A model generated the notes under the pieces. It saw only the letters and a program-made list of their open reading frames with translations. It searched no databases and had not been told where the DNA came from. Position numbers and translations under genes: made by a program. From Symbiotaphrina buchneri (lineage: Eukaryota > Ascomycota > Symbiotaphrinales > Symbiotaphrinaceae), in the NCBI GenBank assembly GCA_001599915.1, contig BCIG01000022.1, positions 248,001-312,000 of the forward strand: DNA of 64,000 nucleotides. The letters run 5' to 3'. Shown piece after piece: positions 1 through 64,000 of this stretch; the first letter of the stretch is position 1; every line of letters begins with the position of its first letter.

Positions 1-280
1 ACCCCACTTCGAATCATAATCAGAGCCATGTATAGTTGACGGACACCATGGGCAAGCTCGCCCCTCAAGTTGAGGTCGTCCCATCTGCTGTATGTGAAGC
101 AGTATCCTGCCACCGATGCCCCCGGCGAGTCAATGCCGATCCAAGCCATAACATGTGAATACACATTTTCCCGGAGATCACCTACCCTGAGGCAAACCGG
201 ATCGACACTTCAAGTTCAAAACGTAATCCATCAGGTTGACTTCCACGTGTGCGACGATGGTACTGAAGTTACACGAGATT

Positions 281-2055
281 CTACGCTGTCGCTTCTGATC
301 CCTTCTCAAAAGTGGTTCGGGAGGCCGTGCTATGATCGTCCTTCTTGGACTTCTTGCTCTTCTTGTCCTCTTTGCCCTTCTTCGCGGCAGCTTCTGCCAT
401 AAGCTGTTCAAAAGCCATATAATCCCCTTCTTCTTCCGGATCACGCTGGGCCTAGCCACCAGTTAGTTCGAATTCTCTCGAAGAAAGCGCGCCAATCTTG
501 CCTGTTGAAATATAGTGCCGCACAAGATAAGTGCATGTGCTCTCTCAATTCTCTTCTCCAATTTGACCGATTTGTCGTGGAGGACTTTATCGCAAACGTC
601 CCGCAGGACGCTTTGAATCTCGAATTTGCTTCCTCTCCACGCTGCAGTCAAGATCTTCCCCGTCACTCTTTTTTCATATTCCGCCTTTTTCTCATCCGTC
701 CAGTCTTCACCCCCTTTCTCCTCCAGCTTTGCCATTTCCTCCAGCGTCATCTGTGCGTCGATAGCACTTGAGATCGTGCTCCACGTATCCTTGGCCAGGG
801 TGCCTTTGTCCTTCAATCTTGAGAAAAATCCAGATATGCCGAGGAACTTTTGTGACTTTAAGATCGATGTGGCCTTCTGTACATATGTGTTCCCGATGGC
901 ATGCAGGATCTCCAGTCCGAAGGATTCCATCTTGAGGTTTTCCACCTCAAGCCTGGTTTTCTCTTGGAAAGCTTTCGTCACATCCGGCCCCTTGTCAGTT
1001 TCTGTCCAGACACTTATACGATCAATGAGCTTCTTCGCGAGGGTATCAACCCGTTCATCTCGGATTCGTTTTCTCTCCAACTCATAGGCCGCAAGCTCTT
1101 CTCTTTGCTCTTTGGTGAGCCCTCCCTTTTTCTTTTCCTTCTTACGCAGCTCCTTCTCATTTTCGGTGACCCCAGCAGCATCAAGGCGTGCATCTTCCTC
1201 CGATCGATCCATGATTGCTTGACGTGTAGGGATGCCTCGTCTGGGTGTGCTCGTCCCAGAGCTCGTCGCGGCTTGAGGTGCGGCAGAAGGGTCTGCGGAA
1301 CGAATAGGGATATCCATCGTCGACGGAGAAGCTTCAGGCACGACGGCTGGTTTTGTATCCGTGCTGCTCTTTTCGGTCGTTGGCGATGCCTGTGCCACCT
1401 GTGCTTGTGCCTGGGCCTGGGCTTGGGCCTCTGCCTCCTCCTCCTCCATTTCCCGCATTGTGATGTCCATGGTTTTCGTGAGGTCTTTCATGAGGGATAT
1501 CTCTCCTATCCTGATGACGTGATGCTCGTAAGCGACCGGAAGCGCCAATCTGTGGGTGAAGAGACTCACAGATCGACGAATGCCTCTCCACCGAAGATCA
1601 TACCAAAAAACTCGGCCGGATCCTCTGCTGAATTGTCAGAGTACTAAGTACTATAATCATAGGCACCACGGGATCGTACCGAAGCCTCCTCCAGGAACCG
1701 CTTGGTCCTTGCCATATTTATCGTATTGTTTCCGCAGCTCCGGATCGCTCAGGACCTGATACGCCTCACCAATCTGGCCCACAGGATTAGCATTGGCAAT
1801 ACCCATCTGGACGGATAGACAAACAGCTTGAAACTTCTGATGCGCAGTCTCATCGCCAGGGTTCTTATCTGTATTTGATCAGCCTTCGCCTGCCCGAAGA
1901 CAGAGTGAAGGGCGCCCCACAAGTGAGGGCGAGGGCGTACCTGGATGATGTACTATAGCAAGTTTCCTGTATGCCCGTTTGATCTCAAGTTCGGTCGCAT
2001 TGGTTGGCACGCCCAAAGCATCATAGTAGGTAGTGTCTACCACTTTTGCAGCCAT
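281..2055 (-). CDS. DnaJ (Hsp40) co-chaperone with DnaJ-X domain, CAJ1/DJP1-like
   Basis: Predicted Hsp70 co-chaperone of 513 residues. The N-terminus is a J domain (TTYYDALGV near residue 8, then [19 protein letters not shown] carrying the HPD motif that stimulates Hsp70 ATPase). A Gly-rich/F segment follows, then the conserved [20 protein letters not shown] block and a long charged DnaJ-X region. Residues after the block include an AQ dipeptide repeat. The C-terminus is Lys-rich ([10 protein letters not shown]). Introns read at 1869-1940, 1628-1679, 1511-1569 and 452-501. The last has a GC donor; splicing it gives [14 protein letters not shown] in frame. Family members act in the cytosol, with Djp1 assisting peroxisomal and mitochondrial import; which role applies here is inference. 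It is divergent from ERG9 across about 0.8 kb. Confidence 0.9.
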
Positions 2056-2868
2056 GCCGGCTTGGTGGACAAAGATAGGTGGACCGCGATGGTGCGGTTC
2101 CTGCTTATAGAAATTTAGGGAGGACCGCGGTGAGGGGAATGACTTGAGAGAAAGGTTCGGTGAAGTAAACTAGGGAGTCGGGTGACTGAGTGCTTTCTGC
2201 AAACTTCGCCCCGAGTTCAAAATGGAGCTGGAGCTGGAGCTGAAGGGTGGAACGGCGTCGGCTTTGTGACGAGATATTAAAAAGTGAAGAGCACAGCGCC
2301 AGAGCGAGCGGTACGAACTAAGGCAGCGTACGTACGTGGATACCCTACTGGTGTAGGTACTTTGTAGCTTAAGTGTACTTCTATTTACCGGGAAGTTTAG
2401 CTGGTAATGAAGCCGTCGGTACCTCAGCGGAAGTTAACCGTCCGCCTACCTAAGGTAAGGTACCTATTATCACCTCACCCTTGGGGACCCCGTACCGAAC
2501 CTGTTAGGTGTGGCCTTACCTAGTAGGTCAGTTCAGGGAGGTACGGAGAACGGCAGGTAAAAGTCAGGTAGGGTAAAGGGACTCCTAATAATTAACCGTT
2601 GCGCGATAATAAGTAAGATCCTCCGTCTCCTTACTGCAAGCAAACCCATAGCGCGTCCTGGACCACGTCTTTTACCAGTCTGGAACCACTTGAAACCAAT
2701 CCTCCAGTTATATTTCAAGCGTTGGTCTAATCTTGCTGGAACGTCGAAATTCCTCTGTTCGAACTTCTGTGCTGCGGTACCTGCGCCCTTCCCCGCATCA
2801 ACGTTCAACTGGTGTGCGTTCGGAATTCTCTGCCCCCAGCCATTGTCGGGACCGGTGGAGCTGTCAAG
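2056..2868. promoter_or_regulatory. Divergent intergenic region between the DnaJ gene and ERG9
   Basis: Shared upstream region of two divergent genes. No gene seen. It carries several GGTAAGGTA/TACCTTACC-type motifs, for example around 2451-2463 and 2514-2530. I see no recognisable binding site I would name with confidence. Confidence 0.5.
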
Positions 2869-4449
2869 ATGCCTTCAGCCTCAGAGATCCTCTACCTACT
2901 TGTGCATCCTCAACAGCTGAGAGCAATTATCCAATGGTAAGCCTGCGAGCGTACGTGTTCTTGTTCGCTTGCCAACCCTCATGGTGTAGGAAAGTCTGGC
3001 ACAATCCCGTGCATGAGCGCAACCCGGAGAAGGAAGCGCCCACCCTCCGACGATGTTTCGATTTTCTCAACCTGACAAGCAGGAGCTTCAGTGCAGTGAT
3101 CCAAGAACTTCACCCGGAGCTCCTTGTCCCTGTCGCTCTCTTCTATCTCGTCCTCCGCGGACTCGACACTATAGAGGATGACATGACTCTTCCTCTCGAA
3201 AAGAAAGTCCCATTGCTCAGAAGCTTTGACAAGATCATCGAGAAAGATGGCTGGACTTTCAACGACAATGGGCCCAATGAGAAGGATCGACAATTACTGG
3301 TCGAGTTCAATGTTGTGATCGAGGAGTTCAAGAAGATAAAACCAGCATACCGTGCGATCATCAAGGACATCACCGCCAAGATGGGTAATGGCATGGCCGA
3401 CTATGCGGAGAATGCTGAACACAATGTCAACGGTGTCGAAACCATCAAGGACTATGATCTGTACTGCCATTATGTGGCCGGGCTAGTCGGCGATGGCCTA
3501 ACACGGCTGTTTGTCGAAGGTGGTCTAGCGAACAGTGTCCTTCTGCAGCGGCCCAACCTGCACGAATCTATGGGCCTCTTTCTGCAGAAGACAAATATCA
3601 TACGAGACGTGCACGAAGACTGGGAGGACAAGAGGCGGTTCTGGCCAAAAGAAATCTGGTCCAAGTATGTTGATAAATTCGAGGATCTCTTCGACCCGAA
3701 GCATCTGGACGCGGCCCTCAACTGCAGCTCTGAGATGGTCCTTAACTCGCTACATCATGCAGACGAGTGCATCTTCTATCTGGCTGGAATAAGAGAACAG
3801 AGCGTTTTCAACTTTTGCGCAATACCGCAGTCAATGGCAATTGCTACTTTGGAACTCGTCTTCAGAAATCCTGATATCTTTCGGAAGCATATCAAAATAA
3901 GCAAAGGTGATGCTTGTCAGTTGATGACGGACTCTACACAAAGTCTACGAGTCGTCTGCGACGTATTCCGGAGATACGTCCGGAAAATCCACCAAAAGAA
4001 TACCCCGAAAGATCCAAACTTTCTGGAGATCAGTATCGCTTGCGGCGAGGTAGACACACCCCTTGCAGTATTTAACGAAGCTTACATGACAGGTCGAACA
4101 ATTCATCGAGTCAATATTCCCTTCGCAGGATCCCAAGGTCCTCAAGCTGCAACAAGAGGGTCAAGCTCCTGTCGACCCCCAAAAGGCGAAAGACGATGCG
4201 GAAGCCAAACAAGACGTTTTCTACTTGCTTCTTGCGGTAATCGCCACGACACTCGTCATCTCAGTGATTATGGTACGTTGGCGTCGTGTGGTACGTTGTC
4301 TGATGGCTAATATTCTTCAGATCGGTGTCGCTTGGCTGGCTGGGGCCCGGTTCGACCTTGCATTCAGTCAGTTGCGGCAAGGGAACTTACGGCCGCCGAA
4401 GCCAGACCAAGCAAAAAAGCTCCTGGAGCAGGAGCACGGCGAGTTATGA
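2869..4449 (+). CDS. ERG9: Squalene synthase (farnesyl-diphosphate farnesyltransferase)
   Basis: Joins two farnesyl diphosphates through presqualene diphosphate to squalene, the committed step to ergosterol, on the ER membrane. Spliced length is 478 residues, usual for fungal Erg9. The start [14 protein letters not shown] opens exon 1; introns are at 2937-2989, 4050-4092 and 4273-4320. Visible signatures are [14 protein letters not shown] (first Asp-rich motif), [17 protein letters not shown], and [18 protein letters not shown] (second Asp-rich motif). The C-terminal hydrophobic stretch [19 protein letters not shown] is the membrane anchor and is split by the last intron. The 43-base second intron is short, but its removal gives [17 protein letters not shown] as in homologues. 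Confidence 0.97.
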
Positions 4450-5170
4450 TCTGTCTATCATGTCTCCACGTCTTGGCTGCTGTTTATTCCCCTTTTCGAT
4501 TGCCTACGCGCCATTCGAGTAACATAATATACCTTCTAATACAGAAGACGTACAATATCACTTCTTGTGCCTCCTGGCGCACCAGCCAGTTCCGCATATC
4601 CATTCTTGCATTAATTTCGTTAGCACGGATGTCAAATTGCAATTCAGCCTTTCTCTATGGCTGTTGTTGTGCCGAAGATGTGCTTATATTGACCGCATTG
4701 CTCATATCGAGGTCACACAATTGCAAAGGTTTCAGCATCATTTGGATCTTTGTTGGTGGGATTCGTGCGCACATCACGTCGTGTGGGGGTGTCGAATGTT
4801 TCGAATGGTCATGGATCATGTAAATTACCTCATGTTTACTGGTGAACGAGTAATATACATTGCGATTATGCCTGGGAGCTCACAAAAACATCCCGGAGGG
4901 TGATGCCAGCAAATTACATAGTAAAGGCTGTCCCAAAGGTAATTTGATGCGTAAGGGGATTTTTGCAGGTTCCCGCGTGTCTCGTCTACCGTACAGCGCG
5001 TCGTCGTTCTCCGCCTCGCCGAGGTCGCGTCGCATACACGGTCCTAGCTTAGGTACCTTATGATTGGGTTCCTCTTTCTGCCTGTGAATCCTCAATGCCT
5101 TCACTCATGCCGCCCAAATTATAGAATACCATCATTCAAGCAACGGGCACAGGAAAAGGTGGTTGGCACA
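4450..5170. other. Intergenic region between ERG9 and MSH6
   Basis: Holds the ERG9 3' region and the MSH6 upstream region. Only short shadow reading frames occur. No RNA gene or repeat recognised. Confidence 0.5.
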
Positions 5171-8100
5171 ATGGCCCGCGCTCCCAATCAACAGTCTTCC
5201 CCTGGGCCTGCACCATCTTCCCTCAAGAAGAACCCCTCGGGCTCTCAGACAATGAAAGGCCAGCGCTCAATACTTGGGTTCTTTGGCAAGAAGGCGGATG
5301 GTGCTTCCAGTGGAACTTCAGGGGTCAACAATAAAGAGTCCATGCCATCCGGCAAGGTCAATGGTCCAGGCAAGCAACTGTCAGCGCCCGCTGCAAGCAA
5401 GCCTGTGCTCAAGAGGGGGTCAGCTCAGAGTCTAACGCCTGCACCAAGCAGCGACGCCATTGTACCTTCGAGCCCAGAGAAATCAGAGCAAGGCTCGGCC
5501 GATGGTGATGCTGTTCCAAAGGGCTTGCCTTCTCCTCCGGAAAGGGATGGAGCCGGAGCATCCCAAGATGCAGAGCTCTTCACCTCGTCCAATGGCACAC
5601 CCTCGCGAAAGGTACAATAAGCTTCCTGGCCCTTCTTTATCGAGCCGATGGCTAATTTGTAAACCTAGGCGAAGAAGATCATCAATTACGCGGAGTCCGA
5701 AGACGGAGAAGACGATGGTGATGAGGACGCCTTCCTCCCCGCGGCTCGGACTAAGACGAGAGGGAAAGCTTTGAAGAAGAGACGAACCATGGTGGAATCA
5801 GATTCTGAGGATGACTTCAAGGAAGACCTTGCGACATTTGCAGCAGACCTAGAAGACGATGGTATGCGAACATCTTGGTTGGATTGCACTTGCACTGCTG
5901 ACGGGCTCAGACATCGACGACTTCATAGCTCCCGATGATTCGGAGGAGGATTTGGCTCCCTCCAGAAAGCGAAAAAGACCCTCTGCAAAACCGTCACGGA
6001 AAGATTCTTCGCCTCAATTATTACCAGCAGTAGGCCCTATTGATCATGCCGATGCCGGAATGCCCACTGTTTCCACTGCCTCTCAATGGACATATGATCC
6101 GGATAACATCAAACCCCTCCATCCGCGGTCAGACTCGGCAACTAACGTCGCAGCTGGAAAACGCGCACAGTCGAAAACGTCCAAGGAAAAGGCGCACATG
6201 TCAGAGCCGGAGAAGCGCTACCCTTGGCTTGCCTCGATGACTGACGCGGATCGTAACCCTCCCGGCCATCCTGATTACGACCCCAGGACAATTTACATAC
6301 CACCTATGGCGTGGGCAAAGTTCTCACCGTTTGAGAAACAGTATTGGGAAATCAAACAGAAGTTCTGGGACACGATAGTTTTCTTCAAGAAGGGCAAATT
6401 CTACGAGCTTTATGAGAACGATGCGACTATCGGACATCAGCTCTTCGATCTGAAACTTACAGACCGTGTGAACATGCGGATGGTCGGGGTGCCTGAAGCT
6501 TCTTTAGAGCATTGGGCAAATCAGTTTGTTGCCAAAGGCTTCAAGATTGCTAGAGTAGATCAGTCAGAGACCGCTCTTGGAAAGGAAATGCGTGAGAGGG
6601 ACGGCAAGGGCTCCGGCAAGGCTCAAAAACAGGATAAAGTTATTCGCAGAGAGCTCGCCTGTGTTCTGACTTCTGGGACCCTCGTGGATGGAGGTATGCT
6701 CCAGGATGATATGTCCACCTATTGTGTGGCTATCAAGGTAGGGCTTGATCTTGGCTTCCAAGTTGTGCGGCCTAACCTCGAATTACAGGAGTCCATTGTG
6801 GACGGCCAACCTGCGTTTGGAATATGCTTTGTCGATGCGGCGACGGCACAGTTCTTCCTGACGGATTTTGTAGACGACGCCGATATGACCAAATTCGAGA
6901 CATTCGTCGCACAGATGCGACCTCAGGAGCTACTTCTTGAAAAGGTGACTATGTTCCCCGCTGCATTAAGCCCCACTCTCTTCTTTGCATTCATTTCTAA
7001 ACAGTTCCAGGGTGGCATCTCTGTCAAAGCTTTACGGATTCTCAAGAACAATACATGTCCTACGACAATCTGGAACTATCTCAAACCCGGTAAAGAATTC
7101 TGGGAAGCAGATATTACCGCCCGCGAAATTGATGCAAGTGGATACTTCGTGTCAGCTGACAGAGACAACATCGAAGCATGGCCGGCGGTTCTGCGAGAAG
7201 CTCGCGAGAAGGACTTGGTCATGTCGGCATTTGGTGCACTTGTCTGGTATCTCAGAATGGTTTGTGACACAGAAAAGGTTGCCTCCATCTTAACTAACAG
7301 CCGCAGCTCAAAATCGAGCGAGATCTGATTACCCTGGGCAACTTCTCCTGGTACGATCCTATTAGAAAAGCTACCAGTTTGGTCCTGGACGGCCAGAGTC
7401 TTATAAATCTAGAGGTACTGTTGGGAAATCGAGATGCATAACCGCATGCTGATGGAGACATAGATCTTTGCTAATTCGGTTGATGGCGGTTTCACCGGCA
7501 CCTTATTCGGCCTCGTCAATCGCTGCATCACACCATTTGGGAAAAGGATGTTCAAACAATGGGTCTGCCATCCCCTGGCAGATCCAGCCAAGATCAATGC
7601 ACGGCTAGATGCTGTTGAAGCTCTTAATGCTGATTTCACAGTCATGGATCGTTTTACCGCGTCACTTTCTAAAATACCTGACCTTGAGCGTCTCATCTCC
7701 AGAGTCCATGCTGGAATTTGCAAGGCTCAAGACTTCGTGAAAGTTCTCGAGGGGTTTGAGCAGATAGAGTATACCATGAGCTTGTTGAGCCAGTTTGGCA
7801 CCGGTGAAGGCGTTATTGGTCAACTCATCGCTGCCATGCCAGACTTGAACCCGACACTGAAGCACTGGAAGACGGCTTTTGACAGGTCGAAGGCAAAAGA
7901 GGAAGGCCTGCTCATTCCTGAGATGGGCGTGGAGGAAGATTTTGATGCCAGCCAAGGTCGCATCGAACGGGTCCTCGGCGAACTCGACAGTCTTTTGAAG
8001 AAAGTTCGGCGTGAGTTAGGTTCAAATGCTATCCTGTACAGGGATAATGGCAAGGAGATCTACCAATTGGAAGTACCTTCGACGATCAAGGGTGTCCCGA

Positions 8101-9260
8101 AATCATGGGACCAGATGTCGGCCACTGCAAAGGTTAAGAGGTACTACAGCCCTGAGCTTCGTGTCCTCGTCCGGCGACTTCAAGAAGCGCAGGAAATCCA
8201 TAGTCAGATTGTGAAAGGTGTATCAGGGAGGTTTTTCAAACGCTTCGACGAAGACTACGACCTGTGGCTCAAGGCAGTCAGGATAGTTTCGCAGCTTGAC
8301 TGTCTTATAAGCTTAGCCAAAGCGTCCTACTCCCTAGGGGAGCCGAGCTGCCGACCAGAGTTTGTGGATGGCGAGCGCAGTGTCCTCGAGTTTGAGGATC
8401 TGAGACATCCCTGCATGTTGACTAACGTGACTGATTTTATTCCTAATGACGTGGCTTTGGGAGGCGATGGTGCAAATATCAATCTGCTCACTGGAGCCAA
8501 TGCTGCCGGCAAATCGACGATTCTGAGGATGGTGGGTTCCAAATCATCATTCTTGCTATTCTATGCTTACGCGCGACATTAGACTTGTATCGCTGTCATC
8601 ATGGCCCAGATCGGCTGCTACGTACCCTGTAGGACTGCTCGTCTGACCCCGGTGGACCGCATCATGTCACGTCTTGGAGCGAATGACAACATCTTTGCTG
8701 CGCAAAGTACTTTCTTTGTGGAACTTTCGGAGACAAAGAAGATCCTGTCAGAGGCCACTCCAAGGTCACTTGTCATCCTAGATGAACTTGGACGTGGCAC
8801 AAGCTCGTACGATGGTGTTGCGGTCGCCCAAGCTGTCCTTCATCACGTTGCTACGCATATCGGCTGTATTGGTTTCTTTGCCACACATTACCATTCACTG
8901 GCTACAGAGTTTGCAGGACACCCGGAAATAGCACCAAAACGAATGCAGATCCACGTCGACGAGGATAACCGCCGCGTAACGTTTCTCTACAAGTTGGAAG
9001 ACGGCGTCGCGGAAGGTTCCTTTGGTATGCATTGTGCTGCCATGTGTGGCATTCCTTCCAAGGTCATTGACCGAGCTGAGGTAGCGGCGAAAGAGTGGGA
9101 ACATACAAGCCGCTTGAAGGAGAGTCTCGAGAAGGCGAGAAGTGGCTGCTATATCCCGCTTGGGATGCAGAGTGACGTTTCATGGTTATTGAAGGATACC
9201 ACGGAGGGTGTTGGAGAGGGTGCGTTGAATGTACTGTTGAAGGCCATCGAGGCCCTGTGA
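5171..9260 (+). CDS. MSH6: DNA mismatch repair ATPase Msh6 (MutS-alpha subunit)
   Basis: Partner of Msh2 in MutS-alpha, which recognises base mismatches and small loops in the nucleus. The spliced protein is about 1278 residues. The N-terminus has a PCNA-interacting box, QRSILGFF, near residue 35, followed by a disordered acidic linker. The mismatch-contact domain includes the Phe-x-Glu motif in GKFYELYENDA. The ATPase has Walker A TGANAAGKST, a Q/D-loop region FAAQSTFFVEL, Walker B and signature VILDELGRGTSSYDG, and the FFATHYHSL His-switch. Introns: 5612-5668, 5862-5910, 7260-7306, 7415-7463, 8532-8582. The start ATG at 5171 is chosen because the residues just after it lead into the PIP box; an in-frame upstream ATG at 5060 would add unrelated sequence. 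MSH3 is excluded by the GxFYELYEND context and the PIP-linker layout. Confidence 0.96.
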
Positions 9261-9765
9261 TTGATCTCTACAGAGTTTATCATCATCCAGGAGTTTGCTG
9301 TTCTTATTCCTTGCTCCGGTGTTTGTCTGAGATCTATATGTTAGAGCTTTGCTCGGGCGTTAGTGGTAGAGAGCCTCGCTCGCAATTATATGGCCTGAGG
9401 GCTTTGAGACCATGTCCATAATTCCAACATGACATCCTTCACATCGGATCGCAAAGAGACTCGCTCGGGGTGGCTCTGGCCATTAATAGTGAATTGTCGC
9501 ATCGGGTCAACTATTTACTTTGGAGAAGAGGCTCCTGTCTGCTGTTGCCCCTTGTTGCCCCTGTTTGCCAAGGCCCGTTTAGCGTTCAGGTAATCGTACC
9601 GAACGCCTGTACACACCGTACCTCTGCGGGCACGCCGCCTATCGGAGAATCGCATGCGTCGATCCTCTAATTGTTAATGTTGACCACCGGCCCACGCGCC
9701 AGACGATATAAGTGGCCCATGTTGAGCGTGAGCGAACTTGAGATGTAGAGTGCGTGATATAGAGA
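9261..9765. other. Intergenic region between MSH6 and the glutaminyl cyclase gene
   Basis: No gene supported. A stretch near 9351-9385 superficially resembles a tRNA A-box but lacks a B-box. Confidence 0.45.
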
Positions 9766-11042
9766 ATGGCCCCTCTTCACCTTCTGATAACCTTGTTGTG
9801 GCTTTCATCTTTCGGCGCCACATACACGACCCTCTCGGATGACACCTTGCAACACCTCCCCTCTCCGGGATCTGACTACGATATCCGCTCGGGCGCCCTT
9901 TTGGCACCGATCTTGGTCCCTCGAGTGCCTGGCTCTGAAGGATCCACCTCTGTGCTAAATCATTTCGTGTCCTTCTTCCGCTCCAGCCTGCCCAAGTGGA
10001 ACATATCCTTGCAGAATTCAACCTCCAAGACTCCGGTCACTGGTGATCGAGACGTGCCATTTGTGAATCTGATAGTCACTCGAGATCCACCATGGGCGGC
10101 ACCTGGAGAAGTTGGACGGCTCACCCTAGTGGCCCATTATGACAGCAAATTCTCGCCGGAAGGGTTTATTGGAGCTACGGACAGTGCCGCCCCGTGCGCG
10201 ATGCTCATGCATGCGGCTCGGAGTGTTGATGACGCCTTGACCAGAAAGTGGGAGGCAATGGAGGCACAAGGAGACATTTCGGACACCAAAGGCGTACAGA
10301 TACTGTTCCTGGATGGCGAGGAAGCCTTTCATAGCTGGACCGACAGTGACTCGCTTTACGGGGCAAGGTAAGCTCTTCCGACATGGTCAGGCCAAGAACC
10401 AGGAACTCACTCTGTTCAAGGTCGTTAGCAGAGGCTTGGGAAAAGACGCCCAATCCCGCCTTCTCGACCTATCACACGGCTCTGTCGTCGATCTCTCTCT
10501 TCCTTCTACTGGACCTGCTGGGTTCCAAAAATCCTACAGTCCCCTCATATTTCAAGACGACTCATTGGGCATATCGAAACCTTGCGGCTCTGGAAAGCCG
10601 CCTTCGTTCACTGCAGCTTTTCAAGTCATCACCCAATCACATTTCCAAGCGGGCGATCTCGTCCAAACACTCAAAAGCGCGGGTGGAGCAACCAAGAAAG
10701 GAGCCAATGTTCCTCACGGAGGCGGACAAGACAGACAATCGGTTCTTGGGATGGATGGTCCAGGATGATCATATACCTTTTATGGCGCGCGGAGTGGAAG
10801 TGTTGCATATTATACCCACCCCTTTTCCCCGGGTCTGGCACCAAATGACGGATGATGGCGAACATTTGGATCTGGATACGGTCGAGGACTGGGGTCAACT
10901 GGTGACGGCGTTTATCGGTGAATGGATGGATTTAGAAGGTTATTTTGATGTCTCAACCTCTGCTCCGCGCAGATTTGGCCAAGAAGGCTCTGGGCAGGAG
11001 AGGAAAAGGAGTCAGCCTACCATCGGTAAGACTGAATTATGA
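9766..11042 (+). CDS. Secreted glutaminyl-peptide cyclotransferase (M28 family, zinc)
   Basis: Predicted to cyclise N-terminal glutamine or glutamate to pyroglutamate in the secretory pathway. A signal peptide is clear (MAPLHLLITLLWLSSFGATY). Zinc ligands expected for the QC/M28 fold are visible: HYDSKF near residue 124, the Asp in GATDSAAP, the Glu in FLDGEEAF, and the late VLHIIPTPFPRVWH motif. WTDSDSLYGAR/SLAEAW spans the intron at 10368-10420 and matches the family. The spliced protein is about 407 residues if translation runs to the TGA at 11040-11042. A possible 35-base intron (11036-11070) would change only the last residues. A vacuolar aminopeptidase is less likely because of the PTPFP-x-VWH motif. 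Confidence 0.87.
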
Positions 11043-11224
11043 TATATCATCCAACCTAACAAAGGGATAGTTTGACCCATCCCTGGATTCGGACGCTAGA
11101 GGCATACAACAAATGGCAAAATCCCTAGATTGGGTTCACTATACAGTGGAGCATGCGCAGTGATTTCCGAAGTGAAGATGTTGGCTGCCATGCCACCTAG
11201 TCCACGTGAAAGCGGAACTGTCAT

Positions 11225-13159
11225 TCAGTGCGAATCTTGCGATTGATCGGAAACAGTTACCCTCTTCCTCTTATTGCGCGTGTTCGATTGTGTTTCACTC
11301 GGCGGACCTTTCTTCTGTCGCTTTTTGACATCCTTACCCCTCCAACCTTGCCGACTCTTGATGGGCTGCATGTATCTGTCCACATGAACGCCCCCAAACA
11401 TATCATCAGCGCTGTGATCCGAGCCATCCCTCCCCCGCGCCCCATTTCCTTCGCCGTGTGCCAGCTTCAGGTGTGCATTCAGATGCCGCCTGAGACGGAA
11501 GCGCCTCACGCACCCAAAATGCGTACATTGGAACCGTAGATGATGGACGGTGGTCTCCCAGTCTGTCGTCTCATATTCTGAAGGATCCCACTCATGATTC
11601 AGACCCTCTTCTACGCTCATGGCAGGTACCGCCGGAGGGCGATACTGAACAAGGCCATTCTGCGGTGGTCCTGCTTCACCCAGGGTCTCCAGCATCGTCC
11701 TAAATGCTATGCCTTCCCCGAACAGATTTGCACACCGTTGCGATGCTCTTGCTATGACAACAGGATCCCATCCAGTCAGCGCAGCCGTCCCTAAAACATC
11801 GCTCCAATCACGGCATCCAAGTAGATGGGGCCGAATACCTCTACGGGATGCATTTGACTGGCTTCGTTGACGACTGGATCTCGACACTGCCGATCTCCCT
11901 CGTGAACTAGGGTGGCGCCATTTGGGCGATGGAGAAGAGAGACCATTTGTATCTGCGGGTTCCTGATACTCGCTACCGCTGGATTCGTGATCTAACGGCG
12001 GACCGTTCTCACTGTCCGCAGAGCGTCTACCGTTCCTTGTAGTGGGAGGAGACTGAGCACTCTCGCTGCTGGTCTCTCTAGAGCGTGCGGACACCCCTCT
12101 CTTACTCCTTCGCCCACGGCTCACGGATGATCTGTTGCTGGCCTGTCCGCTACGCCTCGGCGAAGCCTTGCCGTCATGACTCTCGTCATCCTCTAGCAGC
12201 TCGTCCTCTTCATCATCCCCATCTTCCGTTTCTGATCCGTCTCCTTCCGTCCCAGTGTCTGTCGAAAAAGCGTCACTATCTTCATTGAAATAGGCCTGCC
12301 GCGCCTTATGTAGACCCACTAGCAAAGTCTCTATTTGTGCTACCACATGTCTCGCGGTAGGCCTTAGAATCTCCCAGGCCTTCTCGTCATCAGCCAGTAC
12401 CACTGGTTTGCCGTCATCCTGCAGAAACTCATCCAGTTGATCCGCCTCATCGGGATCAGCCTTCCTCGTTCTGGGAGGCGGACGAGGCGCTCGAACGTCA
12501 TCTGAAGGTCTTGCCTTGAACCTCTCCTTTGCCGCTTTCAACATAATGGCGAAAACAGTCTGCTCCAAGGACTCATTGCTTGGACCACGTCCAACTCTGG
12601 GTACGTCGTCCATTTCGACCGGCCAGGCCGTCCACGCTTGATCGGGCACCCACCCCTCGCCAAGCCAGCGCGCCTTGCTCTCCCATTGCTTGCTGTTGTG
12701 TTCCCGCTCTGGCTGTCGGAGGCGCCGTTTTAGATTATGGGTCGCAAAGAGGTGGAGAGCGAGATCTCTTGCTTGCAGTGACTCCAACGAGGCGGCAAGA
12801 TGACGCTCGGAAGCCGTCCAGCTCCTCCATGTAGACGAAGCCCCGCCATACCGGTTGGGCCTCGGTGATCCATCATAGATCTCGTCTTCTCCTTCGCCTT
12901 CTTCCTCCGAGCCGCTGCCCGCGCCATCGTAGAAGGTCCGTGTCGGAGACGGGAAACCGATCGGCGGGCTGCCCGGTACGGTACCCTGTGCCGATGCAGG
13001 ACCGCCCATGTCAGTCGTGGTGGAGTATGAGCCATCGTCCGATGGTGCTCGTTCAGGGGACGGGGACTTCGTTGCCCTGGTGTATGCTCTCCTTATAGGA
13101 GCTTCCGCGGAGGGGTGCGGTACGGTTGGAGAAAAGTGGCCGCCTCCAAAGATGGACAT
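11225..13159 (-). CDS. RRN9-like RNA polymerase I initiation factor with C2H2 finger
   Basis: Single-exon protein of 644 residues. Residues near 120-180 hold ASLESLQARDLALHLFATH and, a little later, WTAWPVEMDDVPR, the block I associate with the Rrn9 domain of Pol I upstream activating factor. The middle is a long acidic and Ser/Arg-rich disordered region. A conserved block follows (LLGCRDWSDVLGTAALTGWD). A single zinc finger sits near the C-terminus: C-THFG-C-x12-H-x4-H. The tail is basic (KDVKKRQKKG). Role in rDNA transcription is inferred from the Rrn9-like block, so it is less certain than the nuclear, DNA- or chromatin-linked character shown by the finger and basic tail. It is convergent with the upstream plus-strand gene. 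Confidence 0.72.
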   Translation of the reverse strand: MSIFGGGHFSPTVPHPSAEAPIRRAYTRATKSPSPERAPSDDGSYSTTTDMGGPASAQGTVPGSPPIGFPSPTRTFYDGAGSGSEEEGEGEDEIYDGSPRPNRYGGASSTWRSWTASERHLAASLESLQARDLALHLFATHNLKRRLRQPEREHNSKQWESKARWLGEGWVPDQAWTAWPVEMDDVPRVGRGPSNESLEQTVFAIMLKAAKERFKARPSDDVRAPRPPPRTRKADPDEADQLDEFLQDDGKPVVLADDEKAWEILRPTARHVVAQIETLLVGLHKARQAYFNEDSDAFSTDTGTEGDGSETEDGDDEEDELLEDDESHDGKASPRRSGQASNRSSVSRGRRSKRGVSARSRETSSESAQSPPTTRNGRRSADSENGPPLDHESSGSEYQEPADTNGLSSPSPKWRHPSSRGRSAVSRSSRQRSQSNASRRGIRPHLLGCRDWSDVLGTAALTGWDPVVIARASQRCANLFGEGIAFRTMLETLGEAGPPQNGLVQYRPPAVPAMSVEEGLNHEWDPSEYETTDWETTVHHLRFQCTHFGCVRRFRLRRHLNAHLKLAHGEGNGARGRDGSDHSADDMFGGVHVDRYMQPIKSRQGWRGKDVKKRQKKGPPSETQSNTRNKRKRVTVSDQSQDSH

Positions 13160-13734
13160 GGTCGCGTCGCTGAGATCGTGGACTCGGTTCCTGGGAGTGC
13201 AAATGATCCATAGCTACTTCGCAGCAGGCTTTAGAGATCGGACAGGTGACAGCTTGCGGGGGCGATGTCGTGTGCGGAGAATTGGGGATGTTGCGACAGC
13301 AGAAGGGGCGATTTCCTGGCCTTTCTGTGGACTTACGTAGCTAAAAGTCGAGAGTCGAGAGTCGAGAGTCGAGAAGATACGGTACGGAGTACATCGTCTT
13401 CACTGTCACCGAGCTCCGCCCATACCACGCTTGACCACCTGCATGCATGCATCCCGAAAAATCAGAAGAGCTCTTCTATAATCTCTCTTGCTAAGGTCGC
13501 TTCTATCCCATTCCGCTCTCTTGCGGAATCATGATTCTGTTCTACTACGTACTTTGTACACATCCAAATTCGGCCACAATTAGGCCCTGGTGATAAGCAC
13601 TACCCTGATGTCCAAAGTCGACGACCCCTGACGCCTGGTATCTCGCCGCTATGCAATCTGAACCAGTCAATGCAAGAAAATCAAAACGTACAGCAAGGAA
13701 ATTAGAGCGTCCAGACTCGTATATATGCTTCAAG
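13160..13734. other. Intergenic region with short tandem repeat
   Basis: Lies upstream of the RRN9-like gene and downstream of the 1323-residue gene. It contains four copies of the 7-mer AGTCGAG and one GGTACGGAGTAC motif near 13380. No gene supported. Confidence 0.5.
13346..13373. repeat. Tandem repeat, 4 x AGTCGAG
   Basis: Four exact head-to-tail copies of AGTCGAG, read directly. A simple repeat with no evident function. Confidence 0.9.
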
Positions 13735-16700
13735 TCATAGCCACAGCATCCATCGGACTGCTTTGCCCGTGGCCCGAAAGAATCCTCGGAAGACACGGAG
13801 TATCATGACCACGAGCCATGCCCACCACATGATTCCCAGAAGCGTCCACTCCAGCAACACGTAGCCAGTCCGCCTCACCCACCTAAGCCTACGCCTCCTT
13901 TTCCTCATCATAGTATCAATGTTGTCATTGAGATGCTTGACAGCCAGTGTATGTGTAGTCATCAACTCTCCGCCGAAAGTGTCGGCATCGTCCGCCAGAT
14001 CCCGCACCAGAGGGGTCAACCTGGACGAGATAAGCTGCCGCATGTTGTTGATTTGCGCGCTGAGATCATCGGTCGCCTTTGATGAGAATCGGGCGGCAGA
14101 TTCATCAAACAATCGTCTGGTAAGTTGGATATCTTTGCAGATGATGCGAGCCGCCACGACATGTTCCTGTGATCGCGGCACTGGGGGCACCGTACGATCA
14201 CGCAAACTTTGGAGCGAGGAGAATGGGCTGGGCCGTATTTCTCTGGCACGTCGGGTGATCTCGTTCGCCTTGATCGCAGAGGACAGTAGCAGTGTTCTTA
14301 CCCTAGCCAGCTCATTCCGGGTTGGTGGCATCGTAAGATCCCTCAAGCCGTTTCTGGAGCCGTTGTCGATGCTCCTGCGTAATTCTTCTTCGCCGGATCC
14401 GGAGCCGCGGTGGGCCGTGGGGTCTAGACCTGCCAGAGCAGTTACAGGAGGCTTGACCGGTCCGCCAATACCGCCTGGATAGCTGAGGATAGCATTTAGA
14501 CGCTCATCTGCCGAACGGACCCGACGGAATGGTGCGTCCTCGGCTCCATCAAGAAAGCTATTCCGGCGTGGATCAAGCAGCGAGGAGTCCTGGGTTTGAG
14601 ATCTGGACAAGTCGGGCGAAGGCGATCGAGACGCACTTCTAACATCCAGCCTCGGTGGTGCAAGCCGGTCAAAGCGAGGACTACGTTGTCCACGCTGATC
14701 CCGCTGCTGTCGAGTGATATGATCCATTTCCGGTGAAGAGAGATTACTGCGTGATGAGCCATCATTCCGCAAAAGGGTAGAGCTAAAGGTCGGGAGATTT
14801 CGCAGATGATATTTCGGCTTTTTGTCGATGACAGTTGCTTCGAGTTTCCTGCCGTCACCTTCGACCTCCGTTTTCTTTCGCGAAGCGTACTCCTCTGGAA
14901 GTGGTCTCAGATTTCGGATTGGAGGGTTTTCTTCTGGCTCTGAAGATTCTTGAGAGGAGATGTAGTCATGCCCAGTGGAAGACTTTCGGGATTCGGCCGG
15001 GGATACATCCTTTTTCCATACGATATCCCCAAATTTGGCGATTTCTCCTTTCACAATCTCGTCTATTCTTCCGCCTTTGAGAAGCCCACGTGCACGTCCA
15101 GATTCGTTGGATTTCTCTTCCTTGTCAGACTTCTCTTTCTTGCTGTCCAAATGTAGCAGGTCTTTTCCGAAACTTTCTACTGTTTTAGCACGTCCTAGAA
15201 GAGCTTTCACGGGGCTAGGCGCTCGAGACCTCTGAGATGAGCCCTTTAGGAACCCATTAATGACCGACATATCAGACCTCCTAGAGGGACGGTCCTCTTC
15301 TAAAGCGGACTCATTTCCACTAGCGTTTTCGTGTTCTTTGCTCTGCAGGGACTTTAAGTGGCCTAGCCGCGGGTTCCCATATTTTCGAGCGGGCGACTGA
15401 TCTCTGCTCAGAGGAGGCGACAAGTCCATGGCTATGCTGGGAGGGAAGTTGTCTGCTACTCGAAGAGGGTGCTGGGGCTTAGTGGTAGCAACAGACTCAG
15501 GTGTATGATTCTCCGGGCCAACATTGGATCGTCTGCCTGATGTACCAGGGTCAACACCAGGACTTTTAGGAAGGTGGTCCGTAGCATCATCAAAAGCACG
15601 GCTCTTCCATCCAGATTTCAGCTTATGGCCCGAAAGATCTTGCGGAATGTTGGTCGGAAGAGCTTCCGGCTCGGTTCGGCCAGCTGGGCTCGCGGAAGCC
15701 CGAAGGTCGATCGTTTCATTCTGACTCGAGGAATAGCGATTATTCTTCCCCGCCGGTTCCTTTTCCAGCATTCGTAGCATTTGCCTTTCGAGGGCACCCG
15801 TATGCAGTAAGTCCGTCTCGCCACTTCCATTTCTTGCGCGACTTCCCGCAGCTCCGGGACTGGCCTTCTCGCCTGGAGAAGTGGACGGTGAGGTTGATCG
15901 TAGCCTCCCTCTCCGCCAGCCATACCGTCTTCGTCGAGGCGTATTTTCAGTGTCCTCCTGAGACATATCGCCGACGGTTGAACCGTGTTCATTTTTCTCG
16001 TCATCGAGCATGAACTTCGGGAACCTGGATTGCTGCGACTGGCGATGCAATTCGTTTGAGAGACGAGTATTACCTGTGCCTCTGGAATTTGTATGACTAC
16101 TTGATTGGGCTCCGTCGCTTTGGGAGCCATGACTCCTTCGGACTCTGAGGGGTTCATCTCGTTGTAGTAACTTACGCCCCTCCCTGTCCTCAATAAGCTT
16201 TTTATTTTCCCCTTGTTCAAGCCAATGGGCGTCCGCAAGGAGCTCCGCGGGTGTCAAATCCCAATCCCGACGAGGCCTTGAAACTTTCGCCTGATGGGCC
16301 CCGTCTCGACCGATGTCGGTCTCCGTGGTACGCGTATTTTGACTATCGGCTGGACCATCGACCAGGCCGTCAGGAGCGAGATAGTCACCTGCAGGAGTAT
16401 CGGCCGCTTTGGACCCATGCTCAACCTTATCCACCCAGGCCCTCACTCGTTCGAGATCGTTCCAGCCTTGCGCCTGGAGATCAATGGACATCCGTTCCCG
16501 CGCACGGAGCTTCCTATTTCGAATCACTTGCAACGGATTATACTCTCTTTCCCTGCGGGTGTCCACCTTCAGTGATTCACTATCAGACCGTGTCGGGGAG
16601 GTTGGTGCTGTGGCATATCCATCTGCGGATGTACGTCGTTGTGGTCGTAATGAAGGCAAATGTCGCAGAAGACGCCGATACTCCGCCGAAAGCTCCAACC

Positions 16701-17706
16701 AAATCTTTGCCCTTGATGCTCGAGCGAGCGTCGCAGCAGAAAAAGTGTTCGACGCAGCCTGTACAGCAAAGGACGAGCCAAGATCTGTCCGCTCCATCTC
16801 GCCAGTAGCTCCCACGGAGACTTGACCAGAATGAGCTCGCGTTGGGGAAACATGTCCCGAGGCCTGTCGTACTGACGGCCGAGATACGTGGCGGGTTGCT
16901 GAAGGTTTTCGTGTTACTTCTGGGGAATGCTGGACTTTGGCAATGCTCTGCTGCCCGTCGTATGACCCCGAAGATGAGACCTGTCCTCCGCTGATATGCC
17001 TGCGCCGAGTCTCGCTCAGGTTCAGAGCAAGGTTCACGATCTTACTGGCGTCTGCGTCCAGATCCAAGGACGGGCTGGTGTAGCTTGAGCTGGGCCGAGA
17101 CATGCGCGCAGGTGCAAAGGAAAGAGCTTCCTTCCCCGAGGCATTATCGAGGCCATTGAAATCTCTACGCTCGGTGGGCACAGGAATAGATACATTGTTG
17201 CCCACATCCAGGAACTCCTCCTGATGATTGTCGCCGGCCTTCGCAGCCGTACCGGGGACGGATGGCTCCGAGAGCGGCGAGGATGTACGCTCTTCACGAC
17301 TGCGGGGCCATGGTCTACGCCGGTACCCAGCATCCGTAACAACTTCTCCACGTCTTTTCCCCTTTGCATCGAGGATAGCGTTCCCCAAGCGGCCCAGGCG
17401 GGCGTCAAAGGTCTCCGTCGGCGGAGTCAGAGAGCCAAAGGTCGGATCCAGCAAGAAACCCCCGGAGTTTCTTATCCTGCCTCTTCTGCTACCACCTGAA
17501 TTCCGACTGGCTGGGCTATTGCTGAGAGTTCCTCCGGCGCTCGGGCCATGGTCCTGCAACGGGTCTCCCTCCGTCTGTGCAGAATGGCGGCGAGACTGTG
17601 GATCGGCTTGAGATGATGAGCCGGCTGACACGGTGCTGGAGGATATCATGGATGTCGGGCGGGAGGAAAGAGAGAATGGAGCCAGCCCAGCCGATGGTCT
17701 CGACAT
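13735..17706 (-). CDS. Large Ser/Arg-rich protein with C-terminal membrane anchor, unrecognised
   Basis: Uninterrupted 1323-codon frame; I do not recognise the family. Residues 1 to about 1100 are mostly low-complexity, Ser/Pro/Arg-rich and likely disordered. Within this lie two more ordered stretches: one near residue 335 (RAKIWLELSAEYRRLLRHLP) and one near 480 (RRDWDLTPAELLADAHWLEQ). The last 200 residues look folded and helical: SSAIKANEITRRAREI, VAARIICKDIQLTRRLFDES, a region rich in hydrophobic heptads, then RKRRRRLRWVRR just before a hydrophobic segment (LLEWTLLGIMWWAWLVVMIL) and a short basic tail. That layout suggests a tail-anchored protein with a large cytosolic scaffold. The ATG at 17706 is the first in frame. 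No catalytic motif seen. Confidence 0.8.
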   Translation of the reverse strand: MSRPSAGLAPFSLSSRPTSMISSSTVSAGSSSQADPQSRRHSAQTEGDPLQDHGPSAGGTLSNSPASRNSGGSRRGRIRNSGGFLLDPTFGSLTPPTETFDARLGRLGNAILDAKGKRRGEVVTDAGYRRRPWPRSREERTSSPLSEPSVPGTAAKAGDNHQEEFLDVGNNVSIPVPTERRDFNGLDNASGKEALSFAPARMSRPSSSYTSPSLDLDADASKIVNLALNLSETRRRHISGGQVSSSGSYDGQQSIAKVQHSPEVTRKPSATRHVSRPSVRQASGHVSPTRAHSGQVSVGATGEMERTDLGSSFAVQAASNTFSAATLARASRAKIWLELSAEYRRLLRHLPSLRPQRRTSADGYATAPTSPTRSDSESLKVDTRREREYNPLQVIRNRKLRARERMSIDLQAQGWNDLERVRAWVDKVEHGSKAADTPAGDYLAPDGLVDGPADSQNTRTTETDIGRDGAHQAKVSRPRRDWDLTPAELLADAHWLEQGENKKLIEDREGRKLLQRDEPLRVRRSHGSQSDGAQSSSHTNSRGTGNTRLSNELHRQSQQSRFPKFMLDDEKNEHGSTVGDMSQEDTENTPRRRRYGWRRGRLRSTSPSTSPGEKASPGAAGSRARNGSGETDLLHTGALERQMLRMLEKEPAGKNNRYSSSQNETIDLRASASPAGRTEPEALPTNIPQDLSGHKLKSGWKSRAFDDATDHLPKSPGVDPGTSGRRSNVGPENHTPESVATTKPQHPLRVADNFPPSIAMDLSPPLSRDQSPARKYGNPRLGHLKSLQSKEHENASGNESALEEDRPSRRSDMSVINGFLKGSSQRSRAPSPVKALLGRAKTVESFGKDLLHLDSKKEKSDKEEKSNESGRARGLLKGGRIDEIVKGEIAKFGDIVWKKDVSPAESRKSSTGHDYISSQESSEPEENPPIRNLRPLPEEYASRKKTEVEGDGRKLEATVIDKKPKYHLRNLPTFSSTLLRNDGSSRSNLSSPEMDHITRQQRDQRGQRSPRFDRLAPPRLDVRSASRSPSPDLSRSQTQDSSLLDPRRNSFLDGAEDAPFRRVRSADERLNAILSYPGGIGGPVKPPVTALAGLDPTAHRGSGSGEEELRRSIDNGSRNGLRDLTMPPTRNELARVRTLLLSSAIKANEITRRAREIRPSPFSSLQSLRDRTVPPVPRSQEHVVAARIICKDIQLTRRLFDESAARFSSKATDDLSAQINNMRQLISSRLTPLVRDLADDADTFGGELMTTHTLAVKHLNDNIDTMMRKRRRRLRWVRRTGYVLLEWTLLGIMWWAWLVVMILRVFRGFFRATGKAVRWMLWL

Positions 17707-18477
17707 GGTGGACGCATCAGGGAGGGGGACGACCCCGTCCTGTTATCGACAGGAGAAGAAGAGCGGTGAAGGGGGACGCGAACGCGTGCGGTGCAGCATC
17801 ACTAAATGCGTGACCCGAGTAGTTAGAGTTGTCCCCGTAGCGTAGCGTCTAGAGTAACTCGGGCGGGCTCCTAGGGTACGGAAGGAGCATCGCCAGGGAA
17901 GAAGATTGGCGTGCGGGGTAGAAGGATGGGAGAATGGAGGAGGAGCAGGAGGTGCGAAAAGAAAGCGGCTCGGGAATACCGTATATGTGGAAGACGGCAG
18001 GCACCCTGTTCCTTAACTACCTTACCTTACCCCTACCTTATCGATGTACTCTTAAGGAAAGGATGGAATGGGATTTCTATTTGTCCACGTACGTACACTC
18101 TGACCACTTTGTTTCAGGTACAAACATTATGAAGTGCTCATTCACCTGGGAACAGTCAACTCACACTAGTCGTGTTCTTAGGTAATGATCTCATGTGACA
18201 GGAGTCAAACGATTTACAGGCTACTTCGGACTTCTGTACCCTCAATGTTGAACCCCAGTCAAGATGTAAGGTACAGACAGTAAGGACTCGTGCGTTGGAA
18301 GGTAAGGTAGGATAAGATATATGATATGTTACATTTCTACTGCTTTTCGATGCCCTCGTATACACACGCTATGCCCGTCTAAACAGACGGAGCTGAGGAT
18401 GGGATACATGGAAAGTGCAGACGCGGATCCATCGCCGCGAGGATAAGATACAAGCAGCCGCAACAACGTGCCAACGT
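17707..18477. other. Intergenic region upstream of the 1323-residue gene
   Basis: Contains the upstream region of the minus-strand large gene and the 3' flank of MIC60. TACCTTACC-type motifs lie near 18018-18042 and 18299-18311. No gene supported. Confidence 0.45.
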
Positions 18478-20723
18478 CTATTCCACTCGAAGGCTCTGTA
18501 ACCTTGCCTCCGCCGCGATTACCTGTACAAGATCCGTCAGCAATCGGCAGTCCCAATGCTGCTGGGCCAAACTGCTCGGCTGCACAAGGGGGTCGGAGTG
18601 ACTTACATCAAGTGCTTGCTGTACTTCCAGCACCTTGCGAACCTCGCCCAGCCAGTCCTTGCTCAACGTCTTTGCCCACCCCTGTAGACCGTTCATCTCT
18701 CTGGCCGCTGCATCGAGGTTGCCCTCTTCCAGCAATGTCTCGGCCCTTGTCAGTATGCTCTCCACGTCATCCCCAACGGCGAGCCCCTTTTTCTTGAAGA
18801 GCAGCTTGCTGAGCACCAGAGAGGCCGCATGACTCGCCACCCCTGCGTTCTCCGGTAACAGCGACGCCTTGCGCACCTCGCTAGCAACGCGTCGAAATCG
18901 ATCGATAAGCTGCCCGCTGGTGGGGATGCCGCGCTGGTACGCAGCAGGGTTCATCGAAGCGATGGCAGCGTTAACCACGGGATCGTCATCGGCGATCTCC
19001 TTCAAGGCGGCGAGTTCCCGGACAAAAGGCCGAGGCCGTGTTGCCTTCTCGAGATTCGAGCGGACAGTCTCAACAGCGACGACGAGGTGCTGGGTCTTCA
19101 GATTCGCGTCCACCACGGAATTCCAATCGGCCGTCAGCTTCTCCAGGTCGGAGACACTGGATGAGAGTTCTTCCAGCTTGCCCAGGCGAGCGCCCCGTTC
19201 CGATTCCACGCGATCCTTGACTTCGGTCATGAACTGACGCTTCAGTTCAATCGCCTGCTCCAGAAGCTGGTTCCGGAGACGTTGTTCCGCAAGTTCTTGG
19301 GTCCGATCTACCTCCGTCTTCAGCTTCTCTTGATACGAGTGTGCAATTTTCTCGCGCTCGGTCTCGAACTCTTCTTTCCATGCTGCCTCCTGTTTCTTCA
19401 TCTGCTCTTCGAGCCGCTTGACCAACTCTCTAGCAGCATGATCGAATTCTTCGTGCGTTGCTTTGATCTTCTCATCTGCCTGCTTTTTCTCGATCTCCTT
19501 CAGTTCGACGGCCCTCTTACCGATCGAAGCAAGCTCAGCTTTGGCAGATTCAATCGCCGAGCTAAATTTTGAGCCCGCATTGTCCGCATTTATGACAGTT
19601 ATAATATTGTTCAACACCTTAGTCAAGTCCTGCACCAGAGGTTCGTCCGCATTGGCCATATTGATGGGATCGATCGGCTTGACAGGGACCGAAGACGGTG
19701 CAGGCGCTGGTGCTGGTGCCGGCTCCTTCTTGTCTTCAGTTTTAGCAGCTGCCTTAGGTTCGACCGCAGCCTTGCCAGAGTCAGATGTCTTGCCAGCTGG
19801 AGATGCTACCTCAACCTTTGCCTTTTCCACGACCTTGTTAGCATTCTCCTTTTGTGCTCGATCGCTTTCATCCGTGACTGCACTTATATGAGGCCCTTTC
19901 TTTTGCAGATCGCTGCCGCTTCGTTCAGGCCGTTCTTCTGCCACCCTCCAGGATATTCCACTTTTGCTCGGGATCGTCACTTTTGTGCCTTCTTCCCTAC
20001 TGGCATAGCGAGTAGTAGCATTCGGGAACCGACGTCGGAACTCCTTCTCTTCAAAATAGAGCACACAATCCTCCCCGAAAGGCACATATTCAGTGAAAAA
20101 GTCATGAAAGTTGTCGGACACAAGCGAATAGTAGATGCCGCCAGCATAGCTCAGTCCCGAAAGTAGAATCAACGTGAGTATGAAGTTGCGCAAGCGCCTT
20201 GGCTTTCTTTTGGGGGCAGGTGTAACTGGTGGAGGAGACGGTGGAGAAGGTGGTGGTGGGCCAGTGGCTGTCCTCGTTGCCCCAGTGGGAGGTAAGGATG
20301 ACGGAGGGGAGGTCTGCTGGATCGCTGCCGGCGGAGCAGGAGGCACCAAAGGAACGTTCTCCGGCGGTATTGTGGATTCAGAGGTTGGTGTAGCTGGAGT
20401 GATTGGACCTGTGGTCAACTTGGGAGCAAAGTTGGGGCCGGGAGGCACTGATTCTTCCGCGTTGGAACTCTGCGATCCTGGAAAGACGACATCATCTGTC
20501 GTCTTTGATCCGGCAGGTTTATTGATATCCGCAAACGACCTTCGTGACTGTTTCGATGGTGAGTATAAGGGTATTGTGCCGTGCGGCTGCTCTTTTTGGA
20601 CACTCAAGCGTAACGTACCAATGAAGATGCTGGAAACCGCACCGCATGCCATTGAGCTTGCCTCGTCGTGCCAAGGAACACTGTACGAAGCCCTCCCTGG
20701 CTAAGTGCAGTAGCGCGCAGCAT
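18478..20723 (-). CDS. MIC60: MICOS complex subunit Mic60 (mitofilin)
   Basis: Core of the mitochondrial inner-membrane MICOS complex that forms cristae junctions. The spliced protein is 696 residues. Exon 1 (20619-20723) encodes a basic presequence, MLRATALSQGGLRTVFLGTT; it joins SRRSFADINKP after intron 20548-20618. A proline-rich stretch precedes one transmembrane helix (about residues 156-175, NFILTLILLSGLSYAGGIYY). Long coiled coils follow (KELEEQMKKQ-like Glu/Lys runs) and then the mitofilin C-terminal domain ending QALDVIAAEARLQSLRVE. The second intron (18523-18606) is 84 bases with no in-frame stop. The start at 20723 is chosen over the ATG at 20652 because it supplies the targeting signal. 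Confidence 0.95.
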
Positions 20724-21261
20724 GACGGGCTGCGTTGACAAGCTGAGTTCCTGTGGATGTTGTTGACGGAGCTCTAGTCGTCACAGGGAAGGGAAAAGTC
20801 GGGAGACTGGTGCTGCTGCGGCTTCTCGGCTGTGATGTGATGCGCGCAGGCCAAGCGATCAGCAACCACAAGGCCAACATGAAATTGAACGATTCTTGCG
20901 TCTCTGAAGTTGCAATAGTAGCATACCAACACCCAGTTCACAGAAAAGTAGTTCACAGAAAAGTAGTTTCACTGGGCAACTAACAATATTGTCATCGGGA
21001 TATTATTGGGGGTTTCTACCTCTAGAAGTTACACAGATGGAATAAAAGGGACATCATAACACCAGCCAGAGCTCCCAAAGAAGAACAGCAAGAGATCCGC
21101 AAAGGAACACCATCGTGAAAGGACACGAGCGTTGGGAGATCAGCGTGAGCCTGTGGTTTCCCTATTACTCAACGGGATGAGCAGAGCGCCTGCATCGAGT
21201 GGTCACTCTTTCCTCCCCCCACCCCGGCCCCGGAAATGCATCATCCTTCACCAATCGTTGC
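20724..21261. other. Intergenic region between Rab5 and MIC60 genes
   Basis: No gene supported. A short direct repeat, GTTCACAGAAAAGTAGTT-like, occurs twice near 20937-20968. Confidence 0.5.
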
Positions 21262-22172
21262 CTAACAATTGCAACCCCCTGCCCCTTGCGTCGCCGAAGA
21301 CTCAGGTCTAAGATCTACACCTGGTCGAGGGCCTGTCCTCAAATTCCGCGGGCCGGCTTGGTCAAGAGGCAATTTCTTGGCGATGGCGGTAAACAGCTCA
21401 CGCACGTTTTCCGCAGTCTTCGCGGAAGTCTCGAAGAATAACAGCCCAGCTTCTTTCGCATACGCCTCAGCATCTGCTGCTGAGATAGCACGCTTATCGG
21501 GATGCTCGGTGACAAGGTCCAGCTTGTTCCCGGCCAACGCAATGATTATGTTCTCGTTCGCCTGTCTTTGAAGTTCTTTGACCCATGACTTCGCCTTATC
21601 GAGAGAAGCCTGAGAAAACAATCAGCGTAGGTGCTCATAGCGAGAGATTTGTAGGACGGACCGCTTGAGTAATGTCGTACACGACGACAGCACAATTCGC
21701 ATTCCGATAATACATTGGAGCAAGAGACTTGTATCGTTCTTGTCCTGCGGTATCCCATATCTCGAACTTTACAGTTGTGTTATCATCAAGCGCGATCGTC
21801 TGGGTCAGGAAAGCAGCGCCGATGGTCGATTCTCTGTAATCATCGAATTGATCCTGCACATGGCCGTAAGCAGGCAGAGCACGGCGGGCTATGCAAGAAG
21901 CTAGATGGGGTGTCGAGACTTACTTTCACGAATCGTAGTACGAGTGAGCTCTGTTAAAAGTAAGTATACGGCTCTCTGGGGTTGCAGCATGAAGCACTAC
22001 CGACCTTTCCAACAGCGGACTCTCCTATAGGCCACAGGTTAACAGATTGGCAAACGAGCGATCATTACGACAGCAACAGGAAGGTTGGAAGCAATTTACC
22101 TAACAACACAAGCTTGAACTGTGCAAAGCGCGATCCAACTGGGCGCTGGCCCGTCGAGACCCTTGAAGACAT
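21262..22172 (-). CDS. Rab5-type small GTPase (endosomal Ypt5/Vps21)
   Basis: Small GTPase of early endosome fusion and vacuolar sorting; spliced length 219 residues. G-box motifs are complete: GESAVGKSS (P-loop), the switch [23 protein letters not shown] (G3), GNKLDL (G4) and ETSAK (G5). The C-terminus ends GGCNC, a CxC prenylation signal for Rab geranylgeranyltransferase. Introns: 22025-22099, 21951-22004, 21854-21923 and 21610-21661, leaving exons of only 20 and 27 bases over the P-loop. The start ATG at 22172 gives [11 protein letters not shown] before FKLVLLG. The residues [13 protein letters not shown] and [13 protein letters not shown] specify Rab5 rather than Rab7 or Rab11. Confidence 0.95.
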
Positions 22173-22858
22173 GGCTAGACTGGGTAGGCCGAGTAGGCTC
22201 CCGTCCTACACGAGCGAGCCCGATGAATGGATGCCGTTGTTCTCCGTGGAAGAGGAAGACGGGCGCGGATCAGTACGGAGTCGATGGAGTCGTGTCTTGG
22301 AGCGGGATCTTGCTTGGGAAAGATGGTGAGATGCTTCGTATGCTCAGCGATGGTTGACAGTGAAGGCAGTTGACTAGCAGTTGAGGTAGGTGAGCAGGGG
22401 CTGGCGGGTTGAGGCAATGCGTCAGGCCTTTGAGGTCGTTTCAATACGGAGTAAGCCTTACCGTACCTAACCTGGTGCGGTGGTGCACGTGCGCAGGGTG
22501 AAGGGCGAGAGATGGCAACCGCAAAAGGTACCTTTGTAATACGGGCTGTACCACGTAGAAACATACAGCGCTGACAGTACTCGTAGGTACCTCAATCAGA
22601 CCTTAGCCACCAAGTACCTTACCCTTCGGTAACAGTAATCTCCTCGTATGAGAACGCTCAGTACTCGCACCGCCAGCCTCGTGATCATCACCAACATCAA
22701 AAAGCCTTCCACGGCTGAGACGGGCTCATGGCTGCAACCATGATACTTGTACTATTATCGATGGACCACCCGGAGCGCCATTCCCAATCATAGACACACG
22801 CAGTGTCATCTGTCCGGTCGAGCGACGGACAATTCGCGCTCCAGAGCCGCAAGTGACA
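22173..22858. promoter_or_regulatory. Divergent intergenic region between Rab5 and SAC1 genes
   Basis: Common upstream region of two divergent genes. It contains TACCTTACC-type motifs near 22576-22625 and a GTACGGAGT motif near 22273. No gene supported. Confidence 0.5.
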
Positions 22859-25073
22859 ATGACTTCTCTCCTCCCTTTCCGCGACATCAACGTCCACGCC
22901 TCATCGTCTCATTATGCATTCGCCTCTCCTTCCTCTCCAAACGCACCGACGCTGGTCGTGGAGCGCCCTTCCGGCGACATTAGGCTGCAAGATGGTAGTC
23001 TGCTCGGTAGCAAGCGTGTCTCCAGCATTGCCGGTATTCTGGGCATAATCAAGCTGCGATTAGGTATGCACGGCCGCACCTGTTGCCCGCCTTCGTCTTC
23101 TCATCGTTGTGTGCAGATAAATACATAATCGTAATCACCAAAGCTCAGCCGATGGGCCGCATAAAGGGGCACATGGTATACAAGGTCATTGCCACAGAGT
23201 TTCTTCCTTTGCGCGAACGGCCATTGCATGATCACGATGAGGACACCTATCTTTCGCTCCTCAAATCCTTATTGAAGGTCGGACCAATGTACTTTTCATA
23301 TTCCTTCGATCTTACCAATTCGTTCCAACGGCAATCCCACGCCGATTACCACGCTCCATTATGGAAACGCGCCGATGATAGATTTTTCTGGAACAGGTTC
23401 GTTCAGTCAGACCTGATTGACTTCAGGACCGGGAGCAGCACTAGTTTGAGACGGCATCACGGAGAACAGCCCTCCGTTGACCCTTACATACTGCCCGTGA
23501 TGTTCGGGATGCTAGAGATCAGACCGACTTCCGTCAAAGGCTCGCCCTTAACCTTCATTTTGATCACCAGGAGGTCTAGGCACAGAGTCGGGACCAGATA
23601 CTTTACTAGAGGGATTGATGAACAGGGGCATGTGGCAAACTATAATGAGACTGAGCAAATCGTCATATTGAACGACGCATCTGTAGGTCTCGGCGGGTTT
23701 GCCGGGAGTTACACCTTACAGAATGAGAAGGTAGGGGCATTTGACGGCCGTGAAGTGCAGGTCATGTCGTACGTGCAGACAAGAGGAAGCGTTCCACTGT
23801 ACTGGGCTGAAATCAACACACTTCATTACACTCCTAGACTTCAGATTAGAGGGGTGGATTCGGCATTGGCGGCCGCCAAAGCGCATTTTGATGAGCAAAT
23901 CCGGATTTACGGTGACAATTATCTGGTCAATCTGGTCAACCACAAAGGTCGCGAGGAAAGAGTGAAGAAAGCATATGAGCACATGGTGAAAATCTTGGTG
24001 TCTGCACCCTCTGAAGAGAAAGAGTCGGACATCGAAACAGATGAAAAATTCCGGGTTGTCGAACCTGGGAGGCGAGGCCACCAATATGACCGGCTTCACT
24101 ACATATACTTCGACTTTCACAATGAGACCAAGGGCCTCCGGTGGCATCGTGCACAGTTGCTTCTGGAACAGTTGGGTGACGCTCTCGAGAAGCAGCAGTA
24201 TTTCCGTGGAGTGGATATGCCAGCTGATCCCGCCGGTCGCATGGAGGTGCGCAACCTGCAGACAAGTGTCGTCCGCACAAACTGCATGGACTGTTTAGAT
24301 CGGACGAACGTGGTCCAGAGTATGTTGGGAAGAGTTGCGCTCAACCGGATGCTTACAGATGTTGGGATATTGAGACCTGGAGAGACGGCACAAGAAGATG
24401 CAGCTTTCGAACACCTCTTCCGAAACGTCTGGGCAGACAACGCAGACGTAGTCTCGAAGACATACTCAGGAACCGGTGCGTTGAAAACGGACTTTACCAG
24501 GACAGGCAACAGGACCAGAGTTGGTATGGTTCAAGACTTGAGCAACTCCATCACCCGCTATCTTCGCAACAATTTCCGCGATGGACCAAGGCAAGACGGG
24601 TTCGACCTCTTCCTTGGGGCGTATCTTCCGTCGTCCTCGATCATTGGCAGCAGTCTCCTGTTTGTCGATCGCCGGCCCATCCTGATTCAAGCGATTCCTT
24701 ATCTTCTGGCCGCTAGCATCTTCATGATCGTGGTAGCCACTTGCACTCGCCGGCTTCCGGACGCTGCAGCGTGGCCTCTCAGAATCTTCGTACTCTGCTG
24801 GCTCTTGGTAGGCGCGTACTGCTTTCACTTTATCACTGCTCATGGTGTTCTCTACGTAAGTCATGCCGCACATTCCTTAAGCTATGCGCTGAGACATCCC
24901 AGGTCAATTGGCCAAAGCTTAACCCACCTCAGTACGCCCTCGAAGGGTATCAAGAAGCCCTCAGCAATGTCAGGAAGGACAAGGTGATCGGACCGCTGGT
25001 CAACAGGTCAGGTCGCAGCGTGAGTGCATCGCGACTTAGCTATCTAGAAGAAGGTAAGAAGAGGATTGAATAG
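22859..25073 (+). CDS. SAC1: Phosphoinositide phosphatase Sac1
   Basis: Dephosphorylates PI4P (and other monophosphoinositides) at the ER and Golgi. Spliced length 704 residues, with introns at 23064-23116 and 24856-24902. The SAC domain carries the N-terminal module and the catalytic CX5R motif in NCMDCLDRTNVVQSMLGR. Two hydrophobic helices near the C-terminus (LIQAIPYLLAASIFMIVVAT and FVLCWLLVGAYCFHFITAHG) give the usual ER hairpin anchor. Without the second intron the frame would end soon after with an unrelated tail; splicing yields VLYVNWPKLNPPQY, the conserved Sac1 ending. The ATG at 22859 precedes SLLPFRDINVH. Confidence 0.96.
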
Positions 25074-25549
25074 ACGGGCCATGTATGAAGTAGTCTATCA
25101 GCATAAGCAGAGTCGTATCATTCTGTCCCGACTGTCTGTATTTCCACCTCCTTCCAGTTGTTGGCGAAGTGTGCTATTGCAATGGCCCCATAGTTCGATA
25201 CAAGCAGTTATTCATTGGGATGGATTCGATTATGCAATCGTCCCAGCACATTATAAGTTTGTTAGGCCGCGAGAATCCTTGAAGAGGGAATTTAAGTCCA
25301 GCTACTGGGTGATTCTACGAGTCATCGAGAGGAACTGGTAGCCTGGTCAATTTCATGAGCCCTGCAAGCTAATGTTCCTGTTGAATTGGTTGGGAAGAAT
25401 TGAACAATCGATCTATTCTCTATTGAAGTGTCTAGATAACAACGAAAATGCAGGAGGGGGTGTCCGGCGACAAGAACCATCTCTTTATCTCCCGTCAACG
25501 CCAAGTTATTGCTCTATCGGCATGGCCCTCTATGTGTTTCACGCGTAGC
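25074..25549. other. Convergent intergenic region
   Basis: Lies between the 3' ends of SAC1 and the thioesterase-like gene. Nothing recognised. Confidence 0.5.
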
Positions 25550-26757
25550 TCAGGCAAGAATATCCGCGTGCACACCAAGGGCAGCTGATTCTCCGGTAAA
25601 CTCGTCGTCCAAGCCGTCCAGGCCGGCCAACATGTCTCCCAGCCTCAAGCCTCGTCTCCTCTCCTGCTCTATGCGATCCCAGTCCCATTCCGCCACGTCC
25701 TCTGTTCCCTCGGAATCAATGCTATTCTTAGGTAGTAGACTGTCCACCGTGGCCTGTTTCACAGCCTCCAGCCTCTCGGCTACATTGACAGGTAACGCCA
25801 TTGGCTCTCCATCCAATTCAGGGGTCGATGACTGAGAGGAGGATCCTGCCAGGCCTGGTGTGGCAATGGCCGGTTTCGGTGGCAGGACCCCAGAGGCTTG
25901 CAAGACAACCTCGGGCGGGATTGTGAGGCGGCCCTTCTTGAAGACATACTTGCTGAGAGCAGAGGCAAATATGGCAGGATGAGGCTTGCCTTCTGCCCTT
26001 TCCAGCTTTTCCGACTTACTCTTCTTAGGCTCTTGTTCAGGGTACAGGCTGTACGCCTTTGGGACCGCATAGCCGGGTTTTATAAAATGGGTCACGACAT
26101 AGAACCACTTCTTGTCCCAGGAGAGGACTCGCGACCACATCTCGTACCGTTCTAGGGGTTTAATCTCTCTTCTGAAGCAACAGCTCACCGCACCAAGCAT
26201 GACGTTGAATCTAGCTTTCCCACCCATCTCCTTCCGATGGTCATTTTGCACCTTCTCGCACCCAGAGGAAAGCAAGGTACAGACCAGATGAGTGCGGGAG
26301 ACATCAAGATCCGAAAAGTAAGTGCTATTCGATTTATGGCTGTCGGCAGGGCTGGTCAGCTTGGCATCCGCGAGGGCTCAGCGACGTACATGTTGTAGTC
26401 GCATTCTGTCAGTGGATTGCGAGAAGGCGTGATCATCGGTTGAAATAGATGGGCTGGGCTCGGCTTGACCTTTGGCCGTTGAGACGGCAGCAGATATCTA
26501 AAGCCATTGAACAGACGGATCTGCCGGAATAGGGTTAACACTACCGGACGGATTTCTGGGGTGAGGAGGGCGGCGCATACATGCCACACAAACGGAGCGG
26601 TTTTGATATTTGCCAGAATGAAAAGCAGGCAGATGGCCTTCCATATGGAGAACGAGGGGAGGTACTGTTGGACCAAGTCGCGGAGGCGCGAAATATACAA
26701 GGGAACGGCCATGAGGGATAGCCAAAGACAGAAAGAAACGACAGAAAAGAAAGACAC
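25550..26757 (-). CDS. THEM6-like, 4HBT_2 thioesterase-fold membrane protein
   Basis: Spliced length 385 residues with one intron (26340-26389). The N-terminus has two hydrophobic helices (VVSFCLWLSLMAVPLYISRL; ICLLFILANIKTAPFVWHVC). The hot-dog domain starts at CDYNIHKSNSTYFSDLDVSR, continues through the spliced LGAVSCCFRREIKPLERYEMWSRV and ends near WFYVVTHFIKPG. This layout matches fungal THEM6-like proteins, sometimes mislabelled as capsule polysaccharide proteins. A long acidic/Ser-rich C-terminal tail ends in ERRRGLRLGDMLAGLDGLDDEF, a block I recall as conserved in ascomycete members. The fold predicts acyl-CoA or acyl-thioester binding at a membrane; actual substrate is unknown. Confidence 0.82.
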
Positions 26758-27238
26758 GAGGAGGGGATAGGACAGCTCCGAAGGGGACCAAAGGGGAGAA
26801 TTAAACAGGAGAGATCAAGAGAACAGGCCGTGGTGGTCCAACGTCAGCATCGCGCGCGCATCATCTCCTCCGGGAGGTGAACGAGAAGTCTCCGGGGTTT
26901 TACCGAGGCACAGCAACAGCTAATAGTACGAAGTCAAGGTAGTCACAGAGTGGTCCACCTCAACACATAGGACACACCGTCTCCATGGCAGATATGAGGA
27001 AGCAAGACCATCGCCTCATACGGGTTGCATTGTTATATTCCATATTGTGCTCATGCTCAACAGGTATGCTCTCGCAACCCTCGTCCCTACACAAACCACT
27101 CCGCACAAAGAAACGCCACGTCCGCTCATGACAAGCTGCCGAAGAATCTCCCTTTCTTTTCTATTCAGTTTCAAAACGCCGGCCAATGCAAGAAGTCTTT
27201 TTTTGCTATCCTCACCGTCACGCCGACCACATGACGCT
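26758..27238. other. Intergenic region between NOP7 3' end and the thioesterase-like gene
   Basis: Upstream region of the thioesterase-like gene and 3' flank of NOP7. Nothing recognised. Confidence 0.45.
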
Positions 27239-29413
27239 CTACGCTTTCGCTTTCTCAATCCTCCTCCTCTTTCTTCGGAGTTGTTCGGCTTCCTCCTCCT
27301 TCTTGCGGTTGCTGTACAACATCTTCTCCAATATCTTCCTTTTCTTGCGCGACATCATCATCTTCTGCCTCTCCAATTCCTCTTCCTCCTCCCGCCGCTT
27401 CTTCGCGGCCCGCTTTCTGGCATCATCTTTGGCCGACTTTCTTTTCTCAGTACCGGCGTCACCGGCAGTGCTCGCCGAGAATGGCAGTCCGGCAGCCTCG
27501 GCCTCCAATTCCCGCTGATGAACATCCTTGGCAATGGCTTCTTCGTCTTCGGATTCTTCGGCATCTTGATCACCGAATCCACTCCAGTCGTTTCCTTCTC
27601 CTTCTTCTTCGCTTTCCTCGTCTTCTTCGTCACTCTCACTTCCAGCCACGTCCATGCCTTCCCCAGCTTCGATATCTGCGCTGGCGTCTTCGCCTGCAAG
27701 AACTGATGGGGCACTCCTCTCGTCCGTCTCCTCTTCCGACTCACTTTCCTCGCCAGCTTCCAATTCTTCGGCCTCTTCCTCTTCGGCTTCTTCAGCTTCA
27801 CCTTCCCTTTCTTGCTCGGCAAGTGGAAGTGTAGGGTCATATGCTCCCTTCGTGGGCTTCACCCATGGACTCAGATGTGGAGGTAATGTCGCGCCGGGGG
27901 CATAGAGATCAGGTCGGAGGAGCTTACCCTCGTTTACACAATCCCAAACCCATTGTGGTTGGATGTAAATCCGTCCTGGGTACCGTTTCGCGGACTTCGC
28001 CACCATCACACCGCCATCGGTTTCTTGTCCCGTCACAGTCTCGGCAGGCGTTTCGGGCAGTGAATCTTGCGGAAGAGGGGGTCTATCCACGATCTGGTGT
28101 GTAATGTTAGGGTCCGCCTCATCACTCGTGAAAGCCCCATCTCCTAAGACTGCATCCCAGCCGATGCGCTTGCATCCAAAGGCGCGGAGGAGAAACTCCA
28201 GTGGTTGCCTCGGCGTCTCTCTCGACAGATAGAAAGTGAAGGGCGCAAATAGTGCACCTGCTTCAGCGCTACTTTGTTGCGGCTGCGGAAGGATATCGGC
28301 ATCCGGGGCTGCAGGAGCGTCAAATTTATCGATGGCTTCAGTGATCAAGTCTTCCTCAATTGCTTGTTGCACATCATCCTGTGCTGCAGCACCTTCGGAA
28401 GCACCCTTGAACGCCGTCATATCAATCGGCTCAGAACTTTGGGAGACAGGGGTCGCCGCCGGTGGCAATGCTGCGATCGAGCCGTTGACACCTCGACCTT
28501 CAAGAGTGAAGGCACCCAGCTCGCCCCCTTTTTCATCGCTAGCTGCATTGAACTTTGGCGGGTATACGAGCCCAACTGAAGTGTACAGCCGGAAATTGAC
28601 GAACCCAAGCAACGTAGTGTAAAATTCCACAAAGGTGCCCATGATGCGAAAGTCGACGTCTCCTGTCACTCTCTGGACAAATCTGTATGGGACAAGCCAA
28701 AGAATGTCTTGCCCCTGGATCGTGGCCTGATAGTAGATCCCTTTGATAGACAAGAATGACTTTCGAAGGGAGTGCGTGACGATGAGGTAGTGCTCGAATT
28801 CCATACACAGCCGCTGGCACAAGGCTATGGTCTTAGGTGGTACCGTCGTTGTCGACGGCAGGTTCGCAAACAGGAACAACATCGACAGAGCATCGTCAAG
28901 GTCGCGTAAGGCATCATGGAAAGTCGGATATCGTTCCTTTATAATGTGATCCAGCGAAAGCCTCGGATCGTTGTTCTTCTCGAGTCTTGCTGCATCTCCG
29001 ACCTCGCCACGTCCCAGTGCTCTTCCGATCTTCTTTGACAAAGCCTTGTGTTCGCGAAATTTTGCTAGAAGCGGTTCGTGAAGCAGGTATTGAATATCCT
29101 TTGTGTAATAGAAGGTAGGGGACGGAGTCGCGGATTTGAAAGCCTTTTTCTTATTGCGTGGTTCACGAGGATATATGCCTAGTATATGTGAGCCCTAGCA
29201 AGGTATTGTCCAAGGAGGAATTTGGCCTACCTTTAAAGATGCAGAGGCGACGAAAGTCCGGAAGGGATATCTGTAACTTTCGCACAGCCTGTGTACGGGT
29301 TATGAAGTTCTTGGCCTGGCCAGAAGTTCCTGAGGTACGAGGCACCGGTCAGCGCAGTCCGAGACGACAGGTGGGAACAGGGGATACAAACCCTTCTTCT
29401 TGATCTTCGCCAT
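27239..29413 (-). CDS. NOP7: Pescadillo homologue Nop7 (PeBoW complex, 60S ribosome biogenesis)
   Basis: Nucleolar factor that works with Erb1 and Ytm1 in 27S pre-rRNA processing. Spliced length 686 residues; introns 29330-29391 and 29179-29230. Exon 1 is only 22 bases (MAKIKKKG); exon 2 gives [20 protein letters not shown], the Pescadillo N-terminal signature, followed by [12 protein letters not shown]. The BRCT domain lies around [20 protein letters not shown] to [20 protein letters not shown]. After it comes a strongly acidic stretch and a Lys/Arg-rich C-terminal coiled coil ([20 protein letters not shown]). The acidic stretch makes a long CT-rich antisense open frame that is not a gene. 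Confidence 0.96.
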
Positions 29414-29881
29414 TGTTGGCCTGCTTCGTCGACAGATCCTTCCAATTCCTTCTTACGCGCTGTAAGATTTGGGAGGGAGAGGGTTGTCTAGCGGTGGGCG
29501 GTGGGCAAGAATAATAATTTAATGGGCAGTTGGCGGCGTTGCAAACTCGGGGGGGCAGAAAAAAAGCTGCTGTCTGTGCGCCTGCGCTCGCGCGCTTTGG
29601 GCGGTGGGAGGAGAGGAGGAGGCGGAGAAACCAAATCCCGTAAGTTCGATACCTCACATTCCAGGCGATCAGGTTAGCTCGCGTCTCACGGAGAACAGCT
29701 GCTGCGAGGTCGTAGCTTCGCGACTTCATACTGTCTTCTCCGGGTTGCTGTGATCTATCTCTGCATCGGTTATCAGGTGTGTTCGTGCACAGCTGGCCCC
29801 TGCCGATACAGTGCTCTTGTTCCGGCCATGCCAGCGGCCTCTCATCACCAGTAGACTCGGCTCGCTACGCCTACTGACCCC
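29414..29881. promoter_or_regulatory. Divergent intergenic region between NOP7 and GAB1
   Basis: Shared upstream region of two divergent genes, 468 bases. No specific site claimed. Confidence 0.5.
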
Positions 29882-31437
29882 ATGTCCATCGACCGTCGGA
29901 AAGTTGCCCTCTTTGCAGGTGCCGTGGCCGTGCGATTGCTACTCTTCCTGGCCTTCCCCGCATTGCCAGACTTGTTGACCGGTCGGGTGGAAATATCAAC
30001 GCCGGTGAATAGTTTCAAAAGATGTATGTCATTTTGACGCGCTCCACGAGTTGGTCATGCTCACTTCGGCTGCAGTACAAGAAGGATTGTTCCTATATAC
30101 ACACAATGTTCCCCCTTACGATGGAGGAGTCTTCCACCAGGTATGCACAATTGACGGACCCTAAAGGCTCGATCCAGTCATTGAGCGCGGCAATTAGGCA
30201 CCACTTCTGCTACCGCTGTTCGGCCTTCTACCAGATCCCTCGCAGTATCCATGGGTCACTTACTTTCTGTATATCGCCATCGATCTTCTCTGTGCGAATC
30301 TGTTGATTCAAATCGCGGAGTCCGGCGAGTCGACCTCCAGCAAGCTGTATACCTCGCCGAGGAAAGACACAAAGTATGACAATGTCTCGGTTGCGGCTGC
30401 GTAAGTACCAACCCGCTCCGCAAACGCAACAGCCTCATAGGTCCGGTATTGATGGCCGACGCAGCTTTCTTTTGAACCCTTTCACAATCGCAACATGCCT
30501 CGCGCGTCCGACGAGCGTCTTTACCAACTGCGCCGTACTTTATGCTATCGCTCAGGCCGTGGCTGGAAATGTCGTCACATCCATGTTAGGCCTGGCTCTC
30601 GCCTCCTATCTGTCCCTCTATCCTATGCTCCTTTTCCCGCCTTTGGCATTGCTCTGCTATGATCATCAGACGCGGAGAGAAAAGCAGCCAGGCCTGAGTT
30701 TCGCAGTGACGCAAGTTGCGACCAGTGCCATAGCGCTTTCAACCCTGTTATATCTCTCATACCTCCTCACCGGAGGCTCATGGGAGTTTCTGGCGTCTAC
30801 TTATGGTGTGCAATTGCTACTTCCGGACTTGACGCCGAACGTCGGTTTGTGGTGGTATTTCTTCATCGAGATGTTTGATTCCTTCCGGGAATTCTTCCTG
30901 GGGGTGTTCTGGCTGCATCTGAGCGGTTACGTCGGCGGACTGAGCTTCCGAGTCAGGTGGGTCGTACCGTCCCGAGTCCTTGCATTAGCTAACCATAACA
31001 TCCTCCTGCAGAAGCCAGCCGCTATTTGTGATCACGGCACTTCTTGGTCTGATCGCCATCTTCAAACCTTACCCTAGTATCTCTGATACTTCGCTATTCT
31101 TTTCACTCCTTCCATTATACCGTCATGTGTTCCCTTGTAAGTTCCCGAGCACCACTCTCCACTTCCCTGAGTACGTCTCAATGTTCATGTGATAGTGATG
31201 CGATACACCTTCTTCGCCGTGGCGACCTTGCTGTATGCCACCCTGCTTGGCCCGGCCTTCTACTATCTCTGGATATATGCAGGCTCCGGAAACGCGAACT
31301 TTTTCTATGCCATTACTCTTGTGTGGAGTCTTGGTTTATCCGTCGTGGTCATGGACCTTTTGTTTGCCGTCCTGCGCGATGAATGGGAAGTGGAACGACC
31401 GGAGATGAAGGGAAGAGAGATCCGACAGGTCGTCTGA
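29882..31437 (+). CDS. GAB1: GPI transamidase subunit Gab1 (PIG-U homologue)
   Basis: Polytopic ER membrane subunit of the complex that attaches GPI anchors to proteins. Spliced length 422 residues with five introns: 30024-30075, 30141-30197, 30401-30464, 30957-31011 and 31137-31195. Family marks are the N-terminal RRKVALFAGAVAVRLLLFLA helix, LQEGLFLYTHNVPPYDGGVF and HQAPLLLPLF across exons 2-3, NPFTIATCLARPTSVFTN, and GLWWYFFIEMFDSFREFF. About eight or more hydrophobic segments can be counted. The short C-terminal tail is charged. Its stop lies only 49 bases from the stop of the convergent NatD gene. Confidence 0.95.
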
Positions 31438-31486
31438 TTTCAGCCAGGGAAAGACCGGCCGGGTCAAAATGTATGGCTTAGCGATA

Positions 31487-32203
31487 TCAAGCCAGGTCAG
31501 GGACGTCCTTGAGCCTCTTTGATAGGATCACATAGCTCGGCATCTTTACCGTCCCATTCCGTAGCTTTCTAGGGGGCGGCGAGAATTCGTCCGGCGAATA
31601 GCCTAAAGCCTTGTAGAATTTGGACGCGGATGCGTTTGCAGTAAAGACAGTCAACATTGCCTTTCCAACTCCTACCCGACCGCCCACATCTTCCATGATG
31701 GACATCAGATGCTTCCCTAGTCCGCAACCTCTCAGAGACTCGGCTAGGTGGATCTCATAGCAGTATACAACCTCGAATCCGTCCTCGTAAGTGAGCATGA
31801 AGGAGAGGAATCCCTCGACATTGGGCGGAGCGCTGTATGGGTTCTCTGAATCGGACAGCTCCGATCGTCCGTCTGTCTGCTTGCTCACGAGGAGGTATCG
31901 AATGTCTGGCAGCCGCATTTCTCTCTTTTTCTTGCCAGTGGACCAGCCGATGCCGGACGAGCGGTATAATTGGCTGCTGGTCTCTTCGATCAACTCGAAA
32001 CATTTCTGCAAGTCCTTCCTGGATATTGTCTGCGACGACTCCAGGCGGATGGTGAACTTAGCCCCGCTGGAGGTAGGGGCATACTCCAGGTGATGGGCAG
32101 CCGAGAGGAATTGCCGCTTGAAGTTGTCAAGGTCGTAACTGTTTGCTCTTTCGATGATTGGCAAGCAGGCATTGCTCTCCTCGGGCGCCTTCCTCTTCGA
32201 CAT
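31487..32203 (-). CDS. NAT4: N-alpha-acetyltransferase 40 (NatD), histone H4/H2A N-terminus
   Basis: GNAT-fold enzyme that acetylates the N-terminal Ser of histones H4 and H2A. Starting at MSKRKAPEE it has 238 residues. The acetyl-CoA P-loop is RGCGLGKHLMSIME; the preceding strand VVYCYEIHLAESLRG and following TVFTANASASKFYKALGYSPDE match NatD. The short helix RMRLP-like KKREMRLPDIRYLLV is also typical. The frame stays open 43 codons upstream to an ATG at 32332; I prefer 32203 because homologues start close to this Lys/Arg-rich segment. No intron. Confidence 0.93.
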   Translation of the reverse strand: MSKRKAPEESNACLPIIERANSYDLDNFKRQFLSAAHHLEYAPTSSGAKFTIRLESSQTISRKDLQKCFELIEETSSQLYRSSGIGWSTGKKKREMRLPDIRYLLVSKQTDGRSELSDSENPYSAPPNVEGFLSFMLTYEDGFEVVYCYEIHLAESLRGCGLGKHLMSIMEDVGGRVGVGKAMLTVFTANASASKFYKALGYSPDEFSPPPRKLRNGTVKMPSYVILSKRLKDVPDLA

Positions 32204-33514
32204 GGCACTGCAGAATAACCCAATCCTACATCGCCTTACCTTACCGAGCGACCACCATCCCCAGATCGCGAGGGCGCGCGAAGGGACGCCGAGACGCGTC
32301 TCCAAGGCGGTGAGCGGTGGAATTTCGGTCAAATAAATGATCCGTCCGTAGCCCTGCCGGACCAGAAGCCGCAGGGTTAATCTTCGTCATAGTAGTTGCC
32401 TTTACCGTAGTGATGCTGCTGCTTGGGCGCTCTGCGTAAAGAGCATGAGGAGCATTCCCCGAGAATATGGAACAGTTCGTACACTGTTCACGCTCATGCG
32501 GCCCTCTTGCTGTCTGCAAGCTCATGCCACAGCGCACAAGGGCTCGAATATCCGAACCCGGAAACCGTTCCTCAGTCTTGATCATGTAAACTACCTGCTG
32601 GCACATGTATCCATGGCGACCTGAAGCTGATGGCTCCACACAGTTCATTCAGCGTGGGCGGGCACTAGCATTATGGCGTGACATTGTGCGAAACATGCAC
32701 AGTCCGTCTTTCTTCCTGTATCGTTTCCATGGACCGTGACAGTCGACTGATGGTGCATGATCAGAGATACCTCCTTCATCCACAAGGGAAGAGATGCGAC
32801 AGTTTGCGAGAGAAGAGTTTGAGCGAAACAAGCATGTCACGGATCTGGTACGATACAAGCGTGAATCTGGCAACTGATGCTTCCAAGGCAGAATAGCTCA
32901 CGATTGTTACAATACAGGGGCAAATCAGGTACCTTATATCTGTACAAGCGGGCCCACTGACTCCCTACCGGCAAGTGAGCTACTAACGGGCAGCAGACCG
33001 GCAAGACCCAGTTTGATACAATGAAGCGTTACATCATTGAACAAGCTGGATGACGTCCCTACGCGGACAACGATTCTCTCATGGATATCAAGACTGGCAC
33101 CTTGGCATCGCGTCAATATACGGGTCGTGTATGGGTTGGAAGCACTGCTAAGCTTGTTTCTAGCCCCCAACCGACAAGGACGCAGCATATGCACCGACAC
33201 GCTCGAGTCAATCTGATCGTATGGGGCGGGCTGCTCTGGGAACTCCTTTATGGAAAGTCGGTGTGGGGTTCGGGCTTTTAGCTCCTGAACGTAACGCAAG
33301 CTGGCTGGATGATCCTCCGCAAGCTGGGGCCGGCCACCGCGGGCCTAACGGCCGTGGACGGCTGCACTGCGAATGCCACGTCCCGAGGAGTCATCATTGC
33401 ACATTGGCTGCTGTGACAGTAGGTCGGACCGCAATGTCAATGACCGTGTGTTATGCATCCTCTCCTGATAAGCGCCGAATAAAGTGCATGCCGAGCTCCC
33501 ACCAACAGTGTGGC
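32204..33514. other. 1.3 kb intergenic region between NatD and RCF1
   Basis: No frame here has a convincing start, domain or codon pattern. The region holds the NatD upstream region, with a CTTACCTTACC motif near 32237, and the RCF1 3' flank. No tRNA found by eye. Confidence 0.45.
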
Positions 33515-34169
33515 CTATGACCCCCTTCCCTGTAAGAGATCCGTCAACGCCTCCAGTATGCTGCCTTCGCCTCGGCGCTCTGATCTCTCCAGGGCTTTCT
33601 TCGCCACAACTTCCGGCGGATTACCCCCTTGGTTTTGAGCCTGTCTCTCTGCTTGCCGCGCCGCTCGGACTGCCCGCTTCCGAGCTTCAGCCTCTTTCTC
33701 TTCTAGATCTCTCGCCTCAAGCTCCCTGATCCAGGCTTCCCGCTTCTCTTGTGCCTTCTTCTCTGCAATGACGCCCTCAAATTCCTTCCTCTTTGCGCGC
33801 TCAGTCTCCCAGTAGAATGATCCAGCAACCAGGGCTGCAAGTGTGAAGCCCTGAGCATATATACGTACGCGGAACATGCGGTTCGCTGTCTTGTGGTCCC
33901 CGGTACGGACGGACCTTGATGCCCGGTAAAGCGCATAGCAGGTTAAGGCGCAGCCTTTGCCGCGTCAGTATTGCATGTGCGGCGCCAAGGGAAGATGGCG
34001 GTTATACCTAGAGGAACAAGCGGCTCTTCCTTGATTCTCCGGAACAATTTCTGCCGCCGGTTCTCCTCGTAGAAGTCCCTTTGTCGTCGGTCAGCCCATT
34101 CAACAGATTCCCTAGGGATACTACTCACCCATTCTCGTCAAAGGACGATGGGAGGGGTGCCTTGGACAT
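33515..34169 (-). CDS. RCF1: Respiratory supercomplex factor 1 (HIG1 domain)
   Basis: Inner mitochondrial membrane protein that helps assemble complex IV and III-IV supercomplexes. Spliced length 183 residues; introns 34079-34128 and 33955-34007. The N-terminus is MSKAPLPSSFDENGDFYEEN. The HIG1 domain follows, with LFRRIKEEPLVPLGCALTCY and a second helix RIYAQGFTLAALVAGSFYW. The C-terminal half is a charged coiled coil (AEKKAQEKREAWIRELEARD). Length and layout match fungal Rcf1 rather than Rcf2. Confidence 0.95.
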
Positions 34170-34397
34170 TTGTTACGGCGTCTGCGGCTGAATCACTGAA
34201 TGATGCACGCGGATGATGTCCATTATGAGGTAAGGGTACGCTTCATATGGTCGCACTCTCAAATGCCTAAGTGGGGAAAGCGTCATCAGAGGAACGGAAA
34301 AGCTATAATACCGGGCAGGGTACGCCGTACCTTAGCTCCATATTACTTCCGTGTGAAGTCAAGGAAATTCACCGCCATTGTCAGCATCGCAACGGCA

Positions 34398-36195
34398 ATG
34401 GTCGAAGAGCCTATGGCCGATGGCGTTCGGACGCCACGAACACCTCCGCCGATGAACGGACGCCTGGCATTGACGGAGTATACGGCCAATCCATCACCAC
34501 CGTCAGCGAGTAACACAACACGGGTGGCGTCACTTGTGCCGCAGGATTACCTATTGCCCAATGGCACTCCAGATGTACGCTTCTGCTGGTCATCTAGTCT
34601 TTCAAGCTCTCATTTGTGTACAGTACCTTCGACTTATCCTTACGTCGCGCGTCTATGAGGTGGTCCAGGAGACTCCTCTCACCCATGCCCAGAACTTAAG
34701 TAATCGCCTGGAATGCAATGTTATGTTGAAAAGAGAAGACCTTCAGCCAGTCTTTAGCTTCAAACTACGAGGCGCATACAATAAGATGGCACATCTTGAG
34801 CCCGAGCAACGGTGGAAGGGAGTCGTAGCATGTTCAGCCGGTCCATATTTCGAGTCTTTCAATTGGCGCGGCACTGATGTAGTCTCAGGCAACCATGCAC
34901 AGGGCGTTGCGTATTCGGCGCGAAAGCTCAAGATACCTGCGACCATAGTAATGCCATGCGGTACCCCCAGTATCAAGCACCTCAATGTTTCTAGACTTGG
35001 TGGTGCTGTAGTACTGCATGGCGATGATTTTGATGCGGCCAAAGAAGAAGCGCATCGACTGGAACAGCTTCATGGCCTGACTAACATAGCCCCGTTCGAC
35101 GATCCATATGTGATTTCCGGTCAAGGAACGATCGGCATGGAACTACTCCGGCAGACGAACCTTCAGGAACTGGAAGCTGTCTTCTGTTGCGTGGGCGGTG
35201 GAGGCTTGATAGCTGGTATTGGGGTCTACATCAAACGTATAGCGCCTCACGTCAAGATCATTGGCGTGGAAGCCTATGATGCAAACGCCATGGTGCAGTC
35301 ACTGAAGGAAGGACGGAGAGTCACTCTCAAGGAGGTCGGACTATTTGCAGATGGCGCTGCAGTAAAGGTGGTCGGAGAAGAGACATTCCGTCTATGCAGG
35401 GAGGTTGTCGATGAGTTCATACAGGTCACCACCGATGAGACATGTGCTGCCATCAAAGACGTGTTTGAAGATACAAGATCGATCGTCGAACCGGCTGGGG
35501 CATTGGCATTGGCTGGACTCAAGAAATACGTGGCCAAGAATCCATCGCCCAGCGCAAAGCGGGGTCTCATTGCGATTGCATCCGGAGCCAATATGAACTT
35601 TGACCGTCTACGGTTTGTCGCCGAACGCGCGGCACTTGGCGAGAAGAGGGAGGCTCTGCTCAACGTCAATATACCGGAGAGGCCCGGATCCTTTGCAGAA
35701 CTTGTCAAAGTCGTACTACCCCACGCGGTGACGGAATTCAGTTACCGATATGGGAGACCGGAGTCAGCGAACATCCTAATGGGAATCTCCTTGAACCCAT
35801 CGACGCGCAGCAGTGAACTGACCAATCTCCTGGATCGCCTACGGAAGGAGAATATGCCGGCAGTTGACCTCAGTAACTCGGAGTTGGCCAAGTCACATGC
35901 TCGGTATCTCAACGGCGGTCGAAGCTCGATATCCAATGAGAGGCTCTACTCCTTTGAGTTTCCTGAGAGGCCAGGAGCGCTAGCGAAGTTCTTGACGACC
36001 CTGAGACCAGGGTTCAATATCACGCTCTTTCATTATCGGAATCATGGCGGGGACGTTGGGAAGTGTCTTGCTGGAATCCAGTGTCCAGAAGAAAACAAGA
36101 GCGAGCTTGACAGTTGGCTGAAAGAGTTGGGATATCCATGGAGAGATGAAAGTGATGATCCGGTTTTTCTTACATTCATGAGGGACAATCCGTAA
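34398..36195 (+). CDS. ILV1: Threonine deaminase (L-threonine ammonia-lyase), isoleucine synthesis
   Basis: Mitochondrial PLP enzyme turning threonine into 2-oxobutyrate, first step to isoleucine. Spliced length from ATG 34398 is 566 residues; introns 34575-34623 and 34841-34888. The PLP lysine lies in [13 protein letters not shown], the substrate loop is [13 protein letters not shown] (joined by intron 2), and the phosphate loop is VGGGGLIAG. Two C-terminal ACT-like regulatory domains start at [13 protein letters not shown] and [13 protein letters not shown], the site of isoleucine feedback in the family. The N-terminus [14 protein letters not shown] resembles that of other moulds, but lacks an obvious presequence; an upstream exon cannot be excluded. 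Confidence 0.95.
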
Positions 36196-36641
36196 ATGGC
36201 AGGCGCTTTGCGTTGTTGGGATGTTGACGCTGTGATGTGCAAAAAGGAAAAGTCATTTCTGCTAGAGAACTAGATTCCACGGTCAACCCCTATATACTTC
36301 GTTCCACCTTTGTTCCTGCAGTCGTCCATTATTGGGCCCCATGTCAGTAAGAAATGTAAAGGTACTGGTAATATACACTCGGAATTTCCCGAACGAGCAA
36401 GAATACTTACTAACGTAAGGTATTTACCTCACTACCTTGGATCTCTCTCTCCGCAAGATCCTCATCAACCAAAGCCTCAGACGAACTTTGCCCTCAACCA
36501 TCCCCAGGTCGTTCGAATTGCGGGTCACTTTTCCCTTGGGCGGAAGTGCTTTACTTGCTATCCCGTCGCATGGAATTGTGGCAGGTCCGCGCCGCCACAA
36601 CTTAGCTCCGGGCACTTCGCGTCGCTCGCACAACCTCGAAT
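36196..36641. other. Intergenic region between ILV1 and the bL36m gene
   Basis: ILV1 3' flank and upstream region of the ribosomal protein gene. Nothing further recognised. Confidence 0.45.
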
Positions 36642-37065
36642 ATGCCCGTCATGCTTCGACAGCTGGGATCAATCGTCCCGCCCGAAGTGCTCCGCTCGGT
36701 ACATAAAATGACGGCTCGAAGGCTGGTCTCTTTCGCTGGCTCTTGCTGGAGTGCTCGCAGCATGTCTACCAGTCTCCGTCCTCTGCTCTCTTTCTGGCGT
36801 GGCGCTTCCTGCCCCGGAGCAGACCTTTCCACACGCCCACAAGTCACCGCGACTGCATTGCAAGCATTCAATCAAATACGGGGGATGAAGGTGCGAAGCT
36901 CCGTCAAAAAGCTATGTGAGGGTTGCAAGGTGTGTGAGATCCTTCAGGCCGGTCTCCTTGCCTTACTAACGCGTATTGCTCTTGCTTTCACAGAGTGTCA
37001 AACGGAAGGGATATGTGTATATCATCTGCTCAAAGAACCCAAAGCACAAGCAGCGGCAAGGATGA
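36642..37065 (+). CDS. RTC6: Mitochondrial large-subunit ribosomal protein bL36m
   Basis: Small zinc-binding protein of the mitochondrial ribosome. The mature core is [20 protein letters not shown] and then [17 protein letters not shown], with the four metal ligands of the bL36 family (C-x2-C ... C ... H). The core is split by a 64-base intron (36930-36993), whose removal restores the CEGCKSVKRKG motif. The N-terminal 70 or so residues are Arg/Ser-rich and suit a mitochondrial presequence. Three in-frame ATGs are possible (36642, 36708 and one further in); I give the first, for 119 residues. The second has a good AAAATG context and gives 97. Confidence 0.92.
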
Positions 37066-37692
37066 TATCCTGATCAACTAGTGGGATGAGCGGGTCACCG
37101 GCGTCAGGTTCTAGAAGCTTTCACCTTGGGAGTATTGTGTACGTTAAGGACGGAGGTCTCCATTGCAGCGCAAGACTTTCCGGTTGAATACATGCAGAAC
37201 TTTCAGAATCTGCAATCTGCACCTATTGGAGAATTCCAAAACATTGCGGTAGCCACTTGGGTTCGAACTGATATCTTGCCGTTGGCTATATTTCTCGCTG
37301 CTTTCTGCCGGCAGTCATGGGATCCTCTCCTCCTTCGACACCAATATTCGCCGCCCACAGCTACCTTTCTGTTCGATCCGGCCTGTATCTGCTCTGGACA
37401 CTTTTAATGGCGCACCTTTCTCTCCCTGTCTGCCCATTAGTCTACGTCCGACATGGGCTTGTAGAGCGATTGATTGATCTGGTGCTTCCATCGCTTATCG
37501 ACCTTGGAGTCTTTCCGTAGTGCGAGCCTTGTGACCGCTTGTGCTACCCTCCGTTTTTCTGTGGTCGTCAAAAGTGAGCCGTCACTGGCGACGCTGTGGC
37601 GTAACCGATGGTCAATGTTCCAAAAGTATCTTCCTCAATGGCGAGGGATGTACTATCTGTATCTCGACCTTTCTCATTTTGAACTTCCGCTC
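37066..37692. other. Convergent intergenic region between bL36m and RTC5
   Basis: A 93-codon open frame at 37126-37407 has no recognisable features. Otherwise 3' flanks only. Confidence 0.45.
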
Positions 37693-39585
37693 CTACACAC
37701 TCCCGCCCGAACGATTTTGTCCGATCAGACCGGCCATTTCCAATAATTGCTTGTCAGCTTCAGCATCTTTACCTATGTTGATCTGCCGTCGTAGCATGGC
37801 TTCCCTTTCTTCAAAGGCCCAGGCCGCCCTCTGCTTTTCAGCTTCCTCGTCGCCCCCGCAGCCCCAGACCTCCAAGCTTTCAATTTCGAACCGGTCCTGC
37901 CAGTCCATCCGTCGCGACCGAGAAGGCAGAAAGCTTCCCCCGCCACCACTTGTATGCGTAAAGACCCCGAACTCTAAAGCATCGTCAAGCACCAAGGATA
38001 CCGGTCCGAGGGGGATATGTACGTCACCGATGACAGATTTCGATTTAGGGATTGGGGCTCCAATGGCGATTCCAGTGTGGTGAGTGGAGTGTTTCATAAA
38101 AGTGACATAATCATGATCGATGGTGGATGCTCGGAAAACTTCATGGACAGGCTCGAGCTGAAACAGTAAAGTTGTATCATCTCCGAAAGTCTCCTTGTGA
38201 GTTTGCTTCCAGGGGCTGGGTATATAAGCACCGAACACTAGTCTCCCGTCCTTGTTGTTGCCGTCCATACCGTCTGGAAACCTTTTCGGGGGCAGCTTTT
38301 CGGCAAACAGCTTTTCACTTGCTCCAGTCGGGTTCGCAGATATCCTCGTGCCTGCAACCAGGAGAATAGTTGGGGCTCTCCAGTTTATGACTTTTGTCTC
38401 GAAGGAACCAAGAGAGAAGCCACTCTCCCCCCCAAAATACAAGGGGCGAAGCCGCCGGAACAGAGTGGATCCTTTGATGAAGAAAGAGAGTTGGCTCAGA
38501 GTATTCAGGTCAAGGATCTCCCCTACCCTAGGCAAAAGCGGTTCCGGCCTGGGGCGCTCGGGAGAGGCCGGTCGTGCGGAGGAGATAGCTGGCTCCGCTT
38601 CAGAGCATTTTCTTTTCGACAGGTCAATGTTTTTGCTGAAGAGAAATTTTTCGAATAGGCCATTGAAAGCATCAAATAGGAATGGTAGAGAATTAGGTAT
38701 GACGAGATTGAAATTGCGGTATATTATTCCCGGATGCTTCTCGACTCCAAAGGCCCACAGGATGTTGTCAGCCGTCCTACGTACGCCTATAATGTTCTCG
38801 TCGGTAAGACGGTCCGCTTGTGTCGAAAGATTCTCCTGCGGATCCAGAGGCGAGGTAAGCAGAAGGAGCATAATAAGGCGGCGAAAATTATCAGATGGGA
38901 TATGAGAATGGTTGATGTTGCTTCTTTCGCCCGACTTGAAGATCTCAATGGCATCCAAGGATTCCAAAGCTGTCAATGCAAGGTCATCCTCGTCGTCCTC
39001 ATAATCCTCCAGATCATCATGCGGTTCATCGATTGCGAAACCCGTAGGAATCCCGAGGTTGCCAGTACGGTCAGCGACAGGGCTATGTGGCGGCCGAGGA
39101 TCAGACGTCATCAAGCTAGTCTTGCGGTCAAACACAGCAATACTTCGGAACAGAAGTATATTCTTGTCTGCCCTGCCTCGTTTCAGGACTTTCCCGTATC
39201 TCTCCGTCAACAAGGTGACTACCTTCAACAATGCCTCGAAGTCGAGTATACACGGAGCTGTACTGAGAAATGGAAATGCACCAAGGTAGGTGGCACACTG
39301 ATGAATCACGCCGCTGACCGACAAGAGATCTGGAATCTCTAGGAAGCGGCATAGAGTTTCTTCTTTCCAGTAGAGGATGCCTGCCTCGGTGTCGGCCAGG
39401 CTACGAAAGTTGTCCTTGAATTCGTACAACTCCAAAGGAGTGAAACAGCGTCGAGCGAAACGCGCGGCAAGCTCGTGGGATAGTTGCTCTGACCCTTTTC
39501 AGCTCAGACCAGGATACGCACGTGTGTGGATCAAACCTGCAGACACACGTCGGGCCTCTCGTGGCCCCGATTGAGCTTGACCCAT
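37693..39585 (-). CDS. RTC5: Restriction of telomere capping protein 5 (TLDc domain)
   Basis: TLDc-domain protein; yeast Rtc5 has been linked to the vacuolar V-ATPase and, by name, to telomere capping. Spliced length 616 residues, one 42-base intron (39495-39536). Exon 1 begins MGQAQSG, a good N-myristoylation signal. The next part, ELAARFARRCFTPLELYEFK, matches the Rtc5 N-terminus. The TLDc domain runs from about LLLVAGTRISANPTGASEKL through RRLRPLYFGGESGFSLGSFE to FEIESLEVWGCGGDEEAEKQ. The C-terminal tail is helical and charged. The 5' exon was found by splicing back from FARRCFTPLEL. Confidence 0.93.
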
Positions 39586-40682
39586 CAGGCCCGGCGACTT
39601 GTCCGGAAGCCTGTGCGGGGTGCCAGATCAAGGCCAAGGCAAGCAAAACCAGGAGTCTCCCGTATGAAGCATGCTAACCGCCAGCAGGTTTTGATGGTGG
39701 GTGACTGTGATGATTGTGATTATAATAGTGTTGGTGGTCACGGTTGTGGTGATGATGGTGGGGAGCACCCGGGCCAATGTCATCATTGAATCTGACCACG
39801 CCCTAAGATAAGATAAGATAAGCTCTACGGAGTACCTTACCCCCAGCCTTGCTCCCTTACCGGTACCGGTAGGTACACTTAGGTACACGTCGAGGCCGCG
39901 TAGGATACCGCCGTACCTTTAATCAGATCAATCACATCAATAATAGTCAACAGGTGCCTTCAAGTGCTGCCTACTCCTCATATCCCCACCTGTGTATCCT
40001 GCAAAAGCATCATCTTGGCCGGAAGACATCAGGAAAGCTCTTCGGGTCTCTTGATTGCGGCAAGACACTCCAGTGGTGAGCGAACGTGGGAGCGCCAACG
40101 GTGACTAACTTCAGGATGCCGATGAGGCATTGGGACGAGTGGCATCCTGAAACTTCTCTCCTAAGCTGCGCGGTTTGCGGAAGACGGAGAAGGTTGCACT
40201 GTATTATGCGTACCTTAGGAAGGGCAGGGTGTGGGCCCCTAGAATCCGCCTGGTAGCACGGCATCTGGGAAGTGGCTTTCTACGAAGCTGTAACGATGGA
40301 GCAGTGATTGAGCGGAAGGTCGACCGTTCTGATGACTGCTCGGACCTGTAAGTACCTTAAATAGGCAACGGCTGGGATAACTGATCATCATATGCCTGGG
40401 TAAGGCGTCGCGGGTTGTGATTATGCCCAGTATCGCAGCATGACTCATTTAACTATGTGCTTAGCTCTCTCTCAAGAACTCCCGGCCGTATATGGATATG
40501 AGAATGCACTGCAAAGAATGGTATCTGGGCTAAACAGTGAAATGGAAAATCGCCGTTCCTCCTGTGATGCCGATACTCTGATGCCTGACCCATCAACTTA
40601 GAACTCCTCCGCAATGATTTCACGACTCCTTAGCGATACCCATTTTTACTTCGAGATGCAGCAACTTAGACACTAGGAATGC
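39586..40682. other. 1.1 kb intergenic region with GATA-type repeat
   Basis: No gene supported. Contains a GATAAG repeat at 39804-39822, a CTACGGAGTACCTTACC motif near 39825, and other TACCTTA-like motifs. Upstream of RTC5 and downstream of SWC3. Confidence 0.45.
39804..39822. repeat. TAAGA/GATAAG tandem repeat
   Basis: Four TAAGA-type units giving three overlapping GATAAG cores, the HGATAR sequence bound by fungal GATA factors. It lies about 220 bases upstream of the RTC5 start; a regulatory role is only a possibility. Confidence 0.6.
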
Positions 40683-42742
40683 TTATGTAGGCGAAACAGT
40701 TGCCATGCCAGGAGAAGATTGATGTATGTCGGAAACAGATTTCGACTGAACGTTTGCCGAGGTGGTCGAAGTTGTAAGGCCAGAATTGGACGGTTGGAGA
40801 CGCCCGCTGTTGGTCTTCCATTTGATGCCACAGGCATTGCATACTATGCTCCGTAAGTATTACGTCGAATTATGACGAAGACCGGAATCTCTTACCAGTC
40901 ACCTCCTTGCCATTCATTTCCGCTTTGCGCCATAAGGAAGTGTCAGAAGTGTGGCACATGTGGCACTTTTTGTTGGGGTCTGCCATGCGACTTTTCCTAA
41001 CACTGCGCTCCGGTGGTAGATCGGATATCAGATCTTTAGGGTCCCACCTGTCGGGGTTCGCACCTTCCAAGAGTGACTGTGCATGGTCAGTCAAGCAGGA
41101 CACACGTGGGCACCGTCGGTCATACAGGCTTTCTGAAGACTTGATTATTGGTAAACGGGCCTGAAGTAGGACTTCCATTCTCCAGTTGCTCAGGATCATC
41201 CTTCGTAGCTTCTTCAAGCTTTCTGATATCTTCTGGTTCCCGGGGTAACCTCATAGCCAAGTGTACATACTCCGCTCGAGTCACATGGTCCATTACATTG
41301 TCCATCCATCTCTTGACAACGTCTGGTGCAGCGACGACTCTTGACAGAGGTTCCAAGAATTTGGGGTTTTGTGCCATCAAGCGCATTGTGACGGGCTGGT
41401 AATAATCGAGTTCTGGATCATAACCTCCATACTCACTAACACTGCCCTTTCGAACAACCAGAAATGATGCCAGAACTTGGGTACCCCCAGGGAGGTACTC
41501 CAGCATACTATATTTGGGAAATAAAAAGCGATCTCCAGAGCCACCGCTGAACTCGAATGCTACCCCGCTGATGTCTGGCTTCGTCGTCTTCGACCGCAAA
41601 GGTGGAGGTGGCGGACGATAAAAGGACGCAGGTGAGACAGGTTGACCTATGGCGGGGGCATGAAGTGGCCTTGAGTGTGGAGGAGCAGCCGGTATTGTCG
41701 TCTGCTGGCCGACGCTGGATTGTGGTATTTGACTACCAGCAGGGATGTTATTCTGTTGTCCTGACATTCCAGAATTTCCCTCTGAGGATTGCGAGGTATT
41801 CGGGCCTTTGGCCGCATTAATCCTTGCTGTGAGAGTATCAATCTCTGCTTGGAAGAGCTTTAATTGAGCATGTGTTGCTTGACCAGCAGCCACAACCCTC
41901 ATAAGTGCTTTCAGTTCTGGATCGGTGGCTGCTTTGGCTGCAAGCGCTTGTATAACGGGATCAGGACTCGGTTTTGGAGCTGCTTTGTTCGGGTCTGGTG
42001 GAGGTTGTGCCGGTACATTACCACTGGAAGCGTTCTGGTTGTGCACGGCTGGTTGCTGTGACGAAACCACATTACTTGGGGGGTTTGGAATGGAAGGAGC
42101 TGATAGCGGACTCGGCCCAGGTGTGATCATACTGACACCTCCTGTCGGTGTTGATGTACTAGCTGGAGGGGGGAGAGCCGGAGCAAAAGCTGGATTCGGT
42201 GGGCCATATTGTATTATCGGTCTTTGCGGTTGTGCCATCGGTGACGCACTGGAAGCAGTCTGGGTTTCCTTTATCGTATACAGAGTCGTATCGAAAATAT
42301 GCGGCTCGATCGTGACTGTACATGTACCTATTTTGGTCATGGAATTGGCTGGAGGATTCTTCGGATCGGTTTGAGGGGCATTCTTCTTTTTGGAGGGTTT
42401 AGTCCAGTATCGTTCAAAGATACCCTCACTCAACCATCTTGAACGCGATCTCTGTAGACCAGCCGCAAGCACGCCGCTGCCAAATTCGAATCAGTCTAAA
42501 TCCGCGGTAGATGAATTAGTATGCACCAACCTTTCTTCTATGGACTGATACTCTCTCAGGGAAAGATCTTCCGGCTGCGGTTCAGTCACTGTAGGTAGTG
42601 GTTTACCCTCTATGAGCTTCGTAGGCAGCCCCTCATCCACCGAACTGGCAGGTGACTCCCTTGCCGGAGAGACCGGAGGCGAGGTTACTTTCCTCTTCGA
42701 AGCTGTTTGAGCTCGAAGTGAGAGCTTCCTCTTCTCAACCAT
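40683..42742 (-). CDS. SWC3: SWR1 complex subunit Swc3 with C-terminal GATA zinc finger
   Basis: SWR1 exchanges H2A.Z into nucleosomes; Swc3 is an accessory subunit. Spliced length 634 residues with introns at 42477-42530, 41077-41125 and 40844-40895. The N-terminus (KLIEGKPLPT; LREYQSIEESGVLAAGLQRS; RWLSEGIFERYWTKP) matches Swc3. The middle is Pro/Gln/Ser-rich, then comes a conserved block with GVAFEFSGGSGDRFLFPKYS and MDNVMDHVTRAEYVHLAMRL. The last two exons encode a GATA-type finger: CHMC, 20 residues including SLWRKAEMNGKEV, then CNACGIKWKTNSG. The finger is complete only when the 52-base last intron is spliced. Ser/Thr-rich residues end the protein. Confidence 0.88.
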
Positions 42743-43148
42743 CGTTACGAGCGGACCTGCTACTATCTTCAGACGTTCTGTTTGGCCTCGAAAGTCATAG
42801 ACCAGAGACTGTCATGTTGTACGCCAATAATGACAGCAGCGTTGGCCAAACACATGCCGAAACCGACCAGAATTCACCTCCGGCGCATGTTTGTGGGTTT
42901 GGGATTCGTTGCTCCTTCAAAATGCAGACGCGGTTCCTTCCAGGATATCCGCCGCCAGAGTTTTGGCGAGGTACGGCCGAGGCGAGCTTCTTCTCTCCGA
43001 GAGCTAGTGGCCTCTCTACCTAATGCAGGAGCTCAACGTTTCCATGCCAATGGTCCAGCTTTGGGCGCCGAAGGCCGGATTAACTACATTGTATATCAGC
43101 ATGAGATCAGCCTACAGCATTAGTAGCACCATATATTCTCTTTAGGAA
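42743..43148. promoter_or_regulatory. Divergent intergenic region between SWC3 and the ABHD12-type gene
   Basis: Shared 406-base upstream region. A 113-codon plus-strand frame crosses it but has no recognisable features. Confidence 0.5.
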
Positions 43149-44544
43149 ATGATCTCAATCATAAGGGCAACCCTAGTGGCCCTTCTGGCTCTGGCAGTGA
43201 TTTACGCTGGATTGCTGGCAGCTTTGACCAATGAATTGATCCAGCGGCAGTGAGTTCGAACGCAGAGACCTATGAGGGCCCTGTTCTGACAGTTATAGTG
43301 CTCTATACGCCCATAAATTCAACACGAAATGGTGGCCATCACATGATATCAATACGCCGGAACGATTTGGTTTTGCCAGTCAGTCAAGAGACTTTGAAAT
43401 ATCACGCCGGCGGTTGACAGTAGTCTAGAAAATCAGGTCACGCCATTCTTCATTCACACACCGGATGGCCAATCCCTCTACGTCTGGCATATCCTGCCAT
43501 TGGGTCTTTATTCGAGGAACGAGGCTGCTCTTATCGGTAGACCGCAAGGCCTTGTGGAGAGTGTCAGGGACTCTTTTGCTTTTAGCTTATTAGCAGATGA
43601 TCCAGAAGCACGGCTGATCATCAATTGTCCGTCATCATCCTGGACAGACGAACTTTACTGACATTGACAGTTCACGGCGTAAGCAAATGCATTGTATCTT
43701 AATCGGCTTGTGGCTGATTATGCAGAATGCCGGTCATGTTGGTCAGGGATGGCGTACCGATAATTACCGAGCACTTGCATCCGGAGCCAGCGACAGAATC
43801 CACATCCTGACTCTAGATTATCGCGGTTTCGGTCATTCATCTGGTACTCCAACGGAAGAAGGATTGATTACCGATGGCGTGGCGCTGGTTGACTGGGCTC
43901 TCAACATTGCAAAGATCCCTCCGGAACGCATAATCCTGCTTGGACAAAGCTTGGGTACAGCTGTAGCAACAGCTGTAGCGGAGGAATTCGTCTCCCGTAG
44001 GGAACCGGTCGAATTCTCCGGGCTTGTCCTCGTTGCAGGATTCTCTGATTTGCCGACCCTTTTGCTGACTTATAGGATGGGAGGAAGTCTTCCAATACTA
44101 TCTCCCCTTCGATTGCATCCGCCACTGCAAAAATGGGTTGCTGCATTTGTTAAAGATGAGTGGCTAACCCATGTCCGCTTGGCTAAACTCGTTCAGTCGA
44201 GTAAAAGGGCAAGGCTGTTCATCATACACTCCATCAATGATGCCGACATACCTTGGGAGCATTCGAATATGCTGTTTTACACTGGCGCAAATGCTACGAG
44301 CAAAAATGGATTGACCGCGGAGCAAGTGGAAGCTGGCAAATATTTTATTGACTTGGGGGAAGCCGGCTGGGCCAACGAATGGAAATCGGATGATAAGATC
44401 ATCCGACAAGAAGTTTTGAGACTTGGGGGTGAGTTGTCTGAAGCGCAAGTATGAGCGAAGCTAATAATCACGATAGGACACAACCGGATTACGACTTATG
44501 CTCCGGTGGCTTTGGCTGCATTGAAAGCATTCAACCTCAACTAG
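43149..44544 (+). CDS. ABHD12-type alpha/beta hydrolase, membrane-anchored
   Basis: Predicted serine hydrolase or (lyso)lipase of 385 residues. The N-terminus is a signal anchor (LVALLALAVIYAGLLAAL). The oxyanion motif is FHGNAGHVGQGW, the nucleophile elbow ILLGQSLGTAVA, the acid FIIHSINDADIPWEHS and the catalytic His GGHNRITTYAP. Five introns: 43250-43298, 43379-43428, 43627-43670, 43679-43725 and 44429-44476. Exon 4 is only 8 bases (43671-43678) and supplies most of the Phe-His-Gly of the oxyanion motif. The final intron is needed to reach the catalytic His. Family enzymes act on monoacylglycerols or lysophospholipids; the substrate here is not known. Confidence 0.9.
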
Positions 44545-45011
44545 GTAAAGCTACAGGATCGACAGGAAAGGATAGAAGGACAGACAGACACGATAGATGA
44601 TGGCACTGACCAGTTCGATTAGGAGCCTCTTTTTGCACTTACCAGCTAAGGTAGCTTCCATCATTATGGGTTGAGGCTTATATAAATATCTCTACCTGAC
44701 AGCTTTGACACCAGGAGTGACCCCTGATGGACGGCAAATGCCGCCAGACCCTACAGCGCTCGACTGTACGAAGGTAGGGTACCTTGTGTAAGGTAAGGAA
44801 ATGTAGGTACAGTACCGTACCGTATCTGAGGTACCTTAAGGTACCTTACCTTACCTTAACCAGTCTTGTAGTGTACTGTAGTGTACCAAGTAGAGCGGTG
44901 CTTAACATCGTCCCATGACATGAGGTTTCCCCACATAACAGTTTCTCATCCTTCGTGCGTGTTGCCTTGTATCCCACCAACTTCAGCTCCGATGGATTTG
45001 TTGGGCCGACC
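44545..45011. promoter_or_regulatory. Upstream region of NMT1, dense in TACCTTACC motifs
   Basis: Between the hydrolase and NMT1. Positions 44776-44862 hold many overlapping TACCTTA/TAAGGTA units, including palindromic GGTACCTTAAGGTACC. No gene supported. Confidence 0.5.
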
Positions 45012-46998
45012 ATGAGTGAAGAATCCAAACAGTTCGACCCCGAGTCCAATCGGGAAGCGGTTGAGGAGGTTACCAGCCAACTCGCGGGGGATGCAGCCCA
45101 TGAGAGTCAAGACGAATCCGGTGAAGAAGGCGAGGGCGAAAACAATGGAAGCACTGATGCGGTTGCAGCTACGGCAGCAGCAAAGAAGAAGAAGAAGTCC
45201 AAGCGGAGGAAACTGAAGAGTGCGTTAGGAATCGGAAAGGATGAAGGAACAGCTTCGAGGGAAACAGCTCCGAAAGATGCCAGCTCAATACCTCCCGAGA
45301 TGCTCGGCAGATTGCTCGAAATGAATCCAGCCCTGGCAAAGGAAGTTTCTGGAATGAACAAAGCGGAACAAGAGCAGGCCTTGAGGGAAATGGACCTGAC
45401 CCAGATGCTGACGGGACTGGTATACTTTCATCGAGCCTCGGACTGGCTAGTCTTGCTGACTGGAGCCAGGCTATCGGTGGAAAGAATCAAAAAGATATGG
45501 CTTCTTACAAGTTTTGGTCCACGCAGCCCGTGTCAAGATTTGGTATGTCTTTTGGACTGGTAGTTCTAGGCAATTTTCTTACTTATAGGTAGACGAACCG
45601 GCGCCTAATGAAGAAGGTCCCATCAAGATCATTGATCCCGAGAAGGTACCAAAGGAACCAGCACCACTTATGGAAGGGTTCTCCTGGGTTACAATGGACC
45701 TTACGAATGAAAAAGAGGTGCGCCAAACTGCTAGTTCTTCTTGCCCTAGTGACGAAATACAGCTTGAGGAAGTGTATGAACTTTTACGTGGGCATTTTGT
45801 AGAAGACGATGAGGCAATGTTTCGATTTCATTATTCCGCATCCTTCTTCAACTGGTGAGTAGGGTCTGAGTCTCGTATTTATATACTTCTCTAAACCGTT
45901 TCAGGGCGTTGAAGGCTCCGGGATGGAGAAAGCATTGGCACATTGGAGTTCGTGCATCGAAATCGGGTACCAGTGTCGGGAAGCTTGTAGCTTTCATATC
46001 TGGTATTCCCGCGACGATCCGAGTCCGAAACAACACGCTCAAATGCTCCGAAATTAATTTTCTTTGCATTCACAAGAAGTTGCGATCAAAGCGACTTGCC
46101 CCCGTATTGATTAAAGAAGTCACGAGGCGCTGTTACGTCGACGGAATCTTTCAAGCAATCTACACAGGCGGTGTTGTCCTTCCTAAACCTGTCAGCACAT
46201 GTCGCTATTATCATCGAAGTCTCGACTGGCTTAAACTCTATGAAGTTGGTTTTTCTCCCCTACCACCTCAGTCGACCAAGGCGAGGCAGATTACCAGATA
46301 CCATCTCCCGAGTCATACCTCCACAAAGGGACTTCGGCAGATGCAGCTGAAAGATGTTGATGCTGTCCATGATCTTCTTTCAAGGTATTTGCAGCGGTTC
46401 GACATGGCCCCCGTCTTCTCGCGTGAAGAGATTGTACACTGGCTTGTCTATCAAGAGGACTCGACTCAAGATCAAGTTGTCTGGAGTTATGTTGTGGAGG
46501 TCAGTGATTCTAGTCAATTTCTCAGCGAGACTAATTGTTTCAGGATCCCTCTTCGAACAAGATCACGGACTTCTTCTCCTTCTATTGCCTCGAGTCCACC
46601 GTCATTGGGAACAAGAAACACGGATATGTGCGAGCGGCATATCTCTTTTACTACGCAACCGAAACAGCCTTTGAGCACAATGCTGTTGAGAGCAACGCTC
46701 TTTCCAACCGGTTGAATGCTCTGATTGGAGATGCCTTGATCTTAGCCAAAAAGGTTGGTTTTATTCCGCGGCCTTTTGTGGACCTTGCTAATGTACCAAG
46801 TTCAACTTTGACGTCTTCAACGCCTTGACTCTTCTAGACAATCCATTGTTCTTGGAGAAACAAAAGTTCGGTGGAGGTGACGGCCAGTTGCATTATTATC
46901 TCTACAACTACAGAACCGCTCCGATTCCGGGTGGAACGAACGAGAAGAATGAAGCCGACTATAAGTATTCCGGGGGGGTAGGTGTTGTCATGCTTTAA
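45012..46998 (+). CDS. NMT1: Glycylpeptide N-tetradecanoyltransferase (N-myristoyltransferase)
   Basis: Transfers myristate from myristoyl-CoA to N-terminal glycines. Spliced length 581 residues; introns 45420-45469, 45543-45592, 45855-45904, 46500-46543 and 46754-46800. The N-terminus is acidic with a Lys run ([13 protein letters not shown]), as in ribosome-binding Nmt. Core motifs: [91 protein letters not shown] and [14 protein letters not shown]. The chain ends GGVGVVML, keeping the catalytic C-terminal leucine of the family. The start at 45012 is the first ATG in frame. Confidence 0.97.
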
Positions 46999-47395
46999 GT
47001 TTGCTTCCTCGTCGGTCCCTGTGCGAGAGTATTTGCTCCTTTTAACCGGGGTTGTTAGGGAAGTAATACAAAATACGTATCAAAGAGAGCTGCCTGCACT
47101 AAAGTAATCCTACCTTACCTTACCTAAGGTATACCTTACCTGAGTACCTTAAGGTAAGGTACGTAACTTACCTCTCCTTACCGGGTATCTGCTCCATATT
47201 ACCGTATTATGAGTGCCAAGGGCGCCATGCGATCAGCGGTACGGAGTACTTCGTACAATCAAAAAAAAGTTCTGCGGAAGTAGCCGAGCAGACGGGGTAG
47301 AGTCGAGGTTAGAGAAGCACCACACGAGGAGTTTCCCCGGAGCAAAACTGATTCACGCCTCGTCATCGAGAGTGGCGCGAGTGATCTGAGTCGAG
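46999..47395. promoter_or_regulatory. Upstream region of MEF1, dense in TACCTTACC motifs
   Basis: Between NMT1 and MEF1. Positions 47108-47185 hold repeated TACCTTACC/GGTAAGGTA units; GGTACGGAGTACTTCGTAC lies near 47238. No gene supported. Confidence 0.5.
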
Positions 47396-50018
47396 ATGAA
47401 GGGCGGCGGGCTGTGTAGAATACAGCTGCGCTCCTTGCAGGGCCTTTGTTCTTCTCTCTCGTGTCGTCAGGGCTCCCTTAGAGCTCAAAGATGCCTTTCG
47501 ACCATCTCTCCTCGAACTCCATTTCCTGCTCCCAAAGTCCGCCGGCCATCGGAACCAAGAAGGTTCCAGTCCGGTGCAGCTGCTGCCGTGTGAGTCTATC
47601 TCTGAATCTGGTCTCTCGCTTTGTGCTAATCCTTTAGGCTTGAGCAAGCAGCCGAACCAGAAAACCTGGCGCAAAAGACCATCATAGAGAATCTGGACCC
47701 TTTAGAAGCTGCAAGACTCTCCAAAATTCGCAATATTGGTATAGCTGTATGTGGACACATTTCCTGTGTGCTTGGGCAATGGCTGACTGGTCAGGCCCAC
47801 ATTGATAGTGGAAAGACTACAGCCACGGAGCGCGTTCTCTTTTACACGGGTCGAATAAAATCAATACACGAGGTCAGAGGCAAAGATGCGGTGGGAGCAA
47901 AAATGGACTCAATGGATCTCGAAAGAGAGAAAGGGATCACCATTCAGTCGGCCGCGACATTTTGTGACTGGATCAAGAAGGAAAATGGGAAGGATGAGAC
48001 ATATCACATCAACCTAATCGACACCCCTGGGCACATTGATTTTACAATCGAAGTGGAACGCGCTTTGAGAGTCCTGGATGGAGCCGTCATGATCTTATGC
48101 GCCGTCTCCGGAGTTCAGTCTCAAACGATTACTGTGGATCGGCAAATGCGACGATATAACGTTCCTCGAATATCTTTTATCAATAAGATGGATAGAATGG
48201 GCGCAAACCCTTTCAAAGTGATCGATCAAATAAATCACAAGTTGAGAATACCAGCAGCAGCTGTGCAGGTTCCAATTGGGGCGGAAGACGAATTCAAAGG
48301 AGTCGTCGACTTAATTCGCATGAAGGCTATCTATAATGAAGGTTCTAGAGGGTATATGGAATCCGGTTGCGTGTCGTAGGAGATTGACTGACTTCTTAGT
48401 GAAACCATTGTCGAAAGGGATGAGATTCCGGATAACGTCAAGCAGATCGCCGAAGAAAGACGAAGGATGTTGATTGAGGCTTTGGCTGACGTGGATGAAG
48501 AAATAGCGGAGATCTTCCTCGAAGAACAGACTCCAAGCCCGGAACAGATCAAAGCAGCTATTCGCAGAGCTACCATAAGTCTCAAATTCACGCCGGTCTT
48601 CATGGGTTCTGCGTTGGCGGACAAAGCCGTCCAACCGATGTTGGACGGTGTGTGCGATTTTCTTCCGAATCCGTCAGAGGTAGAGAATCTGGCTTTGGAT
48701 AAAAGAAGGGCTGAAGCTTCTGTGAAACTGGTTCCCTATAATTCACTTCCTTTCGTTGGGCTTGGTTTCAAATTGGAAGAGAGTAATTTCGGCCAGCTCA
48801 CGTATATCCGAGTCTACCAGGGAAGCTTAAAGAAGGGAATGACCGTCTACAACGCTCGAACAGACAAAAAGGTCAAGATTCCAAGGATTGTTCGAATGCA
48901 CTCCAATGAAATGGAAGAAGTGCCTGAAATTGGAGCTGGTGAAATTTGTGCGGTCTTTGGTGTCGATTGCGCTTCTGGCGATACATTCACAGATGGTGCT
49001 TTGGGCTATACTATGGTATGTTGGGCGGTTACTTGTGGCTCAACCATTGCTAATGGATAGACTTCCATGTTTGTCCCGGAACCCGTCATCTCACTTTCCA
49101 TCAAACCCAAACATACCAAGGACAGCGCAAACTTTTCCAAAGCAATGAACCGTTTCCAGAGGGAAGATCCAACCTTCCGTGTCCATGTTGATCAAGAAAC
49201 CTCGGAAACAATCATCTCCGGAATGGGTGAACTACATCTTGATATTTACGTTGAACGGATGCGACGAGAGTACAACGTCGATACAGAAACAGGTCAACCG
49301 CAGGTAGCCTATCGTGAAACGATCACGCAAAAGGTGAACTTCGACCACCTCCTGAAGAAGCAAACGGGCGGTGCCGGAGATTATGCTCGTGTCATTGGTT
49401 GGATGGAACCAACCGGTTCCTTGGAAGACAACCATTTTGAGCAACAAGTCAGCGGTGGGTCCATTTCAGAGAAGTTCTTATTCGCATGTGAGAAGGGTTT
49501 CTATGCAAGTTGCGAAAAGGGCCCTCTGCTTGGACACAAGGTTTTGGGTACTAGCATGGTGATCAATGACGGTGCTACTCATATGACGGATTCCTCGGAA
49601 ATGGCCTTCAAAATCGCGACTCAACAAGCTTTCCGGAAGGCTTTCATGGAGGCCAAACCTCAGGTTCTTGAGCCTCTAATGAAGACCACCATTACCGCAC
49701 CCAATGAGTTCCAGGGGAACATTGTCGGTATCTTGAACAAACGGAACGCCGTAATAAATGACACCGAGATCGGTCCAGAAGACTTCACATTGTATGCAGA
49801 TTGCAGCTTAAACAGCATGTTTGGGTTTTCCACCCAACTTCGAGCTGCTACACAAGGCAAGGGAGAATTCTCCATGGAGTTCAGTCACTACTCTCCGACT
49901 CCTCCGCATTTACAGTGTGTATCTCCTGCGAAACCTGGTGATACACTCAATGCCAACACTCTGTAGGAAAGAACTCGTGGCGCAATATCTCAAGGCCCAA
50001 GCCGTGAAAAATAAATAA
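47396..50018 (+). CDS. MEF1: Mitochondrial elongation factor G1
   Basis: GTPase that drives translocation in mitochondrial translation. Spliced length 793 residues; introns 47590-47637, 47747-47794, 48352-48399, 49016-49060 and 49915-49966. The first 45 residues are Arg/Ser-rich, suitable as a presequence. GTPase motifs: [19 protein letters not shown] (intron 2 splits the P-loop), [16 protein letters not shown] and [10 protein letters not shown]. Domain II has [20 protein letters not shown]; domain IV has [19 protein letters not shown] and domain V ends with [20 protein letters not shown]. The tail [13 protein letters not shown] comes from a 52-base last exon. EF-G2 is excluded by the overall motif set. 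It borders the AT-rich island. Confidence 0.96.
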
Positions 50019-50311
50019 TGTTACATTATCATGCAATTATGGGATGGTTCCAGGTATTATACCCTGGGCAATCATCGGATATTTTGCTTCGCATCTTTCT
50101 GGCGAATATGGGTGTGGAATTTGTATACTACTCAAGAGTAATCCATTGTCATTACACGTCCTAATGTTCATCCTGAGAAAATTTGACCGAAAAACATTTC
50201 ATTGTTCTATTCACCCATGTAGACAAGCTTGCAAGTAATCATGATTACTTGTCATTGGTATGGTTTACCAACCAAGCACTAGCTATGGCTTGGTGTTAAC
50301 ATTGATACCAG
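50019..50311. other. Left margin of the AT-rich island
   Basis: Falls from MEF1 into the repeat island. It holds a perfect 20-base palindrome at 50232-50251. From about 50244 it resembles a worn terminus of the second hAT-like subfamily (TGTCATTGGTATGGTTTACC and following). Confidence 0.5.
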
Positions 50312-50913
50312 CAGGCTTGCCGTTGGTATGGTGTGGTATGGTATTTTAACTTTTTAAGCTTGTCCATCAAGAAACTTGACTATATGTGGTAGTTCAGACC
50401 CTTAGTACCAGATACCACTAGTTATGAATACTAATACTACCACCAAGTATTCATTGTGTATTACTTATACTGTTTACTGAATGTTTACTAAGTGTTTAGT
50501 AAACAACTTTAAGCAAAACCTAATTTTATCTTAGTGAATAATCAACATTTTAATATAAAAAAACATGGTCATATAGCAAATTCTTTGCTAAATAATACAC
50601 TGTTTGAAATTTTAAAATCTGATTAGGAATGGCTGAGATATTAGTATTTTCTACCTATAACCCTAGTTGTAAGTCCTACATTGGTCAAGAACTACATGAT
50701 AACAACATGTTGGAGGTGCTGAAAGATCTTGAGGTCTGAACTTCATTGTAGGTTGGTCAGAATACAAGATTATACAAAATATGATTGTATTCCAACGGAC
50801 CTGTCTCTTTGGGTTTAGTCAGGCTTGCTGTTGGTATGGTATATACCACTGAATACGAATATACCACACCGGTGCTATATATGATCTGGTATCGAATTTT
50901 AATACTAGTAGTA

Positions 50914-51298
50914 CTGTGGTGGGGAAGAAGGCGCTCCATTCTTTTTGCAGCAGCTAAGTGATGCGGCCTGGGTCAAAGCCGGAGCGGAACAATGTTTTTC
51001 CAGCGCTTTGCGCTCGCGGTGATATCTTCTCGTCTTTAGCAGTTAGGTAGAGAGTTTACACACCAGTCAGTGAATTCTAGACCCTTTTCTGCAGGGTTTT
51101 GTGCCATTCACATAGGAGTTTATATTATGCCGTCGCGGTGAGTTATCTATATGTTTTGAGCCGCTTAGAGGCTCTGTTTTTCGCTAGGTTTATATGTTTT
51201 CATTGCGTTGTGGTGGTGATACCCTGCAGCGCGTCTCCCTACCTATTCTCCTACCCGATTCGGTGGCTATCCACCTACCCCCAACTACCCCAGAACAG
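50914..51298. mobile_element. TA-flanked MITE, 385 bases
   Basis: Interrupts the 50820-52946 copy. Ends are CTGTGGTGGGG and CCCCAGAACAG, an imperfect terminal inverted repeat. It is flanked by TA at 50912-50913 and 51299-51300; the duplicated sequence could extend to AGTACT. The interior is clearly GC-richer than its surroundings. TA duplication fits a Tc1/mariner-type MITE. No coding capacity. Confidence 0.7.
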
Positions 51299-51427
51299 TA
51301 CTTAGTCATAATACCATATTCTACCAACACTAAATGTGTTATAATACCAGATCACTAGATTAAAAAGATAAGATAAGAAAATTTTTTCTTTTAGAATTAC
51401 CATTTTTAAAAGGGGTATAGAACTAGA

Positions 51428-52296
51428 CAGGCTTGACGTTGGTGTGGTGTGGGTTGGTTTTTGGCCTCCTTAAACCCAACCACCAAGACCCAGAGGTTGG
51501 TGTAGTTTTTCAAAAAATTTACCAAAAACCACCGGTTTTTGGTTCGGTTTTTAACCAATAACCAGATGACGTCATAAGTTTTTCCGGCCGGAATTGCTGT
51601 TTTTGGAAGGGGTATAGAACTAGAGCTCGGCAAGTTCCGTTCGTTTATTTATAATAATGTACTATACCTAATTGGGTTTAGTTTACGAGGTGGCTTGCAT
51701 TAGTGTACATTAGTTTGCATTAGTATGCATTAGTGTGTTTCACCAATTCTTAGTGCTTATAAATACAAGGTAAGCTAGGTAGAAAGAGGCAGGTCGGTTA
51801 GAATACGATCGTATTTCGTATTTTTTGAATTCTAACTGAGCTGCTGTCCCAAGTCCTTTCAGCACCCCCAGCTTGTTGCTATCCTATACTTTGTGGCCAC
51901 CCTAGAACCTAGGGGTAGGGTTACAGGTAGAAAATGATGATATCTCAACCGTTCCTAATCGGATTTTAAAAATTCAAAAACAGTATTATTCAGCATTAAA
52001 TTTGTTATATAACGATGTTTTTATTATTTTAAAAGGTTGATTATTCATAGAAATGAAATTAAGGTTTTGCTTAAAATGCTTACTAAGTACTTATCTTATC
52101 AGATCTTATCAAATAGTACCGGAAAAATGTTTTTCCTAGTTGCAATTTGGTTTTTTGGTTTTTTACCAACCCAGGGAAAAACACCATTACACCAAACCGG
52201 TTGGTGGTCTGGTGTATGATCTTTACACCAACCCGTACTTAGCGCCGGTTTGGTAAACCACACCAACTGGTAAACACCATACCAGTGGCAAGCCTG
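51428..52296 (+). mobile_element. hAT-like non-autonomous element, subfamily B, intact ends
   Basis: Starts CAGGCTTGACGTTGGTGTGG and ends CATACCAGTGGCAAGCCTG. Flanked by perfect 8-base duplications GAACTAGA (51420-51427 and 52297-52304). The core (about 51590-52075) is shared with the other copies, but the outer roughly 165 bases on the left and 200 on the right are unrelated to subfamily A apart from the tips. It sits inside the 50820-52946 copy. GC content is higher than in the outer layers, indicating a younger insertion. Confidence 0.9.
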
Positions 52297-53315
52297 GAAC
52301 TAGAGCTTGGTAAGTTATATAACTATTTTTATAATAACAGGCTATATCTAATTAGGTTTAATGTACAAGGTAGCTTGTATTAGTATGTATTAGTGTGTAC
52401 TAGTATGTATTAGTATGTTTTACTAATTGTTAGTGCTTATAAATATAAGGTAAACTAGGTAGAAAGAGATAGATCAGTTAGAATACAATTATATTTCATA
52501 TAATCTTGTATTCTAACTGACCTGTAAGAAGTTTAGACTTTAAGCTCTTTTAACACCTCTAATATATTGTTATCATGTAGTTCTTAGCTACTGTAGGACT
52601 TAGCAGGGAAAATGTTAATATCTTAACTATTCTTAATCGGATTTTAAATTTCCAAAAGGGTACTACTTAACAAAGAATTTATTATATAACCATGTTTTTT
52701 TATATTAAAATATTGATTATTTACCAAGATAAAATTATGTTTTATTTAAAGTTACTGACTAAACACTTAGTAAACATTTAGTCAACTATATAAGTAATAC
52801 ACAATGAATAGTTGATGGCAGTATTTGTATTCATAACTAATAGTATCTAGTATTAAGGGTTTAAACTACTATATATAGTCAAGTTTCTTGGTGGACAAGT
52901 TTAAAAGGTCCAAATACCATATTATATCATACCAACAGCAAGCCTAGGTTTAGTTAACCTTGTATTTATAAACACTAACAATTAGTAAACCATACTAATA
53001 CAAACTAATACTAATGTACATTAATACAAGCTACCCTGTATATTAAACCCAATTAGATATAGTTTGTCACTGTAAATATAGTTATAGAACTTGCCAAGTA
53101 CTAGTTCTATACCCCTTTTAAAGCGGTAATTCCAAAAGCTTTTTTCTTATCTTACCTTTTTAAGCTAGTAATCTGGTATATACCATATTTAGCGCTGGTA
53201 GAATATGGTATTATGACTAAGTACCACTGGTACTAAAATCTGATACCAGACCATATTTAACACCAGTGTGGTATATTTGTATTCAGTGGTATATACCATA
53301 TCAACAGCAAGCCTG

Positions 53316-53998
53316 GGTAGGTAGGTAGATAGCTTAATAGTTTGATAACTAATAATTACAGTTAATAGAGTTTAAATAAAATGTTAGACCAGGTTCTTAT
53401 AACCTGTTAAAATAAATTGCTGTTTAGATTGTTTGACTTTCCAAATTAGGTTATGACTAGGTATCTATATACTAGATGTTAAAATAGTAAGCAATAACAA
53501 GCACTACTATCTGGAAAGCTTTAGAAACCACAGTAGGGCGTGAATAAGGAGCATGGCAAAAAGCCAAAAGTCCATGGAAACCCATAGAAGCCTATAGAAG
53601 TTTCTAGAAGCCTATAGAAATTCCTGGAAGTTTCTAGAACATTCAATATGCTTTGTAATCAACAGATGACCAAGCATTTGTAAGCATTATAAAGCATTGG
53701 TAATCAACAGATTACAAAGCATGCTAGAACATTCCAGCTGTAAAAATTATCTCCTATTTACATCTATAAAAAAGGCATAAAACCTCCGTAGATAGAAAGC
53801 AATTCAATCAGCATTCACACCTGTTTCTACATTCACACTGTTCCAAGCTGTATTCCTTCTGCCATTATACTTTATTTACACTAGAAACCTATAGTTAATA
53901 TATAGAAATACAGGTAACTAGTATCTATACAGGTTTTAAAATTAATATGTTCAATATTATAAAGGTTTTAATAAAGTTATTATTTCTAATATATTATC
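53316..53998. other. AT-rich spacer between the two transposon nests
   Basis: Holds the first solo LTR (53477-53880). The remainder is AT-rich sequence with no recognised feature. Confidence 0.5.
53477..53880 (+). mobile_element. Solo LTR of an LTR retrotransposon (fossil)
   Basis: A 404-base repeat with TG...CA ends, flanked by an exact 5-base duplication CTAGA (53472-53476 and 53881-53885). A TATA-like box (TATAAAAAAGGC) lies near 53767. A second member of the family is at 54848-55254. No internal coding region remains, so it is a solo LTR left after recombination. Copia or Gypsy cannot be told from the LTR alone. Moderately old. Confidence 0.85.
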
Positions 53999-54477
53999 TA
54001 GGTTTATTATTAGTATATATATTTTGTTAGTTATAAATATATTATATTAATATTAAATATAAATTAATATTAACTTTTAATACCAATAGTATTAATTATG
54101 ATATTATACTTTACCAATGTTAAATATAGTATATACTAAATTATCAAGTTATTAAAAAATAAGATAAGATAAGAATTTTTTTAAAATTACTATTTTAAAA
54201 AGGGGTATAAAACAATAAAATAATACTTATCAAGTTCTATAACTGTATTTATAATAACAAGTTATGTTTAATTAGGTTTAATATATATAAGTTCATATTA
54301 GTTTATATTAATATATTTTACTAATTATTAATACTTATAAGTTTAAGGTTGATTAAATATAAATAAATAGGTTAGTGAAAATATGATTATATTTTACATA
54401 GTTTTATATTTAACTAAACTATTATTTTAAACAGGCTTGCCATTGGTATGTTATATATCATTGAATACAAGTATACC

Positions 54478-55298
54478 CAGGCTTGCCATTAGTATGGTGT
54501 AGTTTGGTTTTTAGCCTCTTTAAAGCCAATTATCAAGATCAACAGGTTGATGTGGTTTTTTGAAAATTTTATCAAAAACTACTGGTTTTTAGTTTAGTTT
54601 TTTTTTTACCAATAACCAAATGATCTTATAAGTCTTTCTGACTATAACTGTTGTTTTTGAAAGAGGTATAGAACTAAAGCTTGGTAAGTTCTGTTTGTCC
54701 ATTTATAACAATGTACTATACCTAATTAGAGTTAGTTTACAAGGTAGTTTGTATTAGTTTGTATTAGTTTGTATTAGTGTATATTAGCTTGTATTAGTAT
54801 GTATCAGTGTGTAATAGTATGTTTTACCAATTGTTGGTATTTATAAATGTTAAAATAGTAAGCGATAACAAGCACTACTATCCTGGAAAGCTCTAGAAAC
54901 CATAGTAGGGCGTGAATGTGGAGTGTGGCAAAAAGCCAGAAGTCCATGGAAACCCATGGAAGCCTATAGAAGTTTCTAGAAGCCTATAGAAATTCCTGGA
55001 AGTTTCTAGAACATTTAATATGCTTTGTAATCAGCAGATGACCAAGCATTTGTAAGCATTACAAAGCATTGGTAATCAACAAGATTACCAAGCATGCTAG
55101 AACATTCCAGCTGTAAAAATTATCTCCCATTCACATCTATAAGAGAGGCGTAAAACCCCCAGGTAGATAGTAAGCAATTCAATCAGCATTCACACCTGCT
55201 TCTACATTCACACCGCTCCAAGCTGTATTCCTTCCGCTATTATACCTTTTCACAATAACTACAAGGTAAACTAGGTAGAAAAAGACAGGGGTTAATTG
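54478..55298 (+). mobile_element. hAT-like element, subfamily B, 5' half
   Basis: Starts CAGGCTTGCCATTAGTATGG and follows the subfamily B left end (compare 51428) and then the shared core. It is interrupted by the second solo LTR and breaks off near 55298, where a reverse copy begins. Its 3' half may be the segment at 56982-57327, since lengths sum to nearly a full element, but about 100 bases would be lost. Confidence 0.65.
54848..55254 (+). mobile_element. Solo LTR, second member of the family (fossil)
   Basis: A 407-base repeat highly similar to that at 53477-53880, with TG...CA ends and a near-identical 5-base flank (ATAAA/ATAAC). It is inserted into the core of the 54478 hAT-like copy, so it is younger than that copy. 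The TATA-like region is near 55137. Solo LTR with no internal part. It appears less worn than the first copy. Confidence 0.8.
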
Positions 55299-56136
55299 TA
55301 GGCTTGTTGTTAGTATGGTGTAATATGGTATTTTAACCTTTTAAGCTCGCCTGTCAAGAAACTTGACTATATATAGTAGTTTAGACTCCTAGTACCAGAT
55401 ACCACTAGTTATGAATATAAATACTACTGTTAAGTATTTATTGTACATTATTTATACTGTTTAATAAGTACCTAGTAAGGAACTTTAAGCAAAACCTAAT
55501 TTTATCTTAGTAAATAAACAACATTTTAATATAAAAAACATGGTTATATAACAAATTCTTTATTAAGTAATACCCTTATTGAAAATTTGAAATCCAACTA
55601 AGAATAGTTAAGATATTAATATTTCCCCTGTTTCTAAGTCCTATAGTAGCTAGGAACTATGTGATAACAACATGTTAAAGGTGTTGAAAGAGTTTAAGGT
55701 TTGAACTTTTTACAGGTTAGTTAGAATACAAGATTATATAAAATATAATTGTATTCTAACTGACCTATCTCTTTCTACCTAGTTTACCTTGTATTTATAA
55801 GTACTAATAATTAGTAAAACATACTAATACACACTAGTACATACTAATATATACTAATATACACTAATACAAGCTGCCTTGTATATTAAGCCTAATTAGG
55901 TATAGTTTATTACTATAAATATAACCATAGAACTTACCAAGCTCTAGCTCTATATCCCTTTTAAAAATGGTAATTCCAGAAGAAATTTTTTTCTTATCTT
56001 ATCTTTTTGATTTGGTAATCTGGTATTATACTACATTTAACACTGGTAGAATATGGTATCATGACTAAGTATTACTGGTATCAAAATTCAATACCAGACC
56101 ATATTTAACACTGGTGTAGTATATTTATACATGATG
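55299..56136 (-). mobile_element. hAT-like element, reverse copy lacking its 5' tip
   Basis: Starts TAGGCTTGTTGTTAGTATGG, the complement of the family 3' end, and runs the full body in reverse to about 56136. It lacks the last 25 or so bases of the family 5' end and abuts the intact copy at 56137. Many C-to-T/G-to-A differences from the intact copy. No coding capacity. Confidence 0.75.
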
Positions 56137-56981
56137 CAGGCTTGTCACTGGTATGGTATATACCACTGAATACGAATATACCATACCGGTGCTAAATCTG
56201 GTCTGGTATCGAATTTTGATACCAGTAATACTTAGTTATGATACCATATTCTACCGGCGTTAAATGTGGTATAATACCAGATCACCAGATCAAAAAGATA
56301 AGATAAGAAAAAAAACTTTTGGATTTACCATTTTTGGAAGGGGTATAGAACTAGCACTCGGCAAGTTCCGTTACTATATTTATAGTAGTAAACTATACCT
56401 GATCGGGTTTAATGTACAAGGTGGCTTGCATTAGTGTGCATTAGTCTGCATTAGTGTGTTTCACTAATTGTTAGTGCTTATAAATACGAGGTAAGCTAGG
56501 GAGAAAGAGGCAGGTCGGTTAGAATATGATCGTATTTCGTATTTTCTTGAATTCTAACCGAGCTGCTGTCCCAAGTCGTTTTTGCACTTCCAGCTTGCTG
56601 CTATCCTGCAGTTCCTGGCCACTGTAAAACCTAAAAGGTAGAAAATGATGATATCTCAACCATTCCTGATCGGATTTTAAAATTTCAAAATGGATATTAT
56701 TCAGCAATAAATTTGCTATACAACGGTACTTTTATTATTTTAAAAGGTTGATTATTCACATAGATAAAATTAAGTTTCGCTTAAAGTTGCTTACTAAGCA
56801 CTTACTAAGCGCTTAGTAAACAGTATAAGTAATGTACAATGAATACTTGGTGGTAGTATTCGTATTCATAACTAGTGGTATCTGGTACTAGGGGTTTGAA
56901 CTACCACATGTAGTCAAGTTTCTTGGCGGGCAAGCTTAAAAGGTCCAAATACCATACCATACCATACCAACGGCAAGCCTG
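56137..56981 (+). mobile_element. hAT-like element, subfamily A, most intact copy (845 bases)
   Basis: Reference copy for subfamily A: starts CAGGCTTGTCACTGGTATGG and ends ACCAACGGCAAGCCTG. Sub-terminal GGTAT repeats follow each tip. The core holds three TGCATTAGT units near 56427-56458 and an inverted repeat GGTTAGAAT/ATTCTAACC near 56517-56562. The flanks do not form a clean duplication, consistent with local deletion. The longest frame inside is about 60 codons, so any transposase must be supplied in trans. Confidence 0.85.
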
Positions 56982-57764
56982 GCCTGGTCTCTGGCCACTG
57001 TAGAATCTAGGAGCTAGAAAATGATGATATATTAACCATTCCTGATCAGATTTTGAAATTTTAAAAAGAGTATTATACAGCAGTAAATTTACTATACAAC
57101 GGTATTTTTATTATTTTAAAAGGTTGGTTATTTATAGAGATAAAATTAAGTCTCCCTTAAAGTTGCTTTCTAAACATTTAGTAAACAGTTTTAGTAGTAC
57201 ATAATAAATACTTAGTAGTAGTAGTATCTGGTACTAGGAGTTTAAACTACTATATGTAGTCAAGTTTCTTGGTAGACAAGTTCAGAAGGTTAAAATACCA
57301 TATTATATTATATCAAGAACAAGCCTGATCTTAAGTTCTTTTAACATTTTTAACTTATTATTATCTTATAGTTTTTAATTACTATAAAACCTAAGGTTAG
57401 AATTATAACTAGAAAATAATAACGTTTTAACTATTCCTAATTGGATTTTACAATTTTCAAATAGATATTGTTTAATAAAGAATTTATTATATAACAATGT
57501 TTTTATTATTGTAAAAGGTTAATCATTTATTAAGATAAAATAACATTTTATTTAAAGTTGTTTGATAATCATTTAATGATTGTTCAATAAGTTGTTAGTA
57601 ATATAATTTAGGAATATATAATAAATACTTAATAGTAGTATTTGTATTCAGAACTAGTAGTATTTGATATTAGGGGTCTGAACTACCATATATAGTTAAG
57701 TTTCTTGGTGGTCAAGCTTAAAGGGACAAAATACCATATCATACCATACCAACGGCACAGCCTA

Positions 57765-57957
57765 GTAATGCTTAGATGTTAAACTATGATATCACTTGCA
57801 AGCATACATGGATGTAGGACAAGACTGTCAACCGGCAAGGGTAATTTGTTCCTCAGCCCAAGGCCCCAAGCTCTCACCACAACCGACTCATTCATTGAGC
57901 AGACCATTTGGCAAAGCCGAAGGCAGCTTCAGTAAGAGATGTCACTATAGCCATCTT
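57765..57957. other. Right margin of the AT-rich island
   Basis: Composition returns to gene-like values over about 190 bases, up to the 3' end of the ABC transporter gene. Confidence 0.5.
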
Positions 57958-60900
57958 TTAGCCGTCAGACATCCATAGTCCACCCATCAACAACCTCCTT
58001 AATCGACCATCCTTCCGTAATAAAAGATCCGTATAAGTCCCACTTTCCACCACCCGACCTTGTTCAACAACGATGACATTCCCACAAGTCTTCATCATCT
58101 CTATATCGTGGGTGATTGCTAGAACGGCAATGCCCTCCCCGCCGATCCGTATGACGATGTCTCTTATCACCCCCGCACTTTCCGCATCTAAAGCGCTCGT
58201 AGCTTCGTCCAACACCAGGAGCTTGGGCCTCCTTATAAGTGCCCTGGCGATAGCAATTCGCTGTGCTTGTCCTCCGGAAAGGCCCTGGCCCCCTTCACCT
58301 ATCAACGTACCGTATCCAGACGGGAGAGACATGACGAAGTCATGGATGCCGGCTGACTTTGCAGCGACCTGTATCGAGGCCGGAAATGCAAGCGGAGAAA
58401 GTGGTGGCAGGCCGTAAGCAATGTTTTGCGCAACAGAAGCGGGGAAAAGTAGTGGGGCCTGCGGAACTATGGCAATTAGTGAGCGAAGAGTTGGGATATG
58501 GACCTCTCGAATATCAACTCCGCCGACAACGACGGACCCGGCGGCGTCTGGACAACAAAGTCCTACGAGAAGAGAGGCAAGAGTTGATTTCCCCGACCCT
58601 GAAGGACCGACAACAGCAGTTGTTGAGCCTGACGAAAGCGTCAAAGATATGTTTGAAAGAGCCGGGATAGGCTTCCTTGAGGGATAAGTGAAGACTGTAT
58701 TGGTAAAATGTACCGGCAACGGATCTTTCAAGCGACAATTTCCTTTCCACTCAGAGGAACGATGAGGAGGAAGGTGAGACAGGCGAAGCAGTCGTGTCGC
58801 TGTATCTCTGGAAGATGATATTTGAGGGACTAGACCGTCAGCTTGACCACTGGTAAAAATTTGGAAGACTCACTGAAACTGATGATGGCGTTCGCGTTCG
58901 AAATACCGAACAACAACATGGTGAAGACGGTGAGAATATCCGACGATGAATATTGCATTGATGAAGCCAACACCGCGCCATAGTAGAAAATAACGGCTGT
59001 CATGATTTAGTCGATAATCTTCAAATGGATGACTGACTCACCTGTGACGAACAATACGGCAGAGTCCGAAAGGCCGAAAAAGGTGCCCGAAAATGCGGCC
59101 CTCTTGAGTCCAACCCTCAATCCTCTAGAGGTTGCTTTGACGTACTTTGTCCGAAAGTACTCCTCCAAGGTCAAAGATCTTATTAATTTAACATTGGTGA
59201 AGGTATCTGCCAAGATGGATCCCGATAACTGCGCCGCATCGTTACTCTTTCCTTCCCAATGCCCACTGACGTATTCGAAGGCCCTCGTGATGGCATATAT
59301 CAAAGGAGCCGTTGCCAAAGCGATAATAGTAAGTTTCCAACAGACCAACAGTGACCATGTCACCGTCATCGCCATCATTGCCATCGCAACAAATATGAAC
59401 CCAGCAAATCTTCCTACGAGATTCTTCATCTCTTCGGCGTTTCTGTCCAGGCATTCCGTCAATTGAGATAGCTTATTTTTATCTCTGTCGAACCAAGCTC
59501 GAGGTTGCAGTAAGATACGCCGAAAAGCTTCTACTCGTATACCATCGACCCAAGATTGTGCGGAAGACTGGAGAAAATAGTGCATAAAATAGCTTGCAAC
59601 AGCATCGCCCACAGCAATCACAAGAATGATTAGCGACCATTTCAGGGCTTGCCTTGACCGGTCCGCTTGAAGAAGAAATGTGGCCAGTAACTTAGAAAAC
59701 ACCCATGAGAAGATCGGCGTGGCTGCGGCATGTAAAAGTGCTGCAGAAAAACCGAGGAGCAGAACGAAACGCTCTCTTCTCGTTAAAGTCGGCCATAGCG
59801 TTCCAAGAATCTTCTTTATTGGTGCAATCCGCCGTGCTTTTTCCTCATTCGTTAGCTGTCTGCGACGGGAAAAGAATCGACGGCCAGTGTCGTGTCTCAG
59901 ATTTGTAGGAGGAGCACTGGTAGCTCTCTGTCTGACCCTTTTCACACCACGGTTGATAATTGTCCTTCTTCCAGTAGCTTCAACCAAACCCACACTTGGC
60001 CGTCGTAAAGCACTTTGTAATGGAGATATCGGCGTCTGCGGCATGAACAATGACGCCCTTGCCGGACTATATGATGGTGTCAATGGCGATAAAAGACCGT
60101 CGGATGGTCTCCGCTGGGCTTTTTCTGAAGGGTCAATAGCAAATACCGATGGAATGTATCGAAGCCTTTGCGGAACTTCGATATTGAGCGATCGTTGGGA
60201 TTCCAGAGATGCCCTCGCAGATGCCGTAGGAGAGACCGCGGGCTCGTGCATTGTGTCGCCAGTTACGCGTGTCTCACCAATCGAAGGTACCGAATCCTTT
60301 CTTGAAAAAATCGCAAATGCATCGCAACCTTCAAGAGTATTTCTGTAACCCGCTTGAGCGACCTCAGCTTTATCCAACACGTACACGAAATCTCTTGAAC
60401 GTATCTGTGAGACATCGTGAGTGATGATGATGGTCGTCTTTCCCTTTCTCCAATCCCTTATTGCATCCATTATCAAGGATTGGCTGATAGCATCCAATGC
60501 ACTGGTCGACTCATCGAGTATTAGTATGGGAGTATCTCGAAGTCTAGCACGAGCTATGGCAATCCTTTGCCTTTGTCCACCACTGACGGAAATCCCGCCA
60601 TTTCCGACCAGGGTATTCAGACCGTCCGGAAGGTTCGACACCATCGTCTGCAGGAGCGCAAACTCGGAGGCAGACTTGATCTCATCGACACTGGCCGATC
60701 CCTTCCGCCCAAGTGCAATATTTGTTGCAAGAGTCTCGTTGAAAAGGGCGCTCTGTTGTTGTATCAAAGTAACGTTACACCGAATCCAATCAACGTCCAA
60801 CGTCTGGACAGGATTCCCATCAATGAAGATCTCTCCACTTGCCGGCCGGTATAGATTGAGCAATAGGTTTCCCAGGGTACTTTTGCCGGAACCGCTCCTC

Positions 60901-62204
60901 CCAATAACGAACGTCGTTTCTCCGGCCCGAAACAACATCGTAGCATCCTTCAACGCCAGCTGGTCAGGCCGAGCTGGATACGCAAAAGAGGCCTAAGCCG
61001 TTAGCCTCGAAGAGCAAGAAGACTACAATCTTACATTTCGAATTTCAATATCCCCTGTACATGATGTCGGTCTTTTACTCCCAAACATCCTGGTCGTCTT
61101 CCTTCCTCTGTCCACTTGCTCGACAATGGCCTTTAGCGTCGCACCTGCGGCTCTTCCTCGCTCAAGGACTATCATCTGGGGCAGGATTTCTTCGATAGCC
61201 TGAGTAGCCATTAAACAAGCCCAAAAGGTTGTCAGGATGTCTCCAGCAGATTTCTTCCCAGATCCAGTAAGCGTACTTCCGTACCAAAAGCCTTGGATGA
61301 ACATTCCCAAAGTCATGATGCGCACGAATCCGATTTGTAGAGCATTTGCATGAGCTTGGACGAGATAAAAACGTGCGGCTTCTTTAATATGCATAGTGTA
61401 TTGTTGAACTTCAAACGTCTCGCCATTGAAGCACTTGACCGTTTCTATAGCTGAGATGGCACTGTTTGCATATTTCGAAGCCTTGTCGAGTCGTTGTTCT
61501 TGACCCTTGATACTTGGTTGCATTCGAGACGAAATGGCCAAAAGTGCAAGTCCTGTCAAGGGTACAGTCGCAAGGGTGACGAGGGTCAAGTTCCAGCAAT
61601 AGTAGAATGCTATCCCAAGAGATGCAACAGCGGTAACAAGATATTGAACAAGAAACCCTAGTGGTTGTGACGTCGCTATCTGGAGCTCACGGATTTGTCT
61701 GTTATTGTCAGCAGATTCGGTAATCTCTGGTGATACTTACGTTTGAAGCCGAGGCAGAAGCGCCCCGATTCCATTCTTGCGCATATCAAACCATTCCATA
61801 TCTCTAGCCAGCAAGGCCGTGAAAACTCTCTCCCGCGCACTCTTGGCTTGTAGTTCGCCGAAAACCAGCCATAGCATGAAATGACTTCCGTTCAAAAACC
61901 AACTGCTGCAACCTATTCCAACGAGTGCGATGCAATAGATAGAGACCCGACTGACAAGTTCCGATCCATCTGCACGATCTCCCCCAAAGCTTGCAAATTG
62001 ATCAAAGATGTCTCCGAGGAGGACCGCCGTGACCGGTAGCAAAATGCCGGATGCTGCGGCTAGAATGAAGCCTAATATTAAAGGAAGTGTATGTTCTCGA
62101 CTTGAAAAGTGGAAGAGCGATATCCAAGATACTTTGCCCACCGAATCCGAGGGTTCTGACTTGTCCATAGCCTTTTCGGCCATGGTCTTTTGCTTGATAA
62201 CCAT
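57958..62204 (-). CDS. Full-size ABC-B transporter, Ste6-type (peptide pheromone or drug exporter)
   Basis: Spliced length 1357 residues, order TMD1-NBD1-TMD2-NBD2. Introns: 61699-61740, 60993-61034, 58997-59041 and 58830-58873. NBD1 has Walker A GRSGSGKST (about residue 406), signature VSGGQRQR and Walker B ILILDESTSALD. NBD2 has Walker A GPSGSGKST (about 1142), signature LSGGQAQR and Walker B LLVLDEATSALD. A long basic linker joins the halves (GRRTIINRGVKRVRQR). The ESTSALD variant in NBD1 and the long linker recall Ste6-like a-pheromone exporters; other ABCB drug pumps remain possible. The N-terminal ATG at 62204 is followed after 35 residues by the first TM helix. The 3' end is 190 bases from the transposon island. 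Confidence 0.88.
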
Positions 62205-62978
62205 TGGTTAAGTCTGGCCGGAAGTGTTAAGCAGGATTGGGGATTTGGGCTCGTTCCGACCTATATGGAACAACAGGCAGGCCCAACATAGACTGATAAT
62301 TTCGACGGAGCGCATGGCATATGTAGAACTCTTGAAGTCGTAAGCCACGGGCCCAAGCAGTAAAGCCTCTGGCAAATGGAGTAGAATGATCATTGGCGCC
62401 ATAATGTGTTGCAGATAATCATTGGGGGTGTAACAATTGCAACCCCTTAATATTGTTGTTGGGGATGATTTGCTTCATATTGTCCGGGAGCTAAACCGAA
62501 ATCGCTTCGAATGGATCAACCGAACAATGGGATGAAAAGAAAACACTCGATTAGAAACAAAGGATTGTGGAGTCAAACAATCCATATTAGATAATTGTGT
62601 AGTGAAACACGCAGTGAGAGGATCCCATATCGGACAGAAATGGTGGCACTGTCACGTACCAGTCTTTCAGACATCACAGCGACGCGATGTGGCACACGTG
62701 GCAGTTCACAGACCATCTTTCGGTCGCAATGGTCGACTAGATTTCCAATGTCAGTAAGTAAGACATTCGTCCCTCATGCCTGGGACTTCAGCACCTGGGG
62801 AAGATGGTATGGAGGACTTCGACGAGAGCCCGAATGGAACATTTATAATACACCAGAGCGCCAACGTTTCATTTCTTAGGGGTTGAGAAGTATTGAGCCG
62901 CCAGTGATAGCTTTTCAAGACGGCGTCCTCCTATCATAGCCTTCCAAAAGTCGTCCATCTCTCCACCTTGAGCTCACA
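62205..62978. other. Intergenic region upstream of the ABC transporter
   Basis: A 774-base stretch between the ABC gene start and the PBDC1 homologue 3' end. No gene supported. Confidence 0.45.
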
Positions 62979-63651
62979 TTACGAGTCCTCTTTCTGTTCT
63001 TCCGGATGCGCCTTTTCGTAAATCCAGTCATTGAGGCCTCTGCGATTTCTGTCCAAGTTCAGGTCAAGAACACTATATCTCGCTTCGATCACATACCTTG
63101 CAATTTCAATTGCATAGAACTGCATGCGCACGGCTGGATAGATGAGCATGTCTTTCCCCCTTAGTTCACGAGAACGTACCAAATATAGTTTCATCTTGCC
63201 CATACTCCCACTTTGGATTGGCGCGTAACATAGTCCCAAAGTTGTAGTCCTCTATCTTCTTCTCATATTGCATCATGAAATTCCTCCACTTTTCCTTTCC
63301 TTCTTTACTCTTCATCTCATCCTCATTTATGGTCGCCGCAGGGTCAAATTCCGGGAATTCTCTCTGGAAATGCTCGTAGATCTCGTCGTCCATTTTCGTG
63401 AGCCGTAGTTGAGAACCCCGGACCTTCTCGAGGATGGCCCAGTATGTCGACATATGCTGAACAACTGCCGGAGGGTCAGCCTTTGAAGCGCAAGAATTTT
63501 GCTCTTATCGTGCCTTTGACCGCGAATTGTTTCTCAATCTATCAATATCAATATCTCATGATATGTCATTTGGAGCAGCGACGGGTCATACATCTTCAAA
63601 GTTCTCCGCCTCCTCGGCGTTGAACGCCCCGCCGGCAGGAGCTACAGACAT
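62979..63651 (-). CDS. PBDC1 homologue (conserved small eukaryotic protein)
   Basis: Spliced length 158 residues in five exons; introns 63539-63591, 63465-63513, 63134-63179 and 63049-63096. The second intron uses a GC donor (AAAG/GCACGATAAG). The sequence runs FNAEEAENFEDIEKQFAVKV, VQHMSTYWAILEKVRGSQLR, LTKMDDEIYEHFQREFPEFD, then IFAVRMQFYAIEIARNRRGL and NDWIYEK. This matches the PBDC1 family, historically called polysaccharide biosynthesis domain-containing. Molecular role is not well established; human PBDC1 has been reported to act in protein quality control, which I do not assume here. Intron-rich for its length. Confidence 0.9.
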
Positions 63652-64000
63652 TCTGTGTAGCTGATTGCAGACTAAGATAGCTTTTGTCCGGACCCCGGCA
63701 CAGAATCTGTCTTGAGTGACCGCAAGTTGCAGTGTCTGGGGCTTATATGTAGTGGTTGGTGTCGATTTTGAAATTCCTTTCGATCTGGTTCGTCGGAGGT
63801 TTTGGCAACTCCGCAAAATCGGGGGTTTAGGGGGGGTGGGGGGGTTGTGTTCTTGTCGGCGTTAGTTGGGCAGACGGTAGATACCATTGATGTAGAAAAG
63901 CTGTCGCACCCGTCTTCCATCTTGTCTTTCGTTGGACGATTGACATAAAAAAAGCGGTATGCTACACCTGTAAAGCCCAAATTGATGTCTATCTCCAGGG
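63652..64000. other. Right edge of the window
   Basis: Upstream of the PBDC1 homologue. Contains a G-rich run near 63822-63846. No gene supported. Confidence 0.45.

Follow-up and report, generated by a model that had tools for sequence, protein, structure and literature searches.

Hermes is an autonomous element of insects. Its target sites are duplicated over 8 bp with the consensus nTnnnnAn, and the individual sites given in the published description include GTGTGAAC and GTGTACAC (PMC2803484). Mar, a hAT (Buster) MITE of Drosophila, is described as short and non-coding, with tips of the form CAG(G/A)GGTAGGC and 8-bp duplications; its target is given as nnnTAnnn, which is the Buster consensus, and a relic transposase is present (PMC3517528). 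In fungi, the AT-isochores of Leptosphaeria maculans are described as gene-poor DNA, composed of truncated and RIP-degenerated elements, that lies between gene-rich DNA and occupies 36% of the genome (PMC4210507). Clustered insertions are reported to be preferred by the DcSto MITEs of plants (PMC3695323), whereas BniHAT comprises multi-copy hAT MITE families of plants, described in a paper in which the term nested insertion does not occur (PMC7385995). Search listings of the open-licence literature contained no paper devoted to hAT MITEs of lichen-related ascomycetes.

The family described here, from the genome of Symbiotaphrina buchneri, resembles Mar in the features of that element cited above, being a short non-coding element with CAG tips and 8-bp duplications, but differs from the Mar so described in that nTnnnnAn, and not nnnTAnnn, is enriched at its flanks and in that no transposase was found. 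The two Hermes sites quoted above resemble the GTTnnAAC tendency seen here, although in contrast to Hermes a non-coding fungal family alone was seen. As in the published description of the L. maculans isochores, the surrounding DNA is an AT-rich, gene-poor mosaic of truncated repeats, here with RIP-like decay, set between gene-rich DNA; unlike the compartment of that description, the island under study, the only one of which the edges were seen, covers ∼7.5 kb, and a hAT MITE is the main identified component, at least in stretches chosen by matches to the family or its associated repeats. DcSto, as described, is Stowaway-like rather than hAT and has a plant host, with clustering being common to it and the present family, while the BniHAT families are different families with plant hosts that share a multi-copy hAT MITE nature. 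A short element nested in itself within an AT-rich island is of a kind already familiar in fungal and plant genomes.

Results

Organisation of the locus

The window, i.e. the whole stretch of 64,000 nucleotides that was analysed, comprises bases 248001–312000 of contig C22, and the genome that was searched is a 23.38-Mb, 82-contig assembly. Among the 120 matches listed, out of 1507, for an Rtc5-like protein encoded in the window, the nearest named relatives come from lichen-forming and allied ascomycetes (Pleopsidium flavum at 65%, followed by Loxospora, Sarea, Peltula and others), which points to a filamentous ascomycete that is probably close to the Lecanoromycetes. Positions 50312–57800 of the window form an island with a GC content of 31%, flanked by DNA of 48–53%, in which TA/AT is 1.33 as opposed to 0.62–0.68 in three stretches outside, and (CA+TG)/(AC+GT) is 0.84 as opposed to 1.25–1.26 outside. 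Only seven ORFs of at least 60 amino acids are present between 50200 and 57900, all of 60–75 amino acids, and scans of the window against Rfam (gathering threshold) and for tRNAs gave no match. On one side of the island lies an ORF (49067–49966) that, from its translation, we take to be an exon of a mitochondrial-type elongation factor G, and on the other an ORF (59007–60938) that is presumably ABC-transporter-like, again as judged by translation.

Direct reading of the sequence bore out the claim of the initial annotation that three hAT-like copies are nested three deep, with B in A and A in the reversed copy C; A carries two inserts (Table 1). The duplications that had been assigned to B (GAACTAGA) and A (GGTTTAGT) both match at 8/8 positions. 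Copy C, the flanks of which are GATACCAG and GGTAGGTA, has no readable duplication. It had also been stated that each copy measures about 863–869 bases once its inserts are removed, and this is the case for B (869 bases) and for C, in which 869 bases remain when A and a single duplication are taken out; these align in reverse, end to end, with the 845-base copy at 56137–56981 (copy D) at 79.7% identity. It is not the case for A, since removal of B and one duplication leaves 1250 bases, owing to an additional 383-bp TG...CA insert at 50915–51297 that had gone unmentioned; removal of this piece as well leaves 867 bases if both GTAC motifs are kept, or 863 with one. The order of insertion in the window was C first, then A into C, followed by B and the solo-LTR-like element into A. 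To the left of C, a weak B-type match adjoins (50255–50302, 77% over 48 bases, E 3e-4).

Table 1. Features of the island in window coordinates; A, B, C and D denote copies of the hAT-like family.
Feature	Position	Strand	Remarks
Copy C, left flank GATACCAG			Without partner
Copy C, left part, outermost hAT-like copy	50312..50819	-	Ends with GGTTTAGT; 50312-50810 corresponds to D 845-368; left tip CAGGCTTG
Left target duplication of A, GGTTTAGT	50812..50819	.	8/8 against 52947-52954
Copy A, left part, up to LTR-like insert	50820..50914	+	50820-50915 corresponds to D 1-96, 88.5%
Solo-LTR-like insert, 383 bp, TGTGGT...AGAACA	50915..51297	+	GTAC at 50911-50914 and 51298-51301
Copy A, middle part	51298..51427	+	Ends with GAACTAGA; matches D 93-218
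Left target duplication of B, GAACTAGA	51420..51427	.	8/8 against 52297-52304
Copy B, innermost, complete 869-bp subfamily-B element	51428..52296	+	Tips CAGGCTTG/CAAGCCTG
Right target duplication of B, GAACTAGA	52297..52304	.	
Copy A, right part	52305..52946	+	Right tip CAAGCCTA, one base off
Right target duplication of A, GGTTTAGT	52947..52954	.	
Copy C, right part	52955..53315	-	Right flank GGTAGGTA; 52951-53315 corresponds to D 362-1
Second LTR-like repeat L2, ∼400 bp	53477..53873	-	
Second partial nest	54432..54787	+	A-type tip 54432-54477, B-type end 54478-54787 directly after
L2 copy, 407 bp	54848..55254	-	Directly after hAT fragment
Another A-type copy, almost full length (bases 39-844)	55300..56125	-	
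Copy D, reference A-type copy, 845 bp	56137..56981	+	Flanks ACATGATG / GCCTGGTC, 4/8, no matching duplication
Two further A-type fragments	56991..57763	+	56991-57327 and 57410-57763

Two LTR-like repeats accompany the family in the island. The insert at 50915–51297 has the TG...CA ends, the 4-bp GTAC duplication and the two-LTR relative that would be looked for in a solo LTR, and a genome search with 50912–51299 gave 27 matches, itself included, many of which are short. The two-LTR relative, at C4:504682–507504, has LTRs that are 95% alike over 382 bases; this 2.8-kb element lies between two pieces of a single hAT copy, the own 8-bp duplication of which (ACTTCAAC) is still perfect, and its internal part is short, suggestive of a non-autonomous retroelement. 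The second repeat, L2, is 407 bp long with ends TGTGAAAAGG...TTTAACA and has 55 matches in the genome, itself and fragments counted. It often sits inside copies of the hAT family, and around the L2 repeat at C13:549551–549966 the host-copy alignments share 5 bases. A longer ancestral A-type form, which was considered on the basis of a ∼410-bp insert at base 454–459 in two copies, was discarded, the insert being L2, which is present at many other places.

Size and structure of the family

Genome searches with B (51428–52296) and D (56137–56981), the two copies that the initial annotation had put forward as queries, confirmed a dispersed family, with at least 102 and at least 118 matches, respectively; these counts include the queries themselves and fragments, and are lower bounds, 40 of 75 candidates having been scored for B and 40 of 80 for D. 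In the window, 12 occurrences of the tip CAGGCTTG were counted where 2.04 are expected, a number reached in none of 100 shuffles, and across the genome the tip pattern with up to two mismatches has 145+128 matches, compared to 25+27 for a reversed-pattern control. Together with the window, the stretches fetched around matches make up 49 merged pieces totalling 250,168 bases. Within these, 224 tips were found, of which 193 run into a family end and were retained, the other 31 being dropped, and the 193 ends fall into 41 clusters, seven of them single ends. The terminal inverted repeat is imperfect, ∼20 bp long and begins with CAG, in keeping with the CAG or TAG start of the short repeats of hAT elements; the base profile of the tip was derived from 201 tips with no more than six mismatches to CAGGCTTGCYGTTGGTATGG, and so leans towards that sequence. 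With lengths of 845–869 bp, ORFs of at most 75 amino acids, more than 100 matches (fragments counted), terminal inverted repeats and a GC content of 32–38%, the elements have the make-up of MITEs.

Copies B and D have their tips and a core in common (B 163–666, D ∼186–668), but hardly their arms. Beyond the 20-bp tip, the 3' end of B is nearer to the 5' end of D in 129 of the 150 copy pairs compared, and the 5' end of B nearer to the 3' end of D in 102 of the 150, pairs that are not independent of each other; the two cores share one orientation. The swapped pairing has mean scores of 9.0 and 7.6 and the straight pairing 3.3 and 5.0, but shuffled sequences reach 7.0 and 8.5. Bases 1–37 and 812–869 of B appear to be swapped around the common core relative to the ends of D. 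These data are no more than suggestive of an end swap between the two subfamilies.

Target duplications and target sites

The 8-bp flanks of 226 left–right end pairs match completely in 13 cases, at seven positions in four and at six in a further four. For the 147 pairs of an earlier set, eight duplications were perfect at a length of 8, against ∼0.004 expected, and none was perfect at lengths of 4–7, 9 or 10. Pairs matching at seven or more of eight positions numbered ten at register 0 in this set, as opposed to no more than one at any of eight shifted registers, while perfect matches after a register shift numbered 0, or 1 at one of the eight shifts. Amongst pairs of full-length size (n = 23), eight have 7–8 matching bases, one has six and 14 have four or fewer, indicating that many ends have lost or exchanged their flanks.

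The composition of the flanks departs from background most strongly at −1 to −3 and −6 to −9, in a palindromic pattern with a GTTnnAAC tendency; outside this pattern, position −13 also departs clearly and positions −5 and −12 more weakly. The Ac-type motif nTnnnnAn is found in 44 of 192 flanks, compared to a mean of 24.7 and a maximum of 33 in 50 shifted controls, whereas the Buster-type nnnTAnnn is not enriched (18 of 192; control mean 26.4). The T2/A7 bias is not striking in the 13 perfect duplications taken alone (10/26). At C13:547470–548346, the flanks are ACTTTAGG and the inverse of ACTTTAGA, an inverted rather than a direct near-duplication. Taken together, the 8-bp duplications, the CAG tips and the palindromic nTnnnnAn target support the proposal of a hAT-like non-autonomous family, and the putative assignment to a hAT-type MITE family with Ac-type target choice holds on structure. 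It is on structure that hAT membership rests, because no transposase gene was found.

Searches for a transposase

According to the initial annotation, no transposase gene is present and the driver lies elsewhere. Genome searches with PF05699 and PF14372 gave no matches, although the same families matched in no control genome either, and two typed hAT domain queries, run against the genome without a control, also gave none. One of the typed queries did retrieve 100 hAT-like fragments from a protein database, with E values down to 4.5e-30 and mostly with PF05699, indicating that the query is sound for hAT; those fragments that carry a species name are from Penicillium. When the 100 fragments were compared with the fetched stretches by tblastn, the best match had an E value of 0.011, which is not meaningful. 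No transposase was found in the genome by these searches, which had no working control, and the gene may be diverged, mutated or lost. A literature search on the tip CAGGCTTG returned, among the matches listed, only titles unrelated to transposons.

Insertion into family copies and islands

Two explanations for the nesting had been offered, namely a target preference of the family for its own sequence and insertion into already silenced DNA. With regard to the former, 74 of the 193 ends (38%) adjoin family DNA, as classified from flanking bases 10–29, while family sequence accounts for 47.9% of AT-rich DNA across the stretches that were fetched; the remaining 119 ends have other flanking DNA, i.e. 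family flanks are fewer than expected (binomial p 0.008). L2, an unrelated LTR-like repeat, lies next to family DNA at 45 of its 73 ends (p 0.0009 in Fisher's test). These values were obtained after L2 places had been added to a smaller and biased set, whose loci had been selected by matching the hAT family or LTR1; that set gave 71 of 174 ends for the family and 33 of 45 for L2. Since the ends are not independent and the loci were chosen by repeat matches, the data are taken to indicate that self-preference is absent, rather than that family DNA is avoided. Self-targeting was accordingly rejected, both by family coverage and by L2 as a within-genome control.

The 74 ends map to host copies on the coordinates of D (55 ends) or B (19 ends). 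Joining the two ends of single insertions reduced the 55 to 50 events, and simulation was conducted with this D set. Eight pairs of events coincide, compared to 1.4 expected under uniform simulation and with none of 4000 runs reaching eight, although some coincidences proved on inspection to be off by one base or uncertain in alignment. Pairs within 2 bases number 15 against 7.2 (p 0.010), within 5 bases 31 against 15.8 (p 0.0008) and within 10 bases 43 against 30.1 (p 0.02). This excess over uniform chance indicates that insertion inside copies is non-random, which a site motif could explain. Bases 359–366 of D were hit three times and bases 289–296 twice, in different islands, and the elements concerned differ in type or orientation, indicating separate events. 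Sequence-directed hot spots inside host copies are likely, and the repeated use of host sites fits a target motif that recurs in every copy. A group of five junctions at D 145–156 has no paired duplications and may represent breakpoints of another kind.

The fetched islands are RIP-like mosaics of several repeats, LTR-like ones included, and 162 of 192 flanks have a GC content below 42%, in a set of loci picked by repeat matches in which islands are over-represented. The second explanation, insertion into already silenced DNA, is compatible with these data, but is inseparable here from selection having removed genic insertions. Because clusters recur on many contigs, the islands were also considered as centromeres; this reading was set aside because single contigs hold several clusters (e.g. 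C2, at ∼127, 142, 243 and 460 kb).

Sequence decay

Differences among 25 copies of A type (the nest copies A and C, stripped of their inserts, and 23 others) number 2612, of which 1708 are C-to-T or G-to-A changes, under a reference rule biased towards C and G. By context, the C-to-T rate is 0.38 at CG, 0.22 at CA, 0.16 at CT and 0.14 at CC. RIP is recognised by C-to-T changes in repeats, a preference for CpA and raised TpA/ApT. The indices of the island, 1.33 and 0.84, fit, and CA is above CC and CT, yet CG is higher still. As the rate is highest at CG and not at CA, decay of methylated CpG may add to RIP, and the decay is RIP-like with a CpG part.

Copy B has a C-to-T load of 0.053, the lowest of six complete B copies, as is expected for the last insertion, whereas its 46 other differences are not the lowest among the six. 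An attempt to date the nest by mutation load failed: the C-to-T load of A (0.332) exceeds that of its host C (0.228), and mutation load is therefore no clock here.

Discussion

We favour, with a probability of roughly 0.85, the view that a MITE family of the hAT superfamily has accumulated in AT-rich islands with RIP-like mutation, and that nests have arisen by landing on older copies. The anatomy and order of the nest, the 8-bp duplications, the target motif, the mutation bias and the mosaic make-up of the islands are direct observations. A family of ∼850 bp with no coding capacity seen, tips CAGGCTTG... and two subfamilies would be moved by a hAT transposase, either encoded elsewhere or since lost, that cuts at (G)TTnnAA(C) sites with duplication of 8 bp. 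Insertions would survive mainly in small AT-rich islands, where the element would land on whatever the island holds, be it older family copies, LTR-like repeats or unidentified DNA; nests would result because older copies of the family were among the DNA landed on. The islands would in turn be mutated by a C-to-T process that is RIP-like and may be RIP itself.

The nests could instead reflect a true preference of the family for its own sequence. The nests in the window and the repeated hits on the same host bases (D 359–366 and D 289–296; eight pairs against 1.4) speak for this, but a 38% share of ends on family DNA that is 47.9% of what is available, together with the 45 of 73 ends of L2, makes it improbable, and coinciding sites, some of them uncertain in alignment, are expected in any case if favoured 8-mers recur in every copy. 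Whether a P-like or Merlin-like transposon, rather than a hAT element, moved the family is a question raised by its 8-bp duplications and by the genome searches with hAT queries, which found no hAT gene but had no working control; we know of no such elements in ascomycetes, and since CAG tips and an nTnnnnAn target are hallmarks of hAT, we consider this explanation very improbable indeed.

Two other explanations concern how the islands were built. The transposase, or a complex containing it, may have been directed to heterochromatin, i.e. to RIPed, H3K9-methylated DNA, in which case clustering would reflect targeting and not survival. The low GC content of 162 of 192 flanks and the presence of LTR-like repeats in the same fetched islands lend this some plausibility, yet the same pattern follows if insertions in genes are selected against, and loci chosen by repeat matches over-represent islands, such that we regard it as possible but not the probable case. 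Somewhat more doubtful is the proposal that much of the island structure stems from recombination between inverted copies, by inversion and deletion, as opposed to repeated transposition. It would account for the 14 of 23 full-length-size pairs with four or fewer matching flank bases, and for copies flanked by non-contiguous pieces of a host copy, as in the island on contig C21. Copies A and B of the window and 11 other perfectly duplicated elements are, however, clean insertions, and a search of the 193 ends for duplications exchanged between different elements gave four extra perfect matches, no clear excess over the 0–3 found at five shifted offsets. More speculatively still, and unlikely on present evidence, nesting combined with recombination between inverted copies may generate mobile subfamilies: B may have come from tips that captured a core of opposite orientation within a nest, and islands with reused host sites would then be self-feeding insertion traps.

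Self-preference has already been made unlikely by the within-genome control, and the family is otherwise a matter of ordinary fungal repeat biology. It nevertheless allows insertion order, target choice and RIP-like decay to be read off in a lineage of lichen-related ascomycetes, and provides a compact test case for whether DNA transposons cluster in silent DNA through targeting or through survival.
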